From: Actinomycetota bacterium
GTDB taxonomy: Bacteria; Actinomycetota; UBA4738; HRBIN12
DNA length: 64,000 bases
Direction: 5' to 3'
Assembly: GCA_026003015.1 (NCBI GenBank)
Contig: BPGL01000002.1
Coordinates: 124,001 to 188,000 of the forward strand
Each line of letters starts with the position of its first letter. Positions within the stretch are counted from its first letter, which is position 1. The notes under the pieces are model-generated. The model had not been told where the DNA came from and ran no database searches. It saw nothing but the letters and a program-made list of their open reading frames with translations. Shown here piece after piece: positions 1-64,000 of the stretch. Made by a program: the position numbers and the translations under genes.

Positions 1-325
1 GCGCCAGGGGGTGACGCCCCCAGGTCTCGGCGAGACCGCCTGCCGAGGGGGTCTCGACGTTGCCGGCCGGCGGCATCGGGGCCAGCCCCAGCTCCTCGGC
101 GGTCACGACGGCGACGACGCCGGGGGACCGGCGGGCGAGCTCGAGCCCCTCGATGCCCCGAACCTCGGCGTGCGGCATGATGGAGCGACAGAACACGGCC
201 CGGAGCGCCCCCGGGAGCTCGACAGCCTCGAGGTAGCGGCCCCGGCCGCGCAGGAACCTCGGGTCCTCGGTCCGCAGGGGCGCCGTCCCGAACGCCGACG
301 GTGACGGTGCTCTCACGCGGGTCAT
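1..325 (-). CDS. Molybdenum hydroxylase large subunit, N-terminal part (CoxL/xanthine dehydrogenase family)
   Basis: The gene begins with ATG at 325 on the minus strand and runs off the left edge, so only about 108 residues are visible. They contain the family's opening pattern: RTEDPRFLRGRGRYLE, then LPGALRAVFCRSIMPHAEVR, then SPGVVAVVTAEEL, and finally GRHPLA. This is the N-terminal domain of the molybdopterin-cytosine-dinucleotide subunit of CO, xanthine, aldehyde or nicotinate-type dehydrogenases. The active-site loop lies outside the window, so the substrate cannot be told. It is transcribed away from the sugar-dehydrogenase-like gene, with 45 bases between the two starts. Confidence 0.85.
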   Translation of the reverse strand, partial: MTRVRAPSPSAFGTAPLRTEDPRFLRGRGRYLEAVELPGALRAVFCRSIMPHAEVRGIEGLELARRSPGVVAVVTAEELGLAPMPPAGNVETPSAGGLAETWGRHPLA

Positions 326-370
326 GCTCCCACAGACGCGCTTCGGCCCCGGAAGCGGAAGGAGTCGTGC

Positions 371-1531
371 ATGAGCGCCACCGCCCCCCGTCCCCATGTG
401 AGCCGTCGGGCAGCGGGACGGGCCCGGCGCGCCGCCGTCGGGCTCGTCGTCCTCGGCGTGCTGGCCGCCGCGACGGGCGAGGCCGCGGCCTCCCCACCGG
501 GCTCGCAGCGACTCGCCCGGCGGGTGCGCGTCGTCCCGGTGGCCACCGATCTGGCGAGCCCCTCGGGCTTCACGTTCGACCCCGCCGGCCGGATCTGGTA
601 CCTGGAGCGGCTGACCGGCCGGGTCCGGATCCTCGACCGCGCGACGGGCCGGGACCGCGTGTTCTTCCGCGTGACGAAGGTGAACGGCGCCGGCGAGCGC
701 GGCGCCCTCGGGATCGCGCTGCACCCGGACTTCCCGAGCGAGCCGTTCGTCTACGTCTACGCCACGCGCCGCCAGGACGGGCGCCTGTGGAACCAGGTCC
801 TGCGGATCCGCGCCGCCGGGGACCGGGGCGTCGGGTTCCGGGTGCTCCTGCGCTCGCCGGTGGGGGCGGCGTCGAACCACAACGGCGGCCGCATCCTCGT
901 GGGCCCCGACCGCCGGCTCTGGATCTTCGACGGGGACAACGCGAACCCCGCAACGGCCCAGGACCTGTCCAACGAGCTGCGGGGCAAGATGCTTCGGATC
1001 GACCTCGACGGCTCGGTCCCCGCGTCCAACCCCTTCGGCACCCCCGTGTGGTCCTACGGGCACCGCAACGCCTTCGGCTTCGCGTTCGACCCCTGGACGG
1101 GGCGCCTGTGGCAGACGGAGAACGGACCGACGTGCAACGACGAGATCAACCGGATCGTGCGCGGCGGCAACTTCGCCTGGGGGCCGAGCTGGCGGTGCTC
1201 CTCACCGCCGACGATCCAGGACACGAACCGGGACGGGCCTCGACCCCGGCGCTTGCCGAAGTGGCGGTTCCCGAGCCCGATCGGGATCACCGGCGTCGTT
1301 TTCTGCGATCGCTGTGGCCTGGGCGCCCGCCGACACGGGGACCTGCTGTTCGGCGCGGTGAACGACGGACGCGTGCGCGCGCTCGACCTCGACGACGGGC
1401 GCCGGCGGCTCGTCGGCGGCGTCCGGGTGCTCGCGACCGCCCCCAGCGGCATCCACTCCATGGAGGTCGCCCCGAACGGGCGGATCTTCCTGAGCACCGC
1501 CCGGGGGATCTATCGGCTCGTCAGCCCCTGA
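371..1531 (+). CDS. Secreted PQQ-dependent sugar dehydrogenase-like beta-propeller (GSDH family)
   Basis: A 386-residue protein with a signal peptide or membrane anchor at about residues 17-42 (basic start, then an Ala/Val/Leu stretch ending in AAAS). The rest is a six-bladed propeller of the glucose/sorbosone dehydrogenase family. Visible family marks are ERGALGIALHPDF, SNHNGGRILVGPD, GKMLRIDLDGSVP, YGHRNAFGFAFDP and ENGPTCNDEINRI. The His in NHNGG and the GHRN block correspond to the catalytic and PQQ/calcium regions of the family. The start is ATG with AAGGAG a few bases upstream. Such proteins are predicted extracytoplasmic dehydrogenases, but many actinobacterial members have no proven substrate. 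Confidence 0.85.
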   Translation: MSATAPRPHVSRRAAGRARRAAVGLVVLGVLAAATGEAAASPPGSQRLARRVRVVPVATDLASPSGFTFDPAGRIWYLERLTGRVRILDRATGRDRVFFRVTKVNGAGERGALGIALHPDFPSEPFVYVYATRRQDGRLWNQVLRIRAAGDRGVGFRVLLRSPVGAASNHNGGRILVGPDRRLWIFDGDNANPATAQDLSNELRGKMLRIDLDGSVPASNPFGTPVWSYGHRNAFGFAFDPWTGRLWQTENGPTCNDEINRIVRGGNFAWGPSWRCSSPPTIQDTNRDGPRPRRLPKWRFPSPIGITGVVFCDRCGLGARRHGDLLFGAVNDGRVRALDLDDGRRRLVGGVRVLATAPSGIHSMEVAPNGRIFLSTARGIYRLVSP

Positions 1532-1633
1532 ACGTCGGCCCTGAACGTCGGGATGGCGCGGGCCCGGCCCACCGCGGTAGGCTCGCGACAACCAGGGTCG
1601 ACGAGCGGGACCCTCTCCCCGGAGGTGAACCTC

Positions 1634-1783
1634 GTGAACATCGGTCAACCCAGGCGGATCATCGAGATCGTGCCGGAGGAACTGCCTCTGCCCGACCCGA
1701 CGGTTCCGATGCCCGAACCCGGCCACGCGCCCGTCGAGCCGGTGCCCGAACCGCTCCGACCGGCGGAGCCGCGCAGCCCGTGA
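1634..1783 (+). CDS. Small acidic proline-rich protein
   Basis: A 49-residue protein of unknown function starting with GTG, placed eight bases after GGAGG. It opens NIGQPRRIIEIVPEELPLP and continues as Pro/Glu repeats. Its stop overlaps the GTG start of the following gene in a GTGA, so the pair is probably translationally coupled. An in-frame GTG at 1625 is possible but would lie on the Shine-Dalgarno sequence itself. I have seen similar short proteins opening with a IIEV-type motif in actinobacteria, but no function is known to me. Confidence 0.55.
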   Translation: MNIGQPRRIIEIVPEELPLPDPTVPMPEPGHAPVEPVPEPLRPAEPRSP

Positions 1784-2367
1784 GCGGGACCGTGGGCGAT
1801 CGCACCTCCCTCGCCCGGCACCTCACCACCGACGTCTCGACCGAGCCCGTGCTCGCCTGGCGGACCTGGGCGCTGTCGGGGCGGCGCGACGGGACCGACC
1901 TGCTGCTGCGGCCCGTGGCCGGCCGTTCGCGTCCGTGGCGACCGCGGGAGCCCGCCGAGGCCGCCTGCAAGCACGCCCGCCTGCACGCCGCCCCGAACGT
2001 GGACTGCTCCTGCGGCCTGCACGGCACGCGGGCGATCGACGTGCTGCGCTGGGCCCGCAGCCCCGCGGTGCTCGGCCGGGTGGCGCTGTGGGGCCGGGTG
2101 ATCGAGCACGACCTCGGCTTCCGCGCCCAGTACGGCTATCCCCAGGTCCTCGGTCTCGTCTGCCGCTTCTGCTTCTGGCAGTGGGGCCCGCTCGGCTCTC
2201 GCCCGACCGTGGTGGGGTGGTTCCCGCGGGACGAGCTCGTGCCGTTCTGCAACCCCCACCTCGACCTCGCCCGCCGCTACGGGATGCACCCCCGGCGGCT
2301 CCTCGCCGCCGGACCCGTCGAGGTCCGGTTGCGCGACACCTACGCGGTAGACGCCCTCGTCCTGTAG
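1780..2367 (+). CDS. Conserved hypothetical protein with Cys/His motif
   Basis: A 195-residue soluble protein starting at the GTG that overlaps the stop of the small proline-rich gene. The central part carries C-x2-H then HAAP-x4-CSCGL (residues about 65-80). It is followed by GRVALWGRVIEHDLGFRAQYGYPQ and a Cys-x2-Cys-like LVCRFCFW segment. The Cys/His spacing suggests a bound metal, or a fold held by thiols. The W-rich block AWRTWAL near the N terminus recurs in actinobacterial homologues as I remember them. No function is assigned. Confidence 0.7.
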   Translation: MSGTVGDRTSLARHLTTDVSTEPVLAWRTWALSGRRDGTDLLLRPVAGRSRPWRPREPAEAACKHARLHAAPNVDCSCGLHGTRAIDVLRWARSPAVLGRVALWGRVIEHDLGFRAQYGYPQVLGLVCRFCFWQWGPLGSRPTVVGWFPRDELVPFCNPHLDLARRYGMHPRRLLAAGPVEVRLRDTYAVDALVL

Positions 2368-2497
2368 GCGCGAACTGTAGGCGCGAAGCGCGCTCGGCCA
2401 CCGGCCCCGCCCGCGTGCCCCTCGTCGGTGCCCCGGTCAACCCCCCCGGTCCTCGTGCCGATACCCGACGACACGCACGAGCCGAGGGGATCGGGGG

Positions 2498-3298
2498 ATG
2501 GCGAGCGCTCGTCGCCGCCTCGCGGCCGGCCTCGTCGCGGGCGCGGTGCTCGCCGCGCTCGCCGACCAGGCCGCGTCCGCGGCGGCCCAGACGCAGGTCC
2601 AGGCGGTCATCGCGGCCCGCCGAGCGACGGCGGAGCGGATCCGCGGTCTTCGCGCTGAGCTGCGCACGGAACTCCAGCGCGCGCGCGCCTACGCGCGCCG
2701 CGGCGAGCTGATCGCCGCGCGGGCCGGCTACCGCGCCGGCGACGATCCGCACCACGTCCGGCGCCACACCCGCGCCATCCGTCGGGCCGTCCGGCTCGTC
2801 CGTCGCGACGCCCGCCTCTCGGCACGCCGGTTGCGATCGCGCCTGCGCGCCCTCGAGCGCCGTCGTGAGGCGCTCGGGGACTGGCTCGAGACCTGGGGCG
2901 TGTTCCGCGTCTGCCCCGTCCCCGGCTTCACGGTGATCCACGACGACTTCGGCGAGATGGTTCGGCTCGAGGGCGTGCCGGTGCACCGCCACCTGGGCAG
3001 CGACGTGAGCGCGCCGACGGGCTCGGCGATCCTCGCGCCGTTCGAGGGGTACGCCGTCGCGTCGTGGAGCCCGCTCGGCGGGAACCAGGTGACGGTCCGG
3101 GGCGCGGCCGGTGAGGTCTTCAACGCCCACCTGTCGGCCTACGGGCGGCTGGGGTGGGTCCGGGCCGGCACCGTGGTCGGCTACGTGGGAGCGACCGGCA
3201 ACGCCACGGCGCCGCACGACCATCTGGAATGGCGTCCGGGTGGCGGAGCCCCCGTCGACCCCTATCCCTACCTGGTGGCCAGCTGCGTGCCGCGCTGA
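2498..3298 (+). CDS. Secreted M23-family peptidoglycan endopeptidase
   Basis: A 266-residue protein with a signal peptide (residues 1-28), an Arg-rich helical region at about 30-130, and a C-terminal LytM/M23 domain. Zinc-site motifs are visible: HRHLGSDVSAPTG (H-x3-D type), FNAHLS, and PHDHLEW near the end (the H-x-H pair). GYVGATGNATAPHDHLEW is the standard closing block of the family. It probably cleaves peptide cross-links in the cell wall. It converges with the M15 peptidase gene, so two wall hydrolases lie tail to tail with nine bases between them. The 130 bases upstream hold no gene that I can see. Confidence 0.85.
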   Translation: MASARRRLAAGLVAGAVLAALADQAASAAAQTQVQAVIAARRATAERIRGLRAELRTELQRARAYARRGELIAARAGYRAGDDPHHVRRHTRAIRRAVRLVRRDARLSARRLRSRLRALERRREALGDWLETWGVFRVCPVPGFTVIHDDFGEMVRLEGVPVHRHLGSDVSAPTGSAILAPFEGYAVASWSPLGGNQVTVRGAAGEVFNAHLSAYGRLGWVRAGTVVGYVGATGNATAPHDHLEWRPGGGAPVDPYPYLVASCVPR

Positions 3299-3307
3299 GC
3301 CCGGCGG

Positions 3308-3961
3308 TCAGCGTCCGTTCGTGCTGAAGTGCTGGTAGTCGATCGGCCAACCCCAGTCCCCGCCCCAGGCCCAGCCGATCCGTCGGAACGCCCGCCACAC
3401 GACGTCGCCGTGGGCGATCATGCCGCGGCGGATCGGCGTTCGGTCCACGTAGTCGGCACCGTTCGGCGGCGACACACCCCAGCTGCCCACGTAGGGGTTC
3501 TCCACGGGGTTGATGTCGATCGCACGCCCGTAGGCGTGCATCGACCACGTACAGCACACGCCGCCGCGGTAGCGGCAGTTGAACGCCGACGTGTTGTCCG
3601 CCCGCATCGATCGCCTGTCGTCGGCGCCGTAGCGGTCCACGAGCCGGATCCGCCGGATCGGGAACCGCGCGCGCCACAGCCGTCGGAACACCGTCACGAC
3701 GTCCTCGGCGACACCTCGATGCACGACGAGCCGCCCCACGGCGGGGCGGCGCTCGAAGTTCCAGTAGGTGAGCCGGACGAGGCGCAGGTCGTGGAGCGCG
3801 ACCGGGCAGCCGGGCCGCCAGGACGACCCGCGCATCCGCTCCTTCACATGGGCGGGGATCCTCGTGACCTCGGCCTCGAACCCCGCGGCGGCCCCCGCGT
3901 CGGCGCCGATGCCGACGAGCAGCAGGGCGAGCGTGAGGATCGCGAGCGGGCGCCGGAGCAC
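3308..3961 (-). CDS. Secreted M15-family (VanY/L-Ala-D-Glu type) peptidase
   Basis: A 217-residue protein whose GTG start gives a clean signal peptide (LRRPLAILTLALLLVGIGAD). The catalytic domain carries SMHAYGRAIDINP, the S-x-H-x6-D zinc motif of M15 peptidases, and DYQHFS at the C terminus, the second zinc-histidine motif. It has paired Cys (NCRYRGGVCC). The family hydrolyses D-Ala-D-Ala or L-Ala-D-Glu bonds of peptidoglycan, and the exact bond cannot be told here. It lies 26 bases downstream of the coiled-coil membrane gene and may be co-transcribed with it. Confidence 0.85.
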   Translation of the reverse strand: MLRRPLAILTLALLLVGIGADAGAAAGFEAEVTRIPAHVKERMRGSSWRPGCPVALHDLRLVRLTYWNFERRPAVGRLVVHRGVAEDVVTVFRRLWRARFPIRRIRLVDRYGADDRRSMRADNTSAFNCRYRGGVCCTWSMHAYGRAIDINPVENPYVGSWGVSPPNGADYVDRTPIRRGMIAHGDVVWRAFRRIGWAWGGDWGWPIDYQHFSTNGR

Positions 3962-3987
3962 GGCACCATCGTGCCGCAGGGAGCCCC

Positions 3988-6006
3988 TCAGTGCGAGCCC
4001 TGCCCGTGCTTGCGCTCCGCCGCCCGGGCCAGGCGGAAGCGGAGGCTCGGCCCCTCGCCCTCCGCCTCCGCGTCGGCCGGAGGCGGAGGGAGCTCGACCT
4101 GCGACCCCGCGACGGGCGTCGGGGGCGGCGTGGGCGGGGGGACCTCGCCCTCGGGCAAGATCGGCGTCGACGGCGTGGCCGCGGGCGATCGGGCGAGCTC
4201 GGTCTCGAGCGCGGCCGCCCGAGCCCGCTCGGCGGCGAGCTCGCGCTCGAGCTCGGCGACCTGGCGCTCGAGGGCCGCCGCCTGCTCGGCGGCCGAGCGC
4301 CGGAGGCGCTCGAGCTCCGCCTCGGCCTCGATCCGAACCCGTTCGAGCGAGCGCCGCAGCTCTTCGTGGGCGCGCTGGGTCGCCGCGTCCAGGGCGGTCC
4401 GCGCCTCGGCCGCCGCGGCCGTCGCCATGGCCAGCTCGCGCTCGAGGGCCGCAACCCGCTCGGCCCACCGCGCCTCGGCCGACTCTGCCGAGCGGCGGGC
4501 CTCCTCAAGCTCCCGTTCGAGCCCCTCGGCTCGCCCCGCGGACTCCGCGAGCTGCCGCGCGCGCTCGAGCGCGGCGGCCAGCTCGGCCCGGAGCCGATCG
4601 AGCTCCGCCGCAACGGCCGCCTCCCGCTCTCGGGCCAGGTCCCGCTCACGGCCCGCCAGCGCGGCGAACCCCTCCAGCTCGTCCGCGCGCCCGCGGAGCC
4701 GCTCCAGCTCGGCCTGCGCGTCCCCCATCATCCGCTCCAGGTGCTCGCGCCGAACCCGCTGCTCCTCGAGCGCGCTCGCCAGCGTCGAGGCGTGCGCCTC
4801 GATCTGCGTCACGCGGTCCTCGGCGCGTCCCGCCCGCTCCTCGGCGAGCCTCGCGCGCTCGAGCGCGGCCTCGAGGGCCGCCTGGGCCTGGACCGACCCC
4901 CCGGAGATCGCCACGTGTGGCTCGCGCGTCGGCGCCGGGGCCGCCCGCAGGGCCTCGACCTCCTCGCCCAGCCGCGCCAGCTCGGCGCGTGCCTCCTCGA
5001 GCTCGGCCGCCAGGCGCCCGTGCTCGGCTTCGGCCTCGCGGGCACGCTCCTCGGCCTCGCGGGCGCGCTCCTCGGCCTCGCGGGCACGCTCCTCGGCCTC
5101 GCGGGCACGCTCCTCGGCCTCGCGGGCGCGCTCCTCGGCCTCGCGGGCGCGCTCCTCGGCGCGAGCCACGGCCAGCCGGAGGTCCTCACGAGGCGTCTCG
5201 CGCTCTTCGGCCGCCGCCTGGCTCCGACCCGCACGACGCCCCGCGCGACGTCGAGCGATCCACGCCCCCGCGGTCCTCGGGCTCCGGGGGGACGACGTCG
5301 TCGCGCCCGGCTGCTGTCCCGGGGGCCCGGCGGTCGCACCCCCCGACGCCTGCGCGGGACCCGACGCCCGGCCGGGGCCGCCACGGCTCCCCAGCCACTC
5401 GCGGAGCGACACGAGCGCGACCACCCCCAGCACGGCGGCCGCCGCGAAGGCCACCAGACGCAGCGTCGGCCACGGTCCGGCCGCCCCTTCCACCACGTCG
5501 AGCGATCGATCGACGACGAGCACGAACTCAGAGCGCGACCCCGATGCCTCGGCGATCGGCGCGACGGTGCGAAGGACGTCGTCTCCAGCCAGGGGATCTT
5601 GCGTGCGCTCGCTCGCGGTGGCGCCCGCGACGGCCCGCTGCAGGAGGGAGGCCTCGAGGCCCGCGCGGGCTCCCGGGCGATCGAGCGGGTCGGAGGACAC
5701 GACGATGGCGCCGCGGTCGGTGATGACGCGGGCGCGCTCGACCCCCTCGCCGCGGACGTCCTGGAGGGCTCGGTTCAGCTCCTCGCTCAGGCGATCGCCG
5801 AGCGGGGCGGCGGGGTCGACGCCGCGCAGGAGCGGCCACAGCCGCTGTCCCGCGCGCTCGCTCGCACGCTCCAGCGCGCGGACCTCGCGCTCGACCCCTA
5901 GCTCGTGCACCAGACCGGCCACGGCGCCGAGCAGGAGGAACGCCACGGCGAGGCCGCCGGCCAGCGGCCAGCGCGTGCCCCTTGGCTTCGGGCGTCCCCC
6001 GATCAT
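3988..6006 (-). CDS. Two-helix membrane protein with extracytoplasmic domain and long coiled coil
   Basis: A 672-residue protein whose ATG start has AGGAGA four bases upstream. A first membrane helix (about 14-34) and a second (about 178-196) enclose an extracytoplasmic domain of about 140 residues. This contains ARVITDRGAIVVSSDPLD, which looks like a single-Cache-type sensor fold. The cytoplasmic part is a basic, Pro/Gly linker and then some 380 residues of heptad coiled coil, including six perfect EERAREA heptads. It ends in a Pro-rich tail. The layout resembles chemoreceptor or sensor-kinase inputs, but no signalling output domain is present. It may be a scaffold or mechanical sensor in envelope growth, given the adjoining wall hydrolases. 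Function unknown. Confidence 0.75.
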   Translation of the reverse strand: MIGGRPKPRGTRWPLAGGLAVAFLLLGAVAGLVHELGVEREVRALERASERAGQRLWPLLRGVDPAAPLGDRLSEELNRALQDVRGEGVERARVITDRGAIVVSSDPLDRPGARAGLEASLLQRAVAGATASERTQDPLAGDDVLRTVAPIAEASGSRSEFVLVVDRSLDVVEGAAGPWPTLRLVAFAAAAVLGVVALVSLREWLGSRGGPGRASGPAQASGGATAGPPGQQPGATTSSPRSPRTAGAWIARRRAGRRAGRSQAAAEERETPREDLRLAVARAEERAREAEERAREAEERAREAEERAREAEERAREAEERAREAEAEHGRLAAELEEARAELARLGEEVEALRAAPAPTREPHVAISGGSVQAQAALEAALERARLAEERAGRAEDRVTQIEAHASTLASALEEQRVRREHLERMMGDAQAELERLRGRADELEGFAALAGRERDLAREREAAVAAELDRLRAELAAALERARQLAESAGRAEGLERELEEARRSAESAEARWAERVAALERELAMATAAAAEARTALDAATQRAHEELRRSLERVRIEAEAELERLRRSAAEQAAALERQVAELERELAAERARAAALETELARSPAATPSTPILPEGEVPPPTPPPTPVAGSQVELPPPPADAEAEGEGPSLRFRLARAAERKHGQGSH
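5027..5162 (-). repeat. Tandem 21-bp repeats encoding EERAREA heptads
   Basis: About six copies of a 21-base unit (minus-strand sense GAGGAGCGCGCCCGCGAGGC with G/A variation) lie inside the coiled-coil gene and encode EERAREA heptads. The near identity at DNA level suggests recent expansion by slippage, so copy number may vary between strains. Confidence 0.9.
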
Positions 6007-6243
6007 CGCGTCTCCTCGGACCGGACGGACCCTCCGGCCGGTCCCCGTCTCTCGTTCCTTCGGACGACGACCGGTGAAGCTGAACCCTGAGAACGCGGTA
6101 GGCCGCCTCGGGGTCGGCCGGATGGCCCCGGCCAACCGGTCGCTCGGCCGATCGGGGCGGCGATCAGCGCGGGAAGACGGCGATCAGGTGCGTGGCCCCG
6201 GGAACGGTCCCGAGCTCGATCGCCGTTCATGACGGGGAGCCGA

Positions 6244-6319
6244 TGGTGGAGACGAGCGGACTCGAACCGCCGACCCCCTGCGTGCAAAGCAGGTGCTCTA
6301 CCAGCTGAGCTACGTCCCC
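6244..6319 (-). tRNA. tRNA-Ala(TGC)
   Basis: A complete cloverleaf on the minus strand. The acceptor stem GGGGACG pairs with CGTCTCC and includes the G3:U70 wobble that identifies alanine tRNAs. The anticodon loop CTTTGCACG holds TGC. The T-loop GGTTCGAGTCC is standard and the CCA end is encoded. It lies about 7.5 kb from tRNA-Ile(GAT); both sit on the gyrA side of the origin, as in many actinobacteria. The 237 bases between it and the coiled-coil gene hold no other gene that I can see. Confidence 0.97.
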
Positions 6320-6350
6320 GCCGGCGCAAGCGTACCGCGCGTCGGACGCC

Positions 6351-6938
6351 TCAGGGTTCCGGGGGCGGCTCCGGTGAGGGTGAAGGGCTCGGGCTCGGGG
6401 ACATGCCCGGTCGGTACGTGAGCTCCGACCCCACGTCGGGAGCTCGATCGGCGCATCGCCCCTCGCACTCCCACCAGGTCTGCACCCACCACCGGTAGAA
6501 GGTCCTCGACGGCCCGAACGTCAGCGCGCGCAGGGGCAGACGCACCCATGCGGCACGCTCGCCGACCTTCTCGGCCGCCACCGCCCGCAGGTAGCGGTCG
6601 CGACCCGTTCCGGTCGCAACGCGCCACAGCGACCCCAGCAGCCGACGCCCGTCGGAGCGGACGACGACGAGGTGGTCCGCCGCTTCGTCGCCGCGCGTGT
6701 CGAGGAGCAGGTAGACCCAGCCGCGGTCCCACATCTGCCCCACGGTCCAGGGGTCGAACGTGATCACCGTCCACTCCGGCCCGGTGCCGGGCGGATCCTC
6801 GAACCGGACGACCCGCACGTCGAGCCGCCCGGGCGTGTCGTTCGGATCGAGGACCCGCTGCGGCATGATCGCGGCCCATGCCGCTGCGGCCACGACCGTG
6901 GCCAACGCCAGCGCGACAGGGGCGCTCCTGCGGATCAC
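6351..6938 (-). CDS. Secreted protein of unknown function, last gene of mau-like operon
   Basis: A 195-residue protein with an N-terminal signal sequence or anchor (APVALALATVVAAAAWAA), then a Trp-rich globular domain (DRGWVYLLLDTRGDEAADHL, RTFYRWWVQTWWECEGRC). It ends in a Ser-Pro repeat tail (SPSPSPSPEPPPEP). Its GTG start overlaps the stop of the mauE-like gene in GTGA, so it is translationally coupled. One Cys pair is visible near the end. I do not recognise the family. Its position suggests that it is an extracytoplasmic partner of the mauA-like protein. Confidence 0.7.
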   Translation of the reverse strand: MIRRSAPVALALATVVAAAAWAAIMPQRVLDPNDTPGRLDVRVVRFEDPPGTGPEWTVITFDPWTVGQMWDRGWVYLLLDTRGDEAADHLVVVRSDGRRLLGSLWRVATGTGRDRYLRAVAAEKVGERAAWVRLPLRALTFGPSRTFYRWWVQTWWECEGRCADRAPDVGSELTYRPGMSPSPSPSPSPEPPPEP

Positions 6939-8059
6939 CGGCGCCCCCCGAGCCTGAGCCAGCGGGCCGAGCGCCACGCGGTCCAGATCGCGACCCAGAG
7001 GCCCGCGAGCGCGAGCGCGGCCGGGAGCCGGTCGGCCGCTTCCGGGACCCCCGGCGACCACGCGAACGCCCCGTCCGTGGCCCCGGCCGCCCCGACCCCC
7101 GCGACGGCGGCGAGTGCGCCGTTGCGCACGAGCTGCGCCCACGCCTGCAGCGGCCGCCGCTCCCCGAAGCACCCGCACCCGAGCTCCCGGCCGAGGAGGA
7201 GGCGGGCGCGCACGATCTCGGCGCTGAAGACCACGAGCAGCCCGAGCGCCCACAGGCTCGCGGCGCGTCGCATCCCCACGATCGCGAGGATCGGCACGCC
7301 GACCTCCGCGAGCGGCACCGCCCACGCCGCCGCGCGCTCGAGCCGGACCGGCAGCCGCCGGGCCTGGAGCGCTCGGCGCCACCGGGCCGGCGCGACGAGC
7401 TTGGCCGCGCTCGACCACGCGAACGCCAGCGCGATCACCGCGACCGCGAGGGCCGACCATCCGCCCTGGCTGCGGGTCGCGGCAACCGCGGCCGCGACCC
7501 CGACCGCGACCAGCGCGAGGCCGTTGGTCAGGCGCCTCGGCCACTCCGGGCGACCCGCAAGCCGATCCACGAGCGCGCGGCCGTCGTCGTCCCGACCCAA
7601 CCGGCCGCCGGCGAGGGCGCCGAGCCCGCGGGCCAGGCCGAACGCGCCGAGCGCCACCGCGCCGAGCAGGGGCCGCCCGCTCGCGAGCGCGGCTAGCGCG
7701 ACGACGACGAGCGTGCCGTGCGCCAGGAACGTGAGGAAGCCGATCCCGAGCCCCGCGCCGTAGAGCAGGGCCGCGGTCGTCGGCCCGAAGAAGCTCCGCC
7801 ACCAGTCCGGGACCTGCCGACGCAGCTGCGGGACCGGCAGGCGAAGGTCCACGAGCTCGCCCAGGCCGTAGGCGGTCGCAGCGATCGCCACCGCAGCGGC
7901 CCCGGCTCGTCCCCACGGCGCGCCGAGGAGGGCGCCGATGCCGGCGAGCAGCCCCCCGAACGCCGCCCCCACGGCCGAAGCCGCGGCCGCGTGCGCGGCC
8001 CAGGCCGCGAGCCACCTGCCTCGGCCCCCGTGGACCACGGGGGTGATGGTCTCCACCAT
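6935..8059 (-). CDS. MauE-like redox membrane protein with extra N-terminal membrane domain
   Basis: A 374-residue integral membrane protein. The C-terminal half (from about residue 190) has the four-helix MauE/DoxX-like arrangement: FAWSSAAKLVAPARWRRAL, then PLAEVGVPILAIVGM and finally RELGCGCFGERRPL, the Cys-x-Cys segment typical of MauE-type proteins. The N-terminal half adds about five more helices, including ALLYGAGLGIGFLTFLAHG. That part resembles DsbD/CcdA-like transport helices only loosely. MauE is needed with MauD for disulfide formation in the methylamine dehydrogenase light chain. MauE proteins are usually about half this size, so this is a fusion or extended form. The gene sits in an overlapping operon with mauD- and mauA-like genes. 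Confidence 0.7.
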   Translation of the reverse strand: MVETITPVVHGGRGRWLAAWAAHAAAASAVGAAFGGLLAGIGALLGAPWGRAGAAAVAIAATAYGLGELVDLRLPVPQLRRQVPDWWRSFFGPTTAALLYGAGLGIGFLTFLAHGTLVVVALAALASGRPLLGAVALGAFGLARGLGALAGGRLGRDDDGRALVDRLAGRPEWPRRLTNGLALVAVGVAAAVAATRSQGGWSALAVAVIALAFAWSSAAKLVAPARWRRALQARRLPVRLERAAAWAVPLAEVGVPILAIVGMRRAASLWALGLLVVFSAEIVRARLLLGRELGCGCFGERRPLQAWAQLVRNGALAAVAGVGAAGATDGAFAWSPGVPEAADRLPAALALAGLWVAIWTAWRSARWLRLGGRR

Positions 8060-8068
8060 CGACAGCCC

Positions 8069-8149
8069 TCAGGGCCCGTAGCGCGCCGACCAGCCCGCGA
8101 CCGCCGAGGCGGCCACGAGCGCCGCGAGCACGGTCTGGTCCTCTAGCAT
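8069..8149 (-). CDS. Possible 26-residue membrane peptide
   Basis: A short frame whose ATG overlaps the stop of the mauA-like gene (ATGCTAG) and which ends ten bases before the mauE-like start. It encodes a charged start (MLEDQ), a hydrophobic helix (TVLAALVAASAVAGW) and a short basic end. The spacing fills a gap that would otherwise break the chain of overlapping genes, so it may be a coupled membrane peptide. Length alone gives little statistical support. Confidence 0.35.
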   Translation of the reverse strand: MLEDQTVLAALVAASAVAGWSARYGP

Positions 8150-8685
8150 CGCCGGTTCAGCTCCCGGTACCCAACGCAGAACACGCGCAGCCCCCTGGGG
8201 CAGTAGCCGCGCACCGCGGCGTCCCCGTTGATCCGGATCCGCGAGGTCGAGCAGCAGTCCATGATGTGGCGCAGCCGGCCCGAGCAGCATCGCGTCCACC
8301 CGCCCCCGTAGCGCGGGTTGCGCACGAACGGGTAGCGCATCGGAACGAGCTCCTGGCACGTGCGGTGGCGCACCTGCGTCTCGGGGTCGAGGTAGATCCG
8401 CCCCTCGTCGTCGACGGGGAACCCGAACGTCGGGTGCAGCGGCCACCCGCGACGGTTGACCCTCGTGAGCGGCGCGTAGGGGTGCGGGCAGGAGCCGGTC
8501 GTGTACGTGTGCCCACAGAAGTGGTGCGCCTCGGCCCGCGTCGGGTCGAGGGCCGCCGCGACGAGGCCTCCGCCGGCGAGCGCGACGATCGCCCGGCCGA
8601 GTCGGCCCAGGAACCCCCGCCGGCTCGTCCGCTGCGCGAGGGCCCGCTCGGCGAGCTCGGTCCGCGACAGCCTCAGCTCGCCCAC
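8143..8685 (-). CDS. Tat-exported Cys-rich protein, methylamine dehydrogenase light-chain-like (MauA)
   Basis: A 180-residue protein whose GTG start has GGGAGG upstream and overlaps mauD by 13 bases. Residues 20-45 are a twin-arginine signal (SRRGFLG then IVALAGGGLVAAAL), so it is exported folded. The mature part has ten Cys, with two CC pairs in GWTRCCSGRLRHIMDCC, and exactly two Trp after the signal (RRGWPLHP and GGGWTRCC). Methylamine dehydrogenase light chains are exported by Tat, rich in disulfides, and use two Trp to form tryptophan tryptophylquinone (TTQ). The flanking mauD and mauE genes support this family. Overall similarity is not strong enough to be sure it carries TTQ, and no heavy chain or mauG is nearby. 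Confidence 0.6.
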   Translation of the reverse strand: MGELRLSRTELAERALAQRTSRRGFLGRLGRAIVALAGGGLVAAALDPTRAEAHHFCGHTYTTGSCPHPYAPLTRVNRRGWPLHPTFGFPVDDEGRIYLDPETQVRHRTCQELVPMRYPFVRNPRYGGGWTRCCSGRLRHIMDCCSTSRIRINGDAAVRGYCPRGLRVFCVGYRELNRRC

Positions 8686-9182
8686 CGCTCGCCCTCCCGT
8701 CCGACCCGTGCCCGCGCCGTGTCCAGGATCCCTTCGAGCTGCTCGAGGTTGTTCACGGTCCCCTTCGCACGCACAACCCCGAGCTCGTCGAGGACGACGA
8801 CGAACGGCGTGCCGGGGACGTCCCACGCGCGTTCCGCCTCGGGGTCGTGGACGACGAGCGCCTCGACGCCGGCCGCGCGCGCCGCCGCCGGGATCGCGGG
8901 CGCGAGCTCACGACACACCGGACACGTCGGGGAGGAGAAGACGACGAGGCGCCTCGCGCCGGGCCCGCCGATCGTGACGCTGGTGCCGTCGTCGGCGAGG
9001 GCCTCGGTGGGGAGCATCCCCGCGCCGAGCTCGGGGCCCTCGTCGTCCACCTCGAGCGCGCCCCGCGGCCCGAGGCGCAGGTGCAGGGTCCCGACCTGTC
9101 GCGCCAGCGCCACGACGACCAGCGCGATGACGACGAGCAGCACCCACTGCACGACGAACGCCACGGCCCACCAGCCACTCAT
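8673..9182 (-). CDS. mauD: MauD-like thioredoxin-fold disulfide protein
   Basis: A 169-residue protein with one N-terminal membrane helix (AVAFVVQWVLLVVIALVVVAL). A thioredoxin-like domain follows, exposed outside the membrane, with the active-site motif SPTCPVCREL, the cis-Pro loop PGTPFVVVLDE and a GTVNNLEQLEGIL C-terminal helix. All are typical of MauD. MauD introduces or isomerises disulfides in the methylamine dehydrogenase light chain. Its ATG overlaps the stop of the upstream repeat-protein gene in ATGA, and its own end overlaps the mauA-like start. Confidence 0.85.
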   Translation of the reverse strand: MSGWWAVAFVVQWVLLVVIALVVVALARQVGTLHLRLGPRGALEVDDEGPELGAGMLPTEALADDGTSVTIGGPGARRLVVFSSPTCPVCRELAPAIPAAARAAGVEALVVHDPEAERAWDVPGTPFVVVLDELGVVRAKGTVNNLEQLEGILDTARARVGREGERWAS

Positions 9183-9736
9183 CGGATCGTGTGAGTGGCT
9201 CGCTCGTCGGCGTCCAGCAGCTGAACGAAGGGCGTCCCTTCGTCCGTCAGGCCCAGGAGCGCGCGCAGCTCGCCGCCCGGACCGAGGAGCCGCATGATCG
9301 GCGCCCCGTGGGCCGCGAGGCCCAAGCGCACCCGGACCTTCCCGCTCTGGTCGTACAGCCCGATCGTTGGGGACCCCTGCTCGGCCAGGGAGAAGCGCCG
9401 GATGAGCTCCCCGTCTTCCTCCCGGACCCCCAGCGTCGGAGAGGACTCGGGCGCGAGCCCGAACTTCGCGCGGATCTTGCCGTGGCGATCCCCGAAGGCG
9501 AGCGACGCCGACCCGTCGGCGGCCAGCCCGAAGGTCGCGCGCACGTGTCCCTCGCCGTCGGCGATGGCCAGGCCCGTCGCCCCATCGGGCTGCATGCCGA
9601 AGCGGGCCCGCACCCGTCCCTCGTCGTCGAGCATCGAGAGGAACGGTTGGTCGTTGGCGACCCCGATCCGCAGCCGAACCCGACCGTGCTCGTCGACGAC
9701 CTCGAAGCCCTCCGCACGCACAACGCGTCTCTTCAT
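9179..9736 (-). CDS. Protein made of about seven degenerate 22-24-residue repeats
   Basis: A 185-residue protein, first gene of the mau-like operon, that is almost wholly repeats. The unit reads roughly G-x-P-x-L-x-L-x-D-x2-G-x2-R-x2-[FL]-G, as in RVRARFGMQPDGATGLAIAD, HVRATFGLAADGSASLAFGD and KIRAKFGLAPESSPTLG. No signal peptide is visible. Such repeats suggest an elongated beta structure. I have seen the type in actinobacterial and planctomycete proteins without known function. The coupled position with mauD implies a shared role, perhaps as a cytoplasmic scaffold. Confidence 0.7.
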   Translation of the reverse strand: MKRRVVRAEGFEVVDEHGRVRLRIGVANDQPFLSMLDDEGRVRARFGMQPDGATGLAIADGEGHVRATFGLAADGSASLAFGDRHGKIRAKFGLAPESSPTLGVREEDGELIRRFSLAEQGSPTIGLYDQSGKVRVRLGLAAHGAPIMRLLGPGGELRALLGLTDEGTPFVQLLDADERATHTIR

Positions 9737-9819
9737 CAAGGCGGGCCGGGGGGAAGGTCCCGGCGTGCGGGTATCCTCGCGCACCCGACCGCGCCGCTCA
9801 AGCACGGTGGTCGACGACG

Positions 9820-11586
9820 TCAGCCGGGACCGCCCGGCGACGCGACCTGGATCAGCAAACGCGCGCGCTGGAGGGTCCCCGCGGAGCCGGCGCCGAACGC
9901 GACCGCGCGGATCGAGCGCAACCACGGCATGACGACCTCGTCGAACCGCTCGCGCTCGTCGGCGCCCAGGCCGTCGCGCACCGCCCGCGCGACCGCCTGG
10001 ACGTCGACGAACACCATCCCGTCGTCCGAGGGCAGGCCGGCCGTGGCGCGGACGAACGCGTCGGACGCCACGATCGACGGCCCGCGTGCTCGCGCGATCA
10101 CGGCCGCGTGCGCGGGGGTCGTAGCCACCACGACGGCGGCCTCCGTGGCGGCGATCGCGACCACGGGCTCCCGCGAGACGCGGACGCGCACCCCCTCGAT
10201 CGTCGCCGTCCGCCACACGAGGTCGCGCCCGACGCCGCCGCGGGGATCGGGCTGCGCGACCCGGCCGAGGAGCCGCTCGAGATCCCGCGCCGCCGCGGGC
10301 GGGTCGTGCACCCCGAGGACGGCCGCCCCGGCGAGGCCGTCGTCCTCGCGCACCGCCTCGATCGCCACATCGCCGGTGAGCCGGGCGAGGAACCCGTCCT
10401 CCCCGGTCAGGCCGAGCCGCTCGAGCGCCGGGGCCTGACGCGGCGAAGCGGCGACGAGCTCGCCGAGGGCGACCTCGGCCATCACGTCGACGTGGCGGAG
10501 CGACACGACCCCGAGCGCCTCCGCCGGCACGAGCCCCAGCAGCTCGTTCGGGGCCTCCGGGGCGTCGATCGACGCGAGCGCCGCCTGGGACAGCGCCGCC
10601 CGATCGATCCGCGCCGCGACGTCGACGGCGAGGCCGCCCGGCTCGGCCGAGACGCTCAGGCCGAGCCCGTCGACGGCCCCCAGGTCGCCGTCGGACAGGG
10701 CGGCCAGGTCGTCTCGAGGTCCATCCCCCTCCACGATCGCCCGCAGGTCCGCGTAGGCGCTGACGAGCCGCCCGTCGGGCAGCGCCGACTCCATCTCGAG
10801 GTACCCCACGTCGCGCAGGATCGAGGGCCGCAGCTCCCGCGTCGTGTCGATCACCGCCTCGAGGAAGGCGGCGTCGCTCGCGAGGATCAGCGCGTCGCGG
10901 TCGAACGCGTAGGCGGGCACCCCGGCCCGGTCGGGCACCCGGATCTCGACCCCCTGCCGGACGCGCTCGGACCAGCCCACGCCCTCCCAGGCCGCCCCCG
11001 GCGCCTGGAGCTTGGCGAGCATCGTCCGAGCCCCCGTCTCGTCCGCCACGGCCACCAAGAGGGCCGAGCGGCCCTCGCCCTCCGCGACGTCCACCGCCGC
11101 GACCACCTCCGGGCCCACCCAGCCGAGCAGGTCGCCCCCGCCGATGCCGGTTCCGGCGAACAGCTCGTCGCCGAGGGCCCGCAGTCGGGCCAGGAGCTCC
11201 TGGTCCCCGTCGACCTGGGGGAACGACGAGCGGATCCTCGCGAGGTTCAGCTTCTGAGCGGCGCTCGGGTCCAGGTGGAGCACGACGACCGCGTCGACCC
11301 CCGATGGGACCCGGGCGAGCAGGTGGACCGTGCTGCCGCGCAGGATCGCCGCCGCAGCGACGGTCACGCCGAGCAGCAGGGCGAGGACGGAGGCGGCCAG
11401 GGCCGGGCGACGGTGGGCGGCGACCCACGCCGACGCGGCGCGCCAGCCGGCGGGCTGCTCCGCGGGCACGGTCCGCCGCGCCCCCTCGGGGGCGGGTTCG
11501 GGGGCGGGGGGCTCGACGTCGGTGTCCCTCGGCGGCGGGGGAAGATCCTCGGGCGGTCCGACCTGGCCGGTCGGCGGGCGCTCCAC
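9820..11586 (-). CDS. Membrane-anchored DUF3352 protein
   Basis: A 588-residue protein with a Pro-rich cytoplasmic start, one membrane helix (about 62-82, ALAASVLALLLGVTVAAAAI) and a large outside domain. The domain opens with ARVPSGVDAVVVLHLDPSA and has two similar halves, typical of DUF3352. It includes repeated assessments of type ALDRDALILASDAAFLEAVIDT and AIAATEAAVVVATTPAHAAVIAR. The family is widespread in actinobacteria and its function is unknown. The gene ends 83 bases before the repeat-protein gene that opens the mau-like operon and may be co-transcribed. Confidence 0.8.
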   Translation of the reverse strand: MERPPTGQVGPPEDLPPPPRDTDVEPPAPEPAPEGARRTVPAEQPAGWRAASAWVAAHRRPALAASVLALLLGVTVAAAAILRGSTVHLLARVPSGVDAVVVLHLDPSAAQKLNLARIRSSFPQVDGDQELLARLRALGDELFAGTGIGGGDLLGWVGPEVVAAVDVAEGEGRSALLVAVADETGARTMLAKLQAPGAAWEGVGWSERVRQGVEIRVPDRAGVPAYAFDRDALILASDAAFLEAVIDTTRELRPSILRDVGYLEMESALPDGRLVSAYADLRAIVEGDGPRDDLAALSDGDLGAVDGLGLSVSAEPGGLAVDVAARIDRAALSQAALASIDAPEAPNELLGLVPAEALGVVSLRHVDVMAEVALGELVAASPRQAPALERLGLTGEDGFLARLTGDVAIEAVREDDGLAGAAVLGVHDPPAAARDLERLLGRVAQPDPRGGVGRDLVWRTATIEGVRVRVSREPVVAIAATEAAVVVATTPAHAAVIARARGPSIVASDAFVRATAGLPSDDGMVFVDVQAVARAVRDGLGADERERFDEVVMPWLRSIRAVAFGAGSAGTLQRARLLIQVASPGGPG

Positions 11587-11596
11587 ACGAGGCAGC

Positions 11597-12745
11597 CTAG
11601 CCGTTCGTCATCCCGCTCGCCGAAACCCCCGACGCCGTGCCGCGGCGGACGACCTCCCGGCGCACCGTCACGGCCTCCAGGCGCTCGGGGACGGGCTCGA
11701 CCCCGATCCCGGCCCCGGTCGGCACCGCGATCGTCCCGTCGGACGCCATCGCGAAGGGGGGCGTCACGTCCTCGACGAAGTACCGGTCCGACGGGCTCGT
11801 GTCGCCCGGCAAGGTGGCGTTGGGCATCGCCGCGACCGCGAGGTTCGTCGCGCGTCCGATGCCGGTCTCGAGCATCCCTCCGCACCACACCGGCACCCCG
11901 GCGTCACGGCACACGTCGTGCAGGCGCCGCGCCTGGAGCAGACCGCCGACCCGGCCCTGCTTGACGTTGACGATCCGGCAGGCCCCGAGCTCGATCGCCG
12001 CCTCGGCGTCGGCGACCGAGCGGATGGACTCGTCCAGGCAGATCGGCGTGCGCAGCTCGCGCTGCAGCCGCGCGTGCCGGACGAGATCCTCGTGATGCAG
12101 CGGCTGCTCGATCATGAGCAGGTCGAGCTCATCGAGCGCCCGCAGCGCGTCGACGTGATCCGGGTCGTACGCGGCGTTCGCGTCCACCGACAGCGGCGCC
12201 TCGGGCCAGCGCTGGCGGACCGCCCGCACTCGGTCGACGTCGAGGCCGGGGGCGATCTTCAGCTTGATCCGTCGGTAGCCGCGGGCCACGTGCGCCTCGA
12301 CCTCCTCCAGCAGCGCCGCCTCGCTCGGCGCGATCCCGACCGAGACCCCGCAGGGCACCCGCTCGCGAACCGCCCCGAGGAACGACGCGAGCGAGCGGCC
12401 GGCGCCCCGGAGCTCGGCGTCGAGGATCGCGTTGACCACCGTCGCCTTGGCCATCGGATTGCCGCGCACCCGCGCGAGCAGGTCCTCCAGCTCCTCGACC
12501 TCGAGCGACGACGGGGCGAGCAGGGACGGAGCCAGCACGTCGCGGATCACGAGCCACGCTCCTTCGTTGAACTCCCCGCTGAAGTCCGGAACGGCGTCGG
12601 CGACGCACTCACCCCAGCCCTCGCCCGCGGAGGTCTCCGCACGGACGAGCACGCAGGTCTTGTCCCGCATCTCCCCGAAGCTCGTGCGGAAGGGCCGCAC
12701 GAGCGGCAGACGCACGAGGCGGAGCTCGAGCGCGAGGACCCGCAT
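11597..12745 (-). CDS. menC: o-Succinylbenzoate synthase/N-acylamino acid racemase-type enolase
   Basis: A 382-residue muconate-lactonising-type enolase. Visible catalytic and metal residues are the KLKI lysines, DANAAY, EQPL, LDES and VNVKQGR. The residue pattern and length match the NAAAR/OSBS group (menC type 2). It dehydrates SHCHC to o-succinylbenzoate in menaquinone synthesis, or racemises N-acylamino acids; sequence alone does not separate the two. Its ATG overlaps the stop of the acetyltransferase gene by one base. That partner is often found beside NAAAR-type enzymes and favours N-acylamino acid metabolism as well as menaquinone. No other men gene is in the window. Confidence 0.85.
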   Translation of the reverse strand: MRVLALELRLVRLPLVRPFRTSFGEMRDKTCVLVRAETSAGEGWGECVADAVPDFSGEFNEGAWLVIRDVLAPSLLAPSSLEVEELEDLLARVRGNPMAKATVVNAILDAELRGAGRSLASFLGAVRERVPCGVSVGIAPSEAALLEEVEAHVARGYRRIKLKIAPGLDVDRVRAVRQRWPEAPLSVDANAAYDPDHVDALRALDELDLLMIEQPLHHEDLVRHARLQRELRTPICLDESIRSVADAEAAIELGACRIVNVKQGRVGGLLQARRLHDVCRDAGVPVWCGGMLETGIGRATNLAVAAMPNATLPGDTSPSDRYFVEDVTPPFAMASDGTIAVPTGAGIGVEPVPERLEAVTVRREVVRRGTASGVSASGMTNG

Positions 12746-13557
12746 CAGTCGCCCTCGACGGCCAACAGGTAGGCCGCGCGGGCGCGGTCGAACGTCACCG
12801 CCCGGGCGCCCTCGGCCATCGCGGCCTCGACGACCTCGGCGACCGCGTCCCGCCACGCACGCCCGAGGGCGGGGTCGGCCGCTCGCAGCTCGTGGTAGGC
12901 CGGCGGGATCTCGACGACGATCGGGGGATGGGGCTCGGCGCGGGCCGAGGGCTCGGGGCGATCGGGATCGCCGGTGCGAGCCAGCGCGGTCGGGACGGTC
13001 GGCGGGATCGCGATCGGTCCCCCCGGCTCGCGCCTGAGGTCCCACCGCACCGTGAAGCGGTCGGAGCGATCTCCGCGGTTGATCTCGTCGGCCATCTCCC
13101 CGTAGAAGGACCGCTGGAAGCGGTCGGCGACGGCGCCGAGCTTCGCGAGGTTGAGGTGCGCGTTGCGGGCCACGAGCGGATCGTAGGTCCAGCGCGCGAG
13201 GTGGACCCCCCGGTCGAGAGCCTGCGCGCGCTGCGCGAGCTTCAGCGCGTAGCCGACGCCCGCATGTCGATGGGCCGGAAGCGTCGCGAGCATGTGCGAG
13301 TGCACGTGGAAGCCCTCGTCGTCCACACCGATCCAGCCCAGGACGAAGCCGACGAGTCGATCACCGGCGAAGGCCCCGTAGGGAGCCGTGCCGCTGTCGG
13401 CGAGGGCACGGACGATCTCCGGCCCGACCGGCTGCTCTCCCCAGGTGGCCTCGATCACCCGGGCGATCTCGGCGGCGTCCTCGGCCGAGGCCAGGGGCCG
13501 CAGCGCCACGCCCGCCGCGGCCGCCGCCCGGGTCGCGAGCGCCCAGCCGTCGGTCAT
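12745..13557 (-). CDS. GNAT-family N-acetyltransferase (COG3375 type)
   Basis: A 270-residue protein with a GNAT core: PLASAEDAAEIARVIEATWG, AFAGDRLVGFVLGW and HSHMLATLPAHRHAGVGYALKLAQR (the acetyl-CoA loop, here R-H-A-G-V-G). Then follow ARWTYDPLVARNAHLNLAKLG and FYGEMADEINRGDRSDRFTVRWDL. The latter two blocks are characteristic of the COG3375 group that is linked with OSBS/NAAAR enolases. It may supply N-acylated amino acids to the coupled enolase. The C-terminal 80 residues (EIPPAYHELRAADPALGRAW) are the usual extra domain of this group. Confidence 0.85.
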   Translation of the reverse strand: MTDGWALATRAAAAAGVALRPLASAEDAAEIARVIEATWGEQPVGPEIVRALADSGTAPYGAFAGDRLVGFVLGWIGVDDEGFHVHSHMLATLPAHRHAGVGYALKLAQRAQALDRGVHLARWTYDPLVARNAHLNLAKLGAVADRFQRSFYGEMADEINRGDRSDRFTVRWDLRREPGGPIAIPPTVPTALARTGDPDRPEPSARAEPHPPIVVEIPPAYHELRAADPALGRAWRDAVAEVVEAAMAEGARAVTFDRARAAYLLAVEGD

Positions 13558-13578
13558 CCGGGCCAGGCGCGGAGCGGA

Positions 13579-13749
13579 TCAGCCGCCCGCAGGCGGCGGC
13601 AGCTCCTGCCACTCGACATCGTCCAGGTCGGCGCCGCGCCGCCGCCGAACGACCTGCACGACCGCAGCAACGATCGCCCCGATGAACGCGAGGCGCATGA
13701 GCCCCCGGAAGAACCCGCCCTTCTTGCCGTCCTCGGTCGCTTCCGCCAT
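13579..13749 (-). CDS. 56-residue single-helix membrane protein
   Basis: A short gene with a good Shine-Dalgarno sequence (AGGAGGGG, about six bases before the ATG). The protein begins MAEATEDGKKGGFFRGLMRL, has one hydrophobic helix (AFIGAIVAAVVQVV), an RRRR stop-transfer and an acidic tail ending WQELPPPAGG. Short actinobacterial membrane proteins of this shape are common and unassigned. It lies between the acetyltransferase gene and tRNA-Ile. Confidence 0.7.
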   Translation of the reverse strand: MAEATEDGKKGGFFRGLMRLAFIGAIVAAVVQVVRRRRGADLDDVEWQELPPPAGG

Positions 13750-13836
13750 GTGGGTCCCCTCCTCTTCGAGCGGCCGGTCGGCCCGGCCCGGGTCCTCAGC
13801 CTACGCCGAGGGCTCGCACCGCGCACCCCGCGGGAG

Positions 13837-13911
13837 TGGGCCTGGATGGACTTGAACCATCGACCTCTTCCTTATCAGGGAAGCGCTCTAACCGAGCTGA
13901 GCTACAGGCCC
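13837..13911 (-). tRNA. tRNA-Ile(GAT)
   Basis: A cloverleaf on the minus strand: acceptor GGGCCTG pairs with CAGGCCC, discriminator A, anticodon loop CTGATAA with GAT, T-loop GGTTCAAGTCC. CCA is not encoded (ACTCCC follows). It lies just downstream of the gyrA-DUF3566 block, a common actinobacterial arrangement. Confidence 0.97.
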
Positions 13912-13984
13912 GAGGTCAGGCACCGTCGGTGCTGGGAACGCCAGGGTAGCCAGGGCCCTCGGCGCCGTCAATCGCGCGTGGCCG

Positions 13985-14476
13985 TCAATCACGCGTGCGC
14001 TCGGCGAGCGTCACCTCGACGCCGCCCACGATGTCGCTGATCAGGTTGTAGACGATCGCGATGAACGTGTTGAGGAGCGCGGCCACCACCGTCGCGGCCA
14101 GCCCCGCGAGGACCAGCCACCGGAACAGGACCCCACCGTTGATGTCGTAGGGGATGCACGCACCCGTCGTGGGCCGCTCGCCGGTCTGGAAGAGGCAGCC
14201 GAGCAGGTCGGTCTCCAGCGTTCGGATGACGCCGGCGGCCTCGAGGACCTGGAAGATCAGCGCGAGCGCCAGCACGGTGATCAGCATCGCGCACAGGTAG
14301 AACAGCAGGGAGAACTTCAGGACCGACAGGGCGCCGACCCGGCGAACCTCCACGCGCGTCCGCCTCGGGGGGCGCAGGAGCGCGCGTCGGCGCGAGCGGG
14401 TCCGGACCGTCCGCACCTCCGTGCCCGCCGCGTGCCGGGCTCGGCCCTCGGCGCCGGGCTCCTCAGCGGTCACCAT
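13985..14476 (-). CDS. DUF3566 transmembrane protein
   Basis: A 163-residue protein with a basic cytoplasmic start and two to three membrane helices (FSLLFYLCAMLITVLALALI and RWLVLAGLAATVVAALLNTF). It ends NLISDIVGGVEVTLAER, the signature end of DUF3566. The gene is almost always found next to gyrA in actinobacteria. In mycobacteria the homologue is part of the septal machinery (CwsA neighbourhood), but no biochemical role is firm. A Cys pair in the loop (LLGCLFQTGERPTTGACIPYD is split by it) may form a disulfide. Confidence 0.88.
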   Translation of the reverse strand: MVTAEEPGAEGRARHAAGTEVRTVRTRSRRRALLRPPRRTRVEVRRVGALSVLKFSLLFYLCAMLITVLALALIFQVLEAAGVIRTLETDLLGCLFQTGERPTTGACIPYDINGGVLFRWLVLAGLAATVVAALLNTFIAIVYNLISDIVGGVEVTLAERTRD

Positions 14477-14557
14477 CGCGCCTCACGTCGGTAAGGCTAC
14501 GCCCTCCGAGCCCCCCGAGCATGGAACCCCGCCCGTCTGGCCCGCGGTGCGGCCCCG

Positions 14558-14821
14558 TCAGACGCGCAGGGGTCCGTCGCCGGCCAGCAGCGCCCGGACG
14601 TGCAGCGGGGTGAGCACCGCGAGCACCAGGGGCGCCGCGACCCACGAGGGCAGCCCGACGTCCTCGAGGAGGAGCAGGCCCCCGAGCCCGAGGCCGGCTC
14701 CGGCCACGGCGAGCAGCGCGTCCACCGCTCGAGGGCGCAGCCGACGAGGCCCCACGGCCGCGACCGCCACCAGCAGCGCCGCCGCCGCCCCGATCACGGC
14801 GACGCCCACGGGCTCACGCAT
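14558..14821 (-). CDS. Small membrane protein coupled to gyrA
   Basis: An 87-residue protein with about three hydrophobic segments (VAVIGAAAALLVAVAAVG, ALLAVAGAGLGLGGLLLL, WVAAPLVLAVLTPLHV). Its ATG overlaps the gyrA stop codon region, which favours real, coupled expression. No family is recognised. Confidence 0.6.
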   Translation of the reverse strand: MREPVGVAVIGAAAALLVAVAAVGPRRLRPRAVDALLAVAGAGLGLGGLLLLEDVGLPSWVAAPLVLAVLTPLHVRALLAGDGPLRV

Positions 14822-17262
14822 CGTCGTTCTGGACGATCACGGGCGCCAGCGCCACGACGTGGGCTCCGTCCTCCACCCGCATCGTGCGCACGCCCTGGCT
14901 CGCGCGCCCGACCCGGCGGATCTCGCCGGCGGGCACGCGGATCACGATCCCCGACGAGGAGATCACGAACATGTCCTGGTCCTTCGATCCGATGAACGCC
15001 CCGGCCAACGCCCCGGTCTTGGACGTGAGCTGATGGCCGATCACGCCCTTGCCCCCTCGCCCCTTCACGGGGTAGTCGCGCAGCGGCGTACGCTTGCCGT
15101 ACCCCTGCTGCGAGACGCTGATCATCTCCTCGCCGTCGGTCGACAGCCCGAGCGAGATCACGCGGTCCTCGGGGGCCAGACGCATCCCGATCACGCCGGC
15201 CGCAGCCCGGCCCATCGGCCGCACGAGCGACTCCTTGAAACGGATCACCTGTCCGCGCTCGGACACGAGGAAGACGTCGGCCTTGCCGTTCGTCAGCTTC
15301 ACGTCGATCAGCTCGTCCCCCGGGCTTCAAGCTTGATCGCCACCAGCCCTGTACGCGCGGAGTCGTACTCGGCCAACGGGGTCTTCTTCACCATGCCCCT
15401 GCGGGTGGCGAACAGGAGGAACCGCTCGTCGTCGTAGCTCTTGAGGTCGAGGACGGCGCTGATCCGCTCGTCGCCCGAGATCGACAACCCCCGGAAGGTT
15501 CGCGGCGTACACGCCTCTGGCCGTGCGGCTCGCGTCGGGGACCTCGTGTACCTTCACCCGGTACACGCGGCCCTTCGTCGTGAAGAACAGCAGCCAGTGG
15601 TGGGTCGTCGTGGTGGAAGACGTTCGCGACGACGTCCTCCTCCTTGAGGGTCGCGCCCCGAACGCCCCGGCCGCCCCGGCCCTGCCGCCGGAACGTGTCG
15701 ATCGGAACGCGCTTCACGTACCCCGCCCGCGTGACCGTGATCACCACGTCCTCCTCGGCGATCAGGTCCTCGGCGTCCAGCTCCCCCTCGTCGCGCCCGA
15801 TGCGCGTGCGCCGAGCGTCCGCGTGACGGGAGCGGATCTCCGCGAGCTCGTCCTTGATCACGCCGCGCAGCTTCGCCGGACTGCGCAACAGGGAGTTCAG
15901 GTAGCGGATCCGCTTGACGAGGTCCGCGTGCTCCTGCTCCAGCTCCGTGCGGGCGAGCCTCGTGAGCCGGCGCAGCGGCATGTCCAGGATGTGGTTCGCC
16001 TGGACCTCGGTCAAGCGGAACGTCTTCATGAGCTTCGCGCGTGCCGCCTCCGCGTCCGCCGACCCCCGGATGATCCGGATCACCTCGTCGAGGTGGTCGA
16101 GGGCGATCAACAGCCCCTGGACGATGTGGTCGCGCTCCTCGGCGCGCCGCTTCTCGTAGCGCGTGCGCCGGGTGACGACATCGACCTGGTGATCGACGTA
16201 GTAGCCGACGAGCTCGGCCAGCGTCAGCGTGCGCGGCACGCCGTCGACGAGGGCGAGCATGATGACCCCGAAGGTCTCCTGCAGCTGCGTGTGCTTGTAC
16301 AGCTGGTTGAGGACGACCTGAGGGTTCGCTCCGCGCTTCGTCACCACGACGAGCCGCATCCCCTGGCGGTTCGACTCGTCGCGCACGTCCGCCACGTCCT
16401 TCAGGCGGCCGGCGCGGACCAGCTCGGCGATCTTCTCGGCCAGGCGAGCCTTGTTCACCTGGTACGGCAGCTCCGTGATCACGATCTGGGATCGCCCGCC
16501 GGCGCCCTCCTCGATCGTGGCGACGCCCCGCACCTTGATCGAGCCCCGGCCGGTCTCGTAGGCGTCTCGGATCCCCTGGCGTCCGAGGATCACGGCTCCC
16601 GTCGGGAAGTCCGGCCCCTTGACGAAGCGCATCAGCTCCTTCGGGGTGGCCTCCGGATGGTCCAGGTAGTGGACCACCGCATCGATCACCTCGCCCAGGT
16701 TGTGGGGAGGGATGTTCGTCGCCATGCCCACCGCGATCCCGGCCGCGCCGTTCACGAGCAGGTTCGGGAACCGAGACGGCAGGACGACCGGCTCGCGCTC
16801 GTACCCGTCGTAGTTGGGGACGAACTCGACCGTCTCGGCCTCGATGTCGCGCAGCATCTCCATCGCGAGCGGGGCCAGCCGCGCTTCCGTGTACCGCTGG
16901 GCGGCCGGGGGATCTCCGTCGACCGATCCGAAGTTCCCGTGGCCGTCCACGAGCGGAGCACGCATCACCCAGTCCTGGGCCAGCCGCACGAGGGCGTCGT
17001 AGACGGACTGGTCCCCGTGCGGGTGGTACTTCTTCAGCACCTCCCCCACCGCCGCCGCCGACTTGCGGTGAGGGCGGTCGGGACGCAGCCCCGACTCGAG
17101 CATCGACCACAGGATCCGCCGCTGCACGGGCTTGAGCCCGTCCCTGACGTCGGGCAGCGCGCGCCCGACGATCACCGACATCGCGTAGTCGAGGTAGGAG
17201 CGCTGGATCTCGTCCTCGAGCTGGACCGGCTCGATACGCCCCGCGAGCAGGCTCTGGCTCAA
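14814..17262 (-). CDS. gyrA: DNA gyrase subunit A (three frameshifts in this sequence)
   Basis: Once read across three breaks the protein is about 814 residues, normal for GyrA. The N-terminal part has [29 protein letters not shown], with the catalytic Tyr region intact at [14 protein letters not shown], and the quinolone-resistance segment [17 protein letters not shown]. The C-terminal beta-pinwheel includes [10 protein letters not shown] (GyrA box) and [21 protein letters not shown]. Frame breaks lie at 15602-15604 (GGG, one extra base), 15488-15492 (C5, one extra) and 15317-15324 (C5G3, two extra). Removing these restores a continuous conserved protein, so assembly error is the best explanation. 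It is 13 bases downstream of gyrB. Confidence 0.93.
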
Positions 17263-17275
17263 CCCCGCTCCTCCG

Positions 17276-19357
<2,082 letters not shown>

Positions 19358-19401
19358 CTACCCGACGACCCCGACGCCCGGCGGAGGCCGCCGACGCTCG
19401 A

Positions 19402-19761
19402 TCAGGCCTTTGACCTGCGGTTTCTCGGTTCCGGGCCCTCCCCGACGACGACGCGCACCGTCCGGACGACCCCGCCGCCCAGCGCCTCGTCCGCTCGGGC
19501 GCGGATCGCCTCCGCGAGGAACCTCGCCTGGGCTCCCCACGGGCCGTCGTCCGCCCGCACGACGAGCACCCCGTGCTCGAGCGACGCCGGCTCGGTGGCC
19601 TCGGCCAGACGGGCGCCTACGACCTCGGGCCAACGCGTCGCGAGCGTCGCGATCGGAACCCCGGCGGCGAAAGCCCGCCGAGCGAGCAGGCCCTCCAGGA
19701 CCTCCCCGAGCGCCACCGGCTCGGCGCTGCGCTCTTCCGGGCCCTCGCGCCGGCGGCTCAC
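19402..19761 (-). CDS. dciA: DciA-like DUF721 protein
   Basis: A 119-residue protein starting at the GTG that overlaps the recF stop in GTGA. It has the DUF721 core: LGEVLEGLLARRAFAAGVP, ATLATRWPEVVGARLAEAT, then HGVLVVRADDGPWGAQARFL. DciA is the replicative helicase loader/operator in bacteria that lack DnaC. Actinobacterial homologues lie between recF and gyrB exactly as here. The basic tail EPRNRRSKA is short. Confidence 0.85.
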   Translation of the reverse strand: MSRRREGPEERSAEPVALGEVLEGLLARRAFAAGVPIATLATRWPEVVGARLAEATEPASLEHGVLVVRADDGPWGAQARFLAEAIRARADEALGGGVVRTVRVVVGEGPEPRNRRSKA

Positions 19762-20858
19762 GCGGCCCCCCGTCGGCGCGCCTCGCCCGCCCGGATCTCC
19801 CACACCGCCGAGGCCTCGCCGACGTGTCCCTCGTCCGCGACCGTCACCACGACCTGGGCCCTGTCCGCCCGGGCGCGCAGGTCCTCCCCCAGCCGGACGC
19901 GCCGCTCGGGGTCCAGACCGCTGTAGGGGTCGTCGACGAGCACGAGCGGCGCCTCGCCGATCGCCCGCTCGATCGCCGCGGCCAACCCGAGCCGCAGGCA
20001 CAGCGCCGCCCCCCACGACTCTCCGTGCGACGCGAATCCCCGGGCTCGCAGCTCCCGCACTCCCAGGTCGAGATCGTCCCGGTGGGGCCCCACGAGGGTC
20101 GTTCGCCGCGCGATCTCGTCGTCGCGGCGCTCGGCCAGGCGAGCCCTGAACCCCTCCTCCAGGTCGCCGTCGGTCGGGACGTTCGAGGCGTAGCGCACCT
20201 GCAGGGCGGACCCTGTGATCCGCTCGAAGGCCTCGCTCGCGGCCGGGCCCACCTCCGCCACGGCCGCCGCGCGAGCCCGGGTCAGCGCCGTTCCCGCGAC
20301 GACGAGCTGTTCGTTCCAGGCCTCGAGCCCCACCGGCGCCCCGCCGCCCTCGTGCTCCTTCAGCAGACGGTTGCGCTGACGCAGGACGCGGTCGTAGGCC
20401 GAGCTCAGCGTATCGGCCGCGGGCTGGAGCGCGACGACCGCCTCGTCGAGGAACCCTCGCCGGCGGGCGGGGTCGCCCACGACGATCCCGAGGTCGGCGG
20501 GGCTCGCGAGGACGGCGCGCACGTGGCGGCGCAGATCCCGGCGTCGGCGCACCGGCGAGCGGTTCACCCGCATCCGCGCCGCCCCGCGGCGCGGGATCTC
20601 CACCTCGATGAGCGCCCGCCCCTGCGCCGAGGCGACCTCACCCCGCGCGTAGGCCCGCTCGCAGCCGCGACGCACGAGGGGCTCGGCGGTCGCGGCTCGC
20701 GGGGTCCCGACGGCGTAGAGCACGAAGATCCCCTCCAGCAGGTTCGTCTTGCCCTCCCCGTTCGGCCCCACGAACACGAGCAGCCCATCGGGCAGGTCCT
20801 CGAGCACCGTGTGGCGGTGGTTGCGCAGATCGCGCAGCTCCACCCAGGCCAACCGCAT
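19758..20858 (-). CDS. recF: DNA recombination and repair ATPase RecF
   Basis: A 366-residue SMC-like ATPase. It has Walker A GPNGEGKTN near residue 30, ABC-type signature region WGAALCLRLGLAAAIER and Walker B PLVLVDDPYSGLDPERR. The start RLAWVELRDLRNH is typical of RecF. It helps RecA load on gapped DNA. It lies 14 bases downstream of dnaN and overlaps dciA. Confidence 0.95.
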   Translation of the reverse strand: MRLAWVELRDLRNHRHTVLEDLPDGLLVFVGPNGEGKTNLLEGIFVLYAVGTPRAATAEPLVRRGCERAYARGEVASAQGRALIEVEIPRRGAARMRVNRSPVRRRRDLRRHVRAVLASPADLGIVVGDPARRRGFLDEAVVALQPAADTLSSAYDRVLRQRNRLLKEHEGGGAPVGLEAWNEQLVVAGTALTRARAAAVAEVGPAASEAFERITGSALQVRYASNVPTDGDLEEGFRARLAERRDDEIARRTTLVGPHRDDLDLGVRELRARGFASHGESWGAALCLRLGLAAAIERAIGEAPLVLVDDPYSGLDPERRVRLGEDLRARADRAQVVVTVADEGHVGEASAVWEIRAGEARRRGAA

Positions 20859-20872
20859 CCGGGCGGGCGCGG

Positions 20873-21976
20873 CTAGGCGACCGGGGCCGGCAGGCGCACC
20901 GGCATCACGAGGTAGGTGAACCCCTCGGAGCTGCCTCGGATCACACCGGGCTTCAAGCCGTCGCGCACATCGATGCGGGCCAGGTCCCCTGTGGCCGCCT
21001 GCAGCCCGTCGATGAGGTACTGCGGATTGAACGCGACCGTGAGGTCCTCGCCCTGGTACTCCGCTTCCACCGTCTCCACCGCCTGGCCGAGCTCCGGGCT
21101 CGAGGACGACAGCCGTACCCCGAGCGCGTTGAACTCCAGACGCACCGGTGTGGCGTCCCGCGCCAGGAGCCCGACGCGGCGCACGGCGTCGAGGAACCCT
21201 TGACGCGAGACCGTCAGGCGGTTCTCGTGGCCCTCGGGCAGGAGCTGACGGTAGTTCGGGAACTCCCCCTCGATCAGGCGCGAGGTGAGCGTCAGCCCCC
21301 CGGCGCGGAACGCGATCTGCGCCTCGTCCAACCGGATCTCCACCGTCCCCTTGTCCCCGAGCGCGGCGGCCCGGCCCGCCTCGCTGATCGCCCGCTCGGG
21401 CACGATCGCGCGGGCCTCCCCGTCGGCCGTCGCGACCAGCTCGCGGACCGCGAGCCGGTACGAGTCCGTCGCCACGAGCACGCACCCCTCCCGGCTCACC
21501 TCGACCAGGACCCCGGTCAGGACCGGCCGGGCTTCGTCACGGCTGGCCGCTCGGGCCACCTGCCCCACGGCCTCGGCGAACGCCGCCGCGTCCGCCGACA
21601 CGGCCGTGCCCGCCGGCTCCTGCACGCTCGGGAAGTCCTCCGCCGGCAGGAGCCGCAGCGCGGCCTCGTAGTTCGCGCACCGCAGGTGCGCCTGCGTCGC
21701 GTCCGCCTCGAACTCGACGGGCGCGTCCGACAGCGACTTCACCGTGTCCGCGAGCAGCCGTGCCGGGACCAGCGCGGTCCCGGGCTCCGGCACGTGCACG
21801 TCGATCGCGAGCCTCGCCGCCACCTCGAGGTCGGTCGTCGTGATCGTGAGCGTTCCACCCTCCTCGGCCACGAGCAGGGCGCCGGTCAGCGCCGGGATCC
21901 CCGGCCGGGCCGAGACCCCGCGCTGCACGGTCTGGAGCGCATCGGCGAGCACATCGCGGTCGCAGCGGAACTTCAT
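20873..21976 (-). CDS. dnaN: DNA polymerase III sliding clamp (beta subunit)
   Basis: A complete 367-residue clamp with three similar domains. Recognisable blocks are MKFRCDRDVLADALQTVQRG at the start, GALLVAEEGGTLTITTTDLE, NYEAALRLLPAEDFPSV and GEFPNYRQLLPEGHENR. The C-terminal YLVMPVRLP binds polymerase and loader partners. It is separated from dnaA by the 224-base oriC-type spacer. Confidence 0.97.
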   Translation of the reverse strand: MKFRCDRDVLADALQTVQRGVSARPGIPALTGALLVAEEGGTLTITTTDLEVAARLAIDVHVPEPGTALVPARLLADTVKSLSDAPVEFEADATQAHLRCANYEAALRLLPAEDFPSVQEPAGTAVSADAAAFAEAVGQVARAASRDEARPVLTGVLVEVSREGCVLVATDSYRLAVRELVATADGEARAIVPERAISEAGRAAALGDKGTVEIRLDEAQIAFRAGGLTLTSRLIEGEFPNYRQLLPEGHENRLTVSRQGFLDAVRRVGLLARDATPVRLEFNALGVRLSSSSPELGQAVETVEAEYQGEDLTVAFNPQYLIDGLQAATGDLARIDVRDGLKPGVIRGSSEGFTYLVMPVRLPAPVA

Positions 21977-22200
21977 GGATCATCCACCCCCCGGGCCGTG
22001 GCCCTGTCTCAGCTGTTCTTGTCTCAAGCGGTAGCGGTAGGCGTTGGGGAAATCGGGACGAGGAGCCGTCGTCGCAGGGTACGAGGGGGTTCTGACATGG
22101 GGAGAAGCGGTGGACAACGGGGCGCGGTCCACCCCTGGCGTCGCGGGGAGCGGGCGGGATGCACGAACGTCCACAGCGGTATCCACACCGCGGGCGCCCC
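21977..22200. other. Candidate oriC between dnaA and dnaN
   Basis: This 224-base spacer has no gene and carries DnaA-box-like words: TTGTCCACC (reverse strand of 22109-22117), GTCCACA at 22169-22175 and TATCCACA at 22180-22187. The dnaA-dnaN spacer is the usual actinobacterial oriC position. Genes on both sides run away from it, as expected at an origin. Confidence 0.7.
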
Positions 22201-23620
22201 TCATGCGGCGCCTCGCACCCGTGCGCGGATGCTCCGGGTGAGGTCCTGGACCTGGCGGAAGGTGGCGTCGCGGGCCCGCATGTCCGCCTCGACCTTCTTG
22301 ATCCCGTGCAGCGCGGTCGAGTGGTCCCGCCCCCCCAAGATCTCGCCGATCTTCACGAGGCTGAGGCCGGTGCACTCGCGCATGAGGTACATGGCGATGT
22401 GCCGTGCCTGGGTCAACGGGCGCGAGCGCGACTTCGACACGAGATCGGCGGGGGACAGCGAGAAGTAGTTCGCCGTCTCCTCGAGGATCACCTGCGGCGG
22501 GATCTCGCTCTCAGCCTGCGGCAGCAGGTCCTGGAGCGCTCGCTCGACGAGCTGCTGGTCGATGGCCTGGCCGGTGAGCTCGGACCAGGCCACGACGCGC
22601 ACGAGCGCGCCCTCGAGCTCGCGCACCGACTGGTCGAACTTCGAGGCGATGAACTCGATGACGTCGTGGGGGATGTGCAGGTGCTCGCGTTCGGCCTTGA
22701 GTTGGAGGATCGCGATCCGCGTCTCGAGGTCGGGGGGCTGCACGTCGACGCACAGCCCCCACCGGAACCGGCTGACGAGGCGCTCCTCCAGCCCCGAGAG
22801 CTCGTGCGGCGGGCGATCGGAGGCGATCACGATCTGCCGGGCGCTCGCGTGGAGGTGGTTGAAGGTGTGGAAGAACTCGGTCTGCGTCTCCTCGCGCTTG
22901 GCCAGGAAGTGGATGTCGTCGACGAGCAGGACGTCGGTCTCGCGGTACTTGTGGCGGAACGCGTCGCCCTGCCGCTCGCGAACGGCCTTGATGAACTCGG
23001 TGACGAACTGCTCCGAGGTCACGTACTTCACCCGCAGCGACGGCTTCAGCCGGTGCATGTGGTGGCCGACCGCGATCAGCAGGTGGGTCTTGCCGAGCCC
23101 TACGCCCCCGTAGATGAACAGGGGGTTGTACGCCCTGGAGGGAGGCGCCTCGGCCACGGCCATCGCGGCGGCGTGCGCGAAGCGGTTCGAGGGTCCCGGG
23201 ACGAACGCGTCGAACGTGTAGTTGGGGAACGGGAGCCCGGAGGCCCGGGGTCGGGCGGGCTCGGGGTCGGTGGGCGCCGACGGGGCCCGGTCGGCCTGTG
23301 GGCCGGGGATCGCGCCCGGGGCAGCGGCCCGCGGCGGGCTCGAGGGCCCGGAGGCCGTTGCGCACCTCGAGGCGCACGCGAAGGGGGCGCCCGGCCGCGG
23401 TCGCCAGGGCGCGCTCGATCAGGTGGAGATGCCTGTGCTGGAGGCGTTCCTTCACCAGGACGCTGGGCACCCCCAGCGTGAGGACGTCGTCGTCGATCTC
23501 GAGGGCCCGGACGTCGGTGAACCACATCGCCACGGTCGTCTCGGGCAGCTCGTCTCGGATGCGCGACAGCGCTGCCGACCAGGTGACGGCCGCCGTGTCG
23601 TGCGAGGACGCTGGAGCCAT
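22201..23620 (-). CDS. dnaA: Chromosomal replication initiator DnaA (one frameshift in this sequence)
   Basis: About 472 residues once a break at 23344-23349 (GGGCCC, one extra base) is corrected. The N-terminal domain I has WSAALSRIRDELPETTVAMW. Domain II is a Pro/Ala-rich linker. The AAA+ domain has NPLFIYGGVGLGKTHLL (Walker A), VLLVDDIHFLAKRE (Walker B) and SRFRWGLCVDVQPPD. Domain IV has RSRPLTQARHIAMYLMREC and GGRDHSTALHGIKKVE, the DnaA signature that contacts DnaA boxes. The start is ATG at 23620. The break joins two conserved halves and is most likely an assembly error. Confidence 0.94.
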
Positions 23621-23889
23621 GCCTATTCCACAGGACCTTTCCACAACGGTGGAAAACCCGGCGCCGGGGTTCCCGTCGGGTTGACCCATCAGCGGGGGGC
23701 GGTCACCCTGGGGGAAGGCGCCCCGGAACCTAGCACAGGGGATGCGAGCGCTCCACGGAGGCGGGCGGGTCTTGGCGGACTTTCTGTTGTCAAGGGGCGT
23801 GGCCAGCGTCGATGCGGCGCCCGTATACTCGGCCGCGTTGCGGGCCGCCCGGCGCGGTGTCGGTCTCGGCCCGATCGAGCGAGCACCCG
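23621..23889. other. dnaA-rpmH divergent spacer with DnaA-box-like sites
   Basis: This 269-base region holds the divergent promoters of dnaA and rpmH. Near dnaA are TATTCCACA (23624-23632), TTTCCACAA (23638-23646) and an inverted copy. TTTCCAC and GTGGAAA form a perfect 7-4-7 inverted repeat at 23638-23655. These are candidate DnaA sites for autoregulation or a second origin element. A TATACT at 23824-23829 is a likely -10 for the rpmH transcript, although I see no good -35 at the right distance. I see no gene here. Confidence 0.55.
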
Positions 23890-24033
23890 ATGGCCAAAGG
23901 CAAGCGGACCTACCAGCCGAACCGACGGCGACGAGCGAAGCGGCACGGCTTCCGGGCGCGCATGCGCACCCGGGCCGGCCGGGCGATCCTCGCGGCGCGC
24001 CGGCGCAAAGGGCGCCGGCGGCTGTCGGCATGA
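23890..24033 (+). CDS. rpmH: Ribosomal protein bL34
   Basis: A 47-residue very basic protein, [20 protein letters not shown] followed by [18 protein letters not shown], the complete bL34 signature. It starts a rightward operon with rnpA, yidD, yidC and khpB. Confidence 0.97.
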
Positions 24034-24045
24034 TGCGGCTCGGCC

Positions 24046-24351
24046 GTGCGCCCCGCTGAGGTCCGCGCCGTCTTGGACCGAGCCCGGCCCCTGCACGGGG
24101 ACCGGGTGATACTGTTCCTCGCCCCCGGATCGGGCCGGGTGGCCGCGGTGGCCGGCCGGGTCGTCGGGGGTGCGGTCGAGCGCAACCGCGCTCGGCGCGT
24201 GCTGCGGGCGGCCTGGCGCGCCGTCGAGCCGCGGGTGGCCCCGAACCACGACGTCGTCCTGGTCGCCCGTCGGGGGATCCGGGGCGCGAAGGCGCAGGAC
24301 CTGGTGACCGAGGTGGGCGAGTTGATCGAGCGGGCGGGCGCGGGGCGATGA
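24046..24351 (+). CDS. rnpA: Ribonuclease P protein component
   Basis: A 101-residue RnpA starting with GTG 12 bases after rpmH. It has the RNA-binding signature region [19 protein letters not shown], matching the RNR motif, then [18 protein letters not shown]. It is slightly shorter than usual at the N terminus. It partners the RNase P RNA in 5-prime tRNA maturation. Its stop overlaps the yidD start. Confidence 0.93.
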
Positions 24352-24674
24352 GGGGCCTGCGGCGCGCGGCATGGGCGCTCGGGGCGCCGGTGCGAGCCGC
24401 GCTCGTGGCCGCGATCGTGGTCTACCGGTGGACCCTGGCGGGAGCGCTCGGCGGCCAGTGTCGGTTCTTCCCGACCTGCAGCCGCTACGCGCAGGAGGCG
24501 ATCCGCGTGCACGGCGCAGCCCGGGGCCTGGGGCTCGCCGTATGGCGGCTCCTGCGCTGCCAACCCTTCGGTCGAGGGGGCGTCGATCCGGTGCCGCCTC
24601 GGCGAGCGGCGGCCGAGGACGGTCATGCGTGCGACGCTGTCATACATCGGACCCCGATCAGGGGGGCGGCGTGA
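24348..24674 (+). CDS. yidD: Membrane protein insertion efficiency factor YidD
   Basis: A 108-residue protein with the family block [39 protein letters not shown], then [17 protein letters not shown]. Three conserved Cys are present. It assists YidC-dependent insertion. The last 20 residues after DPVPP are variable. Confidence 0.95.
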
Positions 24675-25774
24675 CCGGCGTGCTCGCCTTCGGCCCCTGG
24701 CAGGCCCTGCTGGACGCGCTGGGGTGGCTCCTGGCCCGCATCTACGACGCCGTGCCGAACTTCGGGGTGGCGATCATCGTGCTCACGGTCGTGATCCGGC
24801 TCGTGCTCCTGCCGCTCGGGATCAAGCAGATCCAGTCGATGCAGCACATGCAGGCGATCCAGCCGAAGCTCAAGGAGCTCCAGCGCCGCTACAAGAACAA
24901 CCGGCAGAAGCTGCAGGAAGAGCAGATGAAGCTGTACCGAGAGGCCGGGGTCAACCCCCTGGGCGGTTGCCTGCCGCTGCTGCTGCAGTTCCCGATCCTG
25001 ATCGCGATGTACTCGGTCCTGCGCACGCCCCTGCCCAACCCCGAGGCGGCCACGGATCCGGCGGCGCCGGCGTTCGTGAACAACCACTACCCGGTCGACT
25101 CCCGACTGTACGCCGACGTCACCCGACACAACAACGGGGGCACCCGCTTCCTGTTCATGAACCTTCAGTGCTCGCTGCTCCAGGCGGGCGAGCGGGTCGA
25201 GATCCCCGACGCCGCGGGGGATCCGAGCGGCCAGTTCTTGGACTGCGGGGATGCGAAGGTGCCCGACACGATCCCGTTCGCCCTGTTGCTCGTCCTCATG
25301 GTCGGGACGACCTTCTACCAGCAGCGCCAGATGCAGAAGGCGAGCCCGCCGGGCTCGCAGTCACCGCAGCAGCAGGCGATCCTGCGCGTGATGCCCCTGA
25401 TGTTCGCCTTCTTCGGCGTCTCGTTCCCGGCCGGGCTCGTGTTGTACTGGACGACCTCGAACGTCTTCCAGATCGGGCAGCAGGCGTTCCTGCTGCGGGC
25501 CGGTCATATCGGGCCGGACGCCATCGAGCGGCGCCTGGCCGAGCAGCGGGCCCGGGCGAACGAGCCGCGCCGCAAGGGCTGGATGGAGCGGATGATGGAG
25601 CGGGCGGAGCTCGCCGGGGCCGACCCCGGGCGCCGAGCGTCCGGGGGGCGGGATCGGCGCGCCTCGGGCGGCGGGGGCGGCAAGGGCGGTTCGCGCAAGG
25701 GAGGCGGCGCGCCGAGGGAGCGGGGCGCGCGGCGCCCGTCCGATGGGTCCTCGGAGGGGTCGGCGGGTGGCTGA
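24671..25774 (+). CDS. yidC: Membrane protein insertase YidC/Oxa1
   Basis: A 367-residue insertase whose GTG start overlaps the yidD stop in GTGA. It has the Oxa1 core: [20 protein letters not shown], the coiled-coil [40 protein letters not shown] and [17 protein letters not shown] Gly/Arg/Ser-rich basic tail of about 80 residues ([14 protein letters not shown]) follows and may bind ribosomes, as in other Gram-positive YidC proteins. The periplasmic loop has two Cys (NLQCSLLQ and FLDCGDAK). Confidence 0.95.
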
Positions 25775-26276
25775 GGAGCCGACGGCGGGCACGCGCGAGC
25801 CTGCCTCGACCGAGGACCTGGAGGAACAGGGCGACGCCGTCGCCGACTTCGTCGAGGAGCTGCTCGCGCGGATGGGCATCGACGCGATCGCGGAGCCGAC
25901 GATCGTCGGGGGCCGGGTCTACGTGGACGTCTTGGACGCCCCCGAGGAGGACCTCGCGGTGCTGATCGGCAAGCACGGACAGACGCTGGACGCGATCCAG
26001 GAGCTCGCCCGCCAGATCGTCGGTCGGCAGCTGGGGCAGCGGATCCGGGTGATCGTCGACGTCCAGGACTATCGGAAGCGGCGCACCCAGGCGCTCGAGG
26101 AGCGGGCTCGACGGCTGGCCGAGGATGTGCGGCGCGAGGGCGGGGAGCGAGCGCTCGAGCCGATGAACCCGCTCGAGCGGAAGATCGTCCACGACGCGGT
26201 CCACGGGGTCGAGGGCGTGGAGACGATCAGCCGGGGGGAGGAGCCGAACCGCCACGTGGTGATCCGTCGGATCTGA
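25767..26276 (+). CDS. khpB: RNA-binding protein KhpB (Jag)
   Basis: A 169-residue protein with Jag organisation: a KH domain (VLIGKHGQTLDAIQELARQIV, containing the GxxG loop) and an R3H domain (MNPLERKIVHDAV, then GVETISRGEEPNRHVVIRR). I chose the GTG at 25767, which has GGAGGGG nearby and overlaps the yidC end; an ATG at 25743 is also in frame. It controls cell-envelope and division functions with KhpA in other Gram-positives. Confidence 0.92.
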   Translation: MAEEPTAGTREPASTEDLEEQGDAVADFVEELLARMGIDAIAEPTIVGGRVYVDVLDAPEEDLAVLIGKHGQTLDAIQELARQIVGRQLGQRIRVIVDVQDYRKRRTQALEERARRLAEDVRREGGERALEPMNPLERKIVHDAVHGVEGVETISRGEEPNRHVVIRRI

Positions 26277-26304
26277 CCGCGACGGCCGCCCCCGGCACCG
26301 GGCG

Positions 26305-26916
26305 GTGTTTCACGTGAAACATGAGGGTTCGATCCGCGACGCAGCGGCGGCGCTCAGGGTCGACCTGTCGGCCGACGACGCCGCTCGGCTCGCCGCCTAC
26401 GAGGACCTGCTCCGGCGCCACGCGGTCCCTCTCGGGCTCGTCTCCGCGGGCGACGCCCATCGCCTCCGAGAGCGCCACGTGCTCGACTGCCTGCGCGCCG
26501 TCCCGCTCCTTTCTCGGAAGGCCCGAACCCTCGCGGACCTGGGAAGCGGTGCGGGGCTCCCCGGCGTGGTGCTCGCGATCGCGCGCCCGGACCTCAGCGT
26601 AAGCCTCGTGGAGCCTCGGCGCCGGGCCGTCGCGTTCTTGGAGCTCGTCGCGGACGCCCTTGAGCTCGGAGGCGTGTCGATCCTGCCGAGGCGGGCCGAG
26701 GCCGTCGAGGCACGGTTCGACGTCGTGACGGCGCGCGCCCTGGCGCCGGCGGCGAGGAGCTGGGCGCTGGCCGAGCGCCTACTCGCCTCGGGCGGGCGGG
26801 TCCTCTACTGGGCCGGCGCCCGCTTCGACCCCGCGGGCGTGGACGCCGCGGTGCGCCTGGTCCCGGCCTCGGCGCTTGCGCGGGCCGGACCCCTCGCTAT
26901 CATGGGTCGGCAGTGA
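26305..26916 (+). CDS. rsmG: 16S rRNA (guanine-527-N7) methyltransferase
   Basis: A 203-residue SAM-dependent methyltransferase. The motif LADLGSGAGLPGVVLAIARP binds SAM, VSLVEPRRRAVAFLELV and VVTARALAPA are also typical. The N terminus MFHVKHE is imposed by the parS site that overlaps the start codon, a familiar feature of this gene. The stop overlaps the likely parA start. Confidence 0.95.
   Translation: MFHVKHEGSIRDAAAALRVDLSADDAARLAAYEDLLRRHAVPLGLVSAGDAHRLRERHVLDCLRAVPLLSRKARTLADLGSGAGLPGVVLAIARPDLSVSLVEPRRRAVAFLELVADALELGGVSILPRRAEAVEARFDVVTARALAPAARSWALAERLLASGGRVLYWAGARFDPAGVDAAVRLVPASALARAGPLAIMGRQ
26306..26321. promoter_or_regulatory. parS centromere site
   Basis: A perfect 16-base palindrome TGTTTCACGTGAAACA, the consensus ParB binding site, lies over the rsmG start codon and 600 bases before parA. 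Confidence 0.96.
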
Positions 26917-28395
26917 CCACGTCTTCCTCGGGTCGAGCCGCGGCACCGGCCTCTTCACGGGGGACCCCGACCGCCGCTCCTCGCCCGTCGAGAGGTCCGC
27001 GGCGGTCGCCGACGCCTGCCCCCCCCGAGGTCGCGCGCGTGATCGCGATTGCGAACCAGAAGGGGGGGCGTCGGCAAGTCGACGACGGCGGTGAGCCTCG
27101 GCGCCGCCCTCGCCGAGATGGGGTTCCGGGTGCTCGTCGTCGACCTCGACCCCCAGGGCAACGCCTCAACCGGGCTCGGGATCCGCCACGAGGCCCGCGA
27201 GACCACCGTGTATGACGTGATCGTCGCCGAGGCCCCGGCCGCCGGCGCGATCGTGCCGACGGCGATCGAGGGACTGCACGCCATCCCGTCGACGATCGAC
27301 CTGGCCGGCGCCGAGATCGAGCTGGTCAGCCAGTTCTCCCGGGAGACGAGGCTGAAGCGCGCGCTCGAGCCGGTCCGGACCGGCGCCTACCACTTCATCC
27401 TGCTCGACTGCCCCCCCTCGCTGGGACTGCTCACGATCAACGCCCTGACCGCGGCCGAGGAGCTGATCGTGCCGATCCAGTGCGAGTACTACGCGCTCGA
27501 GGGGCTCGGGCAACTGCTGCGCAACGTGACGCTCGTGCAGCAGAACATCAACCCCGACCTGCGGATCTCGGGGATCGTCCTGACGATGTTCGACTCCCGA
27601 ACGAAGCTCTCGGAACAGGTGGTGGCCGAGGTGCGGACCTTCTTCGGCGACCTCGTGTACGACGTCATCATCCCGAGATCGGTCCGTCTGTCGGAGGCGC
27701 CGGGCTTCGGCCAGCCGATCACGGTCTACGACCCCCGCTCGAAGGGGGCCCTCACGTACCGAGAGCTCGCTCGGGAGGTCGCCGACCGGGCAGCGCCGAG
27801 CGGCCCGCTCCCCTCGCTCGAGCGACTGCCGACCGTCGCCGCGCCCCCGCCGGGTCCGGGTCCGGCGCCGCCCCCGGACGCCGAAGACCTCGAGGATCTG
27901 CCCGTCCCCCGCGTCCGCGATCTGCAGCCGACGCAGGAGGCCCCGGCGCCACCGGAGGAGGACCTGGGAACCGCGGGACCTCCCACGCCTGAGCGCGACG
28001 AGGGGTCCGAGGGGTCCGAGGGGTCCGAGGGGTCGGACGAGGGGCCGGCGGTGGCCGCGGTCGAGGCCGGAGGCCTCCAGGGTGCGCCTGACGACCCGCT
28101 CGGTCCTACGGCGGCCGTGGAGGAGGCGGCGGACGAGCTGTGGGAGGAGGCGGCTGGGCAGCCCGCGCCGCGGGTCCGCCGCCCCCGGGCGCGCCCGGAC
28201 GAGATGGCGGACCGGCGCGTGGTCGTGATCGACGAAGGGGTCGAGGAAGAGCTCACGGTCCGCGGCCGGCACGACGCGCCGCCGCCCCTGGTCGAGGGCG
28301 CGGACGAGTCGCCGACGTCGATCGGGGCGACGCTGGAGGACGAACCGCCGCCCAGGCGGCGCCGGTGGCGGCTGTTCCGCAAGGGGGGCGAGTGA
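26913..28395 (+). CDS. parA: Chromosome-partitioning ATPase ParA with long C-terminal tail (one frameshift)
   Basis: About 493 residues after correcting one extra G in the G7 run at 27062-27068, which falls inside the Walker A motif (KGGVGKST). The ATPase core continues with VLVVDLDPQGNASTGLG, ILLDCPPSLGLLTINAL and a C-terminal YDVIIPRSVRLSEAPGFGQP. The GTG start at 26913 gives a 42-residue Ser/Pro/Arg-rich extension; a GTG at 27039 would give the bare ATPase. After the core comes an unusual tail of about 205 residues: Pro/Glu/Asp-rich, with GSE repeats and a final basic patch RRRRWRLFRKGGE. ParA moves ParB-parS complexes. The extension may recruit a polar or membrane partner. Confidence 0.93.
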
Positions 28396-29285
28396 TGTCG
28401 AAACGCGGAGGGCTCGGTCGTGGGCTGTCGGCGCTGATCCCGGGGGCGACGGAGGGAGCGGAGCCCGGCCGCGGGCTCCTCGAGGTGCCGGTGCACGCCG
28501 TGGCGCCGAACCCGAAGCAGCCCCGGACCCGCTTCGACGACGAGCGGCTGGCGGAGCTCGCCGCCTCGATCCGCGAGGTGGGGATCCTGCAGCCGATCGT
28601 GGTGCGTCGCTCGGGGGAGGGCGCGTACGAGCTCGTCGCCGGCGAGCGGCGACTGCGGGCGGCCAAGCTCGCGGGCCTGGCGACGATCCCGGTGGTCCTC
28701 CGCGACAGCGACGATTCCGAGCTGCTCCGAGAGGCGCTGATCGAGAACATCCATCGGGAGGACCTGAACCCGATCGAGCTCGCGGAGGCGTTCCGACAGC
28801 TGCTCGAGGAGCTCGGCCTCACGCAGGAGGAGCTCGCCGATCGCGTCGGTGTGTCGCGGTCCCACATCGCGAACACGATCCGCCTGCTGGCGCTCCCGTT
28901 GGAGGTTCAGCAGCTCCTCGCCGACGAGAAGCTGACGGCCGGGCACGCCCGGGCGCTGCTCGGGCTCGGGGACGCCGAGGCGATGGCGACCCTGGCCCTG
29001 CGCGTGGTGGCCGAGGATCTCTCGGTCCGCCAGACCGAGGAGGCCGTGCGACGCTTCATCGACACGCCGCCCCCGGCCGAGCGGGCGGCGCGAGCCCCTC
29101 GACCCGCGGACGAGGGGCTCGCCGAGATCGAGGAGATCCTGTCCGAACAGCTCGCCACCCGGGTCACGATCCACCTGGGCGCCAAGCGGGGGGGGCGGGT
29201 CGTGATCGAGTTCGGCTCCCCCGACGACCTGGAGCGGATCGTCTCGGAGATCATCGGCTCGGGCCCGGGGATCGCGCCCGACTGA
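28395..29285 (+). CDS. parB: Chromosome-partitioning protein ParB (CTPase clamp)
   Basis: A 296-residue ParB. The start RGGLGRGLSALIP is the ParA-contact region. CTP-binding motifs GERRLRAA and ENIHREDLNPIE are intact. The helix-turn-helix TQEELADRVGVSRSHIANTI binds parS. A C-terminal dimerisation domain ends RVVIEFGSPDDLERIVSEI. Its ATG overlaps the parA stop. Confidence 0.97.
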   Translation: MSKRGGLGRGLSALIPGATEGAEPGRGLLEVPVHAVAPNPKQPRTRFDDERLAELAASIREVGILQPIVVRRSGEGAYELVAGERRLRAAKLAGLATIPVVLRDSDDSELLREALIENIHREDLNPIELAEAFRQLLEELGLTQEELADRVGVSRSHIANTIRLLALPLEVQQLLADEKLTAGHARALLGLGDAEAMATLALRVVAEDLSVRQTEEAVRRFIDTPPPAERAARAPRPADEGLAEIEEILSEQLATRVTIHLGAKRGGRVVIEFGSPDDLERIVSEIIGSGPGIAPD

Positions 29286-29310
29286 GCCGCGGGGGCGGCC
29301 CGGGACGGGC

Positions 29311-30259
29311 TCAGGATCGGGCCGAGGCCCGACCCCTCGCCGACTGTATGATGACGTCGCACAGTTTCGGAAGATCGAGCCCGTGGGCCTCGGCCGCCAT
29401 CGGCAGCAGCGAGGTCTCGGTCATCCCGGGCGAGACGTTCACCTCCAGCACCCAGGGGCGCCCCGCGTCGTCGACGATGAGGTCGACGCGGGTGAGATCG
29501 CGCAGGCCAAGGGCCTCTGCGGCGCGCGCGGCGGCGTCGGCGACCCCGGCGGCCGCGGTCGCGGACAGGCGGGCCGGCACGACGTAGTCGGTGGCGCCGG
29601 CCGTGTAGCGGGCGGCGTAGTCGTAGACGCCCGAGCGAGGATGGATCTCGACGAGGGGGAGGGGCTCCAGGGGGGTGCCGATCATCGGCGCGGCCACCTC
29701 CGTGCCCTCGACCCGGCGCTCGATGAGCGCGGCGCCGCTGAAGGAGAGCGCGGCCATGAGCGCGGGGGCGAGGCCCGCCGCCCGGTCGACGAAGCCCACC
29801 CCTAGCGCCGAGCCGCTGCGAGCGGGCTTCACGACGCAGGGAAGCCCGACCCGGTCCAGGGCGCGTTCGAGCACGGCGCCGGCGCCGAGGTCGCGCAGCG
29901 CCCAGCCCTCGATCGCGACCCACGGCGGGGTCGGCACGCCGGCCCCGGCGAGGAGGTCCTTGGCCAGGAGCTTGTCGAACGCGAGCTCGCACGCGAGCGC
30001 GGGGGGTACCGGTGTGGGGGATGGCGAGGAGGTCGAGGAGCCGCTGGACGGTGCCGTCCTCCCCTTCCTTGCCGTGCAGGCACAACCAGGCGAGGTCGGG
30101 GCGGAGCTCCTCGAGCGCGGGGGCGAGCGGCGTCGCGGCCGGGTCCAGCAGGTGCGGCTCGTGGCCGAGCGCCGTGAGCGCCTGGGCCACGCGATGGCCG
30201 CCGCGCAGGGAGACCTCCCGCTCGGGCGTGTGCCCGCCGGCGAGGACGGCGATCCTCAT
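29311..30259 (-). CDS. ddl: D-alanine-D-alanine ligase (one frameshift)
   Basis: About 315 residues after correcting one extra base in the run at 30001-30006. The N-terminal part begins MRIAVLAGGHTPEREVSLRG and includes LAWLCLHGKEGEDGTVQ. The ATP-grasp part has GLPCVVKPARSGSALGVGFV, DLTRVDLIVDDAGRPWVLEV and NVSPGMTETSLLPMAA with the metal-binding Asn. It joins two D-Ala for peptidoglycan. Its ATG overlaps the stop of the aminotransferase gene. Confidence 0.93.
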
Positions 30260-31488
30260 CGCCGCCGAAGGCTCTCGTACAGCCGCGCTTCGTCCTCCAA
30301 GAGCGCGCCGAGGCGTTCGATCCCCTCGCGGATGCGCTCCTCGGTGGGATGGCAGAAGGCGAGGCGGAGCTGGTTCGAGCCCCGCCCGTCGGGGTAGAAC
30401 GCGGTCCCGGGCACGTAGGCGACGAGGCGCTCGACCGCCGCGGCGAGCATCGCCTTCGTGTCGAGCCACTCCGGCAGGGTCACCCAGACGTAGAAGCCGC
30501 CCGCGGGCCGGGTCCAGCGAGCGGTGGGCGGGAACCGGGCCGCGATCGCGTCGAGCATGGCGTCGCGCCGCCGCCGGTAGCGCTCGACGAGGTCGGCGAG
30601 CACGCGGCGCCAGCGCGCCTCGTCGGCGAACCACCGCTCGGTGAGCACCATGCCGAGGTTCGAACCGCACAGGTCGGCGGCCTCCTTCGCGAGGACCAAA
30701 CGCTGCACGACGCTTGGCGCGGCCAGCGCCCAGCCGACGCGCACGCCCGGCGCGAAGGTCTTCGAGACCGTGCCGAGGTAGATGACGTTGTCGGGGTCCA
30801 TCGAGCGAAGCGTCGGCAGCGGTTCCCCGTCGAAGCGCAGGAGTCCGTAGGGGTTGTCCTCGATGATCGGGATCCCGGCCTCGCGGCACAGGCCGACGAG
30901 GTGGCGCCGACGAGCGTATGACATCGTCACACCGGAGGGGTTCCCGAAGTTCGGCACCGTGTACACGAAGGTCGGGCGCTGCCCCCGGACGAGGGCCCGT
31001 TCGAGCTGCTCGACGACCATCCCGTCGTCGTCGAGGTCGATCGTGAGGTAGCGCGGCTCGTACGCGGAGAAGGCCGACAGCGCGCCGACGTAGGCGGGGG
31101 CTTCGACGGCGATCAGGTCACCGGGGTCGATGAAGATCCTCCCGAGCAGGTCGAGGGCCTGCTGGGCGCCGGCGGTGACGACGACGTCCTCGGGGTCGGC
31201 CTCCACGCCCTCGGCGGCCATGAGCGCGGTGAGCGCCTCGCGCAGGGCGGGCAGGCCCTGGCCGCCGCCGTACTGCAGGGCGGTCTCGGCGCTGGCCGCG
31301 AGGACGTCGTCGAGGACCGAGGCGAGCTGGTCGCGGGGCAGCGTGTCGATGGCGGGCATCCCGCCAGCGAGGGAGACCACCTCGGGGCGCGAGGCGACCG
31401 CGAACAGGGCGCGGACCTCCGAGGCGGTCATGCCGGCCGCGCGTCGCGCGTACCGGTCGACGAACCGGTCGATCGAGACCTCGGCCAT
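30256..31488 (-). CDS. PLP-dependent aminotransferase (class I, MocR/2-aminoadipate type)
   Basis: A 410-residue fold-type I aminotransferase. It has PEVVSLAGGMPAIDTLP near the N terminus, ALQYGGGQGLPALREAL, the GIPIIEDNPYGLLRF Asp/Tyr block and the PLP lysine in GTVSKTFAPGVRVGW. These are typical of the LysN/AraT-like group that handles aromatic or alpha-aminoadipate substrates. It is translated just ahead of ddl; substrate unproven. Confidence 0.88.
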   Translation of the reverse strand: MAEVSIDRFVDRYARRAAGMTASEVRALFAVASRPEVVSLAGGMPAIDTLPRDQLASVLDDVLAASAETALQYGGGQGLPALREALTALMAAEGVEADPEDVVVTAGAQQALDLLGRIFIDPGDLIAVEAPAYVGALSAFSAYEPRYLTIDLDDDGMVVEQLERALVRGQRPTFVYTVPNFGNPSGVTMSYARRRHLVGLCREAGIPIIEDNPYGLLRFDGEPLPTLRSMDPDNVIYLGTVSKTFAPGVRVGWALAAPSVVQRLVLAKEAADLCGSNLGMVLTERWFADEARWRRVLADLVERYRRRRDAMLDAIAARFPPTARWTRPAGGFYVWVTLPEWLDTKAMLAAAVERLVAYVPGTAFYPDGRGSNQLRLAFCHPTEERIREGIERLGALLEDEARLYESLRRR

Positions 31489-31550
31489 CGGGGGCGCCCA
31501 GGGTACCACCCACCCCGGCGCGGACCTCGCAGGCGGGTAGCCTGACGACC

Positions 31551-31715
31551 GTGAACGACGCGGGCGCCGAGGGGCGAGCCGGGGACGAGCGCGGGCCGAG
31601 CGAGGTCTCGCGGCTCGGGCGGGCCCTCGCGCTGGGCGTCGGGCTCGGGATCGTGCTGCTGCTCCTGGCCCGCCCGCGGTCCGAGCGTCGACCCGACCCG
31701 CCGGCCAACCCCTAG
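31551..31715 (+). CDS. 54-residue single-helix membrane protein
   Basis: A short plus-strand gene (GTG start) with a polar acidic N terminus, one hydrophobic helix (GVGLGIVLLLLARP) and a basic proline-rich end (RSERRPDPPANP). It converges on the cwlM-like gene, whose stop lies nine bases further on. Coding bias agrees with the neighbours. No family is recognised, and mycobacteria have a small unassigned gene in a similar place. Confidence 0.5.
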   Translation: MNDAGAEGRAGDERGPSEVSRLGRALALGVGLGIVLLLLARPRSERRPDPPANP

Positions 31716-31724
31716 GACGAACCC

Positions 31725-32789
31725 CTAGGAGCGGAAGAACCGCCGGATCCCGGCCGCGACCGCCCGGGCCACGCGATCGGGCTCGAGCAACCGGGCGGCC
31801 TCGGGGTCGTCGAGGGCCGCCGGCTCGACCTGCACGGCCGGCATCCGGGTCTCGCGCAGGATCGTCGCCGACAGCCGCTGCAGGCGCCCCCGGCGTCCCA
31901 GCGCCTCCTCGAGCTCGTGCAGGACGAGGCCGGCCAGGCGCATCCCGACGGGGGAGTGGGACCGGTCGGTGCCGAAGTAGGAGCACGTGGGGCCGGAGCC
32001 CCCGGCCCCGACGTGCAGGCCGACGCACAGCGCCGCGCCGAGCGCGTTGGCGCGCCGCGCCCGTTCGGCCGCCGAGACGTCCTCGTCGGCCCCGGCGAGG
32101 ACCTCGGGGCGCGCCCCGACGGATGCCAGCTCGCGCGCCAGCGCGGCCGCGATCGACCGGCACGTCGCCGCGGACTCGCCGATCGGTCCGGGATCGATCG
32201 CGATCGTCTGACCGGCGATGGGCGCGCGCATCCGACGCAGCTCCTCGCGCTCGCGGACGACGGCCCGGCTGGGGGCGCGCTCCTGCGGGCGCATCCGCTC
32301 GAGCGTGGCGATCGTGTGGAGGCCGACGACCCCGTCGGGCTCCTGACCGACGTTGCGCTGGAACTCGCGCACGGCGGCGTCGGTCTGCTGGCCGTGGACC
32401 CCGTCCTCGCGCCCCGCGTCGAACCCGAGCACGTTGAGCTTGCGCTGCAGTTCGCGGACGTCGTCCCCTCGGAAGGGCGGCTCGCGCAGGTACAGGGTTC
32501 GGTCGCCCAGCCGCCAGCTCGCCTCCACGAGCTGGCCCCACGTGTCGGGGCCGACGATCCCGTCGACGCGCAGCGCCCGGCGCGCCTGGAACGCGCGGAC
32601 CGCCGCCTCGGTCGAGGGGCCGAACCGCCCGTCGAGCTCGCGTTCGTCGATCCGTTCTCCGAGGCCGAGCAGTCGCTGCTGGATGTCGCGCACGGCCGCG
32701 CCGTGGTCCCCGGTCCGGAAGCTGCGCACCCGACGAGTCTGCGGCCGCCCAGGCGCGGCGGCAACGTGCCCGCGCGCACGGGCGTTCAC
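31725..32789 (-). CDS. cwlM: CwlM-like amidase-fold protein with two peptidoglycan-binding domains
   Basis: A 354-residue protein with two PG_binding_1 domains (FGPSTEAAVRAFQARRALRV and NVGQEPDGVVGLHTIATLER). An N-acetylmuramoyl-L-alanine amidase-3 domain follows (AIDPGPIGESAATCRSIAAA). The first zinc motif of active amidases is DPGHGG; here the His is missing (DPGPIGE), as in mycobacterial CwlM. CwlM there regulates MurA and lipid-II flux rather than cutting wall. The gene lies between parB and trxA as in mycobacteria. The upstream GTG (32789) is used; a GTG at 32729 giving VRSFRTGDHG is also plausible. Confidence 0.85.
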   Translation of the reverse strand: MNARARGHVAAAPGRPQTRRVRSFRTGDHGAAVRDIQQRLLGLGERIDERELDGRFGPSTEAAVRAFQARRALRVDGIVGPDTWGQLVEASWRLGDRTLYLREPPFRGDDVRELQRKLNVLGFDAGREDGVHGQQTDAAVREFQRNVGQEPDGVVGLHTIATLERMRPQERAPSRAVVREREELRRMRAPIAGQTIAIDPGPIGESAATCRSIAAALARELASVGARPEVLAGADEDVSAAERARRANALGAALCVGLHVGAGGSGPTCSYFGTDRSHSPVGMRLAGLVLHELEEALGRRGRLQRLSATILRETRMPAVQVEPAALDDPEAARLLEPDRVARAVAAGIRRFFRS

Positions 32790-32814
32790 CGCCCGGCGTC
32801 GGGCGGCGGCGGCC

Positions 32815-33153
32815 TCAGGCTCCGGCCGTTGACCGGAGGTGCGGCGTGATGTCCTTGAGGATCGCGTCCTTGGGCCTCGCGCCGATCACGCGGGCGACCT
32901 CCTCGCCGTCCTTGAACAGGATGAGGCTCGGGATCGACATCACGCCGTAGCGCCGCGTGGCCTCGGGGTTCTCGTCGATGTTGAGCTTGGCGACCTTGAG
33001 GGTCTCGCCAGCTTCCTCCCCGATCTCCTCGACCACCGGGGAGACCATGTGGCACGGGACGCACCACTCGGCCCAGAAATCGACGAGGACCGGCGTCTCG
33101 GAGGCGAGGACGGTGCGGTCGAAGTCCTGGTCGGTCACGTTGCCGATGTTCAT
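32815..33153 (-). CDS. trxA: Thioredoxin
   Basis: A 112-residue thioredoxin with the active site FWAEWCVPCHM, the IDENPEATRRYGVMSIPSL block with the cis-Pro, and FKDGEEVARVIGA. The active site is Cys-Val-Pro-Cys rather than Cys-Gly-Pro-Cys, which is a minor variant. It works with the adjacent reductase, 55 bases upstream. Confidence 0.95.
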   Translation of the reverse strand: MNIGNVTDQDFDRTVLASETPVLVDFWAEWCVPCHMVSPVVEEIGEEAGETLKVAKLNIDENPEATRRYGVMSIPSLILFKDGEEVARVIGARPKDAILKDITPHLRSTAGA

Positions 33154-33208
33154 GCTCGCTCCTGGGTAGACGTCGGCTCCGTCGGGCGACGGAGCCGGTG
33201 GCATGCTC

Positions 33209-34201
33209 TCACAACGTCGGGGGCCCTGCGGGCATTCCCGCGGACGCCTCATCGGAGCGCAGCTCATGGGCGCGTTCCTCGAGGAACCGCTCGGCGTCCA
33301 TCGCCGCCTTGCACCCCTGGCCGGCTGCGGTCACGGCCTGGCGGTAGAGGCGGTCGGTCACGTCGCCGGCGGCGAACACGCCCGGCACGCTCGTCGTCGT
33401 GCGGGGCTCGGCGACCACGATGTAGCCGTCCGGATCGAGTTCGAGCTGTCCTCGGAACAGCGCCGTGTTCGGGTCGTGGCCGATGGCGACGAACACGCCG
33501 TCGATCGGGACCTCCTCGGTCGCCCCCGTCACGACGTCGCGGAGCCGGACGCCGGTCACGGCGTCGTCCCCGAGGATCTCCTCGACGACCGCGTTCCAGC
33601 GCACCTCGATCTTCGGGTTCGCGAGCGCGCGCTCGGCCATGATCCGCGAGGCGCGGAAGGCGTCGCGCCGGTGCACGATCGTGACCCGGCTCGCGAAGCG
33701 CGTGAGGAAGGTCGCCTCCTCCATCGCGGTGTCGCCGCCTCCCACGACGATCAGCTCACGGTCGCGGAAGAAGAAGCCGTCGCACGTGGCGCACGCGCTC
33801 ACGCCGCGACCGCGGAGCTTGTCCTCGCCCGGCACGCCGAGCCAGCGCGCCGACGCGCCGGTGGCGACGATCAGGGTCGCCGCGCGCCACACGTCGTCGC
33901 CGGCGCGCACGACGAACGGGCGCTCGGACAGGTCCACCTCCGTGACGTGGGCGGCGACGAGCTCGGCTCCGAAGCGCTGGGCCTGCTCGGCCATCTTGTC
34001 CATGAGCTCGGGCCCGAGGATCCCCTGCGGGAAACCGGGGTAGTTCTCCACGTCGGTCGTCAGCATCAGCTGGCCGCCTGCGTCAAGGCCCTTCACTACG
34101 AGCGGCTGCAGCCCCGCGCGCGCCGAGTACAGCGCAGCGGTGTACCCGGCCGGACCGGAGCCCAGCACGATCACGTCACGGACGGCGTCCATCGTCGGCA
34201 T
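33209..34201 (-). CDS. trxB: Thioredoxin reductase
   Basis: A 330-residue flavoprotein with FAD motif [20 protein letters not shown], the redox site [17 protein letters not shown] motif [17 protein letters not shown], and the C-terminal [15 protein letters not shown]. It reduces thioredoxin using NADPH. Confidence 0.97.
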
Positions 34202-34274
34202 CCTCCCACACCCCGAACGCCGGCGGTCGGCGGAACCTTCCCCGCCGCGGCGGCCCCACCGGCGCGCCGCGGGC

Positions 34275-34982
34275 TCACAGGCGCGCGGCGGCGGAGGAGA
34301 GCAGGGTGCAGTCCCCGCGCGAGGCGGCGACGACCTGGACGGCCTCGGGGCGGGCCGGGTCCGCTCCCGTCACGAACACCCCGATCCAGGCGGGGACGCC
34401 CGAGAGGCGTGCGACGAACAGACGCACGGGCTCGGCCGTCACCCCGGGCATGGCTGTGCGCAGGCAGGCGATGGCCTCGTCGGCCGACAGGGCGGTCGTC
34501 TCGGCCGCGAACTCCTCGCCGACGGCCGGCGCGCCCTCGGCGGTCGGCTGAGCGCGGCTCGTACGGGCCGCCGCGGCGAGCTCGGCGAGGTCCCGGGGCT
34601 CGAGCTCGCTGGCGATGCGCTCGACCGCCGGCGCCGCGACGTCCTCGGGAGCTCCGGCTCGATCGGCGACGAGCGGTGGCGGGCCGCCGAGCCTGGGGAG
34701 CGCGATCGCCAGGGCGAGCACGGCGGCCGCGATCCCGGCGACGGCGGCGGGCCAGCGTCCCCACCCCGGCCGGGCGTGGGCCTCGGCCCGGACCCGGCTT
34801 CCGAGCTCCGCGGGCACGTCGGGGGTCGGGAGGTTCCGGAGCGCGGCCCGGGCCCGCCGCGCGAGGTCCAGCTCCTCGCGGCAGCGCGCGCAGCCCGCGA
34901 GATGGGCCTCGAGCTCCGCGCGCTCGGGGTCGCGCAGGGAGCCGTCGGCCGCCGCGGCCAGGAGCTCCTCGGGATGGGTCAT
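34275..34982 (-). CDS. Membrane anti-sigma factor with zinc-finger domain
   Basis: A 235-residue protein. The N-terminal [20 protein letters not shown] has the H-x3-C-x2-C motif of zinc anti-sigma domains. A membrane helix follows at about 85-103 ([18 protein letters not shown]), then an outside domain of about 130 residues. Its ATG overlaps the sigma-factor stop. It should hold the adjacent ECF sigma factor inactive until a signal at the envelope or a redox change. Confidence 0.9.
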
Positions 34983-35572
34983 CGCTCCTCCTTGGACGCC
35001 GGAGGCGGGGCGGTCGGTTCCGCGGACGCGAGCCCCATCGCGCGAGCGAGGGCGACCCGACCGCGGTGCACGCGCGACTTCACGGTCCCCACCGCCACCC
35101 CGAGGATCGCCGCGATCTCCTCGTAGGGCAGGTCCTCCACGTCGGCGAGCACGAGCGCCGCCCGGAACTCCTCCGGGATCCGCGCGAGGGCCGCCGCGGC
35201 GTCCAGCCGACCGACGACCGCCTCCGCGTGGTCGGGCAGGGGCGGCTCGGGGGCCGGCGCGTCCTCGTGGGGACCGACGACGGCCAGGTGCGGAGCCCGG
35301 GCGCGGCGACGGAGCACGTCGTGGCTCGCGTTCACCGCGATCCGGTGCAGCCACGTGGTGAAGGCTGCGTCGCCTCGGAAACGGTCGAGCGTGCGGAAGG
35401 CGGCCACGAAGGCCTCCTGAGCGGCGTCGAGCGCGTCCTCCGGGTCGCCCACGATCCGCAGGCACACGCGGAAGACCCGAGCGCGGTGGCGTTCGACGAG
35501 CTCGTCGAAGGCCCGACGGTCGCCGTCGAGGAACCGGCGGACGAGCGCGTGATCGGTCGGGGCGCCGCCCAC
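34979..35572 (-). CDS. ECF sigma factor (SigM-like)
   Basis: A 197-residue sigma-70 family factor. Region 2 is FDELVERHRARVFRVCLRIV with AFTTWLHRIAVNASHDVLRR, region 4 EEIAAILGVAVGTVKSRVHR. The position between murJ and trxB matches mycobacterial sigM. Such factors govern envelope or disulfide stress, and co-location with thioredoxin genes suggests these targets. Confidence 0.93.
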   Translation of the reverse strand: MGGAPTDHALVRRFLDGDRRAFDELVERHRARVFRVCLRIVGDPEDALDAAQEAFVAAFRTLDRFRGDAAFTTWLHRIAVNASHDVLRRRARAPHLAVVGPHEDAPAPEPPLPDHAEAVVGRLDAAAALARIPEEFRAALVLADVEDLPYEEIAAILGVAVGTVKSRVHRGRVALARAMGLASAEPTAPPPASKEER

Positions 35573-35581
35573 GGCCCGACG

Positions 35582-35983
35582 CTACAGCCCGCCGGGGCGG
35601 ACGGTCTCCTCCGCACGAACGACCGTGAACGGTTGCGTGAAGGGGATCCGGTCCGCCACGAGGGTCGAGGCCTGCGCGCGGAGCGTGATCGTCACGGCGC
35701 CGTCGTCGTCGATCCGGCACCACCGGCGGGGCAGGTGGGCGTTCGGTGCGCGCTCGTCCACCACCTCCTCGGCCTCATCACAGGCCTGGTCCTCGCCGAC
35801 CCGACGCGACAGGGCCGACACGGCGGCGCTCGCCGCGACCGTCGCCACATCGGCGAGCCGGAAGCGCGCGAACAGGACCGCGACGGTGTCGACGACCGCG
35901 ACGCCGAGGAGAGCGACGACGAGCAGCCAGGTCACGATGAGCCGTCCGACGACGCCGTCCTCGCCCTCGATCCGCCTCCTCAC
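35582..35983 (-). CDS. Small exported protein, TadE-like
   Basis: A 133-residue protein whose GTG start overlaps the murJ stop (GTGA), with GGAGG upstream. An N-terminal helix (VGRLIVTWLLVVALLGVAVV) and a following ATVAASAAVSALSRR segment resemble TadE/pilin-like pseudopilin starts. The rest is a beta-rich domain with two Cys (DQACDE and RRWCRIDDDG). Function unknown; it may be co-expressed with murJ. Confidence 0.65.
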   Translation of the reverse strand: MRRRIEGEDGVVGRLIVTWLLVVALLGVAVVDTVAVLFARFRLADVATVAASAAVSALSRRVGEDQACDEAEEVVDERAPNAHLPRRWCRIDDDGAVTITLRAQASTLVADRIPFTQPFTVVRAEETVRPGGL

Positions 35984-37569
35984 GGGCCCCACCTCCTGCG
36001 CAGGGCCGCGGTCACCTCGCGGACCTCGCCGATCCGCACGATAGAGGCGGCGAGCGCGAAGACAAGCACCCCGACGGCGACGGCCGCCGCCACCTGGATC
36101 GGGGCGGCCAGGTGGGCGAGGACGCGCCCCGTGGCCCAGGCCGCAACGCCGGTGAGGGCCGCAGCCATCGTCGTGCGCACGAGCGTGTCGACGATGCGCC
36201 CGCCCTCCAGCCGGCCGATGCGACGGCGCAGCAGGACGAGCAGCGCCCCGGAGCCGACGAGGTAGGACGCCGCGTGGGCCAGCGCCATCCCCTGCACGCC
36301 GAGGTCGAGCACGATCGCGAGGACCACGGCGGCGCCGACGTTGACGACCGCGGCGCCGACGTTCACGAGGGCGGGCGTGCGCGCGTCCTGGGTCGCGTAG
36401 GAGGCCCGGGTGAGCAGCTGGAAGGCCGAGAAGAAGGGCAGCCCGAGCGCGAAGGCCTGCAGGACGCGCCCGACGAGCTCGGCGTCCGACGTCGCGGTGA
36501 GGCCGCGCTCGAGCACGAGGCGCGCGATCGGCACCCCGATCGCAACGAGACCCGCCGCTGCGGGGATCATCACGACGCTCGTGTCCCGGGCTCCGCGGGA
36601 CACGAGCGCGGCCAGCCCCGCGCGGTCCCGGGCGGCCCAGCGGTCGGCCATCGCCGGCACGAGGGCGGTGATGATCGAGACCGCCACGACCGCGTGCGGC
36701 AGGGAGAACATCAGGAAGGCCCACTGGTAGGCGGTCAGCGCCCCCGGCTCGAGCCCGTTGTTGATCCTGACGACGATCGCGTAGGCGAGCTGGTTCGCCG
36801 CCACGTAGAGGAACACCCACGAGGCGAGACGGACGAGCCGTCCGAGCGCGGGGTGTCGCAGCCCCCCCTGGGGGCGCCAGCGGAACCCGACCGCCCGAAG
36901 CGAGGGCCACAGAGCCACGGTCATCGCGACGATGCCGAGCGTCGTCCCGGCGCCCAAGAGCAGCCGCTGGGCGCCCGTCACCTCGTCGATCGTGGCGGCG
37001 GCGCCGTCGCGCAGCGCCGCGTAGGCCAGGACCGTGACGATGACGGTGAGGTTGTTCAGCACGGGAGCGAACATCGGGGCGGCGAAACGCCCCTCGGCGT
37101 TCAAGATCCCGGCGGCGATCGCGCCGATCCCGTAGAACACGACCTGGGGCATGAACCAGCGGAGCAGGTAGGTGGCCAGGGCCAGTCGCTCGGCCCCGGC
37201 GTCGCCGAGGTAGAGGCGCGCGACGACGGGCGCGAGGGCGATGCCCAGCACGGCGAGGGCGGCCAGCGCGACGGCAGCGCCGGTGAGCACGCGCCGGGCG
37301 AGGTCCCAGGCGTCGTCTCGGCCGCGCTCGCGGCGCCACGAGACGAACACGGGGATGAACACCGACGTGAGCACGCCGCCGAGGGCCAGCTCGTAGAGGA
37401 TGTTCGGGGCCGTGTTCGCCGTGTTGTAGGTGTCGGCCAGCCCGGACGCGCTGACCCCCAACGCCCACGCGAGCGCCGAGACCCGCAGGAGCCCCGTGAG
37501 GCGGGAGAGCACGGTGCCAGCCGTCATCAGGGCGGCGTTGCGGGCGTAGGCGGGGGGTACCTCGCTCAT
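35980..37569 (-). CDS. murJ: Lipid II flippase MurJ (MviN)
   Basis: A 529-residue polytopic protein with about 14 helices. Family marks are MTAGTVLSRLTGLLRVSALAW, NILYELALGGVLTSVFIPVF, and FMPQVVFYGIGAIAAGILNA. It flips lipid II for cell-wall synthesis. It lies between the DUF6049-like gene and the sigma-factor block, as in mycobacteria. Unlike mycobacterial MviN it has no C-terminal pseudokinase extension, since it stops soon after the last helix. Confidence 0.95.
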   Translation of the reverse strand: MSEVPPAYARNAALMTAGTVLSRLTGLLRVSALAWALGVSASGLADTYNTANTAPNILYELALGGVLTSVFIPVFVSWRRERGRDDAWDLARRVLTGAAVALAALAVLGIALAPVVARLYLGDAGAERLALATYLLRWFMPQVVFYGIGAIAAGILNAEGRFAAPMFAPVLNNLTVIVTVLAYAALRDGAAATIDEVTGAQRLLLGAGTTLGIVAMTVALWPSLRAVGFRWRPQGGLRHPALGRLVRLASWVFLYVAANQLAYAIVVRINNGLEPGALTAYQWAFLMFSLPHAVVAVSIITALVPAMADRWAARDRAGLAALVSRGARDTSVVMIPAAAGLVAIGVPIARLVLERGLTATSDAELVGRVLQAFALGLPFFSAFQLLTRASYATQDARTPALVNVGAAVVNVGAAVVLAIVLDLGVQGMALAHAASYLVGSGALLVLLRRRIGRLEGGRIVDTLVRTTMAAALTGVAAWATGRVLAHLAAPIQVAAAVAVGVLVFALAASIVRIGEVREVTAALRRRWGP

Positions 37570-39617
37570 CGTGAGGCGCCCCGGCGACGCAGCCACAGCA
37601 CCGCGAGCAGCGCCCCCGCGACCGCGGTGATCAGCAGGGCCACGCGGTTCAGCGCCGTCGATCGGACGAAGACGGTCTGGTCGCTGATCACGCGACCCGA
37701 GGGCGAGCGCACGAGCACGCGGATCGGATGACGTCCCGCGGTCGTCGACACGACGTGGAAGGTCACGATTCGCCCGGGCCGGTCGAGCACCACCTCTCGC
37801 GTACGCCCTTCGGGGAACCCGAAGCGGGACGACTGCAGCTCGACGAGGACCCGCAGGGGCACGGGCCCCGGATCGCCCATCAGCAGGGGGATGTCGCCGT
37901 CCCGCGCGGTGAGCGTGAAGGCTTGCACGGTGGGGGTCACGCGCTCGAAGGTCGCGTCTACGACCCGTTCGACCTCCTCGATCCAGGTCTCCCCGGCCGC
38001 CTGGTTGGGCGGCAGGTGGGCGGCGGCGGTCGCGATCGCGAGGGCTCGGTCCAGGCGGTCGGCAAGGCCCTTCCCGTCGACGAGCATCGACGAGAAGGCC
38101 TGGACGCGGCGACGTTGCTCGCGCAGGCGCTCGAGGTACGCGGCGTCGAACCGGGTCCCCGAGGGCTCGAGGAGCGAGCCCTCGGGCCCGGCGGGGCTCA
38201 CCCGCTCGACGAAGGTCTGCGCGTGGACGGGCTCGAGGAAGGGCGCGCGGGCCAGGCGGGCAGCGAGCGGCTCCCACACGGTGGGGGGGAGGTCGGCAGG
38301 GAGCCGGAGCGCGATCCCGCGCCGGGTCGGCGTTCCGTCGGGCTGGTCGGGCGGGACCGGCTGCTCGCGCCAGATCACGGCGAGCTCCCCGACGATCGCC
38401 TGCGCCGCGCGGACGGGGTCGGCGAGCAGCTCGGGACGCGAGAGGAGCGCTTGGGCGCCGGGGTCGGGCAGCACGAGGGAGATCGTCCCGCGAGCGGTCG
38501 AGACGGTCGCGGTCGGTGGGACGGCGAACAGGTTCGGCTGTTCGGGTCGCTCAACGGCGTCGGGATCGGCGAGCACGGCCTCGACGCCGACGCCGGCAAA
38601 CCAGGCGAGCGCCTCTGGCGACAGGAGCCCTTCCGGGGGGCGGGCGACCGTGACGGCGGGGTCGACGCCGAGGGTCGCGCGGACCCAGGCCGCCGCCTGT
38701 CGTCGCTGGTGGGCGAGGTGGTGCTGGAGGCCGTCGGCGAGCATCGCGGGGATCGAGGGACCGCCGAACGGGTAGGCCGAGACCTGAACCTGCGGCGTGG
38801 CGGCGGCGGCCGCGAGCACCTCGAGCAGGACAGCGGCGTCGCCGGCCGGGCCGGTGCCTGCGGCGACGGCCACGCCGGTCGTGCGCTCGTACCCGTCGGC
38901 CATCGCGGCGAGCTGCTGCAGGAGGGCGGGGTGCACCACGAGGTCGATCGGCGTGCCGCGCTCCGCGAGCGCCGCCACCGCTCGCGTCAGCGCCCGCAGG
39001 CCGCCGCCCGGCCCGATCGCGGCCTCCACGCCGGGGTCGCGCACGCGGCCGTCGGGCCCCATCGGGAGCGACCCGTCGAACTCCGCCCACCAGCTGAACA
39101 GCAGCGGGCGCTCGGGCGCGCGCACGATGGACACGAGCGGGGTCGCCAGGCGCGCGACGACGCGGCCACGGCTGCGCAGCTGGATCTCGAGCGGATACAC
39201 CGCGGATTCATCGGTCGCGATCGCCGGAACCTCGGCGGTATCGAGACGCACGCCAAGCGCGCGGGTGGCGCCCGCGGCGACGACGCCGTCGACGCGCGTG
39301 CTCTGGATGAACACCGCCGCCGGGGGTCCCTCGACGAGGGACGCCTCGTACTCGAAGCGCGATCCGACCGCGGGGCCGACAACGAGGTGCACGCGCAGGT
39401 CGTCGAGCCGCGCGGCGCCGTCGTTGCGCACGAGCACCTGGATCGAGAGCCGCGGGCGCTCGGGGGTCACCCAGGGCGTCTGGTCCAGCAGCGTGAGCGA
39501 CACGGGCGGCGGGGACTGGGCGAGCGCGTGAGGCAGCGCGGAGGCGAGCAGCGTCGCCGCAAGGATCGGGGGTCCGAACGCGCGCGCCGCGCCGCGGATG
39601 CCCATGCGCGGGCCCAT
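37566..39617 (-). CDS. Secreted, C-terminally anchored DUF6049-like envelope protein
   Basis: A 683-residue protein. It has a signal peptide (GPPILAATLLASALPHALAQ), a start of the mature part that reads SLTLLDQTPWVTPERPRLSI, and many beta strands. A central TIM-barrel-like region contains ALAERGTPIDLVVHPALLQQ and WFAGVGVEAVLADPD. One membrane helix lies at the C terminus (LLITAVAGALLAVLWL) with a basic end. The organisation and location upstream of murJ match the mycobacterial Rv3909 family. Its stop overlaps the murJ start, pointing to a shared role in wall assembly. Function unknown. Either ATG at 39617 or 39605 could start it. Confidence 0.82.
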   Translation of the reverse strand: MGPRMGIRGAARAFGPPILAATLLASALPHALAQSPPPVSLTLLDQTPWVTPERPRLSIQVLVRNDGAARLDDLRVHLVVGPAVGSRFEYEASLVEGPPAAVFIQSTRVDGVVAAGATRALGVRLDTAEVPAIATDESAVYPLEIQLRSRGRVVARLATPLVSIVRAPERPLLFSWWAEFDGSLPMGPDGRVRDPGVEAAIGPGGGLRALTRAVAALAERGTPIDLVVHPALLQQLAAMADGYERTTGVAVAAGTGPAGDAAVLLEVLAAAAATPQVQVSAYPFGGPSIPAMLADGLQHHLAHQRRQAAAWVRATLGVDPAVTVARPPEGLLSPEALAWFAGVGVEAVLADPDAVERPEQPNLFAVPPTATVSTARGTISLVLPDPGAQALLSRPELLADPVRAAQAIVGELAVIWREQPVPPDQPDGTPTRRGIALRLPADLPPTVWEPLAARLARAPFLEPVHAQTFVERVSPAGPEGSLLEPSGTRFDAAYLERLREQRRRVQAFSSMLVDGKGLADRLDRALAIATAAAHLPPNQAAGETWIEEVERVVDATFERVTPTVQAFTLTARDGDIPLLMGDPGPVPLRVLVELQSSRFGFPEGRTREVVLDRPGRIVTFHVVSTTAGRHPIRVLVRSPSGRVISDQTVFVRSTALNRVALLITAVAGALLAVLWLRRRGASR

Positions 39618-39629
39618 CGTACCGGCGCC

Positions 39630-40409
39630 CTACCCGCCGGCGAGGGCCAGGAGCTGGCGGAGGCCGTAGCCGATGGCCACGAGGAGCATGAAGGAGCCGA
39701 CGGCCAGGCGGAGCGTGCGCTCAGCGGTGCCGAGGGCGAGGCGAGCGCCGACCCGAGCGCCGGGGATCGCGCCGATCGTCACGGCGGCGAAGATCCCCCA
39801 GTCGACGTTGCCGAGCGCGGCGTGCACGAGGGTGCCGGGGATCACCATCGCGGCGATCGCCGCCAGCGAGGTCCCGAGCGCGCGCTTGAGTGGGATGCGG
39901 AGCGGTCCGGCCATGAGCGGCACCATCACGATGCCTCCGCCGACCCCCAGCAACCCGCTCACGACGCCGGCGGCCGCGCCGATCCCGAGGAACGCGGCCA
40001 CCCGACCCCGAGGTTCGTCGGCCGCGGCCCGCGGCGCATCCGGCCGCCGTCCCCGCAGGAGCCCGGCCGCCTGCCATCCGAGCAGCGCTGCGGTCACGAT
40101 CAGCAGGACGGGCGTGCGCACGAACTCGGTCAGCCAGGCGCCGAGGGCCGCTGCGGGCACCCCGGCGATCGCCATCAGCACCGCGCCGCGTCGCTCGAGC
40201 TGGCCCGCCCGCGCGTAGGTGAGCGCGCCGGTCACGGCGGTCGGCAGGATCACCGGAAGGGGTGTGGCGAGGGCGACGATCCCGGGGGTCGCGAGCACCA
40301 CCTCGATGCCCGGGGTCATGACGATGCCGCCCCCGACGCCGAACAGGCCCGAGAGCACGCCCGCCGCGAGGCCCACCGCGACGGCGAGCACGATCTCGAT
40401 GGGGCTCAC
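39630..40409 (-). CDS. TauE/SafE-family sulfite/organosulfonate exporter-like permease
   Basis: A 259-residue membrane protein with the duplicated TauE/SafE motif LSGLFGVGGGIVMTPG and VSGLLGVGGGIVMVPL, and about eight helices. The family moves sulfite, sulfonates or related anions. It overlaps the end of the NUDIX gene by four bases. Substrate cannot be told. Confidence 0.9.
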   Translation of the reverse strand: MSPIEIVLAVAVGLAAGVLSGLFGVGGGIVMTPGIEVVLATPGIVALATPLPVILPTAVTGALTYARAGQLERRGAVLMAIAGVPAAALGAWLTEFVRTPVLLIVTAALLGWQAAGLLRGRRPDAPRAAADEPRGRVAAFLGIGAAAGVVSGLLGVGGGIVMVPLMAGPLRIPLKRALGTSLAAIAAMVIPGTLVHAALGNVDWGIFAAVTIGAIPGARVGARLALGTAERTLRLAVGSFMLLVAIGYGLRQLLALAGG

Positions 40410-40948
40410 CCGAGCAGCTCCGCGGCCTTCGCGAGGACGTCGCGCTCGCCCCGGTACCCTGCCCGTTTGAGCGCGAGTTCGAGGGGGAACCAGCGCACCT
40501 CCTCCATCTCGTCGTCGCGCTCGCCGGGGTCCCCGTCGACCGCGCGCATGAGGAAGAAGTGCACGGTCTTGCGGATCCGGGTGTTGTCCCAGACGTAGAA
40601 GTAGCGGGTGGAGCCGAGGCTCTGTTCGATCTCGGCTCGGAACCCGGTCTCCTCGCGTACCTCGCGGACCGCCGCGTCCTCGGGCGCCTCACCGGGCTCG
40701 ATCCCGCCCTTGGCGAGCCCCCACGCGAGGGAACCCCGACGGGTACGCCGTGAGGCGAGGAGGATCTCGACCCTTCCGTCGTCAGCCCTGCGGTAGACGA
40801 CCCCGCCGGCCGAGACCTCCTGCTGGGTCCGCGATCGGGGCCGAGGGCGGCGGGCGCCGCGACCGGCCTTCGAGGTGGTCGCCTGCGCACGTTCGGCGCT
40901 GCGACGCCTGCGGGGTCGGCCGGGCTGCTTCGATCGCTCGGCCGTCAT
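40406..40948 (-). CDS. NUDIX hydrolase (MutT4-like)
   Basis: A 180-residue protein with a basic N-terminal extension of about 44 residues and a NUDIX domain. The box GGIEPGEAPEDAAVREVREE followed by TGF fits GX5EX7REUXEEXGU. It also has VHFFLMRAVDG and DDEMEEVRWFPLE. The gene lies between cca and the DUF6049-like gene as mycobacterial mutT4 does. It hydrolyses a nucleoside-diphosphate-linked compound. Confidence 0.88.
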   Translation of the reverse strand: MTAERSKQPGRPRRRRSAERAQATTSKAGRGARRPRPRSRTQQEVSAGGVVYRRADDGRVEILLASRRTRRGSLAWGLAKGGIEPGEAPEDAAVREVREETGFRAEIEQSLGSTRYFYVWDNTRIRKTVHFFLMRAVDGDPGERDDEMEEVRWFPLELALKRAGYRGERDVLAKAAELLG

Positions 40949-41046
40949 GACGCCGGATTGTAGGCGGACCGCCGGCGATCGAGGCTTAGGGCGCTCGCCC
41001 CGGATGCCGAAAGACAGCGAGGGACGTACGTCGGAGGCGGACGAGG

Positions 41047-42159
41047 ATGACGATCGACGAGCTGCTGCGGGTGACCGTCGAGCGCGGCGCGAGCGACCTG
41101 CACCTGAAGGTCGGCAACGTGCCGTTCCTCCGGATCGACGGTGCGCTCGAGCCGACCGAGTTCCCGCCGCTGACCAGCGAGGACACGGCCGCCTTCGCCG
41201 AGGCCGTCACGTCGGAGCACAAGCGGCGGGAGTTCGCCGAGACCAACGAGGCGGACCTCGGGTACACGCTGCCCGGCGTCGGGCGGTTCCGCATCAACGT
41301 CTACCGCCAGCGCGGCCTCGTCGGGCTCGCCGTGCGGCGCGTGCGCAACGAGATCCCCACGTTCGAGGAGCTGCGCTTGCCCGACGCCGTCCGCGCGCTC
41401 GCGGAGTCGCCCCGCGGGCTCGTCCTCGTCACGGGCCCGACCGGTACCGGGAAGACGACGACGATCGCCGCGATGATCGGGCACATCAACCGGACGCGGC
41501 GCGCCCACATCATCACCATCGAGGATCCGATCGAGGTCGTGCACGACGACGAGCTGTCGCTGGTGGAGCAGCGAGAGATCGGGATCGACACGGTCTCGTA
41601 CCAGTCGGCCCTTCGTTCGGTGATCCGCCAGGACCCGGACGTGATCTTCGTCGGCGAGATCCGGGACCCGGAGTCGGCGCTCTCGGCGATCCAGGCCGCC
41701 GAGACGGGCCACATGGTGATCTCGACCCTGCACACGATCGACTGCATGGAGACGATCAACCGGGTGCTCGACCTGTTCCCGCCGCAGCAGCAGAAAGAGG
41801 TTCGCACGTCGTTCGCCGGCGCCCTGCGCGGGATCGTGTCCCAGCGGCTCGTGGCGCGGGCCGACGGCAAGGGGCGCGTGCCGGCCGTCGAGGTGCTCGT
41901 GAACACCGGGCGGATCTTCGACCGGATCGTCGATCCCGAACAGACCGAAGGGATCTTCGAGGTGATCGCCGACGGCGCCTTCTACGGGATGCAGACCTTC
42001 GACCAGGCGCTCGTCAAGCTCGTGCGAGAGGGCCTCGTGACGGCCGACGAAGCTCGGCGCTCGGCGTCCAACCCGCACGACTTCGACCTGCAGCTGGCCG
42101 GGGTCCTGGACCGTGGGTCCGCCTTCCACCAGCAGCAGGAGGCCGGCACCCTCACGTGA
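41047..42159 (+). CDS. pilT: PilT-like retraction ATPase, orphan
   Basis: A 370-residue ATPase of the PilT group: SDLHLKVGNVPFLRIDGAL, Walker A LVTGPTGTGKTTTIAAMI, Asp box HIITIEDPIEV, Walker B DVIFVGEIRDPESAL and His box GHMVISTLHTID. The C-terminal AIRNLIRE motif of standard PilT is replaced by GRIFDRIVDPEQTEGIFEVI. No pilin, PilB or PilC genes lie in the window. The last bases overlap the convergent membrane gene in TCACGTGA, which holds both stop codons. Confidence 0.9.
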   Translation: MTIDELLRVTVERGASDLHLKVGNVPFLRIDGALEPTEFPPLTSEDTAAFAEAVTSEHKRREFAETNEADLGYTLPGVGRFRINVYRQRGLVGLAVRRVRNEIPTFEELRLPDAVRALAESPRGLVLVTGPTGTGKTTTIAAMIGHINRTRRAHIITIEDPIEVVHDDELSLVEQREIGIDTVSYQSALRSVIRQDPDVIFVGEIRDPESALSAIQAAETGHMVISTLHTIDCMETINRVLDLFPPQQQKEVRTSFAGALRGIVSQRLVARADGKGRVPAVEVLVNTGRIFDRIVDPEQTEGIFEVIADGAFYGMQTFDQALVKLVREGLVTADEARRSASNPHDFDLQLAGVLDRGSAFHQQQEAGTLT

Positions 42160-42514
42160 CGTCGAGCTCGGCGCGCCGCGCCGCGCGCTCCATCGGGTGG
42201 CGGCGGTAGCCGAAGCCGATCGCGAGCGCGAGGTAGACGGGGACGAACAACGGCCCCCACAGGCAGGACTGCCGGACGTGGTGGCGCTCGTGCGCCAGGA
42301 GGCGGCCCTCGACCGGCTCGCTCGACAGCACGACGAAGCCGAGCGTCATCGCGGCACGATCCGCCCTGCGCAGGAGCCACGTGAGCCCCCGAGGTCCCCG
42401 GTCGAACAGGACGAGACCGTGCGCCAGGCGCGGCACCTGGAAGGTGAGCAGGCCGAGCACGAGCCCCAGCAGCGTGTTCGGCGCCGACCACAGGAAGCCG
42501 AGCACGAGCCCCAC
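42152..42514 (-). CDS. Small membrane protein with HExxH motif
   Basis: A 120-residue protein with an N-terminal hydrophobic stretch (APNTLLGLVLGLLTFQVP), a central EGRLLAHERHHVRQSCLWGP and a C-terminal helix (LFVPVYLALAIGFGY). HERHH fits the HExxH zinc-peptidase motif, and a His/Arg-rich end follows (YRRHPMERAARR). It may be a minimal membrane peptidase or a metal-binding protein. Similar short proteins occur in other phyla as I recall, with no known function. Confidence 0.65.
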   Translation of the reverse strand: MGLVLGFLWSAPNTLLGLVLGLLTFQVPRLAHGLVLFDRGPRGLTWLLRRADRAAMTLGFVVLSSEPVEGRLLAHERHHVRQSCLWGPLFVPVYLALAIGFGYRRHPMERAARRAELDVT

Positions 42515-42570
42515 GTCGCAAGGGTAGTGCGCGAGGGTCCCGTCGCCCGCGCGGCTATGCTCGACCGATC

Positions 42571-43962
42571 ATGGCCGGGACCTCGTCCGGGGATGCCGTG
42601 CTCCCGGTGCCGCCGATCGTCGAGGAGCTCGGGGAGCGCTTCCAGGCGGCGGGGCACGAGCTGCACCTCGTCGGCGGCAGCGTTCGCGACCTGATCTTGG
42701 GCCGCAGCCTCACGGACCTGGACCTGTGCACCGACGCGCACCCGCCCGAGACGACCCGGATCCTGCAGGGGTGGGCCGACCGTCGCTACCTCGTTGGGGC
42801 GCGGTACGGGACGGTCGGCGCGATCAAGGACGGGGTCCGGATCGAGATCACGACCTACCGGCAGGAGGTCTACGCGGAGGAGCATCGCAACCCGGCCGTG
42901 ACGTTCGGGCGCGACGTCGAGACCGACCTGTCCCGACGGGACTTCACGATCAACGCGATGGCGATCCGGGTTCCGGGTGGGGCGCTCGTCGATCCGTACG
43001 GCGGGGTCCGCGATCTCGCCGCTCGGCGGCTCGACACACCGCTCGACCCGGAGGTGGCCTTCGCCGACGACCCGCTGCGGATGCTTCGAGCCGCGCGGTT
43101 CGTCTCCCAGCTCGAGGTGCGACCCGCCCCGCGGGTCGTCGAGGCGATCCGGCGGATGCACGGGCGCCTCGCCATCGTCTCGGCGGAGCGGATCCGCGAT
43201 GAGCTGGACCGGCTCCTGCTGGGTGCGCGGCCCTCCGCAGGGCTCCGGCTCCTCGTCGAGACCGAGCTGGCCGCGGAGTTCCTCCCCGAGCTACCGGCGC
43301 TCGCGCTGGAACAGGACCCCGTGCACCGGCACAAGGACGTGCTGCTCCACACCTTCGCCGTCGTCGAGCGCTGCGAGCCCGACCTCGTGCTCCGTCTCGC
43401 CGCGCTCCTGCACGACATCGGCAAGCCCGCCACCCGCCGGTACACACCCGAGGGGGTGACGTTCCACCACCACGAGGTCGTCGGCGCTCGGATGGCGCGC
43501 GAGCGCCTGCAGGCGCTGCGCTACCCGAACCAGGTGATCGACGACGTCACGCGGCTGATCGAGCTGCACCTGCGCTTCCACGGGTACGGAGAGGGGTGGA
43601 CCGACAGCGCCGTGCGCCGGTACGTGCGCGACGCCGGCCCACTGCTCGACCGGCTCAACCAGCTCACCCGCGCGGACGTGACGACCCGCAGCGAGCGTCG
43701 CGCCCGACGCTTCGAGGCGCTGCAGGACGAGCTCGAGGAGCGGATCGCCCGGCTGGCCGAGCAGGAGAACCTCGAGGAGCTTCGCCCGCCGATCGACGGC
43801 CGTCAGGTCATGGCTCGCCTGGGGATCGGGCCGGGGCCCCTGGTTGGGGAGGCGCTCGCGCACCTGATGGAGCTGCGGATGGAGCGTGGGCCGATGAGCG
43901 AGGAGGAGGCCTACGCCGAGCTCGACGCCTGGGCCAAGGAACGGGAGCTCGACGCGCGCTGA
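42571..43962 (+). CDS. cca: CCA tRNA nucleotidyltransferase with HD domain
   Basis: A 463-residue protein with head motif HLVGGSVRDLILGRSLTDLD carrying the two catalytic Asp, then LSRRDFTINAMA and DDPLRMLRAARF. An HD domain (LALEQDPVHRHKDVLLHTF, LAALLHDIGKPATR) and a tail domain follow. It adds or repairs the 3-prime CCA of tRNAs; the window's tRNA-Ile lacks encoded CCA and needs it. Position corresponds to mycobacterial pcnA. Confidence 0.95.
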   Translation: MAGTSSGDAVLPVPPIVEELGERFQAAGHELHLVGGSVRDLILGRSLTDLDLCTDAHPPETTRILQGWADRRYLVGARYGTVGAIKDGVRIEITTYRQEVYAEEHRNPAVTFGRDVETDLSRRDFTINAMAIRVPGGALVDPYGGVRDLAARRLDTPLDPEVAFADDPLRMLRAARFVSQLEVRPAPRVVEAIRRMHGRLAIVSAERIRDELDRLLLGARPSAGLRLLVETELAAEFLPELPALALEQDPVHRHKDVLLHTFAVVERCEPDLVLRLAALLHDIGKPATRRYTPEGVTFHHHEVVGARMARERLQALRYPNQVIDDVTRLIELHLRFHGYGEGWTDSAVRRYVRDAGPLLDRLNQLTRADVTTRSERRARRFEALQDELEERIARLAEQENLEELRPPIDGRQVMARLGIGPGPLVGEALAHLMELRMERGPMSEEEAYAELDAWAKERELDAR

Positions 43963-43986
43963 GGGGTGCGCCCCGCGCGCGAGGGC

Positions 43987-44967
43987 CTACACGGCGAAGC
44001 GCACGTGCAGGACGTCGCCCTCCTGCACGACGTAGTCCTTGCCCTCGATCCGGACGCGCCCGGCGGAGCGGGCGGCGTCGAGCGAGCCGGCGGCCACCAG
44101 GTCCTCGTAGGCGATCACCTCGGCGCGGATGAACCCGCGCTGCAGGTCGGAGTGGATCGTGCCGGCGGCCTCGGCCGCCCTCGCGCCGCGGCGGACCGGC
44201 CAGGCGCGGGTCTCGTCCTCGCCGGTCGTGAGGAAGGTGACGAGGTCGAGGGCTCGGTAGCAGGCCGCGATCACGCGCGGGAGCCCCGGCTCCCGGACGC
44301 CGAACGCCTCCAGGAGCGCCGCGGCCTCCGCCGGGTCGAGCTCGGCCGCCTCGGCCTCGATCGCGGCGCTCACGCCGACGGCTCCCTGCGCGGCGAGCTC
44401 CTCGGGCAGCTCCGCGTGCTCGGCGAGGTTCGCGACGACGACCTCGGGCTTGGCCGTGAGCGGGCCGAGCGCACGAAGCGCGTGGTGGGCCTCGTCGTCG
44501 AGCCCGGCGGCGCGCAGCGGCGTGCCGGCCTCGAGGGCTGCTCGGGCCGCCGCGAGGGCTCGGACCTCGGGGGACTCGGCGCCGCGCGCCCGCTTCAGCG
44601 CTCGCTCGAGGGCTTGCTCGATCACGATGAGGTCCGCGAGGAGCAGCTCGGCTCGAACCTCGGCGAGCTCCTCGGCGGGGCGTGGCTCCGTGCCGAAGCA
44701 CCGCAGCACGACGGCGAGGGCGTCGACCTCGCGCAGGCGCGCGAGCCCCTGCGCGCTCGACACGCCGCCGGGGACGTCGACGAACCGGACCTGGGCCGGC
44801 ACGACGCGGGCGGAGCGCTCGATCCGAGCGAGGACCTCCAGCCGTGGATCGGGGACGGGGACGACGGCGACGTTGGCGCGGCCGCCGTGTGACCCGACCC
44901 TCGTCAGCGCGGTGAACAGGGTGGAGCGCCCGCTGAAGGGCATCCCGACGAGGCCGATCTCCTTCAC
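43987..44967 (-). CDS. YchF/Obg-family nucleotide-binding protein with altered P-loop
   Basis: A 326-residue protein, shorter than the usual 360. It has IGLVGMPFSGRSTLFTALT where YchF has a GxxxxGKST loop; here the conserved Lys is Arg. VRFVDVPGGV is the G3 region, VVANLAEH matches the NxxE variant of YchF, and the C-terminal TGS-like domain ends GKDYVVQEGDVLHVRFAV. YchF is a ribosome-associated ATPase. This is a divergent member and nucleotide binding may be changed. The start is GTG. The 280 bases between it and sodN hold no gene that I can support. Confidence 0.85.
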   Translation of the reverse strand: MKEIGLVGMPFSGRSTLFTALTRVGSHGGRANVAVVPVPDPRLEVLARIERSARVVPAQVRFVDVPGGVSSAQGLARLREVDALAVVLRCFGTEPRPAEELAEVRAELLLADLIVIEQALERALKRARGAESPEVRALAAARAALEAGTPLRAAGLDDEAHHALRALGPLTAKPEVVVANLAEHAELPEELAAQGAVGVSAAIEAEAAELDPAEAAALLEAFGVREPGLPRVIAACYRALDLVTFLTTGEDETRAWPVRRGARAAEAAGTIHSDLQRGFIRAEVIAYEDLVAAGSLDAARSAGRVRIEGKDYVVQEGDVLHVRFAV

Positions 44968-45247
44968 GGCGACCGGGGCTCGATCCCGTCCGGGAAACCG
45001 TCCGTTCGTCGCATGCGGTACCGACTTCCGGTGGATGCGCTCGACGCCTCGGCTGTGTCGATGATGCCCCTGAGACCGGCGAGGGCCGGGGTGCCGCCAG
45101 ACCCGCCCCGGCCCCCCGGGCTCACGCGCCCGCGGCGAGGCTCGGAGGCGTGCGGGCGGGCGGGGAGCCGACGGCCCCGCTCGCCCGCCGACCATCGAGG
45201 CGCTCGGGGGTCAGCGCCCCCGCTCGCCGGGGCGACCTCGGCGATCG

Positions 45248-45664
45248 CTAGGACTTCGTCTCCCAGAAGATCTTGGCGATCTCGTCGATCGTGTCGAGGA
45301 GCTCCTGGCCCTGGGCCGGGTCCTGCGACTTCTTCGCGGCGCCCGCGAGCTTCGTGGCCTTCCAGAACAGCTCGTGCAGCTGCGGGTGCTTCTCGAGGTG
45401 CTCCGGCTTGAAGTAGTCGGTCCACAGCACCCACAGGTGCTCCTTGACGAGGTTCGCGCGCTCCTCCTTGATCGCCAAGCACCGTGCGCGGTAGTCCTCG
45501 ACGGTCTCGCCGGCCGTCTTGAACGAGTCGGCCTTCTGGTAGCGCTCCTGGATCGCCCGGACCGACTCGGCCTCGATGCGGGCCTGCGCGGGGTCGTAGA
45601 CGCCGCACGGCAGGTCGCAGTGCGCGTGGACGGTCCGACGGGGCCTCAGGGATGCTCCGAGCAT
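45248..45664 (-). CDS. sodN: Nickel superoxide dismutase
   Basis: A 138-residue NiSOD. A 14-residue propeptide (MLGASLRPRRTVHA) precedes the nickel hook HCDLPCGVYDP, whose N-terminal His, Cys-2 and Cys-6 bind nickel after cleavage. The four-helix bundle follows (AQARIEAESVRAIQERYQKA, HLWVLWTDYFKPEHLEKHP), ending IDEIAKIFWETKS. Propeptide length and sequence closely follow Streptomyces SodN. It detoxifies superoxide in the cytoplasm. Its ATG overlaps the opposite-strand ATG of the maturation protease. Confidence 0.97.
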   Translation of the reverse strand: MLGASLRPRRTVHAHCDLPCGVYDPAQARIEAESVRAIQERYQKADSFKTAGETVEDYRARCLAIKEERANLVKEHLWVLWTDYFKPEHLEKHPQLHELFWKATKLAGAAKKSQDPAQGQELLDTIDEIAKIFWETKS

Positions 45665-46136
45665 GTCGTCTCCTCCTCCCGGATCCGATCCAGCCTCGGT
45701 CGGTCCGCCACCCTACCACCCCGCTCGGGCGCGGCTGGGGGCGATCGCGGCGAGCGCGTCGGTCGTGGTGGCCTGCGTCGGGGTCTTCCTGCGGTGGCGT
45801 CCGTCTCGGGTTCGGATCGAGGGGGCGAGCATGGCGCCGACGCTGCTCCCGGAGGACTGGGCGCTCATCGTCGTCCCGCGGCGCTGGCGCCGAGGCGACG
45901 TCGTGGTCGTGGAGCATCCGGGGCGACCGGGCTACGAGATGGTGAAGCGGATCCTCGCCGGGCCCGGCGAACGCGTCGGGGAGCGCGTGCTCGGCCCGGA
46001 CGAGTGGTGGGTCGAGGGCGACCACCCGGTGGCCTCGACCGACAGCCGCCACTTCGGGCCGGTGCGAACGGAGGCGCTGCGGGCGCGGGTCCTGCTGGTG
46101 TACTGGCCGCGGGGGCGCCGTGGCCTGGTCCGCTGA
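45663..46136 (+). CDS. sodX: Nickel superoxide dismutase maturation protease (signal-peptidase-like)
   Basis: A 157-residue S26-type peptidase with one membrane helix (LGAIAASASVVVACVGVFL). It has the catalytic Ser in RIEGASMAPTLLPED and the catalytic Lys in MVKRILAGPGERVG, then EWWVEGDHPVASTDSRHFGP. This group removes the SodN propeptide to expose the nickel-binding His. In Streptomyces it lies downstream of sodN in the same direction; here it diverges, and the starts share CATG. A later start nearer the membrane helix is possible. Confidence 0.9.
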   Translation: MSSPPPGSDPASVGPPPYHPARARLGAIAASASVVVACVGVFLRWRPSRVRIEGASMAPTLLPEDWALIVVPRRWRRGDVVVVEHPGRPGYEMVKRILAGPGERVGERVLGPDEWWVEGDHPVASTDSRHFGPVRTEALRARVLLVYWPRGRRGLVR

Positions 46137-46186
46137 GCCCACCGGGCTCGGCGGCCGAGCCGGCCCGGGCGCCGTACGATGGACCG

Positions 46187-47076
46187 ATGGCGGGTCCTGG
46201 TCGACCGCTTGGGCACGGGGCCGACGATCCGCTGCCCGCGCCGCCGCTCCCTCCGCCCCCGGCGGGACGCCCCACCCCGCCCCGCCGACCCGACGTCCCG
46301 CGGGAGCGCTGGAGCGGGGCGCAGGCCTCGCCCGCGGCGCGGCTCGGCGCTTCCCTCCTGGTCCTCGCCGTCGCGACCGCTGCGCTCGGCGGCGGGCTGC
46401 TTGCGATCCGACGGGTCACCGCGCCCGACCCCGCCTCCCTCGAGCACCGCTTCCTCGACCGGCGGGTCGACGGCTCGCCGCTGCGGTGGAACGCGTGCGA
46501 CACGATCCACTACGTCGTGAACGCGACGCGCGCACCGGCGGGGTCGGTCGCCGACGTGCACGAGGCCATCCGGCGCGTCTCGGAGGCCACCGGGATCGCC
46601 TTCGCCTACGACGGGCTCACCGACGAGGTCCCGACGAAGGACCGCGCCCCCTTCCAACCGGAGCGTACGGCGCGCGCTGGGCCCCCGTCCTGATCGCCTG
46701 GGTCGCGCCCGAGGAGACCGATATCCCGTTCCGACTCGAGGGGCACACCGCCGCCGCCGTGGCCTCCCCGCTGCGCCCGCCGAGCGGCGAGGAGGTCTTC
46801 GTGAGCGGGTACGTCGCGATGAACGTCCGCGATCCCAACCCGCCGGGCTTCGGCGCGCCCGGCGACCAGGGGCCAGTGCTCCTGCACGAGCTCGGGCACG
46901 TCATGGGGCTCGGTCACGTCGACCGACCGGGAGCGATCATGGAGCCGAGCGGGGGTGGCGTGACCGACTTCGGCCCAGGCGATCTCGAGGGGCTGCGGCG
47001 GGTGGGCAGGGAGGCGGGCTGCGTCGTCGCGCCGCCGGCGCCCGCCGGCCTTGCCGCGCCGCGCCCCGCCGGGTAG
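46187..47076 (+). CDS. Membrane-anchored metzincin (matrixin-type) metallopeptidase, one frameshift
   Basis: About 296 residues if one missing base is restored at 46664-46666. A Pro-rich cytoplasmic start and a membrane helix (ARLGASLLVLAVATAALGGG) precede the catalytic domain, which begins DRRVDGSPLRWNACDTIHY. Zinc site HELGHVMGLGHVDRPGAIM has the extended HExxHxxGxxH and the Met-turn Met. Joining PFQPE with YGARWAPVLIAWV restores the family's usual course. Unlike the breaks in gyrA or dnaA this is a deletion, and the gene is not essential, so a real pseudogene is possible. Confidence 0.75.
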
Positions 47077-47088
47077 CCTTGCACCTGC

Positions 47089-47157
47089 ATGATCCGCACG
47101 CGCGAGCGCGGCGCGGTCGCGGCGATGATCCCCGACCGCATCTGCTGTCCCCGCTGA
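47089..47157 (+). CDS. Candidate cysteine-sensing leader peptide (22 residues)
   Basis: A short frame starting ATGATC and ending RICCPR before TGA, 70 bases before tusA. Upstream, TAGCCT at 47074-47079 fits a TANNNT -10 box that would start transcription at or near the ATG, giving a leaderless message. A strong hairpin begins directly after the stop. Tiny leader frames with Cys codons near the end occur before sulfur genes in mycobacteria and act in cysteine-responsive control. Here the two adjacent Cys codons next to a hairpin suggest attenuation or coupling. Not proven. Confidence 0.5.
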   Translation: MIRTRERGAVAAMIPDRICCPR

Positions 47158-47184
47158 GGGGCGGCGCCGATCGGCGCGTGCCCC
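47158..47184 (+). terminator. Hairpin after the leader peptide (attenuator candidate)
   Basis: GGGGC (47158-47162) pairs with GCCCC (47180-47184), enclosing the perfect palindrome GCGCCGATCGGCGC (47164-47177). No U-run follows, so it is not a classical intrinsic terminator. Its first base follows the leader stop codon directly. Confidence 0.6.
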
Positions 47185-47227
47185 GGTTCCACCCCCTCCA
47201 AGCCGACCCCTGTCAAGGAGCCGAACC

Positions 47228-47461
47228 ATGGCCGTGATCGCCCGAACCGTCGACGCCCGAGGGCAGGCGTGCCCCGGCCCGCTCGTGATGCTCGCGCGGG
47301 CCCTGGGGGAGGCCGCTCCCGGGGACCTGTTGGAGCTGCTCGCGACCGACCCCGGATCGCGGTCCGACGTCCCGAGCTGGGCCGAGCTCAGCGGCAACGA
47401 GCTCGTGGAGGTGGACACGTCGACCGACGGGGTCTTCCGCTACGTCGTGCGCAAGGCTTGA
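47228..47461 (+). CDS. TusA-like sulfur carrier
   Basis: A 77-residue protein with VDARGQACPGPLVMLARAL, the CPxP persulfide-carrying Cys of the TusA family, and a C-terminal strand FRYVVRKA. AAGGAG precedes the ATG. It likely passes sulfane sulfur to partners such as the next gene's product. Confidence 0.92.
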   Translation: MAVIARTVDARGQACPGPLVMLARALGEAAPGDLLELLATDPGSRSDVPSWAELSGNELVEVDTSTDGVFRYVVRKA

Positions 47462-47472
47462 AGGAGGCTCCG

Positions 47473-48084
47473 ATGGCCACCACCGAGGAGCGTCGCGTCG
47501 AGGCGCGTCCGATCGAGGGCCGCGAGCCGACGGTCGACCCGGCCGCGTGGGCCGAGCTGCTTCGGCGTGTCGAGGCGCTCGAGCAGGCGCAACGCGCCGG
47601 CATCCAGAAGCGGAACAAGCTCACGATCATCGCCTGGGGCGGGGAGCTCGATCGGATCTGGCCGACGACGATCCTGGCCTCGACCGCGGCGGCGAGCGGG
47701 ATGGAGGTGAGCGTGTTCTTCACGTTCTGGGGGCTGTTCGCGATCGTGCGCCCGGACGTGCGGATCACCGGTAGGCACTGGATGCAGAAGATGATGTCGG
47801 CGATGAACCCCGGCTCGCCGGCGCGGGCCAAGCTCTCCCGCTACCAGTTCGCCGGCGCCGGCCCGGCGATGCTCAAGCACCTCGCGGCGACCCACCACGT
47901 CGAGCGGCCCGAGGCCCTGCTCGACCTCGCCAAGGAGATGGGGGCTCGCCTGATCCCCTGCCAGATGACGATGGACCTGCTCGGGCTCGAGCGCGACGAC
48001 CTGATCGACGGCCTCGAGGAGCCCATCGGCGCGGCGACCGCGATCCGAGAGATGCGCGAGGCCGCGATCTCGCTGTTCATCTGA
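47473..48084 (+). CDS. DsrE-family protein (COG2210 type)
   Basis: A 203-residue protein with an acidic helical start (VDPAAWAELLRRVEALEQAQ) and a DsrE/TusD-like domain. KLTIIAWGGELDRIWPTTIL, GMEVSVFFTFWGLFAIV and ARLIPCQMTMDLLGLERDDL give the conserved Cys. It follows tusA by 12 bases with AAGGAGG before the ATG. The pair probably handles sulfane sulfur transfer. Confidence 0.88.
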   Translation: MATTEERRVEARPIEGREPTVDPAAWAELLRRVEALEQAQRAGIQKRNKLTIIAWGGELDRIWPTTILASTAAASGMEVSVFFTFWGLFAIVRPDVRITGRHWMQKMMSAMNPGSPARAKLSRYQFAGAGPAMLKHLAATHHVERPEALLDLAKEMGARLIPCQMTMDLLGLERDDLIDGLEEPIGAATAIREMREAAISLFI

Positions 48085-48155
48085 GCCGGCGATCCGCCCG
48101 CGCGTCCGCCGTGCCGGCGGAAGCTCGGGACGCCGACCCCCGGGTGGACGGTAGT

Positions 48156-48170
48156 TAGTTCTGAGAACTA
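48156..48170. promoter_or_regulatory. Inverted repeat at the marR start, likely MarR operator
   Basis: TAGTTCTGAGAACTA is a perfect 6-3-6 inverted repeat, four bases before the GTG of marR. The adjacent TATCCT (48169-48174) may be the -10 of a leaderless message, so a bound repressor would block the promoter. Confidence 0.65.
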
Positions 48171-48174
48171 TCCT

Positions 48175-48648
48175 GTGTGCGTGCCGTCGGTCGCCTCCTC
48201 CGTCGACGTCGCCTCCCTGGCCTCCCGCCTGCGGACGGGCGTGTGGCGTCTGGCGCGGCGGCTTCGCTCCGAGGCCGACGTCGACCTGTCCCCGACCCTG
48301 CAGGCCGCGCTCGGGACGCTCGACCGCCACGGGCCGATGACCCCCGGCGCCTTCGCGCGCCACGAGCAGATCCGCAAGCCGACGGCGACCCGCACGATCG
48401 CAGCCCTGGTCGAACGGGGTCTGGTCGAGCGCACGCCCGACCCGCTCGACCGGCGTGTGTCGTGGCTGCAGCTGTCGTCCCAGGGGCGCCGGCTCCTCGG
48501 CCGCGTTCGCCGCCGCCACGACGCGTTCCTCGCCGCGCGTCTGGCGGCCCTTCGGCCCGAGGAGCTCGCGACGCTCGAGCGGGCGGCGGGGATCCTCGAG
48601 CGCTTGACCGAGGGGCCGGGCACGCCCTCGGAGGGACCCGAGGGATGA
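48175..48648 (+). CDS. MarR-family transcriptional regulator
   Basis: A 157-residue winged-helix regulator. The helix-turn-helix region is GAFARHEQIRKPTATRTIAA with the wing RTPDPLDRRVSWLQLSSQGR. The stop overlaps the ATG of the MFS exporter gene, which is probably its target together with itself. The inverted repeat overlapping its own promoter supports autoregulation. A GTG at 48181 could also start it. Confidence 0.9.
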   Translation: MCVPSVASSVDVASLASRLRTGVWRLARRLRSEADVDLSPTLQAALGTLDRHGPMTPGAFARHEQIRKPTATRTIAALVERGLVERTPDPLDRRVSWLQLSSQGRRLLGRVRRRHDAFLAARLAALRPEELATLERAAGILERLTEGPGTPSEGPEG

Positions 48649-50108
48649 GCCCGCGCGTCGGGGAGGCCCTGCGGCGCACCTTCGCTGCGGCTCGCACATC
48701 GAGGAACTTCCGGCTCTACCTCGTGGGGCAGGTCGTCTCGGCGGCCGGGACGTGGATGAACTTCACCGCGTCGTCCTGGCTCGTCCTGCAGCTGTCGGGC
48801 AGCGGGACCGCGATCGGGATCAACGCCGCGCTCGCGTTCGGACCGGTCCTCGTGCTCGCCCCGTGGAGCGGAGCGATCGCGGACCGCCACGACCGCCGTC
48901 GGATCCTCACCGTGACCCAGGCCGCGTTGGGGCTCATCGCGCTGGCGACCTTCACGCTGATCATCACCGGTGCAGCGAACCTCACGCTCGTGTACGCGCT
49001 GTCGCTCGCCGGGGGGGTCGTGACCGCCTTCGACAACCCCACCCGACAGAGCTTCTACGTCGAGATGGTCGGCGAGCGGGCGCTCGCCAACGCGGTGAGC
49101 CTGAACAGCGCCGCGTTCACCGGGGCGAGGATCGTCGGCCCGGCCGTGGCCGGCCTGCTCATCTCCACCGTGGGGATCGCCTGGCCGTTCCTCGTGGACG
49201 GGCTGAGCTACCTCGCGGTGATCGCCGCGCTGCTCGCGATGCGCCCCGAGGAGATGCACCCTCAGGCCCGCTCCACCGAGCGCGGGCGTCGGCTCCTCGA
49301 GGGCCTGCGGTACGTCTGGTCGACGCCGGGGCTGCGTCGACCGCTCGTCGTCCTCGCCGTCGTGTTCACGGTCTCCTTCCAGTTCATGGTGCTGATCCCG
49401 CTGCTGACCGAGCGCGTCTTCCATGAGGGAGCGGAGGTGTTCGGGTCGCTCTCGGCGGTGGCGGGTCTCGGGTCGTTCGTGGGGGCGCTCGTGATGGCGC
49501 ACCGCAACGCACGGCCCTCGCTCGCCGAGCTGGGGGGACTCGCCGTCGCGTTCGGGGTCGGATTGCTGTTCGTCGCCGTCGCCCCGAGCCTGCCGGTGGC
49601 GGTCGCGCTCATGGTCCCGCTGGGCTTCGTGACGATGGGCTTCATGATCACGGGGAACACCATGCTGCAGCTGAACGCCCGCCCCGACGCCCGCGGCCGC
49701 GTCATGGCCCTGTACGGAGCGGTCTTCCTCGGCTCGACGCCGATCGGCTCACTGGCGATCGGGTGGTTCGCCGAGCACGTGGGCGTGCGCGCCGGCTTCG
49801 CCCTGGCGGGCGTCGTGGCGTGCCTCACCGGCCTCGTCGTCGTGGGGGGCGCGCCTGCGTCGTCCGGCGCTCGCCTGAGGCGGGACCGCTCCGTCGGCGC
49901 GACGTCCCAGACCGCGCCGGGCGGTCGGCCGGGAGCGGCGGGTGCCGGTCCGACCGCCCGTCGACGCGCGCCGACGGAGGGTACCGCGGGCCCGAGTCGG
50001 CGCCGATCGGAGCGCATCCGGGGGGAAGGAGGAGCGCCCGGTCGCGTCGGTGCCGGCACGGGTCGGCCGGGAGGCTGGCCCCCGAGCCGCGGCGGCGAGC
50101 CGCCGTAG
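48645..50108 (+). CDS. MFS transporter, EntS-like exporter
   Basis: A 487-residue protein with 12 helices, starting with SRNFRLYLVGQVVSAAGTWM, typical of the EntS/TetV-like MFS exporters. GAIADRHDRRRILTVTQAAL is motif A, and the AFDNPTRQSFYVEMVGE loop is typical of the group. A disordered Gly/Arg/Pro tail of about 75 residues ends it. Regulated by the coupled MarR protein. Substrate unknown; drugs or siderophores are usual. Confidence 0.88.
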   Translation: MSPRVGEALRRTFAAARTSRNFRLYLVGQVVSAAGTWMNFTASSWLVLQLSGSGTAIGINAALAFGPVLVLAPWSGAIADRHDRRRILTVTQAALGLIALATFTLIITGAANLTLVYALSLAGGVVTAFDNPTRQSFYVEMVGERALANAVSLNSAAFTGARIVGPAVAGLLISTVGIAWPFLVDGLSYLAVIAALLAMRPEEMHPQARSTERGRRLLEGLRYVWSTPGLRRPLVVLAVVFTVSFQFMVLIPLLTERVFHEGAEVFGSLSAVAGLGSFVGALVMAHRNARPSLAELGGLAVAFGVGLLFVAVAPSLPVAVALMVPLGFVTMGFMITGNTMLQLNARPDARGRVMALYGAVFLGSTPIGSLAIGWFAEHVGVRAGFALAGVVACLTGLVVVGGAPASSGARLRRDRSVGATSQTAPGGRPGAAGAGPTARRRAPTEGTAGPSRRRSERIRGEGGAPGRVGAGTGRPGGWPPSRGGEPP

Positions 50109-50238
50109 CGCGATGATGCCGCATGCGCGCTGCGAGGTTGATACCCGCGACGTGCGGTTTCGCCCTTCCGCGGCCTCGGTAGGGCGACCTACGTAGCGGC
50201 TGCTCCGGGCATCGGGAGAGGTGCTCAGGGCGAGGTGG

Positions 50239-51612
50239 TCAGCCCCCCTCCCGGTCGATCCGCCACCACCCGTCGGGCTCGGGCCGGCTCACGTCCAGCA
50301 GCGTGCCGTCCGTGAGGGCCAGCCGCACGCACCGCCGCGCGCCCTCGGTGCGCTCGTCGATGACGCGAGCGGGCTCCTCGACGCACCCCCAGGCGACGGT
50401 GGCCCGGTCCGGCGTGAGGCGCACGCGCAGGGGCGGGGTCCGGCCGATCCAGCGCGGCAGCACCGGCGCCCACGCCAGGAACAGCGCCCCGACGAGCGCG
50501 ATCGCGCCGCGCGTCCCGGCGGCGGGCAGCAGGGGGATCGCGATCCCCGCCGCGAGCGCGCGCGCGGCGTTGTAGACGACGTCGTAGGCGGCGAAGACCC
50601 GACCGCGGAGCCCATCGGGCAGCGACCCCTGGACGAGGGTGTCGACCGGGATCTTCTTCCAGGCGAACGCCAGGCCCACGACCCCGGCCGCGAGCAGGAT
50701 CGTGGCGTCGGTGAGCAGCAGGCTCGTCGTGACGAGCGCCGCGCCCCCCAGCAGGAACGCGCCGGCGACGATCCGCTCGGGGCGGAACCGCTCCTCGAGC
50801 GGCCCGATCGTCGCGATGCCGAGGAGGACGCCCACCGCCCCCGCCCCGATCAGGTTCGAGAACGACGCGACGCCGGCCCCGAGCTGCTCGCGGAACACGA
50901 CGAGGGACAGCGTGAGCACGACCCCCTGGCCGATCTGATCGAGCGTGATCGAGGTGATCGGGCCGAGGGCCCGGGGTGTGCGAGCGATCGACCGCACGCC
51001 CTGTCGGAGCTCGACGAGGACCCGGCGGAGCGCGTGGCGGAGCAGCTCGGGCGCCTCCGGCAGGGCGTGGGGGGCGAGCTCGTTGCGGATGGAGGCCGCG
51101 ATCCGCGAGGCCAGGACCCAGGCGATCGCGGCCGCGGCGATCACCGGCCCGGATGCCTCGAGGGCGTCGATCACCTGCCCGCCGACGAACACGCCGGTGA
51201 GTAGCGCGACGGTGCCCCCGACGGTCGAGATCGAGTTGGCGATGAGCAGGTCCTCGGCCGGCACCAGGCGGGGGACCACGGCCTGGGCGGCGGCGAGCTG
51301 GAAGCGGTTCACGGAGATCACGAGGAGCGCTCCGGGGTAGAAGACCCACGGGGCCGTTATCGGGTCCGCGAGCGCGGCCGCCACGAGCGCGGCCTTCGCG
51401 AGGGGCGCCGCGATCAGCACGGCGCGGCGGGGCCAGCGGTCCAGGAAGACCCCGACGAAGGGGCCGAGCACGGTGAAGGGCAGGGCGACGATCAGGTAGG
51501 CCTGGAACAGCCCGACCGCGGTCGAGCGACCCTCGGGGGCGAAGACGACCGAGGCGACGAGCGAGGCCTGGAACAGCCCGTCGGCGGCCTGCCCGAGCAG
51601 CCGGACGCCCAC
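50239..51612 (-). CDS. MFS transporter
   Basis: A 457-residue protein with 12 helices: GVRLLGQAADGLFQASLVAS, FVGVFLDRWPRRAVLIAAPL (motif A), then FAWKKIPVDTLVQGSLPDGL. The C-terminal 70 residues are a soluble beta-rich extra domain (RVIDERTEGARRCVRLALTD) that is unusual for MFS proteins. No ATG/GTG is available further upstream in frame, so the GTG at 51612 is used although it leaves a short cytoplasmic start. Confidence 0.82.
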   Translation of the reverse strand: MGVRLLGQAADGLFQASLVASVVFAPEGRSTAVGLFQAYLIVALPFTVLGPFVGVFLDRWPRRAVLIAAPLAKAALVAAALADPITAPWVFYPGALLVISVNRFQLAAAQAVVPRLVPAEDLLIANSISTVGGTVALLTGVFVGGQVIDALEASGPVIAAAAIAWVLASRIAASIRNELAPHALPEAPELLRHALRRVLVELRQGVRSIARTPRALGPITSITLDQIGQGVVLTLSLVVFREQLGAGVASFSNLIGAGAVGVLLGIATIGPLEERFRPERIVAGAFLLGGAALVTTSLLLTDATILLAAGVVGLAFAWKKIPVDTLVQGSLPDGLRGRVFAAYDVVYNAARALAAGIAIPLLPAAGTRGAIALVGALFLAWAPVLPRWIGRTPPLRVRLTPDRATVAWGCVEEPARVIDERTEGARRCVRLALTDGTLLDVSRPEPDGWWRIDREGG

Positions 51613-51694
51613 GAGGCGCCGGAAGTCGGCTCCTCGCAGCGCGTCCCGCGCGCGGGCGAGCGTGCCGTGGCGGGTCGCCAGGTCGAGCGCCTCG

Positions 51695-52816
51695 TTACGC
51701 CGTGGACGGATCGAAGAACGTCGTCCAGTCCGCGTGCGCGGCCTCGCCCGTGCCGAGGATGAACTCCTCGACCATCTCCCGCGCGGCCTCGTCGGTGAAC
51801 TGCACCGGCGGCGACTTCATGAAGTACGCGGACGGTCCGATCAGCGGCCCCCCGATCCCGCGGTCGCGTGCGAGCTTCGCGCAGCGGATCGCGTCGATGA
51901 TGACGCCGGCGGAGTTCGGCGAGTCCCACACCTCGAGCTTGAGCTCGACCGTGAGCGGGACGTCGCCGAAGTTGCGTCCCTCGAGGCGGATCAACGCCCA
52001 CTTGCGGTCCGCCAACCACGGCACGTGGTCGCTGGGGCCGATGTGGATGTCCTCGCTGGCGAGCGGCGCGTCGAGCTGGGACTGCACCGACCGGGTCTTC
52101 GACAGCTTCTTCGAGGCCAGGCGCTCCCGCTCGAGCATGTTCATGAAGTCCATGTTGCCGCCGAAGTTCAGCTGGTAGGTGCGGTCCAGGTGCACGCCTC
52201 GGTCCTCGAAGAGCTTCGCGAGCACGCGGTGCACGATCGTCGCGCCGACCTGGCTCTTGATGTCGTCGCCGATGATCGGCACGCCGGCCTCGCCGAAGCG
52301 CCGAGCCCAGGCCGGGTCGCTCGCGATGAACACGGGCAGGGCGTTGACGAAGGCCACGCCCGCCTCGAGCGCGCATTCGGCGTAGTAGCGAGCGGCCTGC
52401 TCGGAGCCCACCGGCATGTACGACACGAGGACGTCGACCTCGCGCTCGCGCAGGACCTCGGCCACGTCCACCGCTGGTTCGTCGGACTCGGTGACGACCT
52501 CGCGGTAGAAGCGACCGAGCCCGTCGAGGGTGGGGCCGCGCTGGACGAGCACGCCGGTCGGGGGGACGTCGGCGAAGCGGATCGTGTTGTTCGGCTCGGC
52601 CACGATCGCCTCCGCGACGTCGCGGCCGACCTTCTTCGCGTCGACGTCGAAGGCGGCGACCACCTGGACGTCGCGCACGTGGTAGCCGCCGAGGTCGACG
52701 TGCATGAGGCCGGGCACCCGCGTGTCCGGTTCGGCGTCTCGGTAGTACTCGATGCCCTGGACGAGCGACGAGGCGCAGTTACCCACGCCGGCGATCGCGA
52801 GGCGGATCGTGGTCAT
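51695..52816 (-). CDS. ino1: Inositol-3-phosphate synthase
   Basis: A 373-residue enzyme with NAD motif [54 protein letters not shown] and [20 protein letters not shown]. This is the actinobacterial short type. It turns glucose 6-phosphate into inositol 3-phosphate for phosphatidylinositol, glycolipids or mycothiol. It is co-located with padR as in mycobacteria. Confidence 0.95.
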
Positions 52817-53421
52817 GTGACGCGCTCCTTCCTGTGGAGCGTCGCGGTGGCGCGACGCTGGGACCCCCGATACCGCGGCGACCCGGACGAGGCCCGGCTG
52901 CGCTCGGCCTGGATCAGGCCGCTCAGCCAGGCGATGTCGGATTCGGTCGCGACGCGCGCGTGCTCCATCAGGGCGTGCTGGTAGTCGTCGCGTGTCCCGG
53001 GCGCCCTGAGGGCCTCGGTCAGCGCGGCCAGGCGCTCCTGCAGCAACGTGCGTCGGCGCTCGAGCAGGCGGATCCGCACCTCGGGGGGTAGGTAGCGGAA
53101 GAAGGCGAGTCGGACCCGGAACCTCGCGTCCTCGGCCTGGCTCTCCTGCGGCGAGCCCTGCAGGAGCTGAAGGAACAGGTCCTCGCCCGTGGGCGTGATC
53201 CGGTAGACGGTTCGGCGCCGCCCCTTCGCCTCCGAGGGGGTCGACTCGACCGCGCCGTCACGCTCGAGGCGTCGCAGCGAGGGGTACAGCGAGCCGAAGG
53301 ACACGCGCCAGAACGGCCCGCGCGCGTCGCTCAGCTCGCGCGAGAGCTGGTAGCCGTGCATCGGGCGCTCCTTCAGGAGGCCCAGGATCGCCAGTTCCAG
53401 CACCCGGTCGCTCCCCCTCAC
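52813..53421 (-). CDS. PadR-family regulator
   Basis: A 202-residue regulator with [40 protein letters not shown], and [20 protein letters not shown], typical of PadR, and a C-terminal four-helix dimer domain. The stop overlaps the ino1 start. Palindromic sites lie upstream, so it probably controls its own operon. In mycobacteria the adjacent PadR protein represses ino1. Confidence 0.93.
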
Positions 53422-53463
53422 CGTCCCGTACCCGCCATCCGGCGTCGCGAACGGCTATCGACT

Positions 53464-53487
53464 CGATATATCGTGCCGAGATATCGG
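53464..53487. promoter_or_regulatory. Palindromic CGATATATCG and AGATATCGG sites upstream of padR
   Basis: Two AT-containing palindromes, CGATATATCG at 53464-53473 and GATATC at 53480-53485, lie in a GC-rich spacer 43-66 bases upstream of the padR start. CGATA words recur on both sides. They are the best candidates for the PadR operator or promoter. Confidence 0.55.
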
Positions 53488-53520
53488 CCCGATACGGATA
53501 CCCGACGTCGGCCCCCGGCG

Positions 53521-54186
53521 TCAACCCGCGGGGCGGGGCCGGCGGTACGGCCGAAGGGATGGGGGGAGCGGAACCCCGGCGGCAAGGCTCGGGTCGGGCT
53601 TCGCCGCCCCCGCCGCGAGCCGCAGGGGCAGGACCCCCGCCCAGATCGGGAGCCCGAGGTCCTCGGCGTCGTCCTTCGGCGGTCCGGTGCGGATCTTCGC
53701 GCTCGCCTCGGCGATCGGAACGGCGAGCAGCAGGGTCTGGCGGTACTCATCGACCGTCGGCATCCGGGCCTCCGCCGCCCGGCCGGGGGCGACGTGGTCG
53801 GTGATCGCCCGCGCCGCCAGGTCGAGCTCCTCGGGCTCGGTCACCTCGCGAGCCCGCCCGTAGACCACGACCGACCGATAGTTCATCGAGTGGTTGAAGG
53901 CGCTCCGGGCGAGGACGAGACCGTCGACGATCGTGGCGGCCACGCAGACCGGCGCTCCGGCGCGAAGCGCCCTCCAGGGGCGCGCGGCCCGGGATCCGTG
54001 CAGGTACAGGGTGTCGCCGACCCTGGCGTGGATCGTCGGCAGGACCCGGGGCTCGCCCTCCTCGTCGACCCACCCGACGTGGCAGATCAGGGCCTCGTCG
54101 AGGATCGTGTGGATCGTGGCGCGGTCGTAGGCACCCCGCTCGGGGTGCCGGTGGACCCGCGTGCGCTCGGAGGCCGGCCCCGTCAC
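53521..54186 (-). CDS. Pyridoxamine-phosphate-oxidase-like split-barrel flavoprotein (COG3467 type)
   Basis: A 221-residue protein of the NimA/COG3467 split-barrel group. ERGAYDRATIHTILDEALIC, then VGWVDEEGEPRVLPTIHARV, DTLYLHGSRAARPWRALRAG and NHSMNYRSVVVYGRAREVTE are its hallmarks. Members bind FMN, heme or F420. The GTG start overlaps the stop of the S component gene in GTGA, so it is the last gene of the cobalamin riboswitch operon. Its role there is unknown; reductive processing of the imported corrinoid is a guess. Confidence 0.82.
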   Translation of the reverse strand: MTGPASERTRVHRHPERGAYDRATIHTILDEALICHVGWVDEEGEPRVLPTIHARVGDTLYLHGSRAARPWRALRAGAPVCVAATIVDGLVLARSAFNHSMNYRSVVVYGRAREVTEPEELDLAARAITDHVAPGRAAEARMPTVDEYRQTLLLAVPIAEASAKIRTGPPKDDAEDLGLPIWAGVLPLRLAAGAAKPDPSLAAGVPLPPSLRPYRRPRPAG

Positions 54187-54995
54187 GGTGCCGATCGTAC
54201 CGGCGGGGGCTCGGCCCTCGTCGGCGGGCCGACCTCGGGCGCCGGGCCGACCTCCAGGTGCATCCGACGGCCGACCCGCTCGAGCGCGGCGAGCAGAGGT
54301 CGTCCGAGGACGAGGACGAGGAGGGCGTTGCCGACGGCCCGGAACGTGTCCCACGCGAAGGAGGTGAGGGCGTAGAACGCGGCGTAGCGTCGGAGGTTCT
54401 CGAGGGCGGAGCCGTCCGGGTCCCAGCCGATCGGGGAACCGACGGTCGTGAAGGGCCACGACCACAGGTTCATCAACGCACCGTAGAGGTAGCCGACGGC
54501 GGCGCCGTACACGGCGAGCCAGACGAGGCGCTGCCGAGGGCCGCCCGAGCGGGGCAACAGCCCGGCGCCGGCGCCGACCCACCCGACCGCGACCATCTGG
54601 AAGGGGAGCCATGGCCCGAGCCCGCCGATGAACAGGCCGCTCGCCAGCATGCCCACCGAGCCGAGCAGGAACCCGAACGTCGGCCCCAGCGCGTTGCCGC
54701 CGACGAGCACGGGGAGGAACAGGGCGCTGAACCCCGCGACGAACCCGGGCAGGCGCAGGGCGACGACCGCCGCGCCGAGCACGCCGAGCAGGGCGACGGT
54801 CTTGGGCCCGAGCCCGCCGCGCCCGAGCTCGAGCGCCAGCAGGGCCAGCAGGCAGGCGCTGAGCGAGAGCAAGATCCAGGGCGCGTCGGGCCGCTCCCCG
54901 CCGCCGGTTCGCAGGACGAAGGGCCAGGCGAACGCGAGCGCCCCGAGGCCGTGCATCACGACGAGGACGGCCCGGCGCGGTCGCGGGGGGGTCAC
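54183..54995 (-). CDS. ECF transporter S component
   Basis: A 270-residue membrane protein with about six helices. GGNALGPTFGFLLGSVGMLA, GGLGPWLPFQMVAVGWVGAG and LYGALMNLWSWPF are typical of ECF S components. It should bind the vitamin and dock with EcfA/EcfT. The riboswitch that precedes the operon points to a cobalamin-type substrate. A long Pro-rich cytoplasmic tail follows the last helix. Start GTG overlaps the ATPase stop. Confidence 0.85.
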   Translation of the reverse strand: MTPPRPRRAVLVVMHGLGALAFAWPFVLRTGGGERPDAPWILLSLSACLLALLALELGRGGLGPKTVALLGVLGAAVVALRLPGFVAGFSALFLPVLVGGNALGPTFGFLLGSVGMLASGLFIGGLGPWLPFQMVAVGWVGAGAGLLPRSGGPRQRLVWLAVYGAAVGYLYGALMNLWSWPFTTVGSPIGWDPDGSALENLRRYAAFYALTSFAWDTFRAVGNALLVLVLGRPLLAALERVGRRMHLEVGPAPEVGPPTRAEPPPVRSAP

Positions 54996-56566
54996 GCCAC
55001 CGCCCCCGCGACCTGCTCGGGGGTCAACCAGCCGGCGCCGAACACGCGCGTCATCTGTGGTGCGAACACGTGCGAGTCGCCGAGGACCCGGGCCGGGTCG
55101 CCTTCGGCGATCACCTCGCCGTGCGCGAGGATCACGACGCGGTCGGCGATCGACGCGGCGAGCTCGACGTCGTGCGTAGCGACCGCACAGGCGCCCCCCG
55201 CGTCGGCGTGACGTCGGAGGAACGCTTGGAGGCGTTCCTTGGACGCCGGGTCCAGACCGCGGGTCGGCTCGTCGAGCGCGAGGACCGGGGCGCCGGTCGC
55301 CGCCACCGCCGCGATCGCGGCCAGGAGGCGCTGCCCGGCGGACAGCTCGCGGGGGTGGCGCTCGGCGAGCGTGCCGATGCCGAGCGCCTCGAGCCATGGC
55401 TCGGCGGGCCCGTCGTCCCGCCGAGCGCGCAGGGTCGTGCGCACCTCCTCGGCGACGGTGTCGGCGAACAAGATGTGCTCGGGGTCCTGCGGGACGAGCG
55501 CGACGGCCCTGCCCGGCTCGGGCCTGCCCCCGCCGATCGTCACCTCGCCGGCGTCGGGTCCGAGGAGCCCCGAGAGCGCCCGCAGCAGCGTGGTCTTGCC
55601 CGCGCCGTTGCGCCCGAGCACCGCGACCACCTCCCCCGCCCGCAGCTCGAGGTCGATCCCATGGAGCACGACGGCGCCGCCGAGCCGAACGGCGAGGCCG
55701 CGCGCGCGCAGGAGCGCGGGACCGGGCGCCGACGCCGGGCGCGGGCGGGGCACGAGGTCGGGTCGGTGCTCGCTCGCGGCTCGGCGCGCCTCGCGGACCG
55801 TGAGGGGCACCGGCTCCCAGCCGAGCAGGCGCCCGAGCCGCGCCACCGGGGGACCGAGCCCGAGCTCGGCGAGCACGCCGGCCGGCGTGTCGACCGCGGC
55901 CCGGCCGTGGCGCAGGCCGACCGCGAGATCGACCCATCCCGCGACGCGCTCGAGCCGGTGCTCGGCGAGCACGACGGTGATCGCGTGGTCGTGCACGAGC
56001 CGTTGGAGCGCGGCCATGACGTCCTCCGATCCCTGCGGATCGAGCTGCGAGGTGGGCTCGTCGAGCACCAGCAGGCGGGGACCCGCCGCCAGGGCGGCCC
56101 CGATCGCCACCCGCTGGCGCTCGCCGCCGGACAGCGTGCGCACGCTGCGATCGCGCAGCGCGGCGAGGTGCAGGAGATCGAGGACCTCCTCGACCCGCCG
56201 GCGCATGTGCGCGGGGTCGACCCCGAGGTTCTCCATCCCGTAGGCGAGCTCGTCCTCGACGCGGTCGAGGACGAAGGCGGCGTCGGGCTGCTGGGGTACG
56301 AAGGCGACCGCGTCGGCGAGCTCGCGCGGCAGATGCCGGCGGGTGTCGCGGCCGCCGACCAGGACGCGTCCGTCGAAGCGCCCGCCCGAGAAGTGGGGCA
56401 CGAGGCCGTTGGCCAGGCGCAGGAGGGTCGACTTGCCAGCGCCGGTCTGACCGACGACGAGCGCGAAGGCGCCGGCGGGGATCTCGATGCGAACCGCCTC
56501 GAGGGCCGGGCGCGACGCGTCCGGGTAGGTGAACGTGACGTCGTCGACGCGCAGCGCCTGGTCCAT
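54992..56566 (-). CDS. ECF transporter ATPase, two ABC domains fused (EcfA-EcfA')
   Basis: A 524-residue protein with two complete ABC ATPase domains. Domain 1: GQTGAGKSTLLRLANGLV, VRTLSGGERQRVAIGAALA, LLVLDEPTSQLDPQG. Domain 2: GRNGAGKTTLLRALSGLL, PRELSAGQRLLAAIAAVA, VLALDEPTRGLDPAS. The second signature has LSAGQ instead of LSGGQ. The fusion covers the roles of EcfA and EcfA' in other organisms. It overlaps ecfT by one base. Confidence 0.93.
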   Translation of the reverse strand: MDQALRVDDVTFTYPDASRPALEAVRIEIPAGAFALVVGQTGAGKSTLLRLANGLVPHFSGGRFDGRVLVGGRDTRRHLPRELADAVAFVPQQPDAAFVLDRVEDELAYGMENLGVDPAHMRRRVEEVLDLLHLAALRDRSVRTLSGGERQRVAIGAALAAGPRLLVLDEPTSQLDPQGSEDVMAALQRLVHDHAITVVLAEHRLERVAGWVDLAVGLRHGRAAVDTPAGVLAELGLGPPVARLGRLLGWEPVPLTVREARRAASEHRPDLVPRPRPASAPGPALLRARGLAVRLGGAVVLHGIDLELRAGEVVAVLGRNGAGKTTLLRALSGLLGPDAGEVTIGGGRPEPGRAVALVPQDPEHILFADTVAEEVRTTLRARRDDGPAEPWLEALGIGTLAERHPRELSAGQRLLAAIAAVAATGAPVLALDEPTRGLDPASKERLQAFLRRHADAGGACAVATHDVELAASIADRVVILAHGEVIAEGDPARVLGDSHVFAPQMTRVFGAGWLTPEQVAGAVA

Positions 56567-57393
56567 CAGCGGGATCGGTCGAGCCCTGGGACGGCGAGGG
56601 CGAACGCGGCGAGCACGAGGCGGGGGTCGGTGGCGGGCCAGCCGAGCGGCGCCGTCGAGGGATGCAGCTCGGCCCACCCGCCGAGGGCGGCCCAGCCGAC
56701 GACGCCGGCGGCGACCGCGGCGGTCACGACGGTCAACGTCGCCTCCGGGGTCCAGGGCTGAGGTCGGTAGCGGGTCCGCCGGCCCCGGCCGTGGCCCCGG
56801 GCGTCCATCGATTCCGCGAGGCTCAGGGCCTCCTCCATCCCGGTCGCCAGGACCGGGATGGCCAGTGCGGGGAGGGCGCGCAGCGGCCCGAGGCGCAGAC
56901 CGCGGGCGCGCTGAGCCTCGTGCACGCGCCGGGCGGCGAGCGCGGTGCGCGGGGCGATCGACAGCGCGAGGGCGGCGGCGAGGGCGGGCTCGTGGAACCG
57001 CTGCGGCGCGAGCCGCAGGATCCCGAACGGGTCGGCGACCGCGTTGAAGGCGCCGACGACGACGAGGAGGGCGGCCAGGCGCAGGCCCTCGAGGGCGGCG
57101 AACGCGATGCTCGACGCGTCGATCGTGCCGAGGGCAACGAGCGCGGTGCGCAGGACGAGCGCGGCGACGGCGGCCATCAGGAACCCGCGGAAGGGCACCC
57201 CGGTCGCATCGCGCCGCCCGCGGACCGTCGCGACGAACCACGCCGAGGCGACGACGACCGCGAGCAGAACCGGGTCGCTGGTCGCGAGCACGAACGCGCC
57301 GGCGCCCACGGACCAGGCGAGCCAGGCGGCGGGATGCACGCTCGCCGTCGGCCGGGCGAGCACCCCGACCCGAGCGATCGCGCGGTCGCTCAC
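56566..57393 (-). CDS. ECF transporter transmembrane component EcfT
   Basis: A 275-residue protein with about five to six helices and the EcfT coupling helices: RTALAARRVHEAQRARGLRL and ALSLAESMDARGHGRGRRTR. These contain the Ala-Arg-Gly motifs that contact the ATPases. It is coupled by overlap with the ATPase gene and, at the start, with the anchored DUF4430-like gene. Confidence 0.92.
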   Translation of the reverse strand: MSDRAIARVGVLARPTASVHPAAWLAWSVGAGAFVLATSDPVLLAVVVASAWFVATVRGRRDATGVPFRGFLMAAVAALVLRTALVALGTIDASSIAFAALEGLRLAALLVVVGAFNAVADPFGILRLAPQRFHEPALAAALALSIAPRTALAARRVHEAQRARGLRLGPLRALPALAIPVLATGMEEALSLAESMDARGHGRGRRTRYRPQPWTPEATLTVVTAAVAAGVVGWAALGGWAELHPSTAPLGWPATDPRLVLAAFALAVPGLDRSR

Positions 57394-58283
57394 GGCGGGC
57401 TCCCGCGATCGGCGCGCCGGCGGGCGCGCAGGCCGAGCGCGGCGAGCGTCCCGACCCCGACCATCGCGAGCCACATGGCGGGGGGCGGGACGGGCCTCGA
57501 CGAGGAGGCTCCGTGGACGAGCGCGGCGTCGGCCGAGGGGCCCGGTGCGCGGGTGGAGCCGGTGCCCGAGGGGCTCGGATCGCCCCGGCGCTGGTCCGAG
57601 CGCCGATCGCCCGGCTCCTGGGCGGCGTCGGCGCGACCGCGCTGGGGCGAGGCGGTGGCGCTCGGGCCCGTCGGGGCCGGACCCGAGCCCGTTCCGGCGT
57701 TCCCGGACCCCGACCCGGCGCCGCCAGATCCCCCGCCGGCGCCCGGGCCCCCGGGGCCGGCGGCGTCGTCGCCTCCGGTCGGTGGCGGCGCGGGGGAGGG
57801 CGGCGGACACACGTCGCCCGCGCGGGTCGGCGGCGGGCTCGGGTGGCTCGTGGGGCCGTCCCCCGTGCCCCAGGACCAACCCTCGACGTCGCCCGGACCG
57901 ACCCGCGTCGTGCCGGCGCCGGTCGTCGCCCAGCTCCAGCCGCCGTCCCCGGTCCCGCGCCAGTAGCCCCAGAAGCTCGGGTAGGAACCGAAGCAGTCCC
58001 CCGAGACCGGGCCGACGCCGGCGAGCATGCACACGGCCTGACCGCCGAAGCCCAGGCGGTACGTGAGGCCGTGCTGGCGGCCGGCGAGCTGGATCAGGCG
58101 GATCCCGGTGACCTCGGGGGCGTCGAGCTCGACGCAGTAGCGGAGCACCTGCTCGCCGGTGTCCACGACGAGGACCGCCGAGGGTCCCGGCGCCGCGCAG
58201 GCCGGGGCGGGCGCGGCCGCGATCGGCCACGCGCTGCCGACGAACAGCGCGAGGACGACCGCGAGCCGCGCGCCCGGGCGCAC
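57390..58283 (-). CDS. Secreted, membrane-anchored DUF4430-like protein
   Basis: A 297-residue protein with a signal peptide (1-30) and a small beta domain of about 110 residues. YCVELDAPEVTGIRLIQLAG, SYPSFWGYWRGTGDGGWSW and VGPGDVEGWSWGTG follow the DUF4430 pattern of W/Y and a GD-x3-W close. A Gly/Pro/Ser/Thr-rich stalk of about 110 residues follows, then a C-terminal helix (MWLAMVGVGTLAALGLRAR). DUF4430 resembles the beta domain of intrinsic factor. Cobalamin or a related ligand is inferred from the operon and riboswitch. Four Cys may form disulfides. Confidence 0.7.
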   Translation of the reverse strand: MRPGARLAVVLALFVGSAWPIAAAPAPACAAPGPSAVLVVDTGEQVLRYCVELDAPEVTGIRLIQLAGRQHGLTYRLGFGGQAVCMLAGVGPVSGDCFGSYPSFWGYWRGTGDGGWSWATTGAGTTRVGPGDVEGWSWGTGDGPTSHPSPPPTRAGDVCPPPSPAPPPTGGDDAAGPGGPGAGGGSGGAGSGSGNAGTGSGPAPTGPSATASPQRGRADAAQEPGDRRSDQRRGDPSPSGTGSTRAPGPSADAALVHGASSSRPVPPPAMWLAMVGVGTLAALGLRARRRADRGSPP

Positions 58284-58284
58284 C

Positions 58285-59286
58285 TCAGGCGCAGTCGGGG
58301 GTCTCGGGCGCGGGACCGCGCACCGCCCCCTCGTAGGGGAAGGCGAGCCCCAGGAGCCCCGGCACCGCCCCGATCGTCGCGCCGAGGTTCGGGTCCCCGC
58401 GACGGTCGGCGTCGAAGGTGTAGGCGAAGGCCCCGCACCGCGCGTACTGCAGGTCGCGCAGGGCCTGCCGGGCCGCGGTCGGTCCCCGCCGCCCCACTGC
58501 GGCGAAGGCCTGCAGGACGAGCGCGGTCGAGTTCGCGTCGGTCGCCTGGAAGCCCCAGGAATAGCCCCATCCGCCCCGATCGGGGTCGCGGATCTGGCGG
58601 AAGAAGGCGAACGGGTCGGCCGCGAGCCCGTCGAGGCCGCGGCGGGTCGTCCGCAGCGCCATCACGACCAGCGCGGTGGCGTTCGTCTCCGACAAGAAGA
58701 AGTCCGTCGAGGGGTCACCCGAGAAGCAGTGCTCGTCCTCGCTCGCCTGGTGGAAGCGGTCGAACGGCCACCCGCCGTCGGGGCACTGCTCCCGGCGCAG
58801 CAGCCGGATCGCGCGCGCCGGCACGGGGGCGTCGGCGGCCCGCAGCGCGAGGACCGCGAGCGCGGTGTCGAACACGCCCTCGCCGGTCGAGGACGCGTAG
58901 GCCTCCCGCAGCTCGCGGACGAGGTTGTGCCCGCCGAAGGACCGCGGCCGCGCGCCCCCGGCCTCGGCGGCGAGGATCACCTTGGCCCGCAGCCCGACCG
59001 TGTCGACGTTGCCCTTGGCGGTCTGGCGCTCGAGGTAGCCGAGCGCGCGGCGCAGGGTGGGCGCGCCGACGCCGGCCGCGACGATCGCGAGCACGGCGTC
59101 GGCGGTCGAGCCGATCGGGGAGAACGCGGGCACCGATCCGTTCGGGTTCTGTTGGGTGGCGATGAAGCCGATCGCGCGGGCGGCTCGCTCGGCGTCGGTC
59201 GGTGCGGCGGCCGCGGGGGTCCAGGCTCCCACGAGGGTGGTGAGGGTCACGCAGACGGCGGCGATCCGCCGGGTCAGCCGGTGCAT
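58285..59286 (-). CDS. Secreted alpha/alpha-barrel (prenyltransferase/squalene-oxidase repeat) protein
   Basis: A 333-residue protein with a signal peptide (1-28) and AAAG-type repeats of a helical barrel: AIGFIATQQNPNGSVPAFSP, TALAVLALRAADAPVPARAI, REQCPDGGWPFDRFHQASED, ATALVVMALRTTRRGLDGL and GGWGYSWGFQATDANSTALV. The fold is that of terpene cyclases and the alpha domain of intrinsic factor/transcobalamin. No DxDD cyclase motif is visible, and the protein is exported, so binding rather than catalysis is likely. AAAGGAG precedes the ATG, just downstream of a cobalamin riboswitch. Confidence 0.82.
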   Translation of the reverse strand: MHRLTRRIAAVCVTLTTLVGAWTPAAAAPTDAERAARAIGFIATQQNPNGSVPAFSPIGSTADAVLAIVAAGVGAPTLRRALGYLERQTAKGNVDTVGLRAKVILAAEAGGARPRSFGGHNLVRELREAYASSTGEGVFDTALAVLALRAADAPVPARAIRLLRREQCPDGGWPFDRFHQASEDEHCFSGDPSTDFFLSETNATALVVMALRTTRRGLDGLAADPFAFFRQIRDPDRGGWGYSWGFQATDANSTALVLQAFAAVGRRGPTAARQALRDLQYARCGAFAYTFDADRRGDPNLGATIGAVPGLLGLAFPYEGAVRGPAPETPDCA

Positions 59287-59384
59287 CGGCGCTCCTTTCC
59301 GGGCGTCCTCGCGCCCACTCGGAACGGTCTCGGGAGCGCGGGAGCTCGGCGGAGCCGCCGCCCCCACCCCACGAGGGACCGTTC

Positions 59385-59505
59385 GGCCGAGCGTCGCCGG
59401 GGTCGACCGGGCTCGTCCGCCTCGAGGGCGGCTCCACCGTTGCGGGACAGCGCCGGGTTCCTACCGGACTTCGCCCCGTCGACGCGGGTGTGAGCGAACG
59501 CTAGC
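59385..59505 (-). ncRNA. Cobalamin riboswitch
   Basis: On the minus strand the segment 59505 to about 59385 carries the family core in order. A 5-prime helix comes first (GCTAGCGTTCGCTCACAC), then GAAGTCCGGT, the B12 box CCGGCGCTGTCCCGCAAC (59441-59458) with GGTGG, a variable arm (GCCGCCCTCGAGGCGGA) and GAGCCCGGTCGACC as the closing GAGxCxGG-x2-ACC block. The B12-box positions agree with the published consensus except for CAACGG in place of CAACTG. It lies 100 bases before the ATG of the secreted barrel protein, so it should shut the operon when cobalamin is plentiful. The end points are approximate. Confidence 0.88.
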
Positions 59506-59532
59506 AGAAACCGCGACCCGACGTGTACCCGG

Positions 59533-60390
59533 TCAGCCGCCGGCTCGACCGCCGTCGTTCGGACGCTCCCGGAGGAACCGTTCGATCTCCGCGGCGAGTT
59601 CGTCGCCGGAGGGCAGATCGGTCTCGCTGACGCTCTCGAGCCGGCGCAGGATCTCGCGGACCTCCTCGTCGGCTTCGACGGCGGCGTCCAGTCGCGCCCG
59701 CTGCGCCGCCGCGTCCTCGGGGAACGACCCCAGCGGCAGCTCGACGCCCAGGTGGCGCCCGACGTGCTCGATGAGGGCCACGCTCGCCGCCGCGTAGGGG
59801 CCGCCGACGTAGTGCGGGACCTGTGCGTAGAAGCCGGCGCAGGGCACGCCGGCCCCCGCCACGGCGAACTCGACCGCCGACAGGCAGGCGCTCGGCACGC
59901 GCAGCAGCCCGGGGGGCCCCTTGGGGCCGCCGGTGCGAAGGAGCCCTTCCTCGCTCGCCGTCGCCATGACGGGAACGGGGCGGGTGTGCGGGACGGCGGC
60001 CGGGATCGCCCCCAGGCTCACCCACTCCACGACCCCGAGCTGCAAGCACAGCTCGAGCACGTCCTGGCCGAGCTCGCGCCAGCGGAAATCGGGCTCCGCT
60101 CCGTGGAGCACGAGCAGGTCCCGGCCATCGACCCTCGCCCGGTGGATCGCGAGCTCCGGCCACTCGAGCCGGGCCAGCGAGCCGTCGACGATGTCGAGCA
60201 CCGGCCGTCGCGATCGGAAGTCGAACAGCGCGTCGGCCTCGAACCGGGCCACGGGTTCGCCGCCGCGGGCCAGGTGTTCGGCGACGGCGCTGGCCGCCCC
60301 GGCCGCGTCGACCCAGCCGTCGAAGGCGGCGAGCATCACGGGGGCGACGAGGTCCTCGGGGGCGATCGACTCGCGACGGTACAGGCTCAC
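59533..60390 (-). CDS. PAC2-family protein
   Basis: A 285-residue protein with VMLAAFDGWVDAAGAASAVA near the start, LLVLHGAEPDFRWRELGQDV, GFYAQVPHYVGGPYAAASVA, all PAC2 marks. A helical C-terminal tail (AAVEADEEVREILRRLESV) follows. PAC2 proteins are related to proteasome assembly chaperones and are common in actinobacteria with proteasomes; no proteasome genes are in the window. It shares the spacer upstream with no gene on this side. Confidence 0.88.
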   Translation of the reverse strand: MSLYRRESIAPEDLVAPVMLAAFDGWVDAAGAASAVAEHLARGGEPVARFEADALFDFRSRRPVLDIVDGSLARLEWPELAIHRARVDGRDLLVLHGAEPDFRWRELGQDVLELCLQLGVVEWVSLGAIPAAVPHTRPVPVMATASEEGLLRTGGPKGPPGLLRVPSACLSAVEFAVAGAGVPCAGFYAQVPHYVGGPYAAASVALIEHVGRHLGVELPLGSFPEDAAAQRARLDAAVEADEEVREILRRLESVSETDLPSGDELAAEIERFLRERPNDGGRAGG

Positions 60391-60472
60391 CCAGCGAGCA
60401 TAGTCACGGACGGCGCGACGGCACCGGCCGTCGGTCCCGCGATGGGCGGCAGCGCGGTACGGTTGGACCGAG

Positions 60473-60976
60473 ATGGCGCGCTCCCGGGGGATCGTGGACG
60501 TCCGCCTGCGCCTGCGCGGTCTCGGGGCGGGGGAGGAGCGCAGGATCGAGGTGCCGCTCGTCGAGTTGGAGGTCTCCGAGCGGGGGGTGGCCGTCGGAGC
60601 GACCTTCTATCCCTGGCGACGGGTCATCGACTACGAGTGGGAGGTCGAGGAGACCGAGGAGCCCGAGCACCTCCGGGCGCGCCAGCTCATCGTCAGGGTC
60701 CTGCTGGACGACCTCCAGGGCGGGATCGAGGAGCACCTCGTGCACGCGGATCGGTTCGAGGTCGGACCCTGGACGCTGTCGATGCTGTTGTCCGAGCGGG
60801 TCGAGCCGGAGGCCGGGCGCGCGGTGTTCCGTCGGGTGACGGTCCCCTGGCACCGGGTGCTCGAGTACGAGCGGCTCGTGAGCGAAGGCGGCGGGATCCC
60901 CGCACGGCCGGACGTCGAGGGGTTCGGCGCCGAGGCTCTTCCGGGCGGCGTGAGGGCGGACGGGTCGCAGGACTGA
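60473..60976 (+). CDS. Conserved hypothetical protein
   Basis: A 167-residue soluble protein, VDVRLRLRGLGAGEERRIEV at the start, with two related YxWRRVIDYE/VPWHRVLEYE segments (GATFYPWRRVIDYEWEV and RVTVPWHRVLEYERLV) that suggest an internal duplication. A similar FPWARIDKVE occurs in the 64-residue protein at 61693. No family is recognised. Confidence 0.65.
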   Translation: MARSRGIVDVRLRLRGLGAGEERRIEVPLVELEVSERGVAVGATFYPWRRVIDYEWEVEETEEPEHLRARQLIVRVLLDDLQGGIEEHLVHADRFEVGPWTLSMLLSERVEPEAGRAVFRRVTVPWHRVLEYERLVSEGGGIPARPDVEGFGAEALPGGVRADGSQD

Positions 60977-60993
60977 GCCGAGCCACGGGGGGG

Positions 60994-61560
60994 TCAGGCG
61001 GGCTCGTTGCCCTCCCGCCACTTGATGCTGCAGCCGACGCTCGGCTTCTGGTCGGGGTCGACGGGACGGCCCTCGAGCACCGCGTCGATCGCGGCCCGCA
61101 GGTCCCGCCCCGTCACCGGGATACCGTTCCCGGGGCGGCTGTCGTCGAACTGCCCTCGGTACACGAGGCGCCGGTCGGCGTCGAACAGGAAGAAGTCGGG
61201 CGTGCAGGCGGCCCGATAGGCCTTCGCGACCTCCTGCGACTCGTCGAACAGGTACGGGAAGGGGTACCCGGCCTCCTCCGCCTCCTCGGCGAGGCTCGCC
61301 GGCGCGTCCTCGGGATACGTCTGCGGGTCGTTCGCCGAGATCGCCACGATCGCGATCCGCCCGGCGTAGTCGTGCCCGAGCTGTGCGAGCGCCGGGCGTA
61401 CGTGGGCGACGTAGGGGCAGTGTCGACAGATGAACATGACGAGCAGCGCCGGCGCGTCCGCGACGTCCTCGAGGCGGACGGTGCGCCCGGTGCGGACGTC
61501 GGGCAGGGCGAACGGCGGTGCCTGCGTTCCGAGCGGCAGCATCGTCGAGGTCTCGGCCAT
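60994..61560 (-). CDS. Thioredoxin-fold peroxiredoxin-like protein
   Basis: A 188-residue protein of the AhpC/TSA-Redoxin group. APPFALPDVRTGRTVRLEDV, LVMFICRHCPYVAHVRPALA (CxxC), FLFDADRRLVYRGQFDDSRP and QKPSVGCSIKWREG are its marks. The C-terminal VGCSIKW is typical of the thioredoxin family protein group beside such CRHCPYV sites. Probably a thiol reductase or peroxidase. Confidence 0.88.
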   Translation of the reverse strand: MAETSTMLPLGTQAPPFALPDVRTGRTVRLEDVADAPALLVMFICRHCPYVAHVRPALAQLGHDYAGRIAIVAISANDPQTYPEDAPASLAEEAEEAGYPFPYLFDESQEVAKAYRAACTPDFFLFDADRRLVYRGQFDDSRPGNGIPVTGRDLRAAIDAVLEGRPVDPDQKPSVGCSIKWREGNEPA

Positions 61561-61692
61561 GGCCGTCAGGATAGCGTCGGGACGCCCGCAAGCGGCGTCG
61601 GCGCGCACGCGGGGGGTTCGGGCCGTTCGGCCGGTGGCGCGCTCGACGCGCCCGCCGCATACTCGGGGCGTCGAGGAGTTGGGAGGGGACCG

Positions 61693-61887
61693 ATGAAGAC
61701 GCTGATCCACTTCGTCGACGGGCAGCGCACCGAGTTCGACGACGAGGCCGAGGTGAAGATGACGCCGCTGGGCGTGGAGGTCCGCGAGCGCGACGGCGAG
61801 GAGACGGTCCGCGTGCTGTTCCCCTGGGCGCGGATCGACAAGGTCGAACAGCGGGGCCGCGAGGTCGCCGCGATCTACTCGTACTGA
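61693..61887 (+). CDS. 64-residue conserved hypothetical protein
   Basis: A short protein with a good ribosome site (GGGAGGGG). It starts MKTLIHFVDGQRTEFDDEAE, has VRERDGEETVRVLFPWARID and ends AAIYSY. It is eight bases before the homocysteine methyltransferase gene, so likely in one operon. FPWARIDKVE recalls the paired motif of the protein at 60473. Confidence 0.7.
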   Translation: MKTLIHFVDGQRTEFDDEAEVKMTPLGVEVRERDGEETVRVLFPWARIDKVEQRGREVAAIYSY

Positions 61888-61895
61888 GCCACGCG

Positions 61896-62909
61896 ATGGC
61901 ACGGGGGATCCTCGAACGCCTGGCCGAGGGACCCGTCCTCGGCGACGGGGGGTACCTGCTCGAGCTCGAGAAGCGTGGGTACGTGCAGGCCGGCCCGTTC
62001 ACGCCGGAGGTCGTGATCGAGCACCCCGAGGCGCTGCGCCAGCTCCACCGGGAGTTCCTGCGCGCCGGCGCCGAGGTCCTGCAGACGATGACGTTCTACG
62101 CGAGCGAGGACAAGCTCGCCACGGTCGGCCTCCAGGGCAAGGTCGACGAGATCAACCGCAACGCCGTGCGGATCGCGCGCGAGGTGGCCGCCGAGGGGGA
62201 CGCGCTCGTCGCCGGGAACCTCTCGCTCACGTGGGCCTACGATCCGGCCGACCCCGCCACCGCCGACCACGTGCGGGCGCTGTTCGACCGGCAGCTGGAG
62301 GACCAGCTCGACGCCGGCCCACCGGACTTCTGGATCGGCGAGACCTTCTCCTACCTCGGCGAGGCCCTGCTGTTCGTCGAGCGGGCTCGGGCGACGGGAC
62401 TGCCGGTGATGGTCACGATGTCGTTCGAGCGGATCCCCTTCGCCTCCTACGAGGGGGACGATCCGGCTGCCTGCGCGAGGCGGCTCGCGGAGGCCGGGGC
62501 CGACGTCGTCGGGGTGAACTGCTTGAACGGGCCCGAGCAGCAGCTCGGGATCGCGGCGGCGATGGTGCAGGCCGTGGGGGGGACCGTCCCCGTGGCCGCT
62601 CAGCCCGTGGCCTACCGGACGAGTGACGAGCAGCCCGACTTCACGGCATCGGAGCACTTCCCCTACGGCCTGACGGCGATCACGCTGCCGCGCGGGGACC
62701 TCGCGGCGTTCGCGGTGCGCGCCCGCGAGGCCGGGGTGCGCTACATCGGCTCGTGCTGCGGCTCCGTGGCCGAACACGTGCGGGCGATGGCGAAGGCGCT
62801 CGGGAAGCTCCCGGACCAGGAGCGGGCGTGGCGCTCGAGCGGGCGTCCGATGTCGGCGTACGAGTACCACGCCCACACCGAGCGGGAGGTCGAGGTCGAG
62901 CGCCCCTGA
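61896..62909 (+). CDS. Homocysteine S-methyltransferase family protein (betaine-type)
   Basis: A 337-residue TIM-barrel enzyme. It has GYLLELEKRGYVQAGPFTPE, GAEVLQTMTFYASEDKLATV, the zinc-ligand Cys of GVNCLN and the Cys pair of YIGSCCGSVAEHVRAMA. Homocysteine binds zinc through these Cys. The overall pattern is close to betaine-homocysteine methyltransferase. Methyl donor unproven. Confidence 0.88.
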   Translation: MARGILERLAEGPVLGDGGYLLELEKRGYVQAGPFTPEVVIEHPEALRQLHREFLRAGAEVLQTMTFYASEDKLATVGLQGKVDEINRNAVRIAREVAAEGDALVAGNLSLTWAYDPADPATADHVRALFDRQLEDQLDAGPPDFWIGETFSYLGEALLFVERARATGLPVMVTMSFERIPFASYEGDDPAACARRLAEAGADVVGVNCLNGPEQQLGIAAAMVQAVGGTVPVAAQPVAYRTSDEQPDFTASEHFPYGLTAITLPRGDLAAFAVRAREAGVRYIGSCCGSVAEHVRAMAKALGKLPDQERAWRSSGRPMSAYEYHAHTEREVEVERP

Positions 62910-62934
62910 GCCGGGGGCGATCTCTGGCAAAGGG

Positions 62935-62963
62935 TTGACGGCAGACGTCAGACTAACTACCGT
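62935..62963 (+). promoter_or_regulatory. Promoter with operator-like repeat upstream of gntR
   Basis: TTGACG (62935-62940) and TACCGT (62958-62963) fit a -35/-10 pair with 17 bases between them. GACG and CGTC form an inverted repeat (62937-62949), and CAGACGT/CAGACTA a direct repeat, inside the spacer. This is a good place for the GntR product to bind. Confidence 0.55.
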
Positions 62964-62998
62964 CCACGTCGTCGTGGGGGTGTCTCGGGGGCGCGTGC

Positions 62999-63742
62999 GT
63001 GCGTGAGATCGATCAGCTGAAGCCCCTGGAGACCGGCCCCCTTACGGAGCGCGTCAAGGAGCGGATCGCCGAGGCGATCGCCGACGGGGTCTTCACCGAC
63101 TCCCTGCCCAGCGAGACGGAGCTGGCTCGTCAGCTGGGTGTCAGCCGACCGACGGTCCGCGGGGCACTGCGTTCCCTCGAGCAGGAGGGGCTGCTCACGC
63201 GGCAACGGGGTATCGGCACACGGGTCAATCCCCACGTCGCCCGCATCCGCATCACGCTCAACCGGGTCCTGGGCTTCTACGACCTGATCCGCGAGTCGGG
63301 ACACCGACCCTCGATCGCGTACACGCGCACACGAACCGCACCGGCCGACATCAACCTGGCTTCGCGCTTGGGCTGCGAGCCGGGCACGAGCGTCCTGTAC
63401 ATCGACCGGCTGTTCCTCGCCGACGGTGAGCCGGCGATCGCGGTCACCGAGATGATCCCGACCGCGGAGCTGCGCAGACCTGTCGAGGACGAAGACGTCC
63501 CCGAGTCGATCTTCGAGTTCGCCGCCAGGTTCGCCTCCGAGCCCATCGACCACACCGTCGTGGAGATCGTTCCGTCGATCGCGAGCGGCAACCTGGTGGA
63601 GCTTCTCGCTCTGAAGCGCGGGACACCGTGCCTGGAGCTGTGGGAGACCCACTACTCAGCCTCGAACCACCTGATCATGGTCTCGCAGATCTACGTGGTC
63701 GACCGCTTCGTTCGCTTCAACGTGATCAGACGAAGGATGTGA
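62999..63742 (+). CDS. GntR-family regulator with UTRA domain (HutC subfamily)
   Basis: A 247-residue regulator. DNA-binding winged helix SETELARQLGVSRPTVRGAL with LTRQRGIGTRV; UTRA ligand domain from about residue 85 with TSVLYIDRLFLADGEPAIAV and MVSQIYVVDRFVRFNVIRRR. Its promoter carries repeats that suggest autoregulation. It lies directly before an M20 peptidase gene, which is likely under its control. Confidence 0.92.
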   Translation: MREIDQLKPLETGPLTERVKERIAEAIADGVFTDSLPSETELARQLGVSRPTVRGALRSLEQEGLLTRQRGIGTRVNPHVARIRITLNRVLGFYDLIRESGHRPSIAYTRTRTAPADINLASRLGCEPGTSVLYIDRLFLADGEPAIAVTEMIPTAELRRPVEDEDVPESIFEFAARFASEPIDHTVVEIVPSIASGNLVELLALKRGTPCLELWETHYSASNHLIMVSQIYVVDRFVRFNVIRRRM

Positions 63743-63743
63743 C

Positions 63744-64000
63744 GTGGCGGCGGCCTCCGCGATCGGGCGCTGGATGCCGAGCGCCGAACGGCTGCTGTGC
63801 GACCTGGTCCGTGAGCCGACCGAGGGCCCCGGCCCCGCGCTCGACCGTGCGATCGGCCACCTGGTCGAGGCGCTCGAGCAGGTGGGGGTGGGCGCGGCGG
63901 TCGAGCAAACGTCGGCTGGGCTGCCGATGGTCCGTGCCGTGGTTGGGGACGACCGTCGAGGGCCGTCGGTGCTGTTCCAGGGACATCTCGACGTCGTCCC
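63744..64000 (+). CDS. M20-family metallopeptidase, N-terminal part
   Basis: Starts with GTG one base after the gntR stop and runs off the right edge; about 85 residues are visible. MPSAERLLCDLVREPTEGPG and, at the edge, VLFQGHLDVVP contain the first zinc motif of M20/ArgE/DapE hydrolases (GHxDVVP). Substrate cannot be told. It forms an operon with the GntR regulator. Confidence 0.82.
   Translation, partial: MAAASAIGRWMPSAERLLCDLVREPTEGPGPALDRAIGHLVEALEQVGVGAAVEQTSAGLPMVRAVVGDDRRGPSVLFQGHLDVV

Follow-up and report, generated by a model that had tools for sequence, protein, structure and literature searches.

In mau clusters, the disulfide-rich subunit MauA depends on MauD and MauE, and the enzyme depends on MauF. 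The membrane protein described here is homologous to the MauF of these clusters (Paracoccus, Methylobacterium and Indioceanicola) over the full length of its membrane domain; the mau-cluster proteins have a Cys at the same site (STWSPCGYSS), and in both settings genes for MauD and MauE adjoin. It differs from them in carrying a predicted selenocysteine (Sec) in place of this Cys and in being fused to MauE (in the family of the locus studied here) or to a propeller-like domain (in Thermoleophilia), and the locus is without the MauB, MauG and amicyanin of a mau cluster. The prokaryotic selenoproteins are a second point of comparison. A 2026 catalogue holds 119 families of them, including the rhodanese/DsbD fusion-like TsoB and a YeeE/YedE transporter (PMC13188914). 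Like the catalogued proteins, some of which are membrane redox proteins, ours has a predicted UGA-encoded Sec, a predicted bSECIS and Cys homologues. We consider it highly probable that the locus is a mau-type oxidative-maturation operon built around an exported protein that has ten Cys and one conserved Trp and is not MauA, and that its MauF is a selenoprotein made through SelB, tRNA-Sec and a SECIS element.

The locus lies in a 64,000-nucleotide stretch of DNA from an Actinomycetota bacterium (GCA_026003015.1, BPGL01000002.1:124001-188000), the whole of which we call the window. At positions 6351-9736 it comprises five minus-strand genes, each overlapping the next by a start/stop codon, with two further features inside the fourth:

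9179..9736, minus strand: repeat protein, 185 aa, with about seven repeats of ~22 aa, (D/E)xxGxxRxxxG
8673..9182, minus strand: MauD-like membrane-anchored thioredoxin, 169 aa, with a CPVC active site and a TIGR02661 match
8143..8685, minus strand: Tat-exported ten-Cys protein, with ten Cys and two Trp, studied by alignments, AlphaFold and Foldseek
6935..8149, minus strand: MauF–MauE fusion, predicted selenoprotein, 404 aa counting the TGA as Sec27
6351..6938, minus strand: secreted Trp-rich protein, 195 aa
8069..8071, minus strand: in-frame TGA, predicted Sec27, in the context GP-U-GLSMVETI; MauF and the Cys-form homologues have Cys here
8025..8043, minus strand: predicted bSECIS hairpin, CCCCCGU-GGUCC-ACGGGGG, with a 7-bp stem and a 5-nt loop

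The original prediction had placed six overlapping frames here. The block is real, at the place given and on the minus strand, and the repeat protein, the MauD-like thioredoxin, the Tat-exported protein with ten Cys and two Trp, the MauE domain and the secreted Trp-rich protein were all found as described; the genes number five, two of the six frames being one open reading frame. The proposed resemblance to the maturation genes of mau clusters also held, through MauD and MauE and through a MauF that had not been seen. The ATG of the MauD-like gene overlaps the stop codon upstream, the GTG start of the ten-Cys gene overlaps the thioredoxin gene, and the ten-Cys gene ends in a TAG that overlaps the ATG of the fusion gene. 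The thioredoxin matched TIGR02661 with 84 bits (E = 8e-24) and did not reach the equivalog cutoff of 188.6; it is MauD-like and not a MauD equivalog, and the CxxC is present in its aligned homologues. At the two ends of the block, the repeat protein had no Pfam or NCBIfam match and has homologues confined to the window's own family (f1), and the secreted Trp-rich protein, which had no Pfam match, keeps the motifs DPNDTxGxLDVR ... WDRGY ... LDT.

The TGA at 8069-8071 divides the membrane gene, giving a 26-aa 'peptide' ahead of an 'enlarged MauE', and reading through it yields a single protein of 404 residues. Residues 1 to ~225 of this recoded frame aligned with the whole of MauF (225 columns; hhalign probability 99.7, E = 2.7e-25), and residues 235-355 form a MauE domain (PF07291, E = 2e-19, 70 bits against a cutoff of 27). 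The Cys of STWSPCGYSS in Paracoccus MauF falls exactly at the TGA position, and the Sec/Cys is the sole invariant redox residue of the MauF domain in our alignment. The 'possible tiny peptide' had been put forward as a frame of its own; it belongs to the same open reading frame as the 'enlarged MauE' and is cut from it by the in-frame TGA. The MauE domain of the latter is genuine, and its 'enlargement' is the fused MauF domain. None of the June 2026 NCBIfam models matched the MauF domain, and a PDB fold search with a model of the Sec protein returned no significant match. The protein resembles CcdA/DsbD_2, membrane thiol carriers, in carrying a Pro-Cys motif close to the first helix, and two homologues gave very weak Pfam matches to that family (E = 0.09 and 0.12). 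These matches are below the Pfam cutoff, however, and the MauF domain differs in having a single conserved redox residue; we treat the resemblance as a lead.

The block is kept in two families of Actinomycetota and, in rearranged form, in Thermoleophilia, and therefore does not reflect chance. Of 397 genomes sampled from the phylum, 31 had a match to the ten-Cys protein, several of these matches being weak. A single-sequence scan of genome contigs for this protein gave no match, whereas an alignment query recovered 55 named Actinomycetota loci, including those of Solirubrobacter, Conexibacter, Miltoncostaea and Gaiellaceae. In nearly all loci with continuing sequence, the membrane gene comes next after the ten-Cys gene. 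The window's family has the MauF–MauE fusion; family f5 has a stand-alone MauF and a separate, divergent MauE gene accompanied by the gene for the secreted Trp-rich protein. In Thermoleophilia, MauE is fused to thioredoxin, and the MauF domain runs on into an exported domain judged propeller-like from a weak TolB match. Homology of this C-terminal region to MauB was not supported (hhalign probability 0.7%). The conserved neighbours of the block in family f5 (a phosphohydrolase, a LarE-like protein and GroEL) look unrelated to it.

Like MauA, the ten-Cys protein has a Tat presequence, many Cys and a gene placed directly after that of MauD. Unlike MauA, it has ten Cys rather than twelve and one conserved Trp rather than two, and it lacks a PF02975 match and a fold match. 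All ten Cys were invariant in 48 sequences (the last scored where the row was complete). Conservation of both Trp residues, a point on which the original prediction had staked its idea of a quinoprotein light chain, failed: Trp129 (numbered from residue 2), in W-x-R-C-C, was W in 48 of 48 sequences, and the position of Trp80 was W in 2 of 48. PF02975 did not match the protein, and TIGR02659 matched residues 9-36 only, which are presequence, with 15.8 bits. The AlphaFold model reached a pLDDT of ~90 in much of the mature protein; Foldseek placed no methylamine dehydrogenase (MADH) light chain among the 50 PDB matches listed for this model (best E = 0.42), and a profile search of the family against the PDB gave no match. 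Membership of the ten-Cys protein in MauA is thus not supported, and we rejected it as a tryptophan tryptophylquinone (TTQ) light chain. MauB and MauG, already noted as missing from the window, were not found in the whole genome either, in a search that detected the Paracoccus positive controls; the possibility that complete mau genes lie elsewhere in the genome fell with this result. The client that had been offered as the other choice, a different disulfide-rich exported protein, is retained as the probable reading.

The invariant Trp raises the possibility of a cofactor of another kind. A membrane relay of MauD, Sec-MauF and MauE might mature a new class of exported proteins with a Trp- or Cys-derived cofactor made on Trp129, with the propeller-like domain of Thermoleophilia, and thus of some lineages, replacing the heavy-chain partner; this would be a second quinoprotein-like system made from mau parts. 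Consistent with it, the single invariant Trp lies beside a CC pair among ten invariant Cys, and a propeller-like C-terminal region, by its weak TolB match, follows MauF in Thermoleophilia. We consider it improbable: the genome search found no MauG, which is the cofactor-forming enzyme, hhalign gave no match between the propeller-like region and MauB, and in the window's family no such region is fused to MauF.

The reading that we favour, a maturation operon with a Sec-containing MauF, depends on how the TGA is decoded. The site was readable in 46 distinct homologues. It was TGA in 28 and TGC or TGT in 18; TAA, TAG or another residue occurred in none. Sec and Cys forms alike have an aligned first helix followed by SP(U/C)G(F/L)SM(V/I)ET. 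Most of the Cys forms grouped on the tree as a single clade of Thermoleophilia. Another Cys form (L027, from genome G014, which is 99% complete) was nested in the Sec clade and had no hairpin, and neither SelA nor tRNA-Sec was found in that genome, so that it looks like a reversion from Sec to Cys. Counting L096 as a TGA form leaves two Sec/Cys changes on the tree. The UGA at 8069-8071 is very likely read as selenocysteine. The original prediction had missed both the in-frame UGA and the prospect of selenocysteine.

A hairpin downstream of the TGA was present in all 29 TGA loci compared, its 7-bp stem beginning 25 nt and its 5-nt loop 32 nt past the TGA. In these loci, 96.1% of the hairpin cells were paired, with two-sided changes in 5 of the 7 pairs (20 such cells), and none of 500 shuffles had covariation as high. 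By contrast, 17 Cys loci had 38.7% of the cells in these columns paired, which was not above the level of shuffles, and with the partner slid by 1-3 columns, pairing among the TGA loci fell to 40-66%. In the 3' arm, Gly was encoded by GGG in 27 of 28 sequences, compared with 31% elsewhere in the same genes, although these sequences are related and the p-value is indicative only. Published criteria for a bSECIS are a loop of 3-9 nt, a stem of 4-16 bp, a G in the first two loop positions and a distance of 16-37 nt from the UGA (PMC13188914). The hairpin (7 bp, 5-nt loop, 32 nt) lies within these ranges, and its loop (GGUCC/CGUGU) has a G within the first two bases. Its single-sequence folding energy was unremarkable (z = -1.4 in the window), and we base the case for a SECIS on the covariation and the contrast with the Cys loci rather than on energy. 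Another hairpin, GAUGGU-GGAG-ACCAUC, 9 nt past the UGA, was set aside because it separates the two forms less well (pairing of 88.5% in TGA loci and 70% in Cys loci) and is encoded by the conserved SMVETI.

Genes for Sec insertion were found in the window's genome. SelC and SelD were both over cutoff: the tRNA-Sec, with anticodon TCA, scored 72 bits against a cutoff of 47, in agreement with ARAGORN, and SelD scored 377 bits. SelA and SelB adjoin at the start of contig C2, where both are frameshifted fragments in this assembly; this is probably an assembly error at the contig end, may instead be gene decay, and relatives have an intact SelA. Below the cutoff, the SelB search did not separate SelB from other elongation factors. 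SelA or tRNA-Sec was present in 25 of 29 TGA genomes compared with 10 of 19 Cys genomes (Fisher p = 0.019, with kinship ignored); the tree holds only 2-3 independent Sec/Cys pairs, and presence of the machinery and the Sec state are phylogenetically non-independent. In four TGA-bearing metagenome-assembled genomes, neither SelA nor tRNA-Sec was found.

Alternatively, the TGA could be a true stop that ends a one-helix peptide of ~26 aa, with translation resuming at an ATG four codons later and MauF made as two chains. The TGA and the GG that follows give GAGG, 7 nt before this conserved ATG, which could serve as a ribosome-binding site and start, and short coupled overlaps occur all through the operon. 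Against this, TGA alone, and neither TAA nor TAG, was seen in the 28 distinct sequences, and the frame and the three intervening codons (mostly G-(L/F/I/M)-S) are kept. The Cys forms and MauF are continuous across the site, the covarying hairpin is missing from the Cys forms, and the Sec machinery is present, all of which make termination and restart very unlikely. Least probable of all is a methylamine dehydrogenase-like TTQ enzyme with its heavy chain and MauG elsewhere in the genome, which has the gene order, the presence of MauD, MauE and MauF and the MauA-like Tat presequence in its favour but was excluded because the second Trp is not conserved, with PF02975 and fold matches likewise wanting and MauB and MauG not found beside positive controls.

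The proposed oxidative-maturation operon with a selenoprotein MauF could work as follows. The UGA would be decoded by tRNA-Sec and SelB, guided by the SECIS hairpin just downstream. The selenol or thiol at SP(U/C)G would then swap electrons with the CxxC of the MauD-like protein and with the Cys motif of the fused MauE (CGCFG or CGCLG). Together, MauD, MauF and MauE would form or correct the disulfides of the ten-Cys protein, of which five are likely, outside the membrane and after Tat export, and Sec would speed the exchange or resist over-oxidation. The single frame, the MauF homology, the Sec/Cys alternation, the covarying hairpin, limited to UGA loci, and the Sec genes are computed results, from which the client, the direction of electron flow and the role of Sec would be extrapolations. 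Gene order is our one ground for taking the ten-Cys protein as the presumed substrate.

No MauF- or MauE-type selenoprotein is among the 119 families of the catalogue (PMC13188914), and we found no report of a Sec-containing MauF in the open-access literature, where one passing mention of MauF turned up. A new selenoprotein family has apparently arisen within a known membrane family, MauF. It adds an apparently uncatalogued family to the selenoproteins and places a predicted Sec in a membrane maturation factor of poorly defined chemistry, and the alternation of Sec and Cys would locate the redox activity of MauF at this residue. Standard annotation cuts the gene at the UGA, so that these proteins are mis-started in databases. 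For the Actinomycetota that carry the block, our results suggest that the MauD, MauF and MauE set serves a client other than MauA.

The minus-strand operon of the window contains a gene for a repeat protein, and a tRNA gene lies just downstream of the operon:
9179-9736, minus strand, repeat protein with about seven repeats of ~22 amino acids
6244-6319, minus strand, tRNA-Ala (TGC)
The repeat protein contained no known domain, and its homologues were confined to the window's own family, always encoded before the thioredoxin gene.

In Thermoleophilia, the MauF domain continues at its C terminus into a propeller-like domain of ~220-280 amino acids, which had no Pfam match in the members scanned and might serve the ten-Cys protein as an exported partner. 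The extension occurs with either form of the SP(U/C)G site:
Sec form (in-frame TGA), loci L113, L119, L125, L132, L133, L136, L138, L141, L142 and L144
Cys form, loci L109 and L120-L143

At locus L048 (genome G079), a secreted, possibly propeller-like protein is encoded directly after the ten-Cys gene and no MauF site was found; here the block occurs in a simplified natural form. In G115, a genome of the family with MauF alone (f5; L042/L016), the ten-Cys gene is retained, the thioredoxin gene is in pieces and no MauF site was found downstream of the ten-Cys gene, reflecting either decay or assembly error.

The Cys-form MauF of L027 (genome G014) was placed within the Sec clade and is a probable Sec-to-Cys reversion. 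This locus has lost the predicted bSECIS hairpin, and neither SelA nor tRNA-Sec was found in G014, which is 99% complete.

In the window's own genome, selC and selD are intact, whereas frameshifts disrupt both selA and selB, either through an error in the assembly or because the Sec system is decaying:
780-5000 of contig C2 (L153), neighbouring selA and selB at the beginning of the contig

Across the window's phylum, tRNA-Sec scored above the cutoff in 206 of the 397 sampled genomes. This share is high, and further unannotated selenoproteins seem likely.

Follow-up and report, generated by a model that had tools for sequence, protein, structure and literature searches.

The DNA ahead of tusA-dsrE2 in an actinobacterial genome is read here, with moderate confidence, as a sulfur-operon leader in which cysteine-responsive attenuation lies beneath a Nur-type repressor, giving two layers of control, and cysteine supply is likely to be the signal. 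In the first layer, a Nur-like repressor of the Fur family probably binds the inverted repeat TTGCANNTGCAA over the transcription start. In the second, a near-leaderless transcript would encode a conserved 22-residue peptide, and when charged tRNA-Cys is scarce the ribosome would pause at Cys codons 19-20. While paused there, the ribosome would keep the Cys codons from pairing beyond the stop and would cover the beginning of a C-rich tract. When cysteine suffices, the ribosome would leave, a hairpin would form, and Rho would load on the tract and end transcription before tusA-dsrE2. Paralogous leaders would share the same sensor, some of them with an intrinsic terminator instead.

A leader frame upstream of tusA-dsrE2

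The window, the whole stretch of 64,000 nucleotides that was analysed (G000:C2:124001-188000), belongs to a genome of 2.2 Mb in 4 contigs that is 90.5% complete. Its features of interest are as follows.

47051-47056, + strand: -35-like hexamer TTGCCG, with a spacer of 17 nt to the -10 box
47074-47079, + strand: -10 box TAGCCT (TANNNT), the ATG following 9 nt further on
47079-47090, + strand: candidate operator TTGCACCTGCAT, an inverted repeat TTGCA-N2-TGCAA with one mismatch, from sequence comparison
47089-47157, + strand: leader frame MIRTRERGAVAAMIPDRICCPR with its stop, 22 codons (ATG at 47089, TGA at 47155-47157)
47143-47148, + strand: Cys codons 19 and 20, TGC TGT, read from the sequence
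47144-47165, + strand: hairpin 1, GCTGTCCC (47144-47151) with GGGGCGGC (47158-47165), the stop codon in the loop, from a local fold
47158-47184, + strand: hairpin 2, arms 47158-47168 and 47173-47184, directly 3' of the leader stop
47185-47215, + strand: C-rich, G-poor tract resembling a Rho site, before the ribosome-binding site, from a comparison of composition
47216-47220, + strand: Shine-Dalgarno sequence AGGAG of tusA, read from the sequence
47228-47461, + strand: tusA, 77 aa (PF01206, E 6.8e-24)
47473-48084, + strand: dsrE2, 203 aa (PF13686, E 1.6e-41)

The TANNNT box that a first-pass annotation had placed before the leader frame is TAGCCT, with the -35-like TTGCCG 17 nt upstream. Transcription had been proposed to start at the ATG itself; because the -10 box ends 9 nt before the ATG, the start probably lies a few nucleotides ahead of it, and the transcript would be near-leaderless (not provably so) rather than exactly leaderless. 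The candidate operator runs from the last base of the -10 box across the likely transcription start to the second base of the ATG. From the leader stop to the tusA start the distance is 70 nt. A search of Rfam 15 returned no family above its gathering score at 47074-47227, and only two tRNAs in the whole window.

Two neighbouring genes were also observed. Upstream, a matrixin-like metalloprotease gene (window 46330-47076) is split over two frames with a break near 46650-46694, reflecting either a frameshift or an assembly error, and its stop codon shares bases with the -10 box of the leader. Downstream of dsrE2, in window 48145-48175, a AGTTCTGAGAACT-like palindrome (by eye) precedes a MarR-family gene (48175) and is perhaps the own operator of that gene. 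As a candidate regulator of the leader the MarR gene was dropped, its upstream palindrome being, by eye, unlike the sulfur operator.

The tusA leader is conserved across the family

The family is HRBIN12, within the UBA4738 group. A table of MAGs lists these two names together (PMC13248718). In the family sample of 17 genomes, tusA was matched in 16/17. The seventeenth genome (G006, 67% complete) holds a piece of a tusA leader (L108) at a contig end; in G012 the close tusA orthologue was split in the search and was read from L045, taken as the same contig. The leader frame stands upstream of tusA at 16/16 close orthologous loci from twelve genera of the family, with 47-82 nt between the leader stop and the likely tusA start (47-90 nt to the matched start; n=16), and dsrE2 lies downstream of tusA at 16/16 loci. 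The 22-residue frame ending in RICCPR that had been noticed ahead of tusA-dsrE is thereby real: it is kept at the 16/16 orthologous loci with protein-like substitutions, and no locus was found that keeps tusA-dsrE and has lost the frame.

The tusA leaders are 22, 23, 28, 30 or 35 residues long (n=16) and follow the consensus [MVL][IV]RTRxxGxV[GA]xMIPxR[LI]CC, in which M1, T4, R5, G8, V10, M13, I14, P15, R17 and C19 are invariant among the 16; the leaders of G001-G003 have one codon more, giving Cys-Ala-Cys. A TANNNT -10 box (best of three positions) lies 9-13 nt before the ATG in 16/16 tusA leaders, and 15/16 of their promoters have a -35 hexamer starting TTG at a spacing of 17-18 (best of spacings 16-19). 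Among the tusA leaders the synonymous fraction of codon changes is 0.49, against 0.20 +/- 0.065 in 300 column shuffles (maximum 0.40). A chance frame was ruled out, the observed fraction lying above all column shuffles, and the leader is almost certainly translated and under selection.

Paralogous leaders across the class

A sequence model built from the 16 tusA leaders (R1), when run against the class (here equal to the order; 27 genomes), added 32 matches with E no higher than 0.001. These and three weaker matches made up the 35 stretches fetched, other weaker R1 matches staying outside the counts; six stretches were left out (L112-L116 without a leader-like frame, L108 cut by the contig end), and 29 paralogous leaders were kept, 27 of them with a downstream gene in view. 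Rhodanese, nirA, cysH or tusA genes follow 24/27 of these. By target, 14 leaders precede a rhodanese-type gene (the type of mycobacterial cysA2), several with sufB further on, 7 a nirA-like sulfite reductase, 2 cysH, 1 a second tusA-dsrE2 (G018), 2 a DUF3303 gene and 1 a carbonic-anhydrase-like gene (by eye), and 2 have no gene in view; representatives of the target genes were checked with Pfam and the remainder labelled by resemblance. The window genome itself carries three leaders, that of tusA, one at C1:639004 before a rhodanese gene and one at C2:105102 before nirA-cysH. What the first-pass annotation took for a separate case is one member of a family of sulfur-gene leaders under a common operator. 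In two genomes (L093 and L100; Pfam for L093 only) a family leader stands before a small DUF3303-type protein, which suggests a sulfur role for the DUF3303 family.

A second model (R2), built from 39/45 leaders after near-duplicates had been removed by hand, was run on 396 genomes of the phylum at E 1e-4. It matched in 20/27 class genomes, its 45 matches being the same 45 leaders, and in 0/369 phylum genomes outside the class under stricter filters, with which weak matches are lost. The window leader frame scores 57.7 bits (E 7e-17) against R2, which was partly built from the same sequence. Overall, T4, R5, G8, V10, M13, P15, R17 and C19 are invariant in 45/45 leaders; this invariance and the combined p values given below are overstated, given the kinship of the leaders and the use of similarity to find the paralogues. 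Paralogues found in this way are bound to look alike, and the independent evidence is in their silent changes: the synonymous fraction is 0.60, against 0.18 +/- 0.05 in shuffles.

Strong residue conservation would also be expected of a frame with no role in stalling, either encoding a small trans-acting protein or keeping the 5' end of the mRNA translated. Single genomes hold as many as three similar frames, which stand ahead of sulfur operons, and the tails vary in length, for 22 to 38 residues in all; both observations speak against such a role, which we hold to be improbable. An incidental frame over a structured RNA or DNA element is more improbable still. The UGU at codon 20 does point to selection at the nucleotide level too, but the synonymous fractions lie far above those of shuffles, paralogues use in-frame GTG/TTG starts, a 3-nt insertion in three relatives keeps the frame, and Rfam gave no match at gathering score.

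The Cys codons and a near-fixed UGU

Conservation of the two adjacent Cys codons had been put forward as a check, and it holds fully for the first and in part for the second: C19 is present in 45/45 leaders, whereas position 20 is Cys in only 36/45, with a second Cys at position 21 in 3 more. C20 is replaced by Gly in four nirA leaders and by Arg in two other leaders. Longer leaders continue in a tail of up to 18 residues after the Cys codons, and many tusA leaders have an additional Cys at position 3, 6, 16 or 18. While the C19 codon is TGC in 41/45 leaders, the second Cys codon is TGT in 38/39 leaders having one (16/16 in tusA leaders), against a background of 70/667 Cys codons (10%) in 288 predicted genes of the same genomes (binomial 2e-36, relatedness ignored). 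Because of this enrichment, selection appears to act on the nucleotide besides the residue at codon 20. A wobble-read UGU may be more sensitive to tRNA charging, or UGU may be needed for pairing.

These patterns bear on a different sensor, nascent-chain arrest, in which the peptide MIxTRxxGxVGAMIPxRLC would stop the ribosome from within the exit tunnel in response to a metabolite or to thiol/metal state, with the Cys codons belonging to an arrest motif instead of gauging charged tRNA. Leaders that count codons need nothing beyond Cys codons, and here the residues listed above are invariant before different operons while C20 is not. Against this, all copies were found by similarity within one class and may share recent ancestry, and the extra Cys at positions 3, 6, 16 or 18 suits codon counting. 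We regard nascent-chain arrest as possible, though rather unlikely, and continue with pausing at the Cys codons as the preferred reading.

RNA pairing and the output at tusA

Folds were computed for 42/45 leaders and the pairing and terminator tests were run on 43/45, using predicted starts of the first gene (that of L107 set by hand). A strong hairpin after the leader stop had been described in the first-pass annotation; its position (47158-47184) stands, but it is not evidently conserved and by energy it is no more than chance would give: the fold of the window leader did not exceed shuffles, either from the ATG to tusA (z -0.14) or from the Cys codons to tusA (z -0.50). The associated proposal, that a stalled ribosome alters this hairpin, survives in a changed form, in that pairing of the Cys codons with downstream sequence beats shuffles in tusA leaders. 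Compared with dinucleotide shuffles, the 12 nt from codon 19 pair downstream at p<0.05 in 6/16 tusA leaders (Fisher 2e-5), three of the six being the near-identical G001-G003. Two control stretches inside the leader gave p<0.05 in 1/16 and 0/16 (Fisher 0.997 and 0.60), and one downstream control stretch gave Fisher 0.28. Neither the window leader by itself (p 0.38) nor the paralogues taken together (Fisher 0.14) reached significance in this test.

Local folding has bases of the Cys codons paired with the stop or with sequence beyond it in 10/16 tusA leaders, 7 of which hold the stop codon in the loop. The partner falls within the leader frame in L011, L014 and L015, and pairing of this kind is absent from L006, L007 and L045. 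In 4/16 tusA leaders no base of the second Cys codon is locally paired. An informal listing of the pairs has variants among the relatives, such as C-G, U-A and A-U after codon 20. In the window, hairpins 1 and 2 are mutually exclusive. Further downstream, pairing of the post-stop arm was no better than in shuffles across the 16 relatives, and the arm showed no significant pairing with the C-rich tract (Fisher 0.66).

An intrinsic terminator (GC hairpin plus U-tract) between the Cys codons and tusA was found in 0/16 tusA leaders and was rejected as the output there; in paralogous leaders one was found in 7/27, with 0.3 expected. These strong terminators (L086, L088, L089, L092, L096, L097, L103) stand before rhodanese, nirA or cysH, and some leaders of this type hold GCGGCC-like pieces which might pair with a terminator arm and so serve as antiterminators. 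The absence of a terminator in 16/16 tusA leaders would also suit translation attenuation, in which pausing frees the tusA ribosome-binding site, as is stated for cysteine genes of M. smegmatis in a paper citing Canestrari 2020 (PMC13236596). In our models, however, freeing the RNA by stalling brought no consistent change, and hence no consistent rise, in exposure of the tusA ribosome site; sequestration of that site found no support, and we consider translation attenuation unlikely.

The tract before the tusA ribosome-binding site is rich in C. C minus G, taken over positions -55 to -15, averages 0.36 in the 16 tusA leaders, and the window has 0.28. The starts of 116 control genes average -0.002 (sd 0.14), and 1/116 reaches 0.36 (p 1.4e-10); these control starts were called with a simple codon model, and some of them belong to loci of the regulon itself. 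Rho is encoded in the window's own genome (TIGR00767, 595.8 bits, above cut-off). With no terminator, a C-rich tract, a Rho gene and no opening of the ribosome site, Rho is therefore the favoured output at tusA, a reading for which the balance of probability is about level.

A probable operator common to the leaders and a Nur-like gene

The inverted repeat TTGCANNTGCAA lies between the -10 box and the start and was found at 16/16 tusA leaders (at least 10/12 matches), where TTGCACCTGCAA adjoins the -10 box and extends to the ATG. Among paralogous leaders, 19/29 have the repeat (at least 10/12 matches, within 90 nt upstream) and 10/29 have none at that level in the same 90 nt. It lies 23-29 nt before the start in 8/9 nirA/cysH leaders and in L087, L088 being without it; in the rhodanese leaders of G001-G003, G010, G013 and G016 it directly follows a TTGAC-type -35, and at rhodanese leaders L101 and L111 it stands in the other orientation. 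That the repeat moves and flips favours a DNA site bound by a protein over a signal in the RNA. Such variable placement, over the start or between -35 and -10 and in either orientation, would fit a repressor site.

Across the 27 genomes the pattern TTGCANCTGCAA is present at 67 places, against 17 matches for a reversed control pattern (TTGCAGCTGCAA in G007 reads on both strands, so that 68 matches are 67 places). By our own assignment, 61/67 places belong to leaders or genes of the set, namely 12 leaders of tusA, 9 leaders of nirA/cysH type (one without a gene in view), 6 leaders of rhodanese, 16 promoters of the Fur-family gene, 13 mec-moeZ-cysO-like operons, 3 single-domain rhodaneses and 2 cbiM genes. 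JAMM and ThiF domains were checked in the genome's own mec operon and other mec copies were assigned by comparison with it; CysO-like, cbiM and single-domain rhodanese genes were named by eye. At six matches (L174, L181, L183, L184, L197, L205) no such gene was recognised; these are possibly chance matches or further members. The window holds a single match at up to 2 mismatches, with 0.65 expected by chance, and the evidence for the operator therefore lies in the relatives. At the mec-moeZ-cysO-like operon of the same genome (G000:C1:860139-860150; L050) the start codon adjoins the -10 box and inverted repeat, and there is no leader peptide.

The repeat is also present in 16 genomes ahead of a gene for a Nur-like Fur-family protein, at a distance of 12-23 nt. 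In the window genome the promoter of this gene (L168; G000:C1:about 122150-122650) contains TTGCACCTGCAA, another copy, a partial one, stands just upstream, and cbiO-/cbiQ-like genes (by eye) are convergent with the gene. The Fur-family protein of G002 (L170), with which the L168 protein shares 67% identity, has 3EYY as its best solved relative (E 1.2e-24; the next at 2.4e-13). In 14/14 complete copies (two incomplete copies set aside), four His are conserved at positions where the aligned Nur also has His, and we take them to be the M-site residues. According to PMC7055735, 3EYY is the Nur of S. coelicolor, with nickel bound at the M site by four His. NCBIfam had no model at cut-off for either the L170 or the L168 protein. 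The Nur box is printed as tTGCaa-N5-ttGCAA in PMC3919588; the operator described here agrees with it in the half-sites and differs in the spacer (2 instead of 5), so that the box as printed is not matched. Binding of the operator by the Nur-like protein is, from these comparisons, likely.

Discussion

Attenuation by a Cys leader is in principle already known. Seliverstov 2005 put forward, from prediction, Cys leaders ahead of cys operons in Mycobacterium and other taxa, saw no conserved terminator hairpin and suggested Rho (PMC1262725), and Shell 2015 described conserved Cys-rich leaderless ORFs in mycobacteria, one of them before cysA2 (PMC4633059). The leaders described here resemble these in being short ORFs, probably near-leaderless, with Cys codons near the end, ahead of sulfur genes, and the tusA leaders share the lack of a conserved terminator hairpin for which Rho was proposed there. 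They differ, the mycobacterial leaders being compared by description, in a conserved 20-residue peptide confined to the class in our sample, in two Cys codons of which the second is nearly always UGU, in an inverted repeat, the probable operator, that also stands at a Nur-like gene, and in the target tusA-dsrE2. Classical attenuators such as M. tuberculosis ilvB1 (PMC13236596) use a terminator, as do 7/27 of the paralogues and 0/16 of the tusA leaders.

Leaders of the tnaC type are Rho-dependent, have no U-tract terminator and carry a C-rich untranslated tract before the first gene. The tusA leader is similar in its leader ORF, absence of a U-tract terminator, C-rich untranslated tract and encoded Rho, and differs in that cysteine takes the place of tryptophan and shielding by the ribosome is putative. 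The tna operon is named in PMC1262725.

The regulator resembles S. coelicolor Nur in its sequence, the four aligned His and the TTGCA half-sites, and in a site at the cobalt/nickel importer gene cbiM (by eye) in 2 genomes. Unlike in S. coelicolor, the spacer is 2 instead of 5 (PMC3919588), and most sites are at sulfur genes or at the regulator's own gene. A search of titles and abstract openings, including few subscription papers, returned no Fur- or Nur-type regulator of sulfur assimilation in actinobacteria and no leader before tusA-dsrE2. Within the literature searched, the peptide family, the near-fixed UGU, the Nur-type operator and the target tusA-dsrE2 are new.

More speculatively, the leaders could be class-wide, cysteine-sensing and sequence-specific arrest peptides with UGU near-fixed at the second Cys and with Rho (tusA) or terminators as outputs, much of the set being under a Nur-type regulator recruited from nickel to sulfur. 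If true, this reading of arrest peptides and Nur recruitment would link metal status to cysteine supply.

Under the favoured two-layer reading, a sulfur regulon would be reconstructed for an actinobacterial class that is uncultured, and a Fur-family metal regulator would be joined to cysteine supply. With one peptide before different operons and one rare codon near-fixed, the leaders would also provide a compact test case for telling charged-tRNA counting from nascent-chain sensing.

Follow-up and report, generated by a model that had tools for sequence, protein, structure and literature searches.

ECF importers are, to our knowledge, generally held not to need an extracellular binding protein. 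The locus described here lies on the minus strand (53521–59472) of a 64,000-nucleotide stretch of the genome of an uncultured actinobacterium (contig BPGL01000002.1; hereafter the window) and raises the question of what two exported proteins, an alpha/alpha toroid and a stalked, anchored beta protein, are doing in an operon that encodes such an importer behind a cobalamin riboswitch. Below we provide details on the individual components, their conservation and their natural fusions. Taken together with the B12 need of the genome, these make it probable that the operon encodes a corrinoid (cobalamin/cobinamide) importer in which the toroid and the beta protein would clamp B12 outside the cell, at its surface, for delivery to the S component.

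Organisation of the operon and its riboswitch

The riboswitch is followed by six tightly packed genes in the order exported alpha/alpha toroid, exported anchored beta protein, EcfT, fused double ATPase, S component and split barrel (Table 1). The first junction is a gap of a single nucleotide and the remainder are overlaps of 1–4 nt, including the GTGA shared by the EcfT-like and the beta-protein genes; this is the spacing expected where translation is coupled along an operon. AAAGGAG precedes the ATG of the toroid gene. A first-pass annotation of the same DNA had proposed a tight six-gene operon following a riboswitch, and every part of it is present on the minus strand; the upper end of the stretch that it assigned to the locus (53521–59505) lies 33 nt past the detectable aptamer (59472).

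Table 1 Features of the locus (positions are those of the window)
Feature	Position	Strand	Basis
Cobalamin riboswitch aptamer core (AdoCbl-type, short variant)	59402..59472	-	RF01482 and RF00174 matches; kept in relatives
Exported alpha/alpha toroid, SCO2321-like, 333 aa	58285..59286	-	N-terminal signal, weak family matches
Exported beta-grasp (transcobalamin C-terminal/DUF4430-like) protein, SCO2322-like, 297 aa	57390..58283	-	Fold and profile comparison
EcfT-like transmembrane protein	56566..57393	-	Weak CbiQ match; position kept in relatives
Fused double ECF ATPase (CbiO-type x2)	54992..56566	-	ABC_tran and ECF_ATPase_1, two stretches
ECF S component (substrate-binding membrane protein)	54183..54995	-	PF12822; kinship to toroid-fused S components
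Pyridox_ox_2-family split barrel, probable flavin binder	53521..54186	-	PF12900

The B12-box riboswitch had also been recognised in the first reading, and it holds up at scores below the Rfam cut-offs. At the gathering threshold an Rfam search returned no riboswitch in the window; it is seen only by E-value search, as an RF01482 match of 29 bits (59472–59402; E 0.001, gathering score 50) and an RF00174 match of 20.8 bits (gathering score 31.5). That the match is not due to chance is indicated by its being the sole cobalamin riboswitch match in the 2.2 Mb genome, by its location about 115 nt ahead of the toroid ATG (59286) on the correct strand, and by its preservation in relatives: aligned across 11 loci with the same operon (the window and ten others), the aptamer has an invariant core and a co-varying pair. 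In the window and in locus L051 the sequence AACTG is changed to AACGG and is matched on the opposite side by a change from CCAGG to CCCGG, as expected for a paired stem.

A transcobalamin-type beta domain beyond the reach of Pfam

The beta protein consists of a signal peptide, a domain spanning residues 30–150 approximately, a Gly/Pro-rich stalk and a C-terminal hydrophobic segment with an Arg tail. A Pfam search with this protein alone gave no match at all; the DUF4430 family (PF14478) does not match it and reaches only one of 31 homologues, at E 0.095, and hmmsearch of the beta profile against the PDB sequences returned chance antibody matches only. Since direct profile search of the PDB was fruitless, the domain had to be compared by fold and by profile–profile alignment. 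The AF2 model of the window domain, made with a 31-member alignment (pLDDT 92.5, pTM 0.87), shows the succession of strands and helix that is typical of a beta-grasp fold. Its helix is followed by a hairpin, an insert that has been described for the transcobalamin clade (PMC1796856). Its top 13 PDB matches are 12 transcobalamin chains and the bacterial DUF4430 protein 3u7z, all at probability 1.00, and the match ranked after these reaches a probability of only 0.66. The transcobalamin matches include the isolated beta domain with (5np4) and without cyanocobalamin. The kinship with the intrinsic-factor fold that had been suspected from the sequence is thus borne out for this domain, the best PDB matches of which are transcobalamin beta domains. 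Profile–profile alignment (hhalign) with DUF4430 points the same way (96.2%, E 2.6e-9), and the DUF4430 set used in this comparison matches human transcobalamin-1 by sequence (E 5.6e-5). Signal, stalk and anchor are all seen, and the description of an exported, anchored DUF4430-like protein in the first-pass annotation is accurate even where Pfam is blind.

The exported toroid

The partner protein begins with a hydrophobic signal and was correctly read as an exported alpha/alpha barrel. It has a weak SQHop_cyclase match and scores 107.7 bits against the NCBIfam family SCO2321, which is under the cut-off of that family; PF01122 (Eukaryotic cobalamin-binding protein) does not match the window toroid and matches one of 37 toroids at E 5.9e-4. 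The family was modelled on a fused homologue (L054), the toroid part of which is an alpha6/alpha6 barrel with a pLDDT above 90. Structural matches to it list terpene-cyclase toroids first and transcobalamin and intrinsic factor further down, and squalene–hopene-type cyclases are the closest matches by both sequence and fold. All 37 toroid members lack the DXDD motif of class II terpene cyclases at the position where it would align, and the window toroid carries ETNA there. The alpha/alpha toroid fold is a common one, found in terpene cyclases, prenyltransferases and complement C3d, and the window toroid is a member of this wide superfamily. Given that it lies closest to the cyclases, the fold by itself is no sign of B12; this is supplied by its partner and its context.

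The ECF transporter

EcfT, fused double ATPase, S component and split barrel had all been named in the first reading and all are present. The ATPase matches ABC_tran (5.7e-52) and ECF_ATPase_1 (1.2e-86), in two stretches of one protein. The S component scores 42.1 bits against PF12822, over the cut-off of 30.7. For the EcfT-like protein Pfam gives a weak CbiQ match (E 0.12), and the assignment is based mainly on its conserved position and its co-conservation in relatives. The operon encodes EcfT, two ATPase domains and an S component, the parts that make up an ECF importer, with the EcfT weak by Pfam but conserved.

The specificity of the S component can be approached through its relatives. 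In some loci the S component is fused to the toroid (see below), and profiles of the S part of these proteins have a sole significant match among all PDB chains, the proven cobalamin S component CbrT (6FNP, E 4.3e-18); a mixed S-component profile also finds CbrT (E 5.6e-14), with folate S components at E 0.5–1 only. The window S component aligns with the toroid-fused S components at 36% over 153 residues, and by relation and context it is likely to be specific for B12. When the toroid-fused members are left out, profiles from its own clade fail to find CbrT. Calling it a CbrT was considered and dropped, as the link runs through the toroid-fused relatives.

Conservation, layouts and natural fusions

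How often the exported pair shares a riboswitch with the transporter genes, a question already raised by the first-pass annotation, was answered by a survey of 297 sampled Actinomycetota genomes. The toroid family (NCBIfam SCO2321) is present in 58 of them, about a fifth, and 40 loci were fetched and annotated with profiles built here. A complete toroid/beta/T/A/S set is found in 25 of the fetched loci, the window included, and in 23 of these operons a cobalamin riboswitch lies on the same strand no more than 1.5 kb ahead; of the other two, one runs into the end of its contig. In a second layout the first gene encodes a true Pfam DUF4430 protein. In all 11 such loci, from 11 genomes, the riboswitch precedes this gene by 1–3.5 kb and the toroid follows it at 3.6–5.1 kb; the four that were read run riboswitch, DUF4430, T, A, S, toroid. 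A separate named collection was searched with the S component, and the complete set occurs in 44 of the best 80 loci, including those of Amycolatopsis, Nocardioides, Kribbella and Streptomyces. Toroid, beta protein, T, A and S are also found together in an Anaerolinea genome (Chloroflexota).

In addition to this co-occurrence, natural fusions tie the parts of the operon together. Toroid and beta domain form a single chain in L054, L071, L062, L116, L128 and L139, the last in reverse order, and in L054 and L071 this fusion is exported, anchored at its C-terminus and encoded ahead of T-A-S. Foldseek aligns the L054 fusion with transcobalamin and intrinsic factor over 430–490 alignment columns at probability 1.00, with a poor overall fit that results from the badly modelled beta half (mostly below 60 pLDDT), and the predicted arrangement of the two domains is unreliable. 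The first-pass reading of the pair as intrinsic-factor-like is supported: within the fusion both domains match transcobalamin and intrinsic factor, although the toroid alone is nearer to the terpene cyclases.

In two further loci, L053 and L057, S component and toroid are encoded in one open reading frame. The two parts are separated by a hydrophobic segment whose end is Ala-rich and resembles a signal-peptidase site, which suggests that the toroid would be outside the membrane, where it may stay attached or be cut off.

A model for corrinoid import and its alternatives

We infer that the toroid and the beta protein, the latter with its stalk and membrane anchor, each supply one half of a bacterial B12 carrier built on the transcobalamin/intrinsic-factor plan. 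Transcobalamin holds a single B12 between its two domains (PMC1796856). The two halves described here would most likely enclose one corrinoid just outside the membrane, where the anchored beta protein would keep the toroid nearby. The corrinoid would then be delivered to the S component, which together with EcfT and the double ATPase would move it into the cell. When B12 is plentiful, the riboswitch would be expected to lower expression of the operon. A stronger version of this model, to which we give an even chance, holds that import depends on the extracellular pair, with both proteins closing round one corrinoid and docking on the S component, which some lineages join to the toroid in a single chain.

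The alternative that survives best also accepts a B12 importer: the S component would bind its substrate directly, and the exported proteins would serve only in the storage, scavenging or protection of corrinoids, or in binding to wall polymers, without any hand-over. A precedent is ECF-CbrT of Lactobacillus delbrueckii (6FNP), a biochemically proven B12 importer that binds and imports cobalamin without an extracellular partner (PMC5997447), and some T-A-S loci have no recognisable adjoining toroid or beta gene, many of them being cut by contig ends. Against mere storage stand the tight, conserved coupling of all five genes and the joining of S component and toroid in one reading frame in two loci. 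The tethers, namely the anchored beta protein, the anchored fusion and the S-toroid frame, favour a hand-off, and we regard this alternative as possible but doubtful.

It is less probable still, and in our view rather unlikely, that the substrate is a precursor or relative of B12 (cobinamide, another cobamide or cobalt) and not B12 itself. Cobalamin riboswitches also govern cobalt and precursor transport (PMC3766115), and the S components of the window clade fall short of CbrT by sequence; both exported domains, on the other hand, match B12 carriers in fold. The gene content of the genome bears on this point as well. Among its B12-dependent proteins are MetH, methyltransferase corrinoid proteins and one with a B12 domain of the mutase type. 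Neither CobS nor, genome-wide, a FecCD (BtuC-type) permease was found in this genome of about 90% completeness, and at 90.5% both absences are provisional and suggestive only; all three families were matched in most control genomes. Three glutamine-amidotransferase matches were weighed as a possible sign of B12 synthesis; the two that were read are ordinary enzymes, PurQ and HisH (the third is L085). With no CobS found and with these two amidotransferases accounted for, the cell would gain little from cobalt or cobinamide by itself.

That the toroid is an enzyme resembling terpene cyclases or prenyltransferases in an incidental neighbourhood is very improbable in spite of its best sequence and fold matches to squalene–hopene cyclases, as every aligned member is without DXDD and the protein is exported and, behind a B12 riboswitch, is kept together with, or fused to, a transcobalamin-like domain and an S component.

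Relation to known B12 carriers and importers

The general idea is not new. Burroughs et al. (2007; PMC1796856) named a bacterial transcobalamin-like clade of beta-grasp (SLBB) domains, reported from low-GC Gram-positives, planctomycetes and euryarchaea. They noted its fusions to toroids and its CbiO/CbiQ operons, and proposed B12 scavenging. Like that clade, the window encodes an exported alpha/alpha toroid and a transcobalamin-type beta-grasp domain together with an ECF ATPase and EcfT. Fusion of toroid and beta domain is common in the Burroughs clade, whereas here they are two proteins, occur in Actinomycetota (and some Chloroflexota) and include a beta domain beyond Pfam DUF4430; the present system further brings in the riboswitch, the S component and the S-toroid fusions. 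As the proposal dates from 2007 and concerned other phyla, the present system is a diverged, split actinobacterial form and not a new kind. What is new is the diverged beta family beyond Pfam, the split form and the Actinomycetota spread, along with the systematic riboswitch linkage, the S-toroid fusions and the CbrT link.

Animal intrinsic factor, transcobalamin and haptocorrin are single chains taken up via cell-surface receptors. Both domain folds are shared with them, the likeness of the toroid being at the level of fold only, but here they reside in two chains. BtuFCD likewise provides binding-protein-dependent B12 import, with permease and binding-protein folds unrelated to those of this operon, and no permease of its FecCD type was found in this genome. 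ECF-CbrT is also an ECF importer, and its S component is the homologue of those fused to toroids; it shares its ECF module, whereas T, A and S are dedicated here and are joined by two exported proteins.

The NCBIfam families SCO2321 and SCO2322 are function-unknown names derived from Streptomyces locus tags. The window toroid and beta protein are distant members, scoring under the curated cut-offs, and the operon order in Streptomyces is the same as in the window. Among the papers searched, none names SCO2321–SCO2325 in the context of B12 import; a mention in the ECF survey of Rodionov et al. (2009) is possible. The model would assign a probable function to both families. Its stronger version, if true, would amount to a new way of feeding ECF importers, through a bacterial equivalent of intrinsic factor in two pieces. 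The model would also account for the supply of the vitamin to B12-dependent bacteria that have no BtuFCD, and would show the domain pair of the animal B12 carriers serving ECF importers as separate proteins, fused to each other or joined to the importer. Since the halves are separate proteins, either can be studied alone, and the split form bears on the origin of the animal carriers.

The last gene of the operon encodes the split barrel, which matches PF12900 (Pyridox_ox_2) at 2.7e-40 and is kept in close relatives only; one may speculate that it acts, with a flavin, on the corrinoid once this has been taken up.

Variants of the operon and its surroundings

The cobalamin riboswitch is long and high-scoring (86-96 bits) in two close relatives, L044 and L065, whereas the remaining members of this group, the window among them, carry a short, low-scoring one ahead of the same operon. 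Apart from the window, the Pyridox_ox_2 split-barrel gene closes the operon in close relatives alone (L045, L046, L050, L052 and L087-L089), and its product might, speculatively, handle the incoming corrinoid in a flavin-dependent way. Besides MetH, the window's 2.2 Mb genome (G000) encodes several corrinoid methyltransferase-type proteins.

Selected features of the compared loci and the genome
Feature	Location	Strand
Pyridox_ox_2 split-barrel gene, last in operon	window 53521-54186	-
CbrT-like ECF S component and toroid, single uninterrupted reading frame	L053:5751-7337	+
CbrT-like ECF S component and toroid, single uninterrupted reading frame	L057:5736-7442	+
Toroid, SCO2322-like beta protein and distinct DUF4430 protein, single locus	L049:2342-4207	-
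Riboswitch of L049	4497-4649	
Corrinoid methyltransferase-type proteins, G000	C3:101607, C2:381022 (L080, L082)	

Within both fused frames, an internal hydrophobic segment resembling a signal peptide separates the S component from the toroid. Some genomes, represented by L047 (about 5600-9400) and L062, carry two toroids plus two or three beta domains arrayed in tandem within a single operon, which suggests that the multiple copies are variants for different corrinoids. The toroid gene also stands apart, without a recognised beta, EcfT-like or S-component neighbour within several kb, in L035, L039, L040, L066 and L070, in most of which a riboswitch lies upstream of it.
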